Translations under genes and position numbers: made by a program | Part shown: one piece after another, positions 1 to 32,533 of the stretch | Layout: each line of letters begins with the position of its first letter | How positions within the stretch are numbered: position 1 is the stretch's first letter | Assembly: GCA_017472965.1 (NCBI GenBank) | Contig: JAFUNR010000058.1 | Location: 1-32,533, forward strand | Reading direction: 5' to 3' | DNA length: 32,533 nt | Source: Oscillospiraceae bacterium | GTDB taxonomy: Bacteria; Bacillota; Clostridia; Oscillospirales; Ruminococcaceae | The notes under the pieces: model-generated | The model's input: the letters and a program-made list of their open reading frames with translations, nothing else | Database searches by the model: none | What the model was told of the DNA's origin: nothing

Positions 1-611
1 ATGAGCTGCTCCTTGGGATCGGACGGGAACTCAGCGCCGATCTTCGCCTTGTACTCCGCCTTGAACTGGAATGCCAGCTCCTTCAGATCGTCAGCGGTCA
101 GCTCAACGTCCTGCTTGACGCCGCGGTCTTCCTTCATCTTGTCGATCAGCTCTTCGAAGTACTTCTTGCCGACTTCCATAACAACGTCGGAGTACATCTG
201 GATGAAACGGCGGTAGCAGTCATAGGCCCAGCGGGCATTGCCGGACTTCTTGGCCATGACCTCAACAACTTCCTCGTTCAGACCCAGGTTCAGGATGGTA
301 TCCATCATGCCGGGCATGGAAGCGCGGGCGCCGGAACGGACAGAGACCAGCAGAGGATTCTCGGTATCGCCGAACTTCATGCCGGTGATGCCTTCCATCT
401 TGTCGATGTACTCCATGATCTGAGCCTGGATGTCGGCGTTGATCTTGCGGCCATCCTCATAGTACTGAGTGCAGGCCTCGGTGGTGATGGTGAAGCCCTG
501 AGGCACGGGCAGACCGATCTTGGTCATCTCGGCCAGGTTGGCGCCCTTACCGCCCAGCAGCTCACGCATGCCGGCGTCGCCTTCGGAGAACAGATAAACG
601 AACTTCTTCAA
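1..611 (-). CDS. ppdK: Pyruvate, phosphate dikinase, N-terminal part (cut by window edge)
   Basis: Reversible conversion of pyruvate, ATP and phosphate to PEP, AMP and pyrophosphate in the cytoplasm. In anaerobic Firmicutes it commonly acts in glycolysis. About 203 N-terminal residues are visible, opening with LKKFVYLFSEGDAGMRELLG and containing GGKGANLAEM and GLPVPQGFTITTEAC, followed by SVRSGARASMPGMMDTILNLG. These are hallmark stretches of the ATP-grasp nucleotide-binding domain of PPDK. The start is read as TTG (611-609), because a GGAGG box at 625-621 sits nine bases upstream and the conserved N-terminus begins there; no in-frame ATG fits. The rest of the gene (about 870 residues in the family) lies outside the window. 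It is divergent from pth. Identity is very secure; the start codon is likely. Confidence 0.96.
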   Translation of the reverse strand, partial: MKKFVYLFSEGDAGMRELLGGKGANLAEMTKIGLPVPQGFTITTEACTQYYEDGRKINADIQAQIMEYIDKMEGITGMKFGDTENPLLVSVRSGARASMPGMMDTILNLGLNEEVVEVMAKKSGNARWAYDCYRRFIQMYSDVVMEVGKKYFEELIDKMKEDRGVKQDVELTADDLKELAFQFKAEYKAKIGAEFPSDPKEQL

Positions 612-1033
612 ACTTCTCTACCTCCAAAATATTTTTTGATTGCTTGGATCTTTACACACAAAAATAAGGCACAAGGACAGAGCTTGCCCTTTTGCTTCTA
701 TAATTGTACCAAAAAACTTTGGGAATTACTAGTCACAAACAAAGAGATTATGCGGTTTTTTTCACGAATTTTTTAGAGAAAAACACCAAAAGCGAGCCTT
801 ATTCCCCCTTCGGCACAGACACCGGAATAAAAAACAGCTTTGTGCGCTGCGGCGCGGCCTTCTGTGTGCGGCTGCACACGCTCTCCCGGTCCATGCTCCC
901 GCGGCGGTTCTGTACGGACAGATCATCGGTCCTTTTTTCCGGTCCGGCCGGCTGAGTGTAAATTTTTTCTTGCAAATCCGGCGCAAAATAATTACAATAG
1001 AAGGACACAGAATATTATGGGAGAAACGATATC
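612..1033. other. Divergent intergenic region ppdK / pth, no gene seen
   Basis: This 422-base gap holds the ppdK leader on the minus strand and the pth promoter on the plus strand. Between them lies a GC-rich block (about 830-950) with a small perfect hairpin (GTGTGC 864-869, GCACAC 874-879) and repeated GGTCC/GGACC words. Short open frames here have no ribosome binding site and atypical Arg/Cys-rich products, so none is called. A structured leader or small RNA is possible, but no known family is recognised. Confidence 0.5.
970..998 (+). promoter_or_regulatory. Sigma-A type promoter of pth
   Basis: TTGCAA (970-975) and TACAAT (993-998) are separated by 17 bases and lie about 35 bases upstream of the pth start. 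Spacing is optimal and each hexamer has one or two departures from consensus. Confidence 0.65.
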
Positions 1034-1642
1034 ATGTTTTTCAAAAGCAAAGCCTCTGCCGGCGGGGTGGAGGCCATCGTGGTGGGTCTGGGCAATCCGG
1101 GCCGCCAGTATGAGGGCACACGCCACAACATCGGCTGGCGTGCGCTGGATGCCGCCGCCGAAGCGTGGGGCGGCAAAATCGTCAAAAGCAAGCACAAGGC
1201 ACTGACCGACACCGTGACGGTGAACGGCAAAAAGGTGCTGCTGATGAAGCCGCAGACCTTTATGAATGCCTCCGGCGAGGCGGTGGGCGATGCGGCCAAA
1301 TTCTACAAGGTGGCGCCGCAGAATGTGATCGTGCTTTCGGATGATATCGCGCTGGCACCGGGCGTGCTGCGCATCCGCAAGACCGGCAGCGCCGGCGGCC
1401 ACAACGGACTGAAAAGCATCATCGCCCATCTGGGCAGTCAGGATTTTCTGCGGCTGCGCATCGGCGTGGGCGAAAAGCCCCATCCCGAATACGATCTGGC
1501 AGACTGGGTACTGGGGAAGTTCTCCCCTGCCGACAACAAGGCGATCGATGAGCGCATGGCAGATATCGTAGCCGCTCTGGAGCTGATGCTGGCCGGTGAG
1601 CCGGACAAGGCCATCAGCAAGTATAACGGCGCAAAAAAGTAA
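1034..1642 (+). CDS. pth: Peptidyl-tRNA hydrolase
   Basis: Cleaves the ester bond of peptidyl-tRNAs that drop off ribosomes, recycling tRNA in the cytoplasm. The 202-residue product has the bacterial Pth signature: VGLGNPGRQYEGTRHNIGW at residues 17-35, with Asn21 and the expected catalytic His31. It also has MKPQTFMNASG at 71-81, LSDDIAL at 101-107 (Asp103/104) and GGHNGLKSI at 121-129 with Asn124. Length is normal for the family (about 185-205), with a slightly longer N-terminus (MFFKSKASAGG). The ATG follows a GGGAG box. mfd follows on the same strand, the common pth-mfd order in Firmicutes, so the two are probably cotranscribed. Confidence 0.97.
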   Translation: MFFKSKASAGGVEAIVVGLGNPGRQYEGTRHNIGWRALDAAAEAWGGKIVKSKHKALTDTVTVNGKKVLLMKPQTFMNASGEAVGDAAKFYKVAPQNVIVLSDDIALAPGVLRIRKTGSAGGHNGLKSIIAHLGSQDFLRLRIGVGEKPHPEYDLADWVLGKFSPADNKAIDERMADIVAALELMLAGEPDKAISKYNGAKK

Positions 1643-1713
1643 CCGGAATACGATGGGACTTTGCAGCCGTATCCCATTATACCCTCTGTATATTTGCGAC
1701 CAAAATATCCAAC

Positions 1714-1737
1714 GGGACGGCCCTCGCTGGCCGCCCC
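1714..1737. repeat. GC-rich hairpin between pth and mfd
   Basis: GGGACGGCC (1714-1722) and GGCCGCCCC (1729-1737) form a nine-pair stem with one mismatch around a six-base loop. There is no T-run after it, so it is not a typical terminator. It sits in a 157-base spacer that otherwise looks non-coding. It may be an extragenic repeat or an mRNA structure. Confidence 0.45.
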
Positions 1738-1799
1738 GCGCTGCTGCGTAGAAGAAATGTTTCAAAAAACCGCATTTTCCGGTCAAAGGAGGTCCGACC

Positions 1800-4700
1800 A
1801 TGCTGACACAGGCACTGAAAGCCACACCCGAATATAAAAAGCTGCTGGATGCCGTCACGGGCGGGCAATGTCCCGCGGCGCTGTTCGGTCTGCCCCCCGC
1901 AGGCCGGGCGCAGATGCTGTGCGCACTGGCAGAGGATATCCCCCGCCCCTTTGTGCTGCTGTGCCCGGGCGAGGCCGAAGCCACCCGCTTTGCACAGGAT
2001 CTGACCGCACTGGGTCTGGCGGCGGCGGTATACCCCGCCCGCGATTTTGTGCTGCGCAACATCGAAAGCCAGAACCACGAATACGAATACCGCCGGCTGC
2101 AGGTGCTGGGCGATCTGGTGGGCGGGCGCGTGCGGGTGCTGTGCGCCTCTGCCGAGGGTGCACTGCAGCACACCATGCCGAAAGCAGAGTTTCTGCGCAA
2201 CACCCTGACGCTTCGCCCGGAGATGGAGCTGCCGCAGAAGGAGCTGACCGCACGGCTGCACGCGGCGGGTTATTACCGCCGCGACCGCGTGGAAGGCCCC
2301 GGCCAGTTCAGTGTGCGGGGCGGCATTGTGGATATCTATGCGCCGGATATGACGGTGCCCGCCCGTCTGGAATACTGGGGCGATGTCATCGATTCCATTC
2401 ACAGCTTTGATCTGATGAGCCAGCGCCGCGACAAAGCGCTGGAAAAAATCTATCTTTCCCCTGCCCGCGAGGTGCTGTTCGGCGCGGCGCAGGAATCGCT
2501 GCAGTTTCTTTCCGCCGCTATCGAAGCGCACAAGGGCAAAGCGAAGGAGCAGCTGGCCCGCGCCGCCGAAAGCGAGCTGGCCCAGCTGCGCGCCGGTCTG
2601 ATGCCCGCCAGCATGGATAAATTCCTGCCGCTGCGCTACCCTGTTCCCGCCACCGTGCTGGATTATGTGAACGATCCGGTGCTGTTTCTTGACGAGCCGG
2701 GCGGCATACGCGAAGCGCTGGATACCGCCGGCTGGCGTTTCGGCGAAGAGGTGCGCGGCCTGCTGGAGGAGGGTGTGCTGAGTCCGCAGCTCACCGCCTT
2801 TTACGGGGACTGGGGGGATCTGGTGCAGCTGGCTCACCGCGTACCCGCCGTGCTGCAGGACAACTTCACCCGCACCCTGAGCGATTTCAGCCTGAAAACG
2901 CTGCTCTCCGTCACCTGCCACAGTCTGCCGGTGTGGAACGGCGTGACTGCCGGTCTGGCCGAGGATCTGCAGCCGCTGCTGGAACAGGGCTATTTTGCCG
3001 CCGTGCTGGCCGGCACCGAACGCAGCGCCGCCTCGCTTGCCAAGGATCTGGCCGCGGCGGGCATCCATGCACTGGTCACAGGCAGGGATGTCACTCCGCG
3101 CCCGGGCTGCGCCGCCATTCTGACCGGACACCTCAGCGGCGGCGTGGAATACCCCTTTGCCCGTTTTGCTCTGTTCACCGGACGCGCCGCCGGCGCATCC
3201 GTCTCCGCTGCGCCCAAACGCAAGGCAAAGCCCGGCAGCTTCTCCACACTGGAGGATCTGAAGCCCGGCGATTATGTGGTGCACCACAGCCACGGCGTGG
3301 GCCGGTATGTGGGCATCCAGCGGCTGGACCTGCACGGTGTGGTGAAGGACTATTTCAAAATCAGCTATGACAAGGGCGACAACCTGTATGTGCCCGTCAC
3401 CCAGCTGGATCTGCTGAGCCGCTACGATGTACAGGGCGACGGCGAAAAGGTGAAGCTGGCACGGCTGGGCGGCAGCGAATGGCAGCGTACCAAGACCAAA
3501 GCCCGCGCCGCCACGCAGGAGATCGCCGGCGAACTGGTGCAGCTGTATGCGAAACGGCAATCCGCCGCGGGCTACGCCTTTGACCCCGACACCGAATGGC
3601 AGCGGGATTTTGAAGCCCGCTTCGAATACGATGAGACGGATGACCAGCTGCTGGCCACCGCCGAGATCAAGCGCGATATGGAAAAGGCCGCCCCCATGGA
3701 CCGCCTGCTGTGCGGCGACGTGGGCGTGGGCAAAACGGAGGTGGCGCTGCGCGCCGCCTTCAAGGCGGTGATGAGCGGCAAGCAGGTAGCGATCCTTGTG
3801 CCCACCACCATTCTGGCGTGGCAGCACTATCAGACCATTCTGCGCCGCATGGAGGCGTTCCCCGTCAATGTGGGGCTGCTCAACCGGTTCCGCACCCCCG
3901 CCCAGCAGAAGCAGACGCTGCGGGATCTGGCCGACGGCGTGTGCGAGATCGTAGTGGGCACCCACCGGCTGCTGCAAAAGGATGTGAAATTTCGGGATCT
4001 GGGGCTGCTGATCATCGATGAGGAGCAGCGCTTCGGCGTCAAGCATAAGGAAAAGCTGAAGGAGACCTTTGTGGGCGTGGATACGCTGACACTCTCCGCC
4101 ACACCCATCCCCCGCACACTGAACATGGCAATGAACGGCATCCGTGATCTTTCCAGCATCCAGCAGCCGCCCTTTGAGCGGCAGCCCATTGAGACCTATG
4201 TGCTGGAGCATGACGACCGGGTGGTGGAGCAGGCCATCCGCAAGGAGCTGGGCCGCGGCGGACAGGTGTACTATCTGCACAACCGGGTGGATACCATCAC
4301 CCACACCGCCGCCCGCCTGCAGCAAGCCATCCCCGAGGCACGCATCGGCGTGGCCCATGGCCAGATGGAGGAAAAGGAGCTTTCCGCCATCTGGCAGCAG
4401 CTGCTGAACAACGAGCTGGATATTCTGGTGTGCACCACCATCATCGAGACCGGCGTGGATGTGCGCAACTGCAACACGCTGATCGTGGAAAACGCGGATA
4501 TGCTGGGTCTTTCCCAGCTGTACCAGATCCGCGGACGGGTGGGCCGCAGCGGCAGAAAGGCATATGCTTATTTCACCTTCCAGCGGGATAAGGTGCTCTC
4601 CGAAATCTCCACCAAGCGGCTGGGCGCCATCCGCGAGTTCACCAGCTTCGGCAGCGGCCTGCGCATCGCCATGCGGGATATGCAGATCCGCGGCGTGGGC

Positions 4701-5438
4701 AATCTGCTGGGTGCAAGCCAGCACGGTCACATCCAGAGCGTGGGTTACGATCTGTATATGAAGCTGCTGGGCAAGGCACTGGCCGAAGCCAAGGGCGAGC
4801 CGCTGCCGCCGGACAAGAGCGAATGCATCATCGATATCACGGTGGATGCCTACATCCCGGAGAAATACATCGCGGCGGCCTCCGGCCGCATCGAAGCCTA
4901 TAAGCGCATTGCCGCCATCGAGGACAAAGAGGATATGGAGGATGTGCTGGCCGAGCTGACTGACCGCTACGGCCCGGTGCCGGAGTGTGTGCGCGCCCTG
5001 ACACAGGTGAGCTTTGTGCGCGTGGGCGCGGCAGAGCTGGGCATTTACGAGGTGGGCCAGCGGGGCGAGAACCTGCTGCTTTACAGCGATGGCATCACCC
5101 GGGCGCTTGTGCGCCGGCTGCTGCCTGCGCTGGGCCGCCGCGCCGCGGTGAACGCGGGGGCAAAGCCCTATCTTTCGGTGGCGCTGGGCAAGGAGGAAGC
5201 CGGCATCGAGGTCCTGACCGCCGTGCTGGAGGCATGGCGCAAAGCAAAGGAGCAGGCCGCAGACGATCCGCCCGAGCCCGAGACACCCGCCGCACCCGCC
5301 GCCCCTGCGAACAACGGGCTTTTCAGCGCACGCAGCACAGGCGCCGGCAGCACCGGCACGGGCAGCAGTGCGCAAAGGCTGAATACCGCCCCCGCGCACA
5401 CCGTCCGTGCAAGCCATTACGGCGGCAAAAAGAGATAA
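1800..5438 (+). CDS. mfd: Transcription-repair coupling factor Mfd
   Basis: ATP-dependent translocase that removes RNA polymerase stalled at DNA lesions and recruits UvrA. The 1212-residue product shows the full layout. A degenerate UvrB-like module occupies about 1-330. The CarD/RID polymerase-binding domain is at about 480-550 (LKPGDYVVHHSHGVGRYVGI). The RecG-like motor has Walker A GDVGVGKTE near 638, IIDEEQRFGV near 737, SATPIPRTLNMAM near 760, TTIIETGVDV near 878 and QIRGRVGRSGRKAYAYF near 908. A C-terminal TRCF domain covers about 1010-1110. The tail from about 1150 is an unusual Pro/Ala then Gly/Ser/Thr-rich stretch ending in Lys-Lys-Arg, beyond the usual family end. The start is ATG with AAAGGAGG ten bases upstream. 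Identity is certain. Confidence 0.98.
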   Translation: MLTQALKATPEYKKLLDAVTGGQCPAALFGLPPAGRAQMLCALAEDIPRPFVLLCPGEAEATRFAQDLTALGLAAAVYPARDFVLRNIESQNHEYEYRRLQVLGDLVGGRVRVLCASAEGALQHTMPKAEFLRNTLTLRPEMELPQKELTARLHAAGYYRRDRVEGPGQFSVRGGIVDIYAPDMTVPARLEYWGDVIDSIHSFDLMSQRRDKALEKIYLSPAREVLFGAAQESLQFLSAAIEAHKGKAKEQLARAAESELAQLRAGLMPASMDKFLPLRYPVPATVLDYVNDPVLFLDEPGGIREALDTAGWRFGEEVRGLLEEGVLSPQLTAFYGDWGDLVQLAHRVPAVLQDNFTRTLSDFSLKTLLSVTCHSLPVWNGVTAGLAEDLQPLLEQGYFAAVLAGTERSAASLAKDLAAAGIHALVTGRDVTPRPGCAAILTGHLSGGVEYPFARFALFTGRAAGASVSAAPKRKAKPGSFSTLEDLKPGDYVVHHSHGVGRYVGIQRLDLHGVVKDYFKISYDKGDNLYVPVTQLDLLSRYDVQGDGEKVKLARLGGSEWQRTKTKARAATQEIAGELVQLYAKRQSAAGYAFDPDTEWQRDFEARFEYDETDDQLLATAEIKRDMEKAAPMDRLLCGDVGVGKTEVALRAAFKAVMSGKQVAILVPTTILAWQHYQTILRRMEAFPVNVGLLNRFRTPAQQKQTLRDLADGVCEIVVGTHRLLQKDVKFRDLGLLIIDEEQRFGVKHKEKLKETFVGVDTLTLSATPIPRTLNMAMNGIRDLSSIQQPPFERQPIETYVLEHDDRVVEQAIRKELGRGGQVYYLHNRVDTITHTAARLQQAIPEARIGVAHGQMEEKELSAIWQQLLNNELDILVCTTIIETGVDVRNCNTLIVENADMLGLSQLYQIRGRVGRSGRKAYAYFTFQRDKVLSEISTKRLGAIREFTSFGSGLRIAMRDMQIRGVGNLLGASQHGHIQSVGYDLYMKLLGKALAEAKGEPLPPDKSECIIDITVDAYIPEKYIAAASGRIEAYKRIAAIEDKEDMEDVLAELTDRYGPVPECVRALTQVSFVRVGAAELGIYEVGQRGENLLLYSDGITRALVRRLLPALGRRAAVNAGAKPYLSVALGKEEAGIEVLTAVLEAWRKAKEQAADDPPEPETPAAPAAPANNGLFSARSTGAGSTGTGSSAQRLNTAPAHTVRASHYGGKKR

Positions 5439-5472
5439 TACACACCGGCAAGCCTGCTGTCATCACCCATAA

Positions 5473-5529
5473 AAAACCGACCTGCGACCGATCCGCTGCT
5501 GCGGAGCGTTCACAGGCCGGTTTTCTTTT
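5473..5529 (+). terminator. Terminator of mfd
   Basis: AAAACCGACCTG (5473-5484) pairs with CAGGCCGGTTTT (5513-5524) with one mismatch. An inner CCGC/GCGG hairpin (5493-5504) sits inside, and T-rich bases follow. It lies 35 bases after the mfd stop. Confidence 0.75.
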
Positions 5530-5585
5530 ACGAACCGTTATTTTTATTGAAAATTATACTGTTTGAGGCATTTTTCACGCGCTGT

Positions 5586-7241
5586 TCAGGGCAGGATCTC
5601 CACCTGCACGGTGAAGGAAAGCCCCTGACAGCTGACGGTCAGCGGCGTGGTTCCCACAGCGCGGGCGGAGAAGGTGGCCTCGGGGCCGGTCTCCAGCAGC
5701 GCCTCATCATAGCCGGACAGGGTCACGCCGGCCTCCGGCTTATAGACCTCGAACCAGCTGCCGTCATCGTATTCGCCCACGCCGCGCACCTGCTTGACTT
5801 CGTTTGCGCTCAGGTACAGGGTGTGCTTTTCCAGCTGAGGATAAAAACGCACCAGCCGGCGGTTTTCCATATCGCGGTCGCGGACGCTTTCCTCCGGCAC
5901 AAAAACGGGAAATTCCACCGTGCGGCCGCGCCAGTGGGCCACGGCATAGGTATAGCCCGGACGCAGCGGGGTGCAGCGCAGGCCGTCGAAACGGACAATG
6001 GTGGGATCGTAGCAGGCGACGGAGACCTCCTCTGCCGGGCAGCTTTCCACATTGTAGGCGGTGTCCAGCCATTTCAGATCCACATCAAACGCCCCCTGCG
6101 ACACCTTGCGCACATGGAAATGCGGCTTTGTGGTGATATGGATGGGCCAGGGATTTTCCGGCATGGGCCACGCCTGCACCGGCCAGGGGGCGGCGGGGCT
6201 GGCCGCATCGGAAAAATCGGGTGCATCGGCCAGCTCGATGACAGCCTTCTGGAAACGGGTGCCCCAGTAACCCCACTGGCTGCCATAGGCATAGGCCACG
6301 GCAACGGTATCCTTCAGCGAAACATGACGGTCGGGGCCGCCGGCAATGCCGCAGTTATGACATTTTTCACCCACATTGGTGCGCACCTCGCAGCTGCGGG
6401 TGAAAGTCAGACCGTCATCGGATTCGTACACGGCAAGGCAGCTTTCCACCGTGAAGCGGCGGTCGGTGCACAGGATGAGGAACTTTTCCGCTTCGTCCAC
6501 ATAGACCACATCACAGGAATCGCACCCGGTGGAGGGCCGGCGGATGGCGATGCCCCGCTCCGTCAGGGTGGCGGGCCAGTTATCCCCGGCTTTCAGGTCG
6601 GCAGTGGCCACGCGGGTCTGGCTGAATATCTCGCCGTTTTTGTCCTTCGAAGTCCATGTATAATACATATACAGAGTATCGCCCACACGGACAAAGCTGG
6701 GCTCACCCGCGCCCCAGTTCTGCCACGGCTCATCGAAATAGATGATGGGTGCGGGGCGGCCCTGCCAGCGCAGAGTGACCGGCTCGCCGTTTTCATCCAC
6801 CGTTTCGCGCTCCTCGCCCCAGCCGGTGCCTGTCCATTTGTAATAGAGGCCGTCCGGTTTGCGGGAGCGTGCCACAAAGGCGTTGTTGCACACACCGCCG
6901 CCATCCACAAAGATGGTGGAGGTATAGCCGATGTAATACCAGCCGTCAATGACGATGACCGCCGGATCGCACACCGAGAAAAGATCCATGGATTCCGGCG
7001 TGGGGTACAGCACCACCTTTTCATCCGTCCATGTGGCGCCGTCATCGTCGGAGTGGCGATAGGTGAACCAGTCCGCCTCCACCCCGCAGCCGCCGGGGGA
7101 GGCAAACCACGCATCGATGCGGCCGTCACCGTACTGCATGATGCTGGGCCCGTAACGGTAGCCCCATTTCTTGCCCGCACGCGGGGCAAACACATCGCGG
7201 CCGTCATCCTTCAGCCGCAGGCGCAGGTGTTTTTCCTTCAT
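5586..7241 (-). CDS. Five-bladed beta-propeller glycoside-hydrolase-like protein with C-terminal Ig-like domain
   Basis: 551 residues. Residues about 20-370 repeat blade motifs: YGPSIMQYGDGRIDAWFASPG, YRHSDDDGATW, SVCDPAVIVIDGWYYIGYTS, WGAGEPSFVRVGDTLYMYYTW and YESDDGLTFTRS. The Asp-box-like S-D-D-G-x-T-W/F and the D-P-A-V / G-E-P-S patterns are typical of GH43/GH32-clan or sialidase-like propellers. The last 90 residues (from about 460) look like a bacterial Ig-like beta-sandwich. There is no signal peptide, so a cytoplasmic enzyme on an imported oligosaccharide is plausible, although the Ig-like domain is unusual for that. Start ATG (7241-7239) has AAGGAG upstream. It is divergent from a PL22-like gene, so a shared pectin- or glycan-related role is an inference. 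CAZy family and substrate cannot be assigned by eye. Confidence 0.75.
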   Translation of the reverse strand: MKEKHLRLRLKDDGRDVFAPRAGKKWGYRYGPSIMQYGDGRIDAWFASPGGCGVEADWFTYRHSDDDGATWTDEKVVLYPTPESMDLFSVCDPAVIVIDGWYYIGYTSTIFVDGGGVCNNAFVARSRKPDGLYYKWTGTGWGEERETVDENGEPVTLRWQGRPAPIIYFDEPWQNWGAGEPSFVRVGDTLYMYYTWTSKDKNGEIFSQTRVATADLKAGDNWPATLTERGIAIRRPSTGCDSCDVVYVDEAEKFLILCTDRRFTVESCLAVYESDDGLTFTRSCEVRTNVGEKCHNCGIAGGPDRHVSLKDTVAVAYAYGSQWGYWGTRFQKAVIELADAPDFSDAASPAAPWPVQAWPMPENPWPIHITTKPHFHVRKVSQGAFDVDLKWLDTAYNVESCPAEEVSVACYDPTIVRFDGLRCTPLRPGYTYAVAHWRGRTVEFPVFVPEESVRDRDMENRRLVRFYPQLEKHTLYLSANEVKQVRGVGEYDDGSWFEVYKPEAGVTLSGYDEALLETGPEATFSARAVGTTPLTVSCQGLSFTVQVEILP

Positions 7242-7290
7242 GGTGTATTCTCCTTTTTATGCTGCTGCGCAGCCGTTTTTCCTTTCCTTG

Positions 7291-7319
7291 ATTGTAGCGG
7301 TTTGACTGCAAAAAGTCAA
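7291..7319 (-). promoter_or_regulatory. Promoter of the beta-propeller hydrolase gene
   Basis: On the minus strand TTGACT (7319-7314), a 17-base spacer and TACAAT (7296-7291) lie about 50 bases upstream of the start. It is close to the sigma-A consensus. Confidence 0.7.
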
Positions 7320-7402
7320 TTCCGTTTTCACCCTTTCGCCCGCAGGCGGCAGCAGCGGAGAACTGCGTTGTTTTCTGTTATAATTTGCGAAGTTTTCTGC
7401 TA

Positions 7403-7431
7403 TTGCAGTTTCAGGCGGGATGTTATACAAT
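7403..7431 (+). promoter_or_regulatory. Promoter of the PL22-like gene
   Basis: TTGCAG (7403-7408), a 17-base spacer and TACAAT (7426-7431). The -10 overlaps an upstream in-frame ATG at 7430, which therefore should not be in the transcript. This supports the ATG at 7481 as the true start. Confidence 0.6.
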
Positions 7432-7480
7432 GAAAGCAGCATACGAAATCCCCCAAAAAACAGGAAACGAGGTGCGTATC

Positions 7481-8644
7481 ATGTATACTCCCGCTACTTC
7501 CCGCCATTTTTCAAAGCAGGTGGATGAGTCCGGCGCCGTTTACTATGTGCTGGATACTCATGTTGCCCCGCAGCAGCAGGGCTTCTACTTCGTCAACTCC
7601 TGCATGAGCGACGACGGCCGCTATCTGTGGTTTTACACCTTTTATCCCCCCGCACAGCACCGCACGCTGGGCGTGGTGGATTTTGAAACCGACGAGGTCT
7701 GCAACTTTCCCGGCTGCCTTCACGAATGCGGGCCTATCGTGGATGCCGAGGGCAACTGCTGGTACTGTGACCTCAACAATCTGTACAAACGCAGCCCCGA
7801 TCCCGCTGTGCCGACGCAGATCGTACAGCCGCTGCCCGCCGAGCTGAGCGAAAACGGTGCCGCGCTGCTGCGTGCTCCCGCCTGCCACCTGACCTTCAGC
7901 CCGGATAAAAAGCAGGTGTTCTTTGATTCCATCAGCTCCGCAGGCTATAAAATGGGCGTGATGGATCTGGACACCGGCAAATACACCGAATGGTGCCGCG
8001 CCGAATACTACCGCAACCACGGTCAGTACAACCCCGTGCACCCCGGCATCGCGCTGACGGCGGAGGATTTTGGCGCCCCCTATGACCGCAGCCGCGGCAC
8101 TGCCGGCATCCACTGCGACGAAAACGGCATCTTCCAGCGGCTGTGGGTGGTCAGGGAGGACGGCACCCAGTACGTCATTCCCCCGCTGGACGGCATGCGC
8201 GCCACCCACGAATGGTGGAGTGCCGACGGCAGCAAGGTCTACTACTGCCGCTACGAGCCGGCAAATGTTCCCTGCGGCCACCGCAATAACGGCGTGTGCT
8301 GCTATGATATCTTCACCGGCGAGCACAGGCTGGTGGCCCCGGTAGCCGCATGGCACGGCTTTACCACGGCGGATGAGCAGCTGGTGGTGTACGACGAGAA
8401 CGCCGGCTTCTACCGCGGCTGTGAATCCCGCGTGGGCCTTTACAATGTAAAGACGGGCAAGCAGGTGTATATCGTCACGCTGAACGAGGCCATGGCTCCG
8501 CCGGAGAAGCCCTCACAGTACCATCTGGATCCCCATCCCCGCTTCAACGCAAACGAAAAATACATCGTGTTCACCTCCGTGAAAAACGGCGACCCGCAGG
8601 TGGCGGTGGCCTTTACCGAAGACATCCTGCCGCTGACGGAATAA
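7481..8644 (+). CDS. Oligogalacturonate-lyase-like (PL22-type) beta-propeller protein
   Basis: 387 residues, matching the length of oligogalacturonate lyases (about 388), which split short pectin fragments in the cytoplasm by beta-elimination. Visible marks are repeated propeller blades (SDDGRYLWFYTF, FSPDKKQVFFDS, SADGSKVYYCRYE), a THEWWSADG motif with His243 where the family has its catalytic His, a second His292 (AWHGF), and SQYHLDPHPRF at 345-355 resembling the metal-binding Gln/His/His cluster. Spacing of that cluster is not identical to the textbook Q-x2-H-x-H, so the precise activity is uncertain. There is no signal peptide. The start at 7481 has GAGG eight bases upstream; in-frame starts at 7385 and 7430 lie in or before the promoter. 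A DMT permease follows 22 bases downstream, probably in the same transcript. Confidence 0.72.
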   Translation: MYTPATSRHFSKQVDESGAVYYVLDTHVAPQQQGFYFVNSCMSDDGRYLWFYTFYPPAQHRTLGVVDFETDEVCNFPGCLHECGPIVDAEGNCWYCDLNNLYKRSPDPAVPTQIVQPLPAELSENGAALLRAPACHLTFSPDKKQVFFDSISSAGYKMGVMDLDTGKYTEWCRAEYYRNHGQYNPVHPGIALTAEDFGAPYDRSRGTAGIHCDENGIFQRLWVVREDGTQYVIPPLDGMRATHEWWSADGSKVYYCRYEPANVPCGHRNNGVCCYDIFTGEHRLVAPVAAWHGFTTADEQLVVYDENAGFYRGCESRVGLYNVKTGKQVYIVTLNEAMAPPEKPSQYHLDPHPRFNANEKYIVFTSVKNGDPQVAVAFTEDILPLTE

Positions 8645-8666
8645 TTTGCACAAAGGAAACCGACCG

Positions 8667-9527
8667 ATGGAATATTTACTGATCCCCGCGGCCTGTCTGC
8701 TGGCGACCGCCAAGATCCTGATCCAGGGCAAATTCGCCAAGGACAAAAGCCGTACCCCTGTGGATGCCATCTTCTTCAACGGTCTCATCTTTCTTACCGG
8801 CGCGCTGCTGCTCTGGCTGCTGCTGGATGTCCGTGTCACCGCCGTTGCAGTGATCGCCGGTCTGCTCATCGGCCTGATCAACCTTTCTTATCAGCTGTTT
8901 TATGTATCCGCATTTTCCTGCGGGCCGGTCTCGCTGACCTCGCTGATCTCCTCGGTGAGTATGGTGGTGCCCATCGTGCTTTCCGCCATTCTGTATAAGG
9001 AAGCGCTGACCGTCAACCGTATCCTGGGCATCGCCGTCACCGTTGCCGCGCTGTATTTTTCCACGGCGCGGGCTGGCGGGGATAAGATCCAGCCCAAATG
9101 GTATCTGTTCACGGCACTGGCATTTCTGGCCAACTGCGGTTCCACCATGACGCTGAAGGTTTATCTGAAGGAATTCGCCGTGGGGGATTCCTCCTCCTTT
9201 GTGGCGATCCATTTCACCGCCTCCGCGCTGCTTTCGCTGCTGCTGTACTGCATTCTGCGCTGCAGAGGAAAACGCTGCACCTACCCCATCGGCAGATCCG
9301 TGCTGCTGACCGGCGTATCCATCGGCGTGATCCTGGGTATCTTCAACCTGATCTACGCCTACGCCATGCTGGTGCTTGATGCCACGCTGCTGCTGCCGCT
9401 GTATAACGGCGGCACAACGCTGCTGGTGACACTGGGCAGCGCTCTGCTGATGAAGGAACGGCTGACCGGCCGGCAGTACACCGGCGTCTTGCTGGGCATC
9501 ATCGCCATTGTGCTGATGAGCATCTGA
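8667..9527 (+). CDS. EamA/DMT-family permease
   Basis: 286-residue, very hydrophobic protein with about ten membrane segments in two similar halves, as in the drug/metabolite transporter superfamily. The first half has FFNGLIFLTGALLLWLLL and LIGLINLSYQLFYVSAFSCG followed by SLTSLISSVSMVVPIVLSAI. The second has LFTALAFLANCGSTMTLKVY and a final LYNGGTTLLVTLGSALLMKE then LTGRQYTGVLLGIIAIVLM. Substrate is not predictable from sequence; position behind a PL22-like gene hints at a sugar-catabolite or unrelated export role. The ATG at 8667 is chosen over an upstream TTG at 8646, since an AAAGGA box precedes it and the hydrophobic family start (MEYLLIPAACLLATAKI) begins there. Confidence 0.85.
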   Translation: MEYLLIPAACLLATAKILIQGKFAKDKSRTPVDAIFFNGLIFLTGALLLWLLLDVRVTAVAVIAGLLIGLINLSYQLFYVSAFSCGPVSLTSLISSVSMVVPIVLSAILYKEALTVNRILGIAVTVAALYFSTARAGGDKIQPKWYLFTALAFLANCGSTMTLKVYLKEFAVGDSSSFVAIHFTASALLSLLLYCILRCRGKRCTYPIGRSVLLTGVSIGVILGIFNLIYAYAMLVLDATLLLPLYNGGTTLLVTLGSALLMKERLTGRQYTGVLLGIIAIVLMSI

Positions 9528-9543
9528 GCCGTTTGACCGCATG

Positions 9544-9576
9544 AAAAAGGAGTCCTCCGCAAAGGACTCCTTTTTT
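9544..9576. terminator. Bidirectional terminator between the permease and trkH
   Basis: A perfect 13-bp inverted repeat (9544-9556 and 9563-9575) with loop CCGCAA, A-rich on one side and T-rich on the other. It can end transcription both from the permease (+) and from trkH (-). Confidence 0.92.
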
Positions 9577-9592
9577 GTATGCAGAAACGGGT

Positions 9593-11044
9593 TCAGAACC
9601 GCCGCCAGGTATCCCGTGTGAACAGCAGCAGCAGCGGGAAAAGCTCCAGACGGCCTGCCAGCATATCGAAGATCAGCACCAGCTTGGAAAAGCCGGAAAA
9701 AGCCGCGAAATTACAGGTGGGACCCACCTGCGCAAGACCCGGGCCGATGTTATTCAGCGTAGCGGCAATGGCGGTAAAATTGGTGGTGAAATCAAAGCCG
9801 TTCAGGCTGATGAGCAGCATCGACCAGAAGAAGATCAGCACATAGGCCACCATAAATACATTGGTGGTGCGCACCACATCCGGCGGGATGACCTTGCCAT
9901 CCATGGTGGTGACACTGATGCGGGAGGGGTGCAGGTGGCGGCGGCGCTCCTGCCGGAAGGTGCGGTGCAGAATGACCAGACGGGATACCTTGATACCGCC
10001 GCCGGTACTGCCGGCACAGGCACCGATGAACATCAGCATTACCAGAATGGTTTTGGAGGCCATAGGCCACACATCAAAATCCGTGGTGGCAAAGCCGGTG
10101 GTGGTGATGATCGAGCCCACCTGAAACGCCGCATGGCGCAGCGCCTCGCCGAAACCGGAATACATCGTGCGGATATCAAAGGTGATGAACAGGATCGCCG
10201 CGGCGATGATGCCGAAATACCAGCGCACCTCCTCCACCGAAAAGGCCTTTTTGAATTTGCCCAGCAGCAAAAGAAAATAAACATTGAAATTGATGCCGAA
10301 CAGGATCATGAAAACGGTAACAACGCTCTGCAGATAGGGCGAGTAGGAGGCGATACTGTCATTTCTGATGCCGAAGCCGCCGGTGCCCGCCGTGCCGAAA
10401 GCGGTGGTAACGGCCTCGAACGCCGTCATGCCTCCGGCCAGCAGCAGCACGATCTGCATCGCTGTCAGAGCAATATAGATGCCGTACAGGATCGCCGCGG
10501 TGGATTTGACCTTCGGCACCAGCTTTTCCACCTGCGGGCCGGGGCTTTCTGCCTTCATCAGGTTGACATGGCTGCCGCCGGCGTGGCCGCCCGTCATGGG
10601 CAGCACCGTCAGCAGGAACACCAGCACGCCCATGCCGCCGATCCAGTGAGTGAAGCTGCGCCAGAAAAGCAGCCCGCGGGGCAGCACCTCCACATCCATA
10701 AGGATGCTGGCGCCGGTGGTGGTAAAGCCGGAAACGGTTTCAAAAAGGGCATCCACCGGGTTTTTGATATCCCCGGTGAACAAAAAGGGCAGCGCACCCA
10801 TGATACTGATGGCGATCCATGCCAGCGCGGTGATGACAAAGCCCTCGCGCTGGTACATCACCCGGTTTTTGGGCTTGCGGCAGACGAGCAGACCGCCGAA
10901 AGCGCCGCACAGTGCGGCGGCGCCCAGCAGCGCCCATACGGCGCTTTCACCGCAGCCAAGGCTGACGGCAGCGGGCAGCAGCAGCAGTGCGCCCTCGCAC
11001 AGCAGCACCCAGCCCAGAACATAACGGATCATTCCGAAATTCAC
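9593..11044 (-). CDS. trkH: TrkH/KtrB-family potassium uptake channel subunit
   Basis: 483-residue membrane protein that forms the K+-translocating pore of a Trk/Ktr system, gated by TrkA. The four pore loops are visible: SGFTTTGAS at 105-113, GTAGTGGFG at 217-225, TTTGFAT at 314-320 and GSTGGGIK at 345-352, each supplying the filter glycine. Eight to ten hydrophobic segments surround them, starting at the N-terminus (YVLGWVLLCEGALLLLPAAV). Length fits TrkH (about 480). It follows trkA by 15 bases on the same strand, so the two form a trkAH operon, and it ends at a bidirectional terminator. Start ATG (11044-11042) has GGGGGAG upstream. Confidence 0.94.
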   Translation of the reverse strand: MNFGMIRYVLGWVLLCEGALLLLPAAVSLGCGESAVWALLGAAALCGAFGGLLVCRKPKNRVMYQREGFVITALAWIAISIMGALPFLFTGDIKNPVDALFETVSGFTTTGASILMDVEVLPRGLLFWRSFTHWIGGMGVLVFLLTVLPMTGGHAGGSHVNLMKAESPGPQVEKLVPKVKSTAAILYGIYIALTAMQIVLLLAGGMTAFEAVTTAFGTAGTGGFGIRNDSIASYSPYLQSVVTVFMILFGINFNVYFLLLLGKFKKAFSVEEVRWYFGIIAAAILFITFDIRTMYSGFGEALRHAAFQVGSIITTTGFATTDFDVWPMASKTILVMLMFIGACAGSTGGGIKVSRLVILHRTFRQERRRHLHPSRISVTTMDGKVIPPDVVRTTNVFMVAYVLIFFWSMLLISLNGFDFTTNFTAIAATLNNIGPGLAQVGPTCNFAAFSGFSKLVLIFDMLAGRLELFPLLLLFTRDTWRRF

Positions 11045-11059
11045 GGTTCTTCTCCCCCT

Positions 11060-12421
11060 TTATCCGTGGGCCAGGATATCGCGGATATCCTTCAGGCCGT
11101 GCTCCAGTGTGACCACGATCACCGAATCGCCCACCTGAATACGGTCGGCACCGCGGGGGATGATGACCTTATTGCCGCGCATGATGCAGCAGATCAGCTG
11201 ATTGGGCTTCAGCTTCAGCTTCATCAGCGGTGCGGCGGTGGCGGCGGATTCCTCCTGCACGGTGAATTCCAGGGCCTCCACGCGGTCATCCAGAATGCGG
11301 TACAGGGTCTTCAGGTTGCTGCCCGCATCGTTCTGCAGCGCACGCACATACTGAATGACAAAATCACACACCATATATTTGGGATACACGATGCTGCCCA
11401 CATTCAGACCGTCCAGCACATCGTCAAATTCCAGCCGGTTGACCTTGGCCACCAGCTTGGCGTTGGTATGCTTTTTGGCGAACAGCGAGAGCAGGATATT
11501 CTCCTCATCCAGCTCGGTCAGGCTGACAAAGGCCTCCGTCTGCTCCAGACCGGCCTCCCGCAGGAACTGACGGTCAGCCACATCGCCGTGCAGCACGGTG
11601 GCTTTCGGCAGATCGGTGGCAAGCACCTCGCAGCGGGAGGCATCCTTATCCACAATGCGCACGGCGATGCCGTGCTCCAGCAGCTCTTTCGTCAGGTAGT
11701 AGCCGATGACGCCGCCGCCCACCACCAGTGCGCTGCGCACGGGATGGGTGGGCAGATGCAGCATTTCAAAAAAGGCCACGGCCTTTTCTTGGGTGGCTAC
11801 AAAGGAGACCAGATCTCCGCTGTGCAGCACAAAGTTGCCGTCGGGGATCCAGACATCCTGCTCACGCTCCACCGCACAGATCAGGATATCGGCGCCCAGC
11901 TTCTGCGGGATCTCCCGCAGGGCCACGCCGTCCAGCCTGTGCTGCGGCTGCAGCTCGAATTTGATCAGCCGCACACGGCCCTCGGCAAAGGTATCGATCT
12001 GGCTTGCCGCAGGAAAACGCAGCAGGCGGCTGATCTCCCGTGCGGCGGTCAGCTCGGGATTGATGATGGTGGAAATGCCCAGCTGCTGCTTGATGAAGTC
12101 CAGCTGGTGGCTGTACATCGGGTTGCGCACCCGGGCGATGGCGTGGCAGTGACCGGTCTTTTTGGCAAACATACAGCACAGCAGATTCAGCTCATCCGAA
12201 CCGGTAACGGCGATGAGCACATCCGCATGGTCCATGCCCGCCTCGGTGAGGATGGCATTGGATGCGCCGTTGCCTGTGACGCCCAGCACATCCAGTTCCT
12301 CGGTGAGCTGTGTGATTTTTTCGGGATTGGTATCGATGACGGTGACATTATGATTTTCTTCGCTCAGCTGACGGGCGAGCGCTCTGCCCACCTTGCCGCA
12401 GCCTACCAGTATGATCCGCAT
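11060..12421 (-). CDS. trkA: Trk system potassium uptake regulator TrkA
   Basis: 453-residue cytoplasmic regulatory subunit that binds nucleotides and opens TrkH. There are two tandem RCK modules. The first has a Rossmann start MRIILVGCGKVGRALARQL and the acidic ribose contact VIDTNPEK near 29-36, then TGNGASNAILTEAG and a TrkA-C domain to about 215. The second has ALVVGGGVIGYYLTKEL near 235, VLHGDVADRQFLREAG, and a C-terminal TrkA-C domain to the end. A duplicated arrangement of about 450 residues is TrkA rather than the single-module KtrA. Start ATG (12421-12419) has AGGAGG eight bases upstream. trkH follows. Confidence 0.95.
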   Translation of the reverse strand: MRIILVGCGKVGRALARQLSEENHNVTVIDTNPEKITQLTEELDVLGVTGNGASNAILTEAGMDHADVLIAVTGSDELNLLCCMFAKKTGHCHAIARVRNPMYSHQLDFIKQQLGISTIINPELTAAREISRLLRFPAASQIDTFAEGRVRLIKFELQPQHRLDGVALREIPQKLGADILICAVEREQDVWIPDGNFVLHSGDLVSFVATQEKAVAFFEMLHLPTHPVRSALVVGGGVIGYYLTKELLEHGIAVRIVDKDASRCEVLATDLPKATVLHGDVADRQFLREAGLEQTEAFVSLTELDEENILLSLFAKKHTNAKLVAKVNRLEFDDVLDGLNVGSIVYPKYMVCDFVIQYVRALQNDAGSNLKTLYRILDDRVEALEFTVQEESAATAAPLMKLKLKPNQLICCIMRGNKVIIPRGADRIQVGDSVIVVTLEHGLKDIRDILAHG

Positions 12422-12503
12422 GGCAAACCTCCTGCAACAACGATCATTCCTTGTATAGAACGGTTATTTTCTTATATATAATTCGCTTAAATCGAAATCG
12501 CGC

Positions 12504-12532
12504 AAAAACAGCACAGCCGGCACAGGGCTGCT
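12504..12532 (-). terminator. Terminator-like hairpin in the trkA leader
   Basis: Read on the minus strand, AGCAGCC (12532-12526) can pair with GGCTGTGCT (12518-12510) with a two-base bulge, followed by GTTTTT (12509-12504). It lies between the proposed promoter at 12551 and the trkA start, where it could act as an attenuator. It is short and imperfect. Confidence 0.35.
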
Positions 12533-12545
12533 CCGATAAAAACAT

Positions 12546-12573
12546 ATTATAGCATCTTCACAGAAAAAGTCTA
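12546..12573 (-). promoter_or_regulatory. Possible promoter of trkA-trkH
   Basis: Minus strand: TAGACT (12573-12568), 16-base spacer, then extended -10 TGCTATAAT with TATAAT at 12551-12546. The -35 is poor but the extended -10 compensates. The leader to trkA would be about 115 bases. Confidence 0.5.
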
Positions 12574-12651
12574 TAGCCGGCAATAAAATTTCACCAGAAA
12601 ACACCCAAAAAATTTTATTAAGAATAATTCCCAATTATCCCGCAGAGCCTA

Positions 12652-12680
12652 TTGCATCCCGCACAGCGTTGTGCTATACT
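12652..12680 (+). promoter_or_regulatory. Promoter of the flavin reductase-rubredoxin gene
   Basis: TTGCAT (12652-12657), 17-base spacer, TATACT (12675-12680) with TG one base before it, an extended -10. It lies 35 bases before the start codon. Confidence 0.75.
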
Positions 12681-12715
12681 GAAGCCATCAAAACGGCTTG
12701 CAGGGAGGAAGAAAA

Positions 12716-13345
12716 ATGGAAAAGAACATCGCTCCGATGGATCCCACCGCCATGTTCCGGCTGAGCTACGGTCTGTTTGTGCTGAGCGCACGGCAGGACG
12801 GCAGGGACAACGGCTGTATCATCAACACCGTCACGCAGGTGACGACCACACCCAATCGCATCACCATCGCAGTGAATAAAGCCAACCACACCCACGATAT
12901 GATCGCCGCCACCGGGGAATTTGCCGTCAGCGTGCTTTCGCAGGAGGCTCCGTTTGAAATTTTCAAACATTTCGGTTTCCAGAGCGGCCGCGACACGGAT
13001 AAATTTGCCGGATGGGCAGCCTCCCGCCGGGCAAACAACGGCGTGCTGTATCTGACCGCCTGCACCAACGCCTATATGGCGGCAAAGGTGGTGGACCGCT
13101 GGGAGCTGGAGACTCACACCGTCTTTCTGGCCGAGGTGACGGAGGCCGGCGTGCTTTCCGATGCCCCCTCCATGACCTACGCTTATTATCATGCCGAGGT
13201 CAAGCCCAAGCCCCAGCCCAAGCCGGAAAAGAAGGGCTTTGTCTGCACCGTATGCGGTTATATTCACGAGGGCGATACCCTGCCGGAGGATTTCGTCTGT
13301 CCGCTGTGCAAGCACGGCGCACAGGATTTCAAACCTCTGGAGTGA
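12716..13345 (+). CDS. Flavin reductase-rubredoxin fusion (high-molecular-weight rubredoxin type)
   Basis: 209 residues in two parts. Residues 1-160 form a flavin-reductase-like FMN-binding domain (MFRLSYGLFVLSAR, DNGCIINTVTQVTTTPNRI, HDMIAATGEFAVSVLSQEA). A Lys-Pro linker (163-171) leads to a C-terminal rubredoxin-like domain with iron ligands Cys177, Cys180, Cys195 and Cys198 (CTVCGY and CPLCKHG). In Moorella and other clostridia such Hrb proteins pass electrons from NAD(P)H to flavodiiron proteins for O2 or NO removal; that role here is inferred, and no flavodiiron gene is in the window. ATG at 12716 has GGAGG seven bases upstream. plsY follows after 25 bases and may share the transcript. 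Confidence 0.88.
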   Translation: MEKNIAPMDPTAMFRLSYGLFVLSARQDGRDNGCIINTVTQVTTTPNRITIAVNKANHTHDMIAATGEFAVSVLSQEAPFEIFKHFGFQSGRDTDKFAGWAASRRANNGVLYLTACTNAYMAAKVVDRWELETHTVFLAEVTEAGVLSDAPSMTYAYYHAEVKPKPQPKPEKKGFVCTVCGYIHEGDTLPEDFVCPLCKHGAQDFKPLE

Positions 13346-13370
13346 CCCGCTGCCCGCGAAAGGAGAACCT

Positions 13371-13991
13371 ATGACGATTCTTTCTTATCTTGCCGCTGCC
13401 GCGCTGGGCTACCTGCTGGGCTGCTCCAATATGGCGCGGTATCTGGCATGGGCCAAAAAGGTGGATCTGCGCAGCGCAGGCTCGGGCAATCTGGGAGCAT
13501 CCAACGCGGCCATTCTGATGGGCTGGCCCGCCGGCATCGCCACCGGCATCCACGATATCGGCAAAACGCTGCTGGCGGTGCTGCTGGCAAAGCTGCTGTT
13601 TCCCCAGCTGGCCTTTGCAGGTGCGGCGGCGGGCGTAGCCGGTGTGCTGGGGCACATCTTCCCCTTCTGGCTGAAATTCCGCGGCGGCAAGGGGTTTGCC
13701 CCCTATATCGGTATGATGCTGGCGCTTGACTGGCGCTTTGCGCTGGCGGTGCTGGCAGCGGTGGTGCTCGTGACAGTGCTCACCGATTATATCGTCATGG
13801 GCACCTTTACCACCATTGCAGCGCTGCCGGTATACATGGGCATCGCCCACAGAAGCCTTGTGCTGCCCGCCATTCTGCTGGTGGCAAGCGCCGTGATCCT
13901 GTATAAGCACCGGGAAAATATCACCCGCCTGCGCCGCGGCACCGAGATCGGCCTGCGCAGCACCATCCGCGGCGACCACCGTAAAAAATAA
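13371..13991 (+). CDS. plsY: Acyl-phosphate:glycerol-3-phosphate acyltransferase PlsY
   Basis: Membrane enzyme that acylates the sn-1 position of glycerol 3-phosphate with acyl phosphate, the first step of phospholipid synthesis in Firmicutes. The 206 residues carry the three family motifs: RSAGSGNLGASNA (about 35-47, usually GSGNxGATNA), the HDIGKTLLAVLLA segment (usually DxxKG) and GHIFPFWLKFRGGKGFA (about 98-114). Five or so hydrophobic helices surround them. The second motif lacks the usual glycine after the lysine. Start ATG is preceded by AAAGGAG. It ends at a strong terminator. Confidence 0.95.
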   Translation: MTILSYLAAAALGYLLGCSNMARYLAWAKKVDLRSAGSGNLGASNAAILMGWPAGIATGIHDIGKTLLAVLLAKLLFPQLAFAGAAAGVAGVLGHIFPFWLKFRGGKGFAPYIGMMLALDWRFALAVLAAVVLVTVLTDYIVMGTFTTIAALPVYMGIAHRSLVLPAILLVASAVILYKHRENITRLRRGTEIGLRSTIRGDHRKK

Positions 13992-14010
13992 TATCTTTGT
14001 CCCCGTTTCT

Positions 14011-14043
14011 CCCCGCCCGCTCCGTGCGCGGCGGGGATTTTTT
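14011..14043 (+). terminator. Terminator of plsY
   Basis: CCCCGCC (14011-14017) pairs with GGCGGGG (14030-14036), stem extended inward with CGC/GCG, followed by a run of T from 14038. Confidence 0.88.
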
Positions 14044-14053
14044 GTGCGGCGGC

Positions 14054-14082
14054 TTGACAGCCAACTGTATCACTGCTATAAT
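14054..14082 (+). promoter_or_regulatory. Consensus promoter of the GntR-ABC operon
   Basis: TTGACA (14054-14059), 17-base spacer and TATAAT (14077-14082), both perfect sigma-A hexamers, so unrepressed transcription should be strong. Operator palindromes overlap it and follow it. Confidence 0.9.
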
Positions 14083-14089
14083 ACAGTTG
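14062..14089. promoter_or_regulatory. Operator palindrome 1, overlapping the promoter
   Basis: CAACTGTAT (14062-14070) and ATACAGTTG (14081-14089) form a perfect nine-base inverted repeat with a ten-base gap. It spans the spacer and the -10 box. It shares the AACTGTAT half-site theme with palindrome 2 and is a likely site for the GntR-family repressor encoded 50 bases downstream. Confidence 0.75.
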
Positions 14090-14090
14090 C

Positions 14091-14118
14091 AAACCGTATT
14101 ACATGAGTAATACAGTTT
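14091..14118. promoter_or_regulatory. Operator palindrome 2, downstream of the -10
   Basis: AAACCGTATTAC (14091-14102) and GTAATACAGTTT (14107-14118) form a 12-base inverted repeat with one mismatch around ATGA. It lies at the expected transcription start and early leader, a classic roadblock position for autoregulation by the GntR-type repressor. Confidence 0.75.
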
Positions 14119-14139
14119 TACAGAAAGTGAGGATACCGC

Positions 14140-14559
14140 ATGATCTCGTTTGAAGGCTTCGTGCAGGAGGATGGCTCCCCCATCTACCTGCAGATCCTGC
14201 GCTATATCAAACGCGGCGTGGTGGCGGGGGTCATCCGCGACGGGGATGAGCTTCCCTCCCGCCGGGTGCTCTCGGCGCTGCTGGGGGTCAACCCCAACAC
14301 GGTGCAGAAGGCCTGCCGCACGCTGGAGGAGGAGGGCCTGCTGTGCTCGTTTGCCGGCTCGAAAAGCCTGATGCAGCTGGATGAGGAAAAGATCCGCGCC
14401 ATCCGCACCGAGCTGGTGACGGAGGATGCGTTGACAGCGGTGCGCGCACTGCGACAGATGGGTATCGGCAAGGCAGAGGCCATGGCACTGCTGGAGCAGG
14501 CATGGCAGACCGCCGAGGCACAGGACAGCGCCCCGCACGCAAAGGAGGCAGAGCAATGA
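14140..14559 (+). CDS. GntR-family (YtrA-type) transcriptional repressor
   Basis: 139 residues. A winged helix-turn-helix fills residues about 10-75 (PIYLQILRYIKRGVVAGVI, GDELPSRRVLSALLGVNPNT, VQKACRTLEEEGLL), diagnostic of GntR. The remaining 60 residues are too short for a FadR or UTRA ligand domain, as in the YtrA subfamily, which typically represses the ABC-transporter operon it heads. That fits exactly here: it is the first gene of a five-gene ABC operon and two palindromes cover its promoter. The stop overlaps the next start by four bases (ATGA). Signal molecule unknown. Confidence 0.92.
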   Translation: MISFEGFVQEDGSPIYLQILRYIKRGVVAGVIRDGDELPSRRVLSALLGVNPNTVQKACRTLEEEGLLCSFAGSKSLMQLDEEKIRAIRTELVTEDALTAVRALRQMGIGKAEAMALLEQAWQTAEAQDSAPHAKEAEQ

Positions 14560-15272
14560 AAAAGCATTTTTCGGTCTGGATGCTGCTGGCACGCAGCTCT
14601 TTGCCGGGGCTGGCCGCAAGCTGTGCTGCCGTTGCCGCGGTACAGGCCGCCGGGTTCTTTATGGCAATGAACACCTCCGCCTACCGGGAGGTTCCCACAC
14701 CGGAGCACGCACTGGATGCCGGCTGTCTCGGACTGACAGGACTGATCGGGCTGTGTCTGACGGCTCTGCTCGCGGTGCGCTGCGGCAGCATGACCTCGCC
14801 GCGCACCGCCTGCACGCTTGACCGGCTGCGCATCAGCCGGAAAGCCTTCTGCGGCTGGCATTCGCTGCACGCCGGGCTGTGTTTTCTCATCTGCTGGGCG
14901 GTACAGGCACTGACTGCGCTGACCCTGTGCACGCTCTGGACGCTGCGCTTCGATCCCGCCGGCACACAGACAGTGTTTCTGGCGGTATGGCGCAGCCCGT
15001 ATCTGTATAATCTGCTGCCGCTTTTTGACTGGGTGCGCTGGCTGCGCAATCTGCTGCTGTGCGCCGCGCTGGGCTGTGCGGCGGCAGATCTTGCCCTGCG
15101 CAGCCGGCAGGGCGGACGGGGCTGGTGGCTGCCGGTACTGCTGTTCCTGTCCGTTTCGGCCGCAGCACGGGATCTTTTTTATCCGGTTTTCCTGTGTGTG
15201 CTGTGCGCCATATCGCTTTGCTGCACACTGGGGCACATGACCGCGGAGGACAAAGACGATGAAGAAGCCTGA
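14556..15272 (+). CDS. Membrane protein of the GntR-regulated ABC operon (permease-like)
   Basis: 238 residues with about six hydrophobic segments (near 13-36, 62-80, 106-128, 165-190 and a double segment near 195-230). No conserved family motif is recognised. Size, topology and position next to an ABC ATPase suggest an ABC-2-like permease half. Small ATGA overlap with the repressor gene and 14-base overlap with the next gene show tight translational coupling. Start ATG at 14556 has AAAGGAGG upstream. Function is inferred from context only. Confidence 0.8.
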   Translation: MKKHFSVWMLLARSSLPGLAASCAAVAAVQAAGFFMAMNTSAYREVPTPEHALDAGCLGLTGLIGLCLTALLAVRCGSMTSPRTACTLDRLRISRKAFCGWHSLHAGLCFLICWAVQALTALTLCTLWTLRFDPAGTQTVFLAVWRSPYLYNLLPLFDWVRWLRNLLLCAALGCAAADLALRSRQGGRGWWLPVLLFLSVSAAARDLFYPVFLCVLCAISLCCTLGHMTAEDKDDEEA

Positions 15273-15756
15273 GCTTGCCCGCTGGGCCCCGCCCGGCTTT
15301 GATCTGCGGTTCGAGCTGCAGTTTTTCCTGACCGGACTGGCGGCAGCCGCTCTTTACAGCACGCTGTATCTGGTGCGGCTGGCCGCCGCGCTGGACTGTC
15401 TGTTCGCCATCAACGACAAAAACGCCCGCATCCTGCTGCCGGATGCCGAAATGCCGCCCTTCGCCGGGCTGCTAGGGGATTCCCTGTCCTGGTTCGCCAT
15501 TCTGATGCTGGCAGCAGCCGCCTTCGCAATCTGGCATTATGCTTATCATCGCATAGGCAGCCGCAGTATCTATCTGATGCGCCGTCTGCCCGACCGGTGG
15601 GAGCTGCACCGCCGCTGCCTGACGCTGCCCGCGCTGGAGCTTGCCGCCTGCGCCGTGTGCGCATTCCTTCTGTTCTGGCTGTATTACGGCCTGTATGTTC
15701 TGCTGGTGCCGGAGGAGGTTTACATCTCCGGCCAGCTGGCGCTGTTTTGGAGGTGA
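15259..15756 (+). CDS. Small membrane protein of the ABC operon
   Basis: 165 residues with three or four hydrophobic segments: FELQFFLTGLAAAALYSTLY (about 18-37), SWFAILMLAAAAFAIWHY (about 76-93) and LELAACAVCAFLLFWLYYGL (about 124-143). A conserved-looking positively charged patch RRLPDRWELHRRC lies between the last two. In some YtrA-type operons a similar cytoplasmic loop belongs to ABC membrane partners whose signature reads YxxRRLPxxxxELHRR, so it is probably a permease partner of the preceding gene. It overlaps the preceding gene by 14 bases. No enzyme motif is seen. Confidence 0.78.
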   Translation: MKKPELARWAPPGFDLRFELQFFLTGLAAAALYSTLYLVRLAAALDCLFAINDKNARILLPDAEMPPFAGLLGDSLSWFAILMLAAAAFAIWHYAYHRIGSRSIYLMRRLPDRWELHRRCLTLPALELAACAVCAFLLFWLYYGLYVLLVPEEVYISGQLALFWR

Positions 15757-15760
15757 AACT

Positions 15761-16495
15761 ATGCTTGAGCTGACCAACATTCAAAAAATCTATCCCAACG
15801 GCCGCTGCGGTGTAGCAGATGTAAGCCTTGCGCTGCCGCGGGGCCAGATCGTGGGACTTTTCGGCGAAAACGGTGCAGGAAAGACCACGCTGATGAAGTG
15901 CATCCTCGGTCTGCTGCCCCACAAGGGCACTGTGCGGCTGGACGGTGGCCCCATCACCCGTGCCAACATTGAAAAGCTGGCCTTCGGCACCTGTGAGCAC
16001 TCGTTTTTTCCCAATCTGACCGCCGAGGCGCACCGGCAGTTTTATGCAGAGCATTTTCCGCATTTCTCTCACAGGCGGTTTGACGGACTGATGGATTTCT
16101 TTGCGCTGCCCCGCCACAAGGCGCTGCGCAGCTTTTCCACCGGACAGAAAAATCAGTTCGAGGTGATCCTTGCGCTTTCGCAGGGGGCGGATTACATTCT
16201 GCTGGATGAGCCCTTTGCCGGCAACGATGTGTTCAACCGGGAGGACTTCTACAAGGTGCTGCTGGGCATTCTGGAGGAACACGAAACGGTACTGCTCTCC
16301 ACTCACCTGATCGAGGAGGTCTCCGGCTTCATCGGCCGCGCCGTGCTGCTGAAAAATGGCCGCATTGCGGGTGATGCCTCCATGGAAGAGCTGGAGGAGC
16401 AGGGCATCAGTCTGATGGATTATGTCAAAACCACCTATCACTACCGCGCCGACCGGGTGGGCCGGGCGCTGAACACCATGACGGAGGGAGAGTGA
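15761..16495 (+). CDS. ABC transporter ATP-binding protein
   Basis: 244 residues. Walker A GENGAGKT at 35-42, signature loop SFSTGQK at 124-130 (a variant of LSGGQ), Walker B YILLDE at 145-150, D-loop region AGND, and switch His182 (STHLIEE). The usual Q-loop glutamine is not obvious; the corresponding stretch reads FGTCEHSFFPNLTAE, as in several YtrB/CcmA-like ATPases. It powers the two membrane proteins encoded just upstream. RBS GGAGGTG lies eight bases before the ATG. Direction and substrate are unknown; YtrA-linked ABC systems often respond to cell-envelope antibiotics, which is only an analogy. Confidence 0.94.
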   Translation: MLELTNIQKIYPNGRCGVADVSLALPRGQIVGLFGENGAGKTTLMKCILGLLPHKGTVRLDGGPITRANIEKLAFGTCEHSFFPNLTAEAHRQFYAEHFPHFSHRRFDGLMDFFALPRHKALRSFSTGQKNQFEVILALSQGADYILLDEPFAGNDVFNREDFYKVLLGILEEHETVLLSTHLIEEVSGFIGRAVLLKNGRIAGDASMEELEEQGISLMDYVKTTYHYRADRVGRALNTMTEGE

Positions 16496-16499
16496 GCCC

Positions 16500-17945
16500 A
16501 TGCGCAAAGCGCTGATCCTGCTTCTGGTGCTGGCCGTGCTGGCCGCCGGCGGCATCACGGCAGCCGCCCTGCAGCTGAACAACAGTGCCGATGCGGTTCT
16601 GCTGCAGCAGCAGACCCTGTACGGCGATGCCGCTGCGGCGGCGGGGCTGCATATTGACAGCAGTCTGCACAGCGGCCGCCGGCTTTTCTGGCAGCTGAGC
16701 TTCCCCGTGACGGAAAACCCCGGCGCCACCGTAGAAATGCGGCAGCACCTGCTGCCGCAGGATATCAGCGGTCCCTCCACCCACCGGCACAGCGGTGTCA
16801 GCATAGGCGCCTACGCACGGGGCGGATCCTCCACCAGTGGTGATTTCGAAGAAAACGGCTGGCTGGATGTGGGCGAACCGTTCCAGACACTGACACCTGC
16901 CTTTGCCGATGTGGCCGCCCGCACTCCGAGCGGCGAACAGCACACCGAGACCGTGCGGCTGCGGGACTACTTTGAATACTATCTGCTTTCGGTGGATGTG
17001 GATATCTCCGGGTCGGGACTTTTTCTTCTGCCCGACGGCAGCGAGCCCACCCCTGCGGCGCTGAGCGCCGCTTTTGCGGCGTATTTCCGCATTCCCGTGC
17101 TGGAGGATAACGCCGTGGAGATCACGGTGGGGCGGGATGCAGCCGGCCGTGTGCAGGAGCTGCAGATCAATGATCCCGAAGGAAGCGGACCGGAGCTTTT
17201 CGGCCCCGGTGCGGTGACGGAGAATGCCGTCTATTTTGCACTGCGCACCGACAGCCGACTGGATCTGAGCCTGCTGCCGGACGGTACCGGTATTTTCTGC
17301 CTGCCCTATGAAATGAGCACCGCCCCGTCGTCCAACCGGCCGCTGCCGGTGATCCACCCCGAGCAGTTGTCCTGTGTTTATCCGCTGCCGCAGGATACTG
17401 TCATCGCAGATATGCGCCTGACCGACGGGGGCACGCTGCTGCTTTTCACCCTGCAGGACGGCAGTCTCCGGCTGGACGAGCTGGCGCTGCCGGCTGCCGC
17501 CGGTCAGCCGCTGCGCAGACTTTACCGGCTGGAGCTTCTGCCGGCGGAGGATCCTTATGCCTTCCGGGCGGCGGTGCTTTTTGAGGATTGCCTGCTGGTG
17601 TTTAACACGCAGAACGAAATGCTTTTGCTGCAGCGGGATACCGACAACGCCTTCCAGCCGGTACTGTGCACCGATATCACCGCTGCAGTGGATGCCGGTC
17701 TTGCCCTGCCCTACGGTCATGATGCCGTATTCGCATGGGATGGCGAACGGCTTGCAGCGGTCCAGTACCGCGCATGGACAGGCGCAGAGGGCTGCTGTGA
17801 TATCTATGCCGCCGTCTTTGATGCCGGCGGCCTGCGGTATGCCGGGCTGATCACCTCCACTTTAAGCCGCAACCGCGGTGCGGACAGCGACGGTCAGGTG
17901 CGGCCCGTGGATGCCGCCCCGCTGTCGGCCCGCTGGCTCCCGTGA
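16500..17945 (+). CDS. Membrane-anchored extracytoplasmic protein of the ABC operon, unknown function
   Basis: 481 residues. Residues 3-25 form a hydrophobic N-terminal anchor or signal (KALILLLVLAVLAAGGITAA); the rest is hydrophilic and rich in beta-prone stretches, so it should lie outside the membrane. A weak repeated strand-turn pattern in the C-terminal half (LLLFTLQDGSLRLDEL, CLLVFNTQNEMLLLQRD, AVFAWDGERLAAVQY) suggests a beta-propeller-like domain. No catalytic motif or family is recognised. It starts five bases after the ATPase stop, so it is the last gene of the repressor-ABC operon and probably works with the transporter as a sensor or substrate-handling partner. That is inference. 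Confidence 0.8.
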   Translation: MRKALILLLVLAVLAAGGITAAALQLNNSADAVLLQQQTLYGDAAAAAGLHIDSSLHSGRRLFWQLSFPVTENPGATVEMRQHLLPQDISGPSTHRHSGVSIGAYARGGSSTSGDFEENGWLDVGEPFQTLTPAFADVAARTPSGEQHTETVRLRDYFEYYLLSVDVDISGSGLFLLPDGSEPTPAALSAAFAAYFRIPVLEDNAVEITVGRDAAGRVQELQINDPEGSGPELFGPGAVTENAVYFALRTDSRLDLSLLPDGTGIFCLPYEMSTAPSSNRPLPVIHPEQLSCVYPLPQDTVIADMRLTDGGTLLLFTLQDGSLRLDELALPAAAGQPLRRLYRLELLPAEDPYAFRAAVLFEDCLLVFNTQNEMLLLQRDTDNAFQPVLCTDITAAVDAGLALPYGHDAVFAWDGERLAAVQYRAWTGAEGCCDIYAAVFDAGGLRYAGLITSTLSRNRGADSDGQVRPVDAAPLSARWLP

Positions 17946-17971
17946 TCCCGCCGCTTTTGCCGCAATATCTG

Positions 17972-18125
17972 CACAAACAGAAAAGCGCCCCCGGCAGAGG
18001 GCGCTTTTCTGTTCAGAAAGAAAGGACCGGTATATGAAATAGAGAAGCAGTTGTACTCATATGCAAAACAACCGGGCATCGCCCGCCGTTTGCTGCGAAA
18101 ACGCCTTGCGGAAACGTTTTCAGCA
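17972..18125 (-). ncRNA. Candidate structured small RNA
   Basis: A complete transcription unit without a convincing reading frame. On the minus strand a promoter (18158-18131) would start RNA near 18125. The RNA begins with a long hairpin (18125-18091, stem TGCTG-AAAACG / CGTTTT-CG-CAGCA with an inner CC-GCAA-GG tetraloop). A second hairpin CGGGC-GAT-GCCCG follows (18085-18073), then a weaker ATATGA/TCATAT pairing, ending at the perfect 14-bp terminator (18012-17977). The only open frame, 15 codons from 18062, has no ribosome binding site. No known RNA family is recognised. Confidence 0.5.
17977..18012. terminator. Bidirectional terminator
   Basis: Perfect 14-bp arms ACAGAAAAGCGCCC (17977-17990) and GGGCGCTTTTCTGT (17999-18012) around an eight-base loop. 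It ends the ABC operon on the plus strand and can end the candidate small RNA on the minus strand. Confidence 0.9.
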
Positions 18126-18130
18126 CCCTT

Positions 18131-18158
18131 ATTATACCAAATTTCCCAGCAAAATCAA
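18131..18158 (-). promoter_or_regulatory. Promoter of the candidate small RNA
   Basis: Minus strand TTGATT (18158-18153), 16-base spacer, TATAAT (18136-18131). No coding gene lies downstream on that strand before the terminator, which is what points to an RNA gene. Confidence 0.6.
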
Positions 18159-18345
18159 CAATCATTCCGCAATAACTTTGGTAGTTATTCCAATGCGTTT
18201 TTGTACATCTTCCATAAAAGCGTGAAAATCTTTACAAAAATGTCCTTCCGTCAAAGACAAAATCTTTCTTTTTCCGCAGTGCGGCCACTCTTTTGCTTCA
18301 TTTGATAAAAGATTGACAAATTTCCGAAAAAGATGGGCCACCCCC

Positions 18346-18374
18346 TTGATAAACGCAGAAAAAACAAGTATAAT
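18346..18374 (+). promoter_or_regulatory. Promoter of the scaffold-GGGtGRT operon
   Basis: TTGATA (18346-18351), 17-base spacer, TATAAT (18369-18374), 42 bases before the ATG. A second TTGACA at 18313-18318 has no partner at the right distance. Confidence 0.75.
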
Positions 18375-18416
18375 AAGCTGGGTACCAATGATATTATTAA
18401 CAAAGGAGAGATCATC

Positions 18417-19109
18417 ATGAATTATTCTCATGAAGTCGAGCGTATGTGCCCGCTGACCAAGGGTCCCCACCATGGTCCGGCTCCCATCCCCGAAGAGGGC
18501 CGCTGGGTAAAAGCATACCAGATTTCCGACATTTCCGGCCTGACCCACGGTGTGGGTTGGTGCGCTCCCCAGCAGGGCACCTGCAAGCTGACGCTGAACG
18601 TGAAGAACGGCATCATCGAAGAGGCTCTGGTGGAGACCATCGGCTGCTCCGGCATGACCCACTCTGCCGCTATGGCCGGCGAGATCCTGCCCGGCAAGAC
18701 CCTGCTGGAGGCTCTGAACACCGACCTGGTGTGCGATGCCATCAATGTGGCCATGCGTGAGCTGTTCCTGCAGATCGTCTACGGCCGCAGCCAGACCGCT
18801 TTCTCCGAGGACGGCCTGCCCGTGGGCGCCGGTCTGGAGGATCTGGGCAAGGGTCTGCGTTCCATGACCGGCACCATCTTCTCCACCAAGGCGAAGGGCG
18901 TCCGTTATCTGGAGCTGACCGAAGGCTACATCACCAAGCTGGCCGTCGATGAGAACAACGAGGTCATCGGCTATCAGTTCGTCCGTCTGGGCAAGATGAT
19001 GGAGGCCATCCGTCACGGCAAGGATCCGAAGGAAGCTTACGAGAGCAACATCGGCACCTACGGCCGTTTCGCTGACGCCGCCAAGTACATCGATCCCCGT
19101 GAAGAATAA
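18417..19109 (+). CDS. IscU/NifU-like iron-sulfur scaffold protein
   Basis: 230 residues. The segment IGCSGMTHSAAMAGEILPGK (about 75-94) and the later VCDAINVAMRELFLQIVYG (105-123) match the second and third cysteine regions of IscU-type scaffolds (GCGSAIASSS and HC-S-x-LA). Candidate cluster ligands are Cys49 or Cys56, Cys77 and Cys106; an extra Cys11 lies at the N-terminus. It is longer than IscU (about 130), with an N-terminal extension and a C-terminal domain of roughly 90 residues. No NifS/IscS desulfurase is adjacent. It is paired, 18 bases apart, with the GGGtGRT gene. ATG at 18417 has AAAGGAG nine bases upstream. Codon use is highly biased to favoured codons, which suggests high expression. 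Confidence 0.85.
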   Translation: MNYSHEVERMCPLTKGPHHGPAPIPEEGRWVKAYQISDISGLTHGVGWCAPQQGTCKLTLNVKNGIIEEALVETIGCSGMTHSAAMAGEILPGKTLLEALNTDLVCDAINVAMRELFLQIVYGRSQTAFSEDGLPVGAGLEDLGKGLRSMTGTIFSTKAKGVRYLELTEGYITKLAVDENNEVIGYQFVRLGKMMEAIRHGKDPKEAYESNIGTYGRFADAAKYIDPREE

Positions 19110-19127
19110 GAAAGGAGGAGTTTAACA

Positions 19128-20126
19128 ATGGCTAAGTTTGAATCTATGGATCGCCGTATGCCGAAGATCGAGGCATGCCTGAAGGCCAACGGTCTGGAGT
19201 CTCTGGACGCCTGCCGCGATATGCTCCTCGAGAAGGGCATCGACTGCGAGAACATCGTCAAGGGCATTCAGCCCATCTGCTTCGAGAATGCCGTCTGGGC
19301 TTACACTCTGGGCACCGCCATCGCTGTGAAGCGCGGCCTGAAGAGCGCCTCTGAGTGCGCCGCCGCCATCGGCGAGGGTCTGGAAGCTTTCACCATCCCC
19401 GGCTCTGTCGCCGAGCAGCGCGCCGTTGGTCTGGGCCACGGCAACCTGGGCGCCATGCTGCTGGATGACGAGACCAAGTGCTTCGCCTTCCTGGCCGGCC
19501 ACGAGTCCTTCGCCGCCGCCGAGGGCGCCATCGGTATCGCCCGCACCGCCAACAAGGCCCGCAAGACCCCGCTGCGTGTTATCCTGAACGGTCTGGGCAA
19601 GGATGCCGCCTATATCATCAGCCGTATCAACGGCTTCACCTATGTGGAGACCGATTACGATTTCGCCACCGGCGAGCTGAAGGTCGTGCGCGAGAAGGCC
19701 TTCTCCAACGGCGAGCGTGCCGCTGTCAAGTGCTACGGCGCCAACGACGTTCTGGAAGGCATTGCCATCATGAAGAAGGAGGCTGTCGAGGTCTCCATCA
19801 CCGGCAACTCCACCAACCCCACCCGCTTCCAGCATCCGGTCGCCGGCTCCTACAAGAAGTGGGCGCTGGAGAACGGCAAGAAGTACTTCTCCGTCGCTTC
19901 CGGCGGCGGCACCGGCCGTACCCTGCATCCCGATAACGTGGCCGCCGGCCCTGCCAGCTACGGCATGACCGACACCATGGGCCGTATGCACGGCGATGCC
20001 CAGTTCGCAGGTTCCAGCTCCGTTCCCGCCCACGTTGAGATGATGGGCCTGATCGGCGCCGGCAACAACCCCATGGTCGGCATGACCGTGGCCTGCGCCG
20101 TGGCCGCTTCTCAGGTCAACGCCTGA
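19128..20126 (+). CDS. GGGtGRT-family protein of unknown function
   Basis: 332 residues with the motif that names the family: GGGTGRT at 259-265, followed by LHPDN. Other conserved-looking stretches are CFENAVWAYTLGTAIAVKRG (about 52-71), GLGHGNLGAMLL, the ISRINGFTYVETDYDFATGE region and a small-residue-rich C-terminus (AGNNPMVGMTVACAVAAS). No membrane segment or signal is seen, so it should be cytoplasmic. In Clostridia this family is commonly encoded directly after an IscU/NifU-like scaffold, as here, so a joint role in iron-sulfur or metal handling is likely but not described to my knowledge. RBS AAAGGAGG precedes the ATG. Its last codons are the target duplicated at both ends of the downstream island. 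Confidence 0.9.
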   Translation: MAKFESMDRRMPKIEACLKANGLESLDACRDMLLEKGIDCENIVKGIQPICFENAVWAYTLGTAIAVKRGLKSASECAAAIGEGLEAFTIPGSVAEQRAVGLGHGNLGAMLLDDETKCFAFLAGHESFAAAEGAIGIARTANKARKTPLRVILNGLGKDAAYIISRINGFTYVETDYDFATGELKVVREKAFSNGERAAVKCYGANDVLEGIAIMKKEAVEVSITGNSTNPTRFQHPVAGSYKKWALENGKKYFSVASGGGTGRTLHPDNVAAGPASYGMTDTMGRMHGDAQFAGSSSVPAHVEMMGLIGAGNNPMVGMTVACAVAASQVNA

Positions 20127-20138
20127 GCGTAAAGCCTC
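20094..20138 (+). repeat. 45-bp direct repeat, copy 1 (3' end of the GGGtGRT gene)
   Basis: Covers the last codons, TGA and the following twelve bases of the GGGtGRT gene. It is identical to 24429-24473. It marks the left end of the AT-rich island and is a candidate attachment site. Confidence 0.95.
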
Positions 20139-20150
20139 TAACCGTACAAA

Positions 20151-20187
20151 AAATGCCTCTGATCATTCGATCAGGGGCATTTTTTCT
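20151..20187 (+). terminator. Terminator after the GGGtGRT gene (island-side copy)
   Basis: AAATGCCTCTGATC (20151-20164) pairs with GATCAGGGGCATTT (20169-20182) with one G-T wobble, loop ATTC, followed by T's. It has the same architecture as the terminator at 24485-24519. Confidence 0.93.
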
Positions 20188-20264
20188 CAGCCAATCAAAC
20201 AGTCCACTATATAAGACTTTTTTCAGAAATCGGAAAGTGTATTTAGCCTAAAAGCATGCAACTG

Positions 20265-20298
20265 AACGCCCATCAAGACAAAACTCTTGATGGGCGTT
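20265..20298. terminator. Hairpin downstream of the LRR gene
   Basis: Perfect 13-bp arms (20265-20277 and 20286-20298) with an eight-base loop, just after the LRR stop codon on the minus strand. Neither side has a good T-run, so termination is probable only from position. Confidence 0.6.
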
Positions 20299-20304
20299 TG
20301 AAAG

Positions 20305-23300
20305 TTAGTATTCATATACATAGCAGAAAGTAATATTATTTGGTTGAGAACCCGACTGTCCTTCAAGGGAAAATTCATCCTCGCTACCCAATACATAAAT
20401 CGTAATCGAAGAATCGCACCCTTCAAACGCGTACCACGAAAGCTCTTTAATGCTTGGCGTAATAACTACATCAGTTAGGTCATAGGCATCAATGAATGCA
20501 TACTTACCTATCGAAGTAATTCCATCATAAATATTTACTGTATGGTAGGCCAAATCACTCCATCCCGGAAAATTGTCATCATAGATTCCGACGCCATCGT
20601 CGAAATCAGGCATATCACCCGATCCAAAAATGATCAACATTCCTTCATTATCCAAAGCCCACTCGATACCTTCGTTTACACTACCCGAAGCAACGGTTAC
20701 TGTTTCAAAGGTAAACACCGCATTATCGAGGCCATTGTTTCGGTAACCAATAGAAATCAGGTTCCACTGCTCCCTAGACCCGGCATAATTAATCTCTATG
20801 ATGTTATCATCATCTGTAAAAAATGCTTCGGTTCCAATTTCCATCACAGTAGAAGGAATTGTAACTTTAGAAAGGTTAAAGCAACGAGCAAATGCATCAT
20901 CAGGAATAATATATAACCCTTCGGCAAGTGCTATGCTTGTAAGACTTTCGCACCCGCAGAATACATTACGTCCCATGGTGGTAACACCGTTAACCATCAC
21001 GCGATCTAACGATTCGCACCAGCCAAACGCCCAATTCCCCAATCCAGTTACAGTATCAGGGATATTTATGTACCTAAGATTGGAGCACCAATTAAAGCAG
21101 TATTGATCAATGTTTTGCAGAGAAGATCTTTCCGCAATCGCAACAGCCAACAAATTCTTGCACTCACTAAATGCGTATTCTCCAAGTACCGCTACAGTTC
21201 CCGCAATCTTTACTGATTGCAGATTTGTCAAACCGTCAAATGCATACGAACCTACACTCGTAACACCATCAGAAATAACAAGATACTTTACGCTGCTAGC
21301 ATACTCATCCCATGGTGCATCATTTGTTTCGGTCCAATCGGGCATTGTGCCTGTTCCGTTAATTGTAAGGATTCCGTCAGCATATAGCGTCCACGAAATA
21401 TTAGTGGAAGCAATCGTGCCGGTATGAAGGATTGATGCATTACTTTGTCCAGCATTAATCGTGCCACCAATAAGAGTATTGTTAGGATCGAAAATTGCAG
21501 TAGCATTCCACTGCTGCTCGGAACCTGCATAATGGATAGTTTTATACTGTCCGCCCAATCCGTTATGTCCAGCAATAGCGGCCACACTTTCAGGAATAGT
21601 TATCTCGGCGTAATCAATGGAAGCAAGATTTCCAAGTCCTAAATATGTAACACCTTCACCAATCTCCACCTCAGTTATGCTTTCTCTATAGCCATACCAC
21701 GGTCCATCACTAGCCGCAGAATAATTAGGCATCGCGCCTGTTCCTTCAAACCTCAGCAGTCCGTTATTTAACAGCGTCCATGTGATAGTATCGGTTATAG
21801 CTCCTGAATCCACAACAGCCATACTCGTAGAATTCTTTTTCAGTACTGCCTGCGAAGGAACTGTTTGGTCAATTACAGTGTACGTGCTGCCATTAGCTTC
21901 GCATAGATAGCTGTCAGGAAGATCTATGCTAATATCTCCCATAATTTTAGGTGTTACTATAGTTTGCAAATTATTGCATCCATATAATATACCGGTCGTA
22001 TCTCCTATGCTGACTGTATTGAAGCTACTTAGGTTCAGTGCTTTGAGAGATGTGCAATTTCGGAACATTCCGCTCATATCCTTAACAGCCGCAGTATTAA
22101 AACTACCGATATCAACTGTTGTCAGCGCAAAGCACTCAGAGAACATTCCGCACATAGACTCGATCTGGCTGGTGTCAAAACTTGTAAGATCTAGTTCGGT
22201 AAGATTTATGCACTCCAAGAACATAATTTCCATAGATGTTACTTTAGCAGTATTGAAATTGCTAACATCCAATTCGGTCAAACCAGAGCAACCGGAAAAC
22301 ATACAGGTCATGTTAGTGACTTTTGAGGTATCGAATCCGCTGACATCCAGTTCTGTCAAGCCTGAACATCTGTTGAACATGCACTCCATGTTAGTAACAT
22401 TTGATGTATCGAAACTGCTAACATCTAGGTAGGTCAAGTTCGATAACTCATAGAACATGTAACTCATGTCGGTTGCCGTAGAAGTATCCAATCCGCTAAG
22501 ATCCAGCGATACAAAATCTGTTCTCTCGTTATGGCTAAACAAATTACTTACATTAGCCGATGTAATGCCAACTTTCTTTGCATCTATAGACACAAAGAAA
22601 ATCGAAGCTTGCTCTGCACTAAGTTTCGCAAAGGGAGCAGTCGGATCGATAGAAACAGTATATTTCTCACCGTCTGTTGTGTATGTTGCTACTGCAGGAA
22701 TAGCAATCCCCTTTGCAGGATATGTTGTAATATCCTCAACGACAATAGTGCTGTTTCCCGAATCCATCGAACCGGTAAAAGTCAACTCATACTCACGGGA
22801 ACCATTATTAAGTGTATAAAAAGAATATGTATTATTCTCTTTATGTTCCACATAATAGTTGGACTGTTCCGTTGGAGGCGTAGGAGCCGGCACCTCAGGA
22901 TTTGACGGCTCGGCGGACATTTCATCATTGTTACCAAAAGCCGCATCCAGCTTCACGTCCGTAGCAAACTGGAGATTAACTTTCATTTCTGTGGCCACAC
23001 CGGTATCCGCATGGAAGTTTTCCACTACATCGCCGTCCAGATAAATCCAAACCGAAATAGCATCAATGACATTTTTCACCAACGGCTTGATTTGTGCAGA
23101 ATCCGCATTCTCCCTCAGATACAGATCACCATTTTCATCAGGCGCAGCGATTCCGTATACTTCACCTGTTAGCGTGTCCACAAAGGCAACACGGATTGCT
23201 TCCTGCAGCTTCTTGTTTTCTATCGTGATATTGCTACCACTGCCCTGCACCGCTTCCCACTCATCGTAATACTCCCAATTATCCGGTGCATTTTCTTCAT

Positions 23301-23958
23301 TGTAAATACGATCTACCGCCAAAGTCTGCAACAGCAGATTTGCACCTTCCGCATTCGTGCGGAACAACAGATCAACAGAAAAAGCGTATACATCCTCCAC
23401 ATAGCTTTCTGTCAGGCTTTGAATGCCCGCCGCACGTACACCGTAGTTGGAATAGTCGGCAAACTGCGCAGCTTCGTCAGCATAGGTTGCAGCAGCACCA
23501 GAATCATCGATGATTCTGATTCTGCCGTCCGGAGAGTATTGTGCAAACTGAATTGGCGAATCCGCATCCAAAACTTGGGGAGCATCCATTGCAAGATTCA
23601 ACGCAGCAGGCTTAAGCGAAACCTGCTGCAAACCATACCGCTCATCGCTCAAATCAATAAGGTTTCCCCAATAAGAGTTCTTTTCAAACATAGACTCTAC
23701 GCCAACACTCGGGTCCTCATTGGCAGAAAAAGCAAGCGTTTCAACTCCATTGGTATTGAGCGCAATTTCCAAGTTGCCGTTTGATCCCAGAACAGTGGAT
23801 ACACTAGTTATTTCCGGAGCCCGCGATAATGATAACCACGCATATGACGCAGTAGTGAGGAGTATCGACGCAACAAGCAGCAAACTTACAGCAGCATAAA
23901 GCCGCTTTCCAACAGACTTCTGTTGAATTATAAGCTCGTGAACATATTGATTATCCAT
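20305..23958 (-). CDS. BspA-like leucine-rich-repeat surface protein
   Basis: 1217 residues. A hydrophobic N-terminal segment (about 20-40) ends in TTASYAW and could be a signal peptide (S-Y-A) or an anchor. A unique domain of about 310 residues follows, beginning in a pattern (APEITSVSTVLGSNGNLEIA) seen on other clostridial cell-surface proteins, then a Pro-rich linker (about 352-372). Residues about 484-666 are seven tandem 26-residue units of the DUF285/BspA type (consensus LDvSsFDTSnVtnM--MF). The C-terminal half holds three modules starting with WTL-GxL-GTGxMPDW/Y and followed by BspA LRR_5 repeats. No LPXTG is seen. Start ATG (23958-23956) has GGAAGG upstream; the earlier TTG at 23976 precedes that box. 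Such proteins typically bind host or bacterial surfaces; ligand unknown. Base composition differs from its neighbours. Confidence 0.93.
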   Translation of the reverse strand: MDNQYVHELIIQQKSVGKRLYAAVSLLLVASILLTTASYAWLSLSRAPEITSVSTVLGSNGNLEIALNTNGVETLAFSANEDPSVGVESMFEKNSYWGNLIDLSDERYGLQQVSLKPAALNLAMDAPQVLDADSPIQFAQYSPDGRIRIIDDSGAAATYADEAAQFADYSNYGVRAAGIQSLTESYVEDVYAFSVDLLFRTNAEGANLLLQTLAVDRIYNEENAPDNWEYYDEWEAVQGSGSNITIENKKLQEAIRVAFVDTLTGEVYGIAAPDENGDLYLRENADSAQIKPLVKNVIDAISVWIYLDGDVVENFHADTGVATEMKVNLQFATDVKLDAAFGNNDEMSAEPSNPEVPAPTPPTEQSNYYVEHKENNTYSFYTLNNGSREYELTFTGSMDSGNSTIVVEDITTYPAKGIAIPAVATYTTDGEKYTVSIDPTAPFAKLSAEQASIFFVSIDAKKVGITSANVSNLFSHNERTDFVSLDLSGLDTSTATDMSYMFYELSNLTYLDVSSFDTSNVTNMECMFNRCSGLTELDVSGFDTSKVTNMTCMFSGCSGLTELDVSNFNTAKVTSMEIMFLECINLTELDLTSFDTSQIESMCGMFSECFALTTVDIGSFNTAAVKDMSGMFRNCTSLKALNLSSFNTVSIGDTTGILYGCNNLQTIVTPKIMGDISIDLPDSYLCEANGSTYTVIDQTVPSQAVLKKNSTSMAVVDSGAITDTITWTLLNNGLLRFEGTGAMPNYSAASDGPWYGYRESITEVEIGEGVTYLGLGNLASIDYAEITIPESVAAIAGHNGLGGQYKTIHYAGSEQQWNATAIFDPNNTLIGGTINAGQSNASILHTGTIASTNISWTLYADGILTINGTGTMPDWTETNDAPWDEYASSVKYLVISDGVTSVGSYAFDGLTNLQSVKIAGTVAVLGEYAFSECKNLLAVAIAERSSLQNIDQYCFNWCSNLRYINIPDTVTGLGNWAFGWCESLDRVMVNGVTTMGRNVFCGCESLTSIALAEGLYIIPDDAFARCFNLSKVTIPSTVMEIGTEAFFTDDDNIIEINYAGSREQWNLISIGYRNNGLDNAVFTFETVTVASGSVNEGIEWALDNEGMLIIFGSGDMPDFDDGVGIYDDNFPGWSDLAYHTVNIYDGITSIGKYAFIDAYDLTDVVITPSIKELSWYAFEGCDSSITIYVLGSEDEFSLEGQSGSQPNNITFCYVYEY

Positions 23959-23999
23959 GCAATCACCTTCCGCCAATATATGGAACTATTCTTCCTATA

Positions 24000-24028
24000 A
24001 TTATAGAGTTGTTCTTCCTGTTTGTCAA
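24000..24028 (-). promoter_or_regulatory. Promoter of the LRR gene with palindromic surroundings
   Basis: Minus strand perfect TTGACA (24028-24023), 17-base spacer, perfect TATAAT (24005-24000). TTCTTCC occurs twice in direct orientation on the plus strand (near 23989 and 24012) and a GAATTATAATTC palindrome lies just upstream. These are likely sites for the XRE regulator encoded divergently. Confidence 0.8.
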
Positions 24029-24077
24029 CGAATACTAGAATTATAATTCCTATATAACGGACGAGAGGGGAAGAAAG

Positions 24078-24407
24078 ATGCTGATTTTCGATTTGCACTC
24101 GATTGGAAACAAACTGCTGACGATTCGCAAACATACAGGTATGACACAGGCAGAGGTTGCAGAAGCCGCAGGGTTATCCGATCGGACATACGCGGACATT
24201 GAGCGCGGCACTGTAAATATGAGGACGGAAACCATTTTGCGCATCTGTAATGTTCTTCACATCACCCCTGACGAAATTCTGACGGAAGACAGCACCTCCC
24301 TGACGGTTCGGCAGACAGAGCTTTGGGAACGTTTGAATACCTGTACGCCAAAGGAAAAAGATACCGCTCTGCAAATTCTTTCCGTCTACCTGAAGTCACT
24401 GGATTAA
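24078..24407 (+). CDS. XRE-family transcriptional regulator
   Basis: 109 residues. A helix-turn-helix of the Cro/C1 type occupies about 11-65: IGNKLLTIRKHTGMTQAEVA, AGLSDRTYADIERGTVNM and ILRICNVLHITPDEIL. The C-terminal 40 residues are helical and probably dimerise. It is divergent from the LRR gene over a 119-base region rich in palindromes and is the only regulator in the island, so it likely controls the LRR gene and itself. RBS GAGGGG lies before the ATG. The target is inferred from position. Confidence 0.9.
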   Translation: MLIFDLHSIGNKLLTIRKHTGMTQAEVAEAAGLSDRTYADIERGTVNMRTETILRICNVLHITPDEILTEDSTSLTVRQTELWERLNTCTPKEKDTALQILSVYLKSLD

Positions 24408-24428
24408 ATAAAAACAATCTATAACATT

Positions 24429-24473
24429 TGCGCCGTGGCCGCTTCTCAGGTCAACGCCTGAGCGTAAAGCCTC
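24429..24473 (+). repeat. 45-bp direct repeat, copy 2
   Basis: Identical to 20094-20138. Here the coding fragment has no gene body upstream, so it is a 3' remnant of the GGGtGRT gene. It marks the right end of the island. Confidence 0.95.
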
Positions 24474-24484
24474 AAACGCAAAAG

Positions 24485-24519
24485 AAATGCTCCCGATCAC
24501 CCGATCGGTAGCATTTTTT
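24485..24519 (+). terminator. Second, diverged copy of the GGGtGRT terminator
   Basis: AAATGCTCCCGATC (24485-24498) and GATCGGTAGCATTT (24503-24516), one mismatch, loop ACCC, then T's. It has the same 14-bp stem, four-base loop and outer AAATGC/GCATTT and inner GATC/GATC as the terminator at 20151, but different middle bases. Confidence 0.9.
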
Positions 24520-24811
24520 ATTGCATATCGCGCCAAGGGAAAGCATCCCCGCCCGCATGACGGGAACTCTTTTCGCTTGTATATTTCTTTTCGGAGGGCT
24601 CAGCGCATGATGTATGCCCGCAGATCCTTTACGCCGCAGGCGCCGCGCAGGACAGCAGCACCCACACGGCACACCGGAGCGACATCCCGCCCGCTGCAGG
24701 TCACTGGCGGCACAGACAGATCTTGCACACCTCTGCACGCCCATACAGTACAGCCGGCGGGCAAATTCAGAGGAAAAGCGGAACTTCCCCCTTTTTTCTT
24801 GGCTTTCGGTG

Positions 24812-24820
24812 TGCTATACT
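24812..24820 (+). promoter_or_regulatory. Extended -10 promoter of nfnA-nfnB
   Basis: TGCTATACT (24812-24820) about 50 bases before the start. The -35 is not clear (TTCTTG at 24797-24802 is the nearest candidate). Confidence 0.45.
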
Positions 24821-24871
24821 AATGAAAACCGGGCCGGAAGGCCTTTTCTCACGGATACAAGGAGCATTGCC

Positions 24872-25714
24872 ATGTATAAGATCACTGCAAAAAAAGCGCT
24901 GAACCCCACCGTGGTTCAAATGGATATTCTCGCCCCCTTTGTGGCCGCCAAGGCGCAGGCGGGGCAGTTCATCATTCTGCGTGTGGATGAAGAGGGCGAG
25001 CGCATCCCCCTGACCGTTGCGGGTTTTGACCGCACAGCGGGCACCGTGCGCATTATTTTTCAGATCGTGGGCGCCACAACCGCGGCGCTGGGACGCAAAA
25101 ACGCCGGCGATTTCCTGCAGGATTTTGTGGGTCCGCTGGGCTGCGCCACCCGTACCGATGGTCTGAAAAAGGTGTGTATCGTGGGCGGCGGCGTGGGCTG
25201 CGCCATTGCGCTGCCCATCGCACAGAAGCTGCATGAGCAGGGCGCGGCGGTGACCAGCGTGATCGGTTTCCGCACAAAGGAGCTTGTCATTCTGGAAAGC
25301 GAATTCGCCGCCGCCAGCAGCCGGCTGTGCGTGATGACCGATGACGGCAGCTACGGCACCAAAGGCAATGTCTGTGCGCCGCTGGCCGAGCTTTTTGCCG
25401 CGGGCGAACGCTTTGACGAGGTGATCGCCATCGGCCCGCTGGTGATGATGAAATATGTGGTGGAGACCTGCCGCCCCACCGGCATCCCCTGCACGGTGTC
25501 GATGAATCCCATCATGATCGACGGCACCGGTATGTGCGGCGGCTGCCGCCTGACCGTGGGCGGCAAGACAAAATTTGCCTGTGTGGACGGGCCGGATTTT
25601 GACGGCTACGAGGTGGATTTTGACGAGGCGATCAACCGCAGCGGCATGTACCGTCCCTTTGAGCGCCACGCCTACGAAAAGGACTGCAATCTGTTCGGCA
25701 AGGAGGTGCACTGA
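24872..25714 (+). CDS. nfnA: NADH-dependent ferredoxin:NADP+ oxidoreductase, small subunit (NfnA type)
   Basis: 280 residues of the ferredoxin-NADP reductase fold. The flavin-binding RIPLTVAG is at 45-52, VGPLG at 86-90 and the nucleotide-binding GGGVGC at 105-110. Near the C-terminus are Asp218, Cys222, Cys225 and Cys237 (DGTGMCGGC and FACVDGP), the expected [2Fe-2S] ligands of this subunit. With NfnB it couples NADH and reduced ferredoxin to NADP+ reduction by flavin-based bifurcation. Older databases name it sulfide dehydrogenase subunit beta. Start ATG at 24872 has AAGGAG upstream. The stop is one base before the nfnB ATG, so the subunits are coupled. Confidence 0.93.
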   Translation: MYKITAKKALNPTVVQMDILAPFVAAKAQAGQFIILRVDEEGERIPLTVAGFDRTAGTVRIIFQIVGATTAALGRKNAGDFLQDFVGPLGCATRTDGLKKVCIVGGGVGCAIALPIAQKLHEQGAAVTSVIGFRTKELVILESEFAAASSRLCVMTDDGSYGTKGNVCAPLAELFAAGERFDEVIAIGPLVMMKYVVETCRPTGIPCTVSMNPIMIDGTGMCGGCRLTVGGKTKFACVDGPDFDGYEVDFDEAINRSGMYRPFERHAYEKDCNLFGKEVH

Positions 25715-25715
25715 G

Positions 25716-27140
25716 ATGGCCGCAAAGGTGAATATGTCCCCCAAAAAGAATCCCATGCCCTGTCAGCAGCCGGCGGTGCGCGCCCGCAATTTTGACGAGG
25801 TCGCCACCGGCTACGACGAGGCCGCCGCGCTGGACGAAGCGCTGCGCTGCCTTGGCTGCAAGGCCATGCCCTGTGTCAGCGGCTGCCCGGTGAACGTACA
25901 TATCCCGGAATTCATCGCAAAGATCAAAGAGGGCGATTTTGAAGGCGCGTATCAGGTGATCAGCCGTTCCAGCAGCCTGCCCGCCGTGTGCGGACGGGTC
26001 TGCCCGCAGGAGACCCAGTGTGAAGCCCGCTGCGTGCGCGGCAAAAACGGCGAGCCGGTGGGCATCGGCCGGCTGGAGCGCTTTGTGGCCGACTGGCACA
26101 ACGCCCACAGCACCGCCGCACCCATCACCGAAGCGCCCAACGGCCACCGCGTGGCCGTGGTGGGCAGCGGCCCCAGCGGCCTGACCTGCGCCGGAGACCT
26201 TGCTAAAAAGGGCTATGAGGTGACGGTATTTGAAGCACTGCATACCGCCGGAGGCGTACTGGTGTACGGCATTCCCGAGTTCCGTCTGCCCAAAAGCATC
26301 GTGCAAAAAGAGGTGGATCATCTGAAAGCCATGGGCGTGAAGCTGGAGACCAACATGGTCATCGGCAAAACGCTGACGGTGAATGAGCTTTTTGCCATGG
26401 GCTACGAGGCCGTTTTCATCGGCAGCGGCGCAGGTCTGCCCAACTTTATGGGCATCCCCGGCGAAAGCCTGAAGGGCGTTTACTCTGCCAATGAATTCCT
26501 GACCCGCAGCAATCTGATGAAGGCCTACCGCACCGACCCCGTCACCCCCGTCAGCAAGGGCGGCAAGGTGGCCGTGGTGGGCGGCGGCAATGTGGCTATG
26601 GATGCCGCCCGCACCGCACTGCGCCTTGGCGCGGAGAAGGTGTACATCGTGTACCGCCGCTCCATGGAGGAGCTGCCCGCCCGCGCCGAAGAGGTGGAGC
26701 ACGCCATGGAGGAGGGCATCGAGTTCCGTCTGCTGACCAACCCGGTGGAGATCCTTGGTTATTTCAACTGCGACGACCGCCGGGATGAACGCAACGGCAG
26801 CGTGATCGGCATAAAATGCCAGCGCATGGAACTGGGCGAGCCCGACGAGCGCGGCCGCCGCAGACCGGTCGCCATCCCCGGCAGCGAGTTTATTCTGGAT
26901 GTGAACACGGTGGTGATGGCCATCGGCACCAGTCCCAACCCGCTGATCAAAGCCACCACCGAAGGTCTGGAGGTGAACCGCCGCGGCGGCATCATTGTGG
27001 AAGAAGCCACCGGTGCCACCAGCAAGGCCGGCGTGTATGCCGGCGGCGATGCGGTGACCGGCGCCGCCACTGTGATCTCTGCCATGGGTGCAGGCAAAGT
27101 GGCCGCCAAGGCCATCGACGAATATCTCTGCAGCAAATAA
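25716..27140 (+). CDS. nfnB: NADH-dependent ferredoxin:NADP+ oxidoreductase, large subunit (NfnB type)
   Basis: 474 residues. The N-terminus carries ligands for two [4Fe-4S] clusters: Cys45, 48, 53, 57 (CLGCKAMPCVSGCPVN) and Cys92, 96, 102, 106 (CGRVCPQETQCEARC). A first Rossmann site VAVVGSGPSGLTCAG at 146-160 binds FAD, a second KVAVVGGGNVAMDAAR near 284-299 binds NAD(P)H, and a final GVYAGGDAVTGAATVISAMG closes the FAD site. The fold is that of the glutamate synthase small chain, so databases often say gltA, but pairing with nfnA makes the Nfn enzyme far more likely. AGGAGGTG lies before the ATG. Downstream is a short hairpin (27151-27164) without a T-run. Confidence 0.93.
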   Translation: MAAKVNMSPKKNPMPCQQPAVRARNFDEVATGYDEAAALDEALRCLGCKAMPCVSGCPVNVHIPEFIAKIKEGDFEGAYQVISRSSSLPAVCGRVCPQETQCEARCVRGKNGEPVGIGRLERFVADWHNAHSTAAPITEAPNGHRVAVVGSGPSGLTCAGDLAKKGYEVTVFEALHTAGGVLVYGIPEFRLPKSIVQKEVDHLKAMGVKLETNMVIGKTLTVNELFAMGYEAVFIGSGAGLPNFMGIPGESLKGVYSANEFLTRSNLMKAYRTDPVTPVSKGGKVAVVGGGNVAMDAARTALRLGAEKVYIVYRRSMEELPARAEEVEHAMEEGIEFRLLTNPVEILGYFNCDDRRDERNGSVIGIKCQRMELGEPDERGRRRPVAIPGSEFILDVNTVVMAIGTSPNPLIKATTEGLEVNRRGGIIVEEATGATSKAGVYAGGDAVTGAATVISAMGAGKVAAKAIDEYLCSK

Positions 27141-27171
27141 CGCCGCTTTCCGGCAGCATTGCCGCAGCAGC

Positions 27172-28353
27172 TCATTCCGCATACTCCCGCAGCAGCTTCG
27201 CCAGTGAAGCTCCCACCAGACGGGCGGTGTATTTTGCCTCCTCCAGCGTATTGCCGTGGCCGCCGATCTCCAGCAGCAGGCTGCCGGTGGTCAGCTGCTG
27301 GTTGTAATTGCGGTAATCGAATAGCAGCGGACGGGTCAAACCGGGGTGATCGCCCTCCACCGCGGCCTGCAGCGCGGCGGCAAAGCGCAGGTTTTCCCGG
27401 AAATCCGGCATACCCATAGTGCCGTCATCCGCGCCGCAGATGATCATCAGCTGGGCGGCCTTTCGCCCTTCGATGACGGCGGTGGGCTTGATGCGCACAC
27501 CGTCGGTTTCGATGGCGTCGCGGTGCACATCCAGCACCACACGGATACCCGGATATGCCTGCAGCCATTTTTCCACTGTGGCGCGGCTGCGGCCATAGCT
27601 GCCGTTGTAGCTGGGATAATCGTGCAGCGTAGTATCCTGCACGGTGCAGATGCCGGCGGCATTGAGCACGGCGGCAAGCTCTGCCCCCACCGCCGCCATA
27701 TTGAGGGCCGTATCCGTGCTGCGGCCGTTGTTTGCAGGGTCCACCCAGCCGTCCGTTTCGGCATAGCATTCGGTGGCATGGGTATGCATGATCAGCACCT
27801 GCGGCGAGGAGGAATCCGCTGCTGCGGCAAAGGGCAGACCGCCCGCATCCAGCACACTCCGCACCTCGGCGGCGGGAAGCGCCGTCAGATTGCGCACGCT
27901 GCCGGCAGAAAGAGCAAGGTAGCGCTCCCCCGCACCGATGGTGGGATACTGCACCTCCCGCACGGCAAGCCAATCCGGCTGCGGCGATACCGCAGGCAGC
28001 ACTGCGGGCGGGGATTCCGGCTGCGGAGACTCCGCGACGGTATTCTGCGGCAAAGTCGTATCCGGTGCGGATTGGCCCTGCGCGGGTTCCTGCAGCTGTG
28101 CCGGTGTACTGACAGGCACATCGGCCGCCGGCGGCAAAGAGGGCTCTGCCCGCAGCTGCAGCCACTGCTCCAGCGCACGGCCCGCTGCATGGGGTGAGCT
28201 TGCAAAAGCCGCTCCCAGCAGACCGGCCTGTCCCGAAAAAAGAGGCACCGCCCCCGCGCACAGACGGATACACACCGCTCCGCACACGCAGCACGCCGCT
28301 GCAAGCACGGTACGCCGCAGCGCCGCAGTGCTGCGCAGCTTTGATTTTTGCAT
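27172..28353 (-). CDS. spoIIP: Stage II sporulation protein P (SpoIIP amidase/endopeptidase)
   Basis: 393 residues. SpoIIP degrades septal peptidoglycan with SpoIID and SpoIIM during forespore engulfment. An N-terminal membrane anchor (about 13-36) is followed by a long Pro/Ser/Gln-rich linker (about 70-128) and the catalytic domain from about 180. This has VLIMHTHATECYA (His190, His192, Glu195), DYPSYNGSYGRS at 245-256, VVLDVHRDAI with His277 and LLLEIGGHGNTLEEA near 359-373, the expected zinc and active-site motifs. The start is taken as ATG (28353-28351) with GGGGAGG nine bases upstream; a GTG two codons earlier is too close to that box. It supports a spore-forming or formerly spore-forming host. 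It is convergent with nfnB. Confidence 0.93.
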   Translation of the reverse strand: MQKSKLRSTAALRRTVLAAACCVCGAVCIRLCAGAVPLFSGQAGLLGAAFASSPHAAGRALEQWLQLRAEPSLPPAADVPVSTPAQLQEPAQGQSAPDTTLPQNTVAESPQPESPPAVLPAVSPQPDWLAVREVQYPTIGAGERYLALSAGSVRNLTALPAAEVRSVLDAGGLPFAAAADSSSPQVLIMHTHATECYAETDGWVDPANNGRSTDTALNMAAVGAELAAVLNAAGICTVQDTTLHDYPSYNGSYGRSRATVEKWLQAYPGIRVVLDVHRDAIETDGVRIKPTAVIEGRKAAQLMIICGADDGTMGMPDFRENLRFAAALQAAVEGDHPGLTRPLLFDYRNYNQQLTTGSLLLEIGGHGNTLEEAKYTARLVGASLAKLLREYAE

Positions 28354-28487
28354 GGGCACAGGCCTCCCCTTCGCCGTTTTTTCCTTCCATTTTATGCACA
28401 GACCGCCGTATCACAGAAGTTTTTTTCGTTTTTTACTGTGAAAAGTGGGAAAAATCAAGGATTTTTAAAAAATTTTTCAGAAAGCCC

Positions 28488-28516
28488 TTGCAAGTTGTCC
28501 GGAAAAATGGTAAGAT
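28488..28516 (+). promoter_or_regulatory. Promoter of rpsT
   Basis: TTGCAA (28488-28493), 17-base spacer, TAAGAT (28511-28516), 36 bases before the start codon. Confidence 0.65.
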
Positions 28517-28552
28517 ATATTGCACTGTTATGGTTACAAAGGAGGTGGTATC

Positions 28553-28810
28553 ATGCCTAACATTAAGTCTCAGAAGGATCGCGTGATCCAGTCCCAGAAA
28601 GAGAACCTGCACAACAAGGCAGTCAAGTCCAACCTGAAAACAGTCGTCAAGAAGGCAGACGCCGCCATTGCCGCGGGCTCTGACAACACCGAAGCCGTCA
28701 AGACCGCTGTTTCCACCATCGATAAGGCTGTCAAGAAGGGCGTTCTGCACAAGAACACCGCTGCTCGCAAGATTTCCAAGCTGATGAAGCGCGCCAACGC
28801 CGCTGAGTAA
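28553..28810 (+). CDS. rpsT: 30S ribosomal protein S20
   Basis: 85-residue, lysine-rich small-subunit protein. The opening MPNIKSQKDRVIQSQKENLH, the central LKTVVKKADAAIA and the ending KKGVLHKNTAARKISKLMK are typical of S20. ATG at 28553 has AAAGGAGGTGG upstream. Codons are strongly biased, as expected. It is a single-gene unit with its own promoter and terminator, between sporulation genes on the other strand. Confidence 0.97.
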   Translation: MPNIKSQKDRVIQSQKENLHNKAVKSNLKTVVKKADAAIAAGSDNTEAVKTAVSTIDKAVKKGVLHKNTAARKISKLMKRANAAE

Positions 28811-28848
28811 GCTGTTGCGTACAGCCCAACTATCAGGTCAACAAAAAG

Positions 28849-28877
28849 AGCTCTGTCCGGTCGGACAGAGCTTTTTT
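28849..28877 (+). terminator. Terminator of rpsT
   Basis: AGCTCTGTCC (28849-28858) and GGACAGAGCT (28863-28872) form a perfect 10-bp stem with loop GGTC, followed by seven T's. Confidence 0.95.
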
Positions 28878-28923
28878 TGCGTTTGCGGATCCTTCTTTCC
28901 GGCAGACTGCTGACAAAAGCAGC

Positions 28924-29280
28924 TCACGCCTGATCCCGGCTTTTCGCCAGCAGCGCCATCAGCAGCCCGAAGCACAGGCTGGCTGCAATGCCGCCCGCCG
29001 CACTGGTGAAACCGCCGGTCAGTGCACCCAGCAGCCCCCGCTGCTGCACGGCGGTGACCACTCCCTGCGCCAGATTATGCCCGAAGCCCAGAAGCGGCAC
29101 GGTGGCGCCCGCACCGGCAAAATCGGCCAGCGGCTCATACAGTCCCAGTGCGCTGAGCACCACGCCCGCCACCACATAGGAGGTAAGGATCCGTGCCGGA
29201 GTCATGGCAGTGAGATCAATGAGAAGCTGCCCGATGACGCAGATGCCGCCGCCCACCAGAAACGCCCACAGATAATTCAT
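28924..29280 (-). CDS. spoVAE: Stage V sporulation protein AE (SpoVAE)
   Basis: 118-residue membrane protein with about four hydrophobic segments (YLWAFLVGGGICVIGQLLID, ILTSYVVAGVVLSALGLYEP, VPLLGFGHNLAQGV and GGIAASLCFGLLMALLA). The GATVPLLGFGHNLAQGV stretch is characteristic of SpoVAC/SpoVAE proteins, which form the channel that moves dipicolinic acid into the forespore and out on germination. Its ATG overlaps the spoVAD stop (ATGA), so it is translationally coupled. In Bacillus the order is spoVAC-spoVAD-spoVAE; the expected upstream spoVAC is absent here. Confidence 0.92.
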   Translation of the reverse strand: MNYLWAFLVGGGICVIGQLLIDLTAMTPARILTSYVVAGVVLSALGLYEPLADFAGAGATVPLLGFGHNLAQGVVTAVQQRGLLGALTGGFTSAAGGIAASLCFGLLMALLAKSRDQA

Positions 29281-30344
29281 AACCGTTCTCCTTTCTCCCC
29301 GCCGGTCTTTCTTCCGGATTCCTCCTGCACACCGGCGGCGGCCAGCTCCACCAGATGCGCCACGCCGGGGATGCTCTCGCCCTGCTGAAACAGGATCTGG
29401 CTCATCAGCGCACCGGTGGAGACCAGCAGCACCCGTTTCAGCTCTTTTCTTGCAAGCTTTGGCAGGATATGGGCGCACAGCACCCCTGCGCTGCATCCGC
29501 AGCCGGAACCGCCCGCGCCCACCGTCTGCTTTTCAGCATCGAAGAGCAGCAGGCCGCAGTCCCGGTGATTGTGCAGCGGCAGGCCCTGCTTTGCCAGCAG
29601 CTGCAGCAGCAAAGTGCTGCCCACCTGCCCCAGATCACCGGTGTAGATGGCATCGAACTCCTGCGGGGCGCAGCCGGTATCGCAGAAGTACCGGTGGATG
29701 GTGGATGCCGCCGCCGGCGCCATGGCCGCACCCATATTGTTGATATCGCAGATGCCCGCATCCTTCACGCGGCCGAAGGTGACGGCGCGGATACACACAT
29801 CCGCATCACCGCCGGCCTCCACCAGACAGGCGCCTGCGCAGGTGGCGGTCCACTGGGCAGTGGGGGTACGCTGGCCGCCGTATTCCAGCGGGGTGCGGTA
29901 CTGACGCTCAGCGGTGCAGAAATGGCTGCTGGTCATTGCGGCGGCGCGGCGGGCAAGCCCCGCACCCACAAAGCAGGCGGCCATGCCAAGACTTTCCGCC
30001 ATGGTGGAGCAGGCGCCGTACAGCCCCGCAAAGGGTACATCCAGCCCGCGGACGGTATAGGAGGTAGCGGTGCACTGGTTTTCCAGATCGCCGCCGAACA
30101 GACAGTCCAGCTCCCGCTCGGTCAATTCGGCCTTTTCCAGCATCCGGTCAAACGCCCGCCGCTGAAAGCAGCTTTCCGCAGCCTCCCACGTTTTCTGCCC
30201 GGCGCGGGTATCCGTGATCAGCTCATCGAATTCCTGCGCCAGCGGGCCTTCGCTCTCCTTTTTGCCTGCGACCGCCGCCCATGCCGTCAATACCGGCGGC
30301 TGCGGAAAGCGGACGGTATCCCCCACTCTGCAGATCCTGTTCAT
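29277..30344 (-). CDS. spoVAD: Stage V sporulation protein AD (SpoVAD)
   Basis: 355 residues with a thiolase/ketoacyl-synthase-like fold. SpoVAD binds dipicolinic acid for its uptake into the forespore. Visible family stretches are FGGDLENQCTATSYTVRGLD, PFAGLYGACSTMAESLGMAA (the GACSTMAE element), MTSSHFCTAERQYRTPLEYG and IYTGDLGQVGS, then GGSGCGCSAGVLCAHILP. Start ATG (30344-30342) has GAGGAG upstream. Only spoVAE follows; no spoVAC precedes it. A possible forespore sigma-G promoter lies upstream. Identity is secure. Confidence 0.95.
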   Translation of the reverse strand: MNRICRVGDTVRFPQPPVLTAWAAVAGKKESEGPLAQEFDELITDTRAGQKTWEAAESCFQRRAFDRMLEKAELTERELDCLFGGDLENQCTATSYTVRGLDVPFAGLYGACSTMAESLGMAACFVGAGLARRAAAMTSSHFCTAERQYRTPLEYGGQRTPTAQWTATCAGACLVEAGGDADVCIRAVTFGRVKDAGICDINNMGAAMAPAAASTIHRYFCDTGCAPQEFDAIYTGDLGQVGSTLLLQLLAKQGLPLHNHRDCGLLLFDAEKQTVGAGGSGCGCSAGVLCAHILPKLARKELKRVLLVSTGALMSQILFQQGESIPGVAHLVELAAAGVQEESGRKTGGEKGERL

Positions 30345-30373
30345 GCGATCTCCTCTTTTCTGCTGTTTTGCAT

Positions 30374-30403
30374 TAGTATCTGCCAAAACAGCGCCGCTAT
30401 ACC
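30374..30403 (-). promoter_or_regulatory. Possible sigma-G promoter of spoVAD-spoVAE
   Basis: Minus strand GGTATA (30403-30398), 17-base spacer, GATACTA (30380-30374). It resembles the forespore pattern (about TGAATA and CATACTA) in the position where spoVA operons are usually read by sigma-G. The match is partial. Confidence 0.35.
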
Positions 30404-30461
30404 CCCGCCCGCAAAGCCGCCTCTCTTTTTTATTTTTTGTATATACAAGCCCACAGAGATA

Positions 30462-30470
30462 TGATATAAT
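30462..30470 (+). promoter_or_regulatory. Extended -10 promoter of the GATase-like/toroid gene
   Basis: TGATATAAT (30462-30470) carries TG one base before a perfect TATAAT, 37 bases before the ATG. There is no good -35 at 17 bases. Confidence 0.5.
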
Positions 30471-30506
30471 CGAGCCGAAACGATCCATCGTGAAAGGAGC
30501 TTTCCC

Positions 30507-32351
30507 ATGAAAATCGCAGTGTTCACCCGCGGCGAAAGCGATCTGCTGAAGCTGCTGTCCCTGCACGCCGAAATTCAGGTATTTGATTTTGATGCCGTTC
30601 CCTGTCTGGATGAATTTGAAGCCGTAGCCATTCTGGGCGGCGGCGAAGCCGAGCCGGTCATTCTGTCGGCAGATACCCGCATCGTGGTGGAAGCCGCCCG
30701 CGAAGCAGGCAAGCGGATCTTTACCGAATGGTGCGGCAGCATCGGCGGTATATATGCTGCCAATACGCACGGCACCGTATTCAGCCGGATGGTATACACT
30801 GCCGATGACGGCAGAATGCCCCGGGGCGCTTTGCTGGATGACCGTGACAACCGCTATATCAGCTATGTATTCCACGATAAAAATGCCGTGCCGTATCTGG
30901 CATTCGGCGGACACATGGCAAAGCACGATATCCTTGACGAGATACCGTCCTTCTCCCCCGATGTCTGGACTTTTTTCCGAAACGATCCCGCCACGCTTAT
31001 CTGCGGTTTCCGGCTTTGCAATTATGTACAGGCCCGTTTCGCCCCCAAAGCACGCTGGGATGCACTTGCCGGACTTATTCTTTCCCATCTGCTGGGGCAT
31101 GAGGTATGCGTGGAAACGACTGCGGTCGTCACCACCGATAACCCGGTAAAAAAACCCGAGGAGCTCTTCCGTGATGGACTTGCCTGGTTTGAAAACGCTT
31201 CGATCCTGCTGCAAAACGGCAAAAACGGTGTGATCGAGGGTCTGCGCCACAACATTCTGCCCGGCGGCGAACAGCTGATCTTTGACACCGTGCGCAACGA
31301 TTGCTCCGGCGAGGTGGGCGGTGCATATTTCTTCGACTGGCTGCTGCATGACAGGGAAAGCTCCCTGATCCGCTATAAAAACCTGCAGAGCTTCTGCTTC
31401 GGCAAGCTGCAGGTGAAAGACGGTCCCCACCGCGGCATGATGCGCTGGACCACCACCGCATGGACAACCTGCTATCAGGACGATGTGGCAAGAGCAACAC
31501 TGGGCACGCTGCTGCAGATGCAGCTGACAGAGGACCGGCAGTATCTGCCGGAGGTGTGCAGCGCACTGGATTACCTGCTGCAGACCACCGGCACCGACGG
31601 GATGCGCATCAGCCGCACCGACATTCCCACCCTTTCGCCGGAGCGCATCGCACAGCTGGCGGCACAGCCGGCCGATTTCCCCTGTGCTCACCACAACGGC
31701 TATTACATGGCAGCGCTGCTGATGGCGTACCGCATGAACGGCGAACAGCGGTATTTTGACACCGCGCTGCGCGGCCTGGGTACGCTGATGGCGGCATTCC
31801 CCGACACCGTCCGTGAGCACAGCGAAACGCAGGAGCTCTGCCGCCTTGTGCTGCCGCTGGCCGTGCTGTATGAGATCACCGGCGAGGAAGCCCACAAGGC
31901 ATGGCTGTACACCATCTGCGATGCGCTGGAGCGCTTCCGCCATGCAAGCGGCGGTTACCTGGAATACGATACCGGCTACCGCGCCGCCCGCAGCCGCACC
32001 GCCGGCGACGAATCCTCGCTGCTGGCGGATAACGGCGATCCGGTGATGGACCTGCTGTATTCCGCCAACTGGCTGCCGCTGGGCTTTGCCGCCGCCTATA
32101 AAGCCACCGGCGATACCATTTTCAAGGCCCGCTGGCAGAGCCTTGCCGCACTTTTATCCCGGGTGCAGATGCGCAGCGTCGATGCCCGCCTGAACGGCTG
32201 CTGGTGCCGCGGCATCGATCTGGACAGGATGGAGGCCTACGGTATGCCCCACGATGTGGGCTGGGGCCCCTGCGCGGTGGAATCCGGCTGGACGGTGGCC
32301 GAGATCCTGATGGGCATCGGTTTGGGACTGCACCTGCATATGGATGAATAA
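30507..32351 (+). CDS. Two-domain protein: class I GATase-like N-terminus plus alpha/alpha-toroid C-terminus
   Basis: 614 residues. Residues 1-200 look like a class I glutamine-amidotransferase / ThuA-like flavodoxin fold: MKIAVFTRGE, AVAILGGGEAEPVILSA (39-55), GKRIFTEWCGSIGGIYA (68-84, with Cys76 where the nucleophile elbow falls) and FGGHMAKHDI. Residues about 260-610 consist of helical repeats typical of (alpha/alpha)6 glycosidase or lyase barrels: WTTTAWTTCYQDDVARATLG, HHNGYYMAALLMAYRMNGEQ, LVLPLAVLYEITGEEAHKAW and LLADNGDPVMDLLYSANWLP. It has no signal peptide. A role in carbohydrate breakdown is likely; substrate and exact family are not recognised. RBS AAAGGAG lies before the ATG. It is monocistronic as far as seen. 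Confidence 0.8.
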   Translation: MKIAVFTRGESDLLKLLSLHAEIQVFDFDAVPCLDEFEAVAILGGGEAEPVILSADTRIVVEAAREAGKRIFTEWCGSIGGIYAANTHGTVFSRMVYTADDGRMPRGALLDDRDNRYISYVFHDKNAVPYLAFGGHMAKHDILDEIPSFSPDVWTFFRNDPATLICGFRLCNYVQARFAPKARWDALAGLILSHLLGHEVCVETTAVVTTDNPVKKPEELFRDGLAWFENASILLQNGKNGVIEGLRHNILPGGEQLIFDTVRNDCSGEVGGAYFFDWLLHDRESSLIRYKNLQSFCFGKLQVKDGPHRGMMRWTTTAWTTCYQDDVARATLGTLLQMQLTEDRQYLPEVCSALDYLLQTTGTDGMRISRTDIPTLSPERIAQLAAQPADFPCAHHNGYYMAALLMAYRMNGEQRYFDTALRGLGTLMAAFPDTVREHSETQELCRLVLPLAVLYEITGEEAHKAWLYTICDALERFRHASGGYLEYDTGYRAARSRTAGDESSLLADNGDPVMDLLYSANWLPLGFAAAYKATGDTIFKARWQSLAALLSRVQMRSVDARLNGCWCRGIDLDRMEAYGMPHDVGWGPCAVESGWTVAEILMGIGLGLHLHMDE

Positions 32352-32392
32352 ACAGCCTTTTCCGGCCGTCTTACACACAAAAAAACACCGGA

Positions 32393-32528
32393 CGTGTTGC
32401 AAAATGAAAATTTTACAACACGCCACACGCGAAATTTTGTTTCGCGTGTAAATTCCGTAGGAATTTGCTGCAATATTTGATGATTTTGGCTCTGTAAGAG
32501 CCAAAATGGCGGCCCTGTCTGGGCCGCC
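32393..32528. repeat. Array of five consecutive hairpins
   Basis: Five inverted repeats follow each other with little spacing: 32393-32422 (13-bp arms, one mismatch, GAAA loop), 32425-32449 (10 bp, loop TTTTG), 32450-32466 (7 bp, loop GTA), 32483-32507 (11 bp, loop GTA) and 32508-32528 (8 bp GGCGGCCC/GGGCCGCC). It contains no reading frame. It may continue past the window and looks like a repetitive extragenic element or a highly structured RNA. Confidence 0.85.
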
Positions 32529-32533
32529 AAATC

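Follow-up and report, generated by a model that had tools for sequence, protein, structure and literature searches.

An integrase-free island behind a GGGtGRT gene is probably a stranded, CIME-like remnant at a putative recurrent attachment site

How did a segment holding nothing that could move it come to lie between two copies of the 3' end of an intact gene? The question is posed by contig C52 of an Oscillospiraceae MAG (G000, 85% complete), the only contig from which this island is known and here analyzed as a window of 32,533 nucleotides. The first-pass annotation had described an AT-rich segment with an LRR surface protein and an XRE regulator, bounded by a perfect 45-bp direct repeat of the end of a GGGtGRT gene that was itself left intact. 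That description holds: the two copies (Table 1) are identical, the stop codon of the target is retained (20124-20126), GC content is 42-46% in the island versus mostly 52-65% in 1-kb windows just outside, and Pfam recognizes LRR_5/DUF285 and HTH_3 domains in the two long genes. We consider it probable that the island is a CIME-like (cis-mobilizable) remnant, stranded at an attachment site in the GGGtGRT gene after the loss of its own integrase.

Table 1. Features of the island and its flanks (positions in the window)
Feature	Position	Strand	Basis or remark
258-aa gene directly 5' of GGGtGRT	18333..19109	+	without Pfam family
GGGtGRT gene (PF14057), target, intact	19128..20126	+	Pfam, E 3.7e-187
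Left 45-bp repeat copy (putative attL side)	20094..20138	+	last 10 codons, stop and 12 bases
Inverted repeat CTCAGG-N6-CCTGAG spanning the stop codon, within the repeat	20110..20127		sequence scan
Terminator hairpin behind GGGtGRT end	20148..20185	+	-24.1 kcal/mol, z -8.4
Hairpin behind LRR gene	20265..20298	-	-24.5 kcal/mol
1217-aa surface protein, DUF285 and BspA-type LRR_5 repeats	20305..23958	-	Pfam
Divergent intergenic stretch (119 bp), LRR/XRE	23959..24077		gene layout
109-aa XRE/HTH_3 regulator	24078..24407	+	Pfam
Right 45-bp repeat copy (putative attR side)	24429..24473	+	starts 21 bases past XRE stop
Terminator hairpin behind right repeat copy	24482..24519	+	-23.4 kcal/mol
First gene past island, DHODB-type iron-sulfur domain	24872..25714	+	Pfam

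The 258-aa upstream neighbor also adjoins GGGtGRT in relatives. On our reading of its sequence, the LRR protein starts with an N-terminal membrane segment, and the hairpin behind its gene is likely the terminator. The divergent stretch likely holds promoters and an operator, through which the XRE regulator probably controls the LRR gene. Eight other, overlapping ORFs of the island (99-168 aa) matched no Pfam family, and these ORFs and the two long genes yielded no conjugation or mobilization genes by Pfam.

A longer alignment of the repeat copies is identical at 48 of 49 bases, and the hairpins behind them are a further 74% alike; the one now following GGGtGRT was probably supplied by the element, whereas that behind the right copy is probably the gene's original terminator. 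The inverted repeat across the stop codon, of a kind that arises in 3.9% of shuffles, might possibly mark a core site. A 97-base query matched its own genome in exactly two places, and thus the repeat is not dispersed in the assembled 85%, as the first-pass annotation had worried it might be. An exact scan of genome contigs with the 45-mer gave no match, nor did the island DNA match phage records. That the source is a MAG 85% complete gives some room to an assembly artefact, in which another strain's island was joined at a common 45-bp sequence; this is scarcely plausible given that one contig spans both junctions, ordinary reads are longer than the repeat, and many other genomes show this layout.

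Additional copies of the GGGtGRT 3' tail were found in 20 of 315 tail-positive genomes of the family, a count that leaves out two contig-edge cases (G116 and G413), the latter of which may be real because its two copies differ. Also excluded before counting were genomes with a second full-length or long gene copy (G186, G274, G296, and G406) and tail matches within frames of about 630-670 aa, which may be membrane pyrophosphatases. Gene and tail lie 1 to 68 kb apart where one contig holds both ends, and different genomes bear different cargo between them, as the insertion model had anticipated. In L093 and L106, only the bases behind the stop are repeated. Both within the family and outside it, in other Clostridia and a single Bacteroidota record, the site recurs with integrases adjacent. 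Among viral contigs, the tail-only pattern was seen in five stretches, three with an integrase of the classes described below beside the tail, and contig 3300018878_002442 carries elements in tandem at the GGGtGRT site. No weight was given to five 'Bacteriophage sp.' scaffolds of fecal origin that match GGGtGRT; they hold whole or partial genes, with no such integrase in the parts read.

The integrases fall into two classes, each paired with its own repeat geometry. Class A tyrosine integrases (317-361 aa) are encoded just behind the gene or tail, in elements whose tail copies mostly start about 90 bases before the stop; class B (406-501 aa) lies on the opposite strand, with tail copies starting about 63-68 bases before the stop. 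The window repeat, starting 30 bases before the stop, is unlike both; what it has in common with most other tail copies is the final 10 codons. In 11 of the 20 genomes examined, a tyrosine integrase, often inside the element, is encoded no more than about 2.4 kb from the gene or from a tail copy. A 6.5-kb element in G295, for instance, combines a class A integrase with WYL, XRE, and resolvase genes at this site, its XRE protein being 72% identical to that of the window. Class A matches at E below 1e-160 occur in 4 of 396 family genomes, always at GGGtGRT, the model having been built from those same four genomes. Eight class A site integrases group together in a tree with support of 87/99, short of the level that the program itself rates as firm. 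Named genomes and viral contigs, sampled irrespective of integrases, yielded both classes anew; loci found through the gene alone include L123 (class A), L149 (class B), and L157 (class A, two frames). Within 1.5 kb of the gene in named loci, integrases were matched in 4 of 66 downstream stretches, counting a weak fourth case (L145, a 376-aa frame reaching class B at only 19 bits), versus 0 of 70 upstream; a wider control of 3 kb upstream gave 1 of 66 (L113). Recurrent tail copies and adjacent integrases support, at the level of sequence, the earlier proposals of site-specific insertion and of the GGGtGRT 3' end as an attachment site. We found no description of this site in the literature searched, and the portion of a Faecalibacterium prophage paper available to us (PMC5883640) does not mention it.

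These observations bear on a reading in which homologous or illegitimate recombination, e.g., of a duplicated gene end carried with its neighboring segment, produced the repeat. It draws on the lack of an integrase in the island, on short tail repeats without cargo (L129 and L160, left out of the set of 18 islands considered below), and on an 18.4-kb segment in G187 that reads as mostly metabolic-looking genes. The same gene end has nevertheless been struck many times, with differing cargo, and the adjacent integrases share one position and the two geometries described above, with none in the 70 upstream stretches; we regard this origin as very improbable.

We propose instead that the gene end serves elements with tyrosine recombinases as a chromosomal attachment site. 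An incoming attP that carried the 45-bp sequence along with the element's own terminator would recombine at the gene end, restoring it with the new terminator and displacing the old end and old terminator to the far side. The window island would have integrated in this way and later lost its integrase, leaving the LRR surface protein and its divergent XRE regulator as cargo. Renewed movement would be expected only if a related element landed in one of the repeats and took the island with it, or if a matching integrase acted in trans.

The first-pass annotation had seen no catalyst inside the island, and this was borne out. The window contains no class A or B integrase pieces (frames of at least 15 aa, no filters, E up to 10; best E 0.63), and the full listing of the genome places no tyrosine (PF00589) or large serine (PF07508) recombinase on C52. 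Decay of the integrase does happen at this site, since class A is broken in five other loci: G002, G052 (L028), G063, L157 (right behind the gene), and L125 (behind the second tail). Two further candidates, L101 and L135, are no evidence of decay, because the contig end cuts their class A pieces. L019 has a weak class B piece of 70 aa.

Gene and tail copy share a contig in 18 islands (16 loci), of which 12 have neither integrase nor remnant by the models used, and several of these 12 are small units (Pfam was applied to 10 of the larger ORFs of named islands): ribonuclease and barstar in G056, Fic in G178, GH28 with a regulator in L104, a PFL-like gene with one that reads as AraC-like in L168, and two tandem one-gene units in G204. 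Together with the window's own lack of an integrase trace and the closeness of its XRE stop to the repeat, they speak for a cargo-only cassette, non-autonomous or satellite-like, that never had an integrase and was moved in trans by the site-matched enzyme of another element. The annotation had suggested such service from elsewhere, and our results do not favor it. Among the matches listed, G000 has no class A integrase at E <= 1e-40 and no class B integrase in its assembled 85%. Four of its tyrosine-recombinase frames, spread over three stretches, were read; their scores do not exceed 38 bits for class A and 93 bits for class B, compared with 407-636 and 523-661 bits for whole-length matches of class members; three large serine recombinases lie elsewhere in G000 (PF07508 listing). 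Neither G178 nor G204 belongs to the 13 genomes with a class A match, the recombinases read in G204 are only distantly similar to both classes, and class A genes broken in place at other loci represent decay. We therefore consider this origin unlikely for the window island. A broader version, in which small integrase-free and often one-operon units, tail-ended and stacked in tandem, form a cassette system moved by a dedicated integrase clade of other elements at the site, is distinctly unlikely; if true, it would be a functional parallel to integron cassettes with a protein-gene tail as attachment site.

The same species and genus offered no empty site. The genus is represented by just one other genome (G001), which breaks off inside the GGGtGRT gene and whose copy of the right-flank gene lies elsewhere, not beside GGGtGRT. 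That gene follows GGGtGRT only in L097 (62% identity), which is no empty-site witness because it lies about 7.4 kb away on the other strand. Among the matches listed in a search of 51 close relatives for short tail copies of the window type, which shorter or more divergent copies could escape, the gene end itself was detected at E below 1e-3 in 40, and G187 alone, with class A geometry, had two such matches.

The favored reading, a stranded remnant, has precedent in streptococcal CIMEs, which, in the parts available to us of two reports (PMC7563491, PMC5704250), keep att repeats but no recombination or transfer genes, span 1.2-13 kb with cargo, occupy the 3' ends of the conserved genes rpmG, rpsI, fda, and rplL, and occur in tandem with intact elements. 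As far as those parts go, the island is alike in its flanking repeats, putative attL and attR, in its cargo, in lacking such genes, and in its position at a conserved gene end. It differs in its target, in a descent from ICEs or IMEs that is putative, and in its host, an uncultured relative of Anaerofilum, Gemmiger, and Faecalibacterium by its GGGtGRT protein.

Other systems share fewer of these features. Autonomous ICEs, IMEs, and prophages carry their own integrase, which the island does not. Among their tyrosine integrases specific for gene 3' ends are those of the Arm-DNA-bind_4/SAM_3 type, which resemble Tn916 Int; the two class B integrases scanned have these domains, and class B elements leave the gene end whole. 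Mobile genomic islands, with integrase but no transfer genes, fit the G295 element, whereas the window island has neither integrase nor resolvase. Xer-exploiting elements (IMEX) also carry no integrase, but the window repeat is part of the end of a coding gene. Integron cassettes depend on attC and an IntI-type integrase, whereas the unit repeated here is the 3' end of a protein gene.

To conclude, this locus brings to light a chromosomal landing site in gut Clostridia that is conserved and recurrent, accompanied by two integrase lineages that could help to find elements, to delimit islands exactly, and to yield integration tools for hard-to-engineer bacteria. The many integrase-free islands at one site make decay versus mobilization in trans directly testable, and the site shows a route into these genomes for surface-protein and metabolic cargo.

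The window island is real and lies at an attachment site that the first-pass annotation had suspected to be undescribed; the accessible parts of the full-text literature, subscription papers aside, gave no description of GGGtGRT as an integration target. As first read, a perfect 45-bp direct repeat of the 3' end of that gene (the tail) bounds an AT-rich segment, with 42 to 46% GC inside versus 52 to 65% in the adjoining outer 1-kb windows. A check for dispersal found two copies of the repeat in total in the own genome (G000; 85% complete, the window being one entire contig). Extension to 49 bases brings in one mismatch, and the terminator hairpin that follows each copy folds strongly by computation, with 74% likeness between the two. 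The inverted repeat CTCAGG-N6-CCTGAG in the last-codon region is a weak signal because 3.9% of shuffles hold one as good. Upstream, a 258-aa gene matching no Pfam family also adjoins GGGtGRT in relatives, as a conserved gene pair.

Coordinates of the island, its neighbor genes, and related loci
Feature	Location	Remark
258-aa gene	window 18333-19109	upstream of GGGtGRT
GGGtGRT gene (PF14057)	window, end at 20126	Pfam match
Left 45-bp copy	window 20094-20138	last 10 codons, stop, 12 bases
Right 45-bp copy	window 24429-24473	no change versus left copy
Genes sharing the LRR protein N-terminal part	G000:C33:24652-25047 and 38511-40307	36-46% identity
Tandem one-gene units, G204	L078:1020-3362	two, ~1 kb each
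Long segment, G187	L074, G187:C65:1-19400	18.4 kb from gene to tail copy
Viral tails, IMG/VR contig 3300018878_002442	3371-3451 (L189); 11184-11285 (L192)	7.7 kb apart
Phocaeicola massiliensis OY725990.1	L198:5137-8440	gene, 2.2-kb insert, second tail copy

Pfam searches recovered the expected surface protein and XRE regulator, namely, a 1217-aa protein with DUF285 and BspA-type LRR repeats, which on reading also has a membrane segment at its N terminus, and an HTH_3 regulator of 109 aa encoded divergently from it; eight further overlapping ORFs of the island matched no Pfam family. The N-terminal part of the LRR protein has relatives in two further large own-genome genes and in one of 119 other genomes (G432). 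The XRE subfamily is rare, reaching 59 to 73% identity in three of 119 other relatives (G056, G051, and G002) and 33 to 34% in two more, and an island at the same gene end in G295 carries a copy 72% identical to the window's. By reading, this gene diverges from surface or lipoprotein-like genes in G056 and G002, as in the window, and in G002 an LRR-like gene comes after the divergent neighbor. We infer that the regulator acts on its divergent neighbor, with a reservation over G051 and G295, where that neighbor is not an evident surface gene.

Searched with the last 47 GGGtGRT residues, 315 of 396 family genomes gave a match, and 39 of these gave more than one. After removal of matches within frames of ~630 to 670 aa, second long copies (G186, G274, G296, and G406), and contig-edge cases (G116 and G413), a clear extra tail piece stood in 20 genomes (G002, G015, G023, G063, G120, G135, G178, G187, G204, G219, G238, G251, G254, G268, G269, G295, G335, G360, G367, and G416). 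Where gene and tail share a contig, their spacing runs from ~1 kb (G204) up to 68 kb (G251). Short-repeat islands are undercounted in this survey, since a copy as short as the window's second one escapes a 47-residue search. The tail also weakly but repeatedly matches a ~630- to 670-aa frame in many genomes, perhaps through a short glycine-rich motif common to GGGtGRT and another protein family.

The proposed search for integrases in genomes with occupied sites was productive. PF00589 matches listed for 20 genomes, the own genome included, place a tyrosine integrase no more than ~2.4 kb, measured between nearest ends, from the gene or a tail copy in at least 11; among the matches listed, none lies near the site in G000, G002, G187, G178, G204, G219, G116, G120, or G135, and one in G120 is 13 kb away. 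ORF comparison separated the 11 into two groups that show almost no likeness to each other. Class A (G295, G063, G254, and G023; 317 to 361 aa, 49 to 62% alike) shares the strand of the gene or tail and begins immediately after it; most tail copies of this class start ~90 bases ahead of the stop. Class B (G251, G335, G416, G360, G367, G238, and G268; 406 to 501 aa) is encoded on the opposite strand, with four members facing the gene and three positioned at the far end; here the tail copies start ~63 to 68 bases ahead of the stop. SAM_3 and Arm-DNA-bind_4 domains are present in both of the class B proteins scanned. The window copy starts 30 bases before the stop and is therefore assigned to neither class. 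Its last codons before the stop are common to most other tail copies and plausibly form the crossover region. With five candidates per genome scored across the 396 genomes, the class A model gave four matches at E below 1e-160, all at the GGGtGRT gene and all used to build the model; the next best (G022, E 6.6e-88) lies on a contig other than that gene's. In a tree of 19 integrases, the eight from the site group together with support 87/99, short of the 95/80 that the program takes as firm.

Retrieval by the GGGtGRT gene alone gave 80 named loci, 79 of them with a readable stop. Behind the gene stand class A integrases in L123 and L157 (the latter split over two overlapping frames) and class B in L149 (Oscillibacter valericigenes An890); L101 and L135 hold class A pieces reaching the contig end. 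Integrase matches within 1.5 kb occurred downstream in 4 of 66 named loci (L123, L149, L157, and a weak one in L145) versus 0 of 70 upstream; a wider control over 3 kb upstream in all loci gave 1 of 66 (L113). With downstream tail copies in L104, L125, L129, L140, L160, L166, and L168 (available sequence varying up to 10 kb), a class A/B integrase or tail copy occurs in 12 of 79 named loci, L145 left out. A tail-only DNA pattern found five stretches in viral contigs, three with an adjoining class A or B integrase. Two of these three share contig 3300018878_002442, where each tail is followed by a class A integrase, with adjoining phage-like tail genes named by reading; these are tandem elements at the GGGtGRT site.

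The check for other cargo between the same repeats yielded 18 islands of differing size and content at 16 loci where a single contig spans both gene and tail, with L129 and L160 excluded as short repeats. An intact integrase occurs in four (G268, G251, G335, and G295) and a remnant in two (G002 and Phocaeicola). The other 12 (window, G187, G178, two in G204, G056, L104, L125, two in L140, L166, and L168) yielded neither with class A/B models in all, PF00589 in the window, G187, G178, and G204, and Pfam scans of a portion of the ORFs; among these 12 are several tidy small units. Behind GGGtGRT in G204, each tandem unit is closed by a tail copy, and their proteins matched no Pfam family. The G187 segment has no integrase and a tail copy 96% alike; on reading, most of its genes look metabolic or transport-like, and it may represent captured chromosomal DNA.

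That nothing inside the window island could catalyze its insertion held up: an unfiltered model search of all frames of at least 15 aa gave no class A/B integrase or remnant (best E 0.63), and the full own-genome lists place no PF00589 or PF07508 match on the window contig. The suggestion of a cassette served by an integrase elsewhere fared less well. At E <= 1e-40, the class A model matched nothing in G000 or G002, and G178, G187, and G204 are absent from the 13 genomes with a class A match. The own genome has five above-cut-off PF00589 matches, a pair of them within a single gene, along with three large serine recombinases; no tyrosine-recombinase frame read exceeds 38 bits with the class A model or 93 bits with that of class B. 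Service in trans from the same genome is therefore not supported in the 85% seen, with the serine recombinases identified by family match. Integrase decay at the site is real, as broken class A genes show: right behind GGGtGRT in G002 (two short frames), G052 (L028; model positions 7 to 109 of 342, nothing more in 1,485 bases), G063 (50-aa frame, 23 bits), and L157, and 3' of the second tail in L125 (64 aa).

Two papers describe cis-mobilizable elements (CIMEs) as decayed elements of 1.2 to 13 kb that keep their att sites, have lost recombination and transfer genes, and lie at 3' ends of conserved genes in tandem with intact elements (PMC7563491, PMC5704250). The window island matches this description in its repeats at both ends, the lack of a detected integrase, and its position at the 3' end of a conserved gene. 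The GGGtGRT gene end is supported as an attachment site: tail copies recur in the family, integrases adjoin them, and both were retrieved again in named loci and viral contigs. The Phocaeicola insert, on a record whose "plasmid" label looks doubtful, carries a 132-aa frame with an integrase-type arm domain alone and a nucleotidyltransferase-HepT pair; lying between the gene and a second tail, it suggests that the site is in use in Bacteroidota too.
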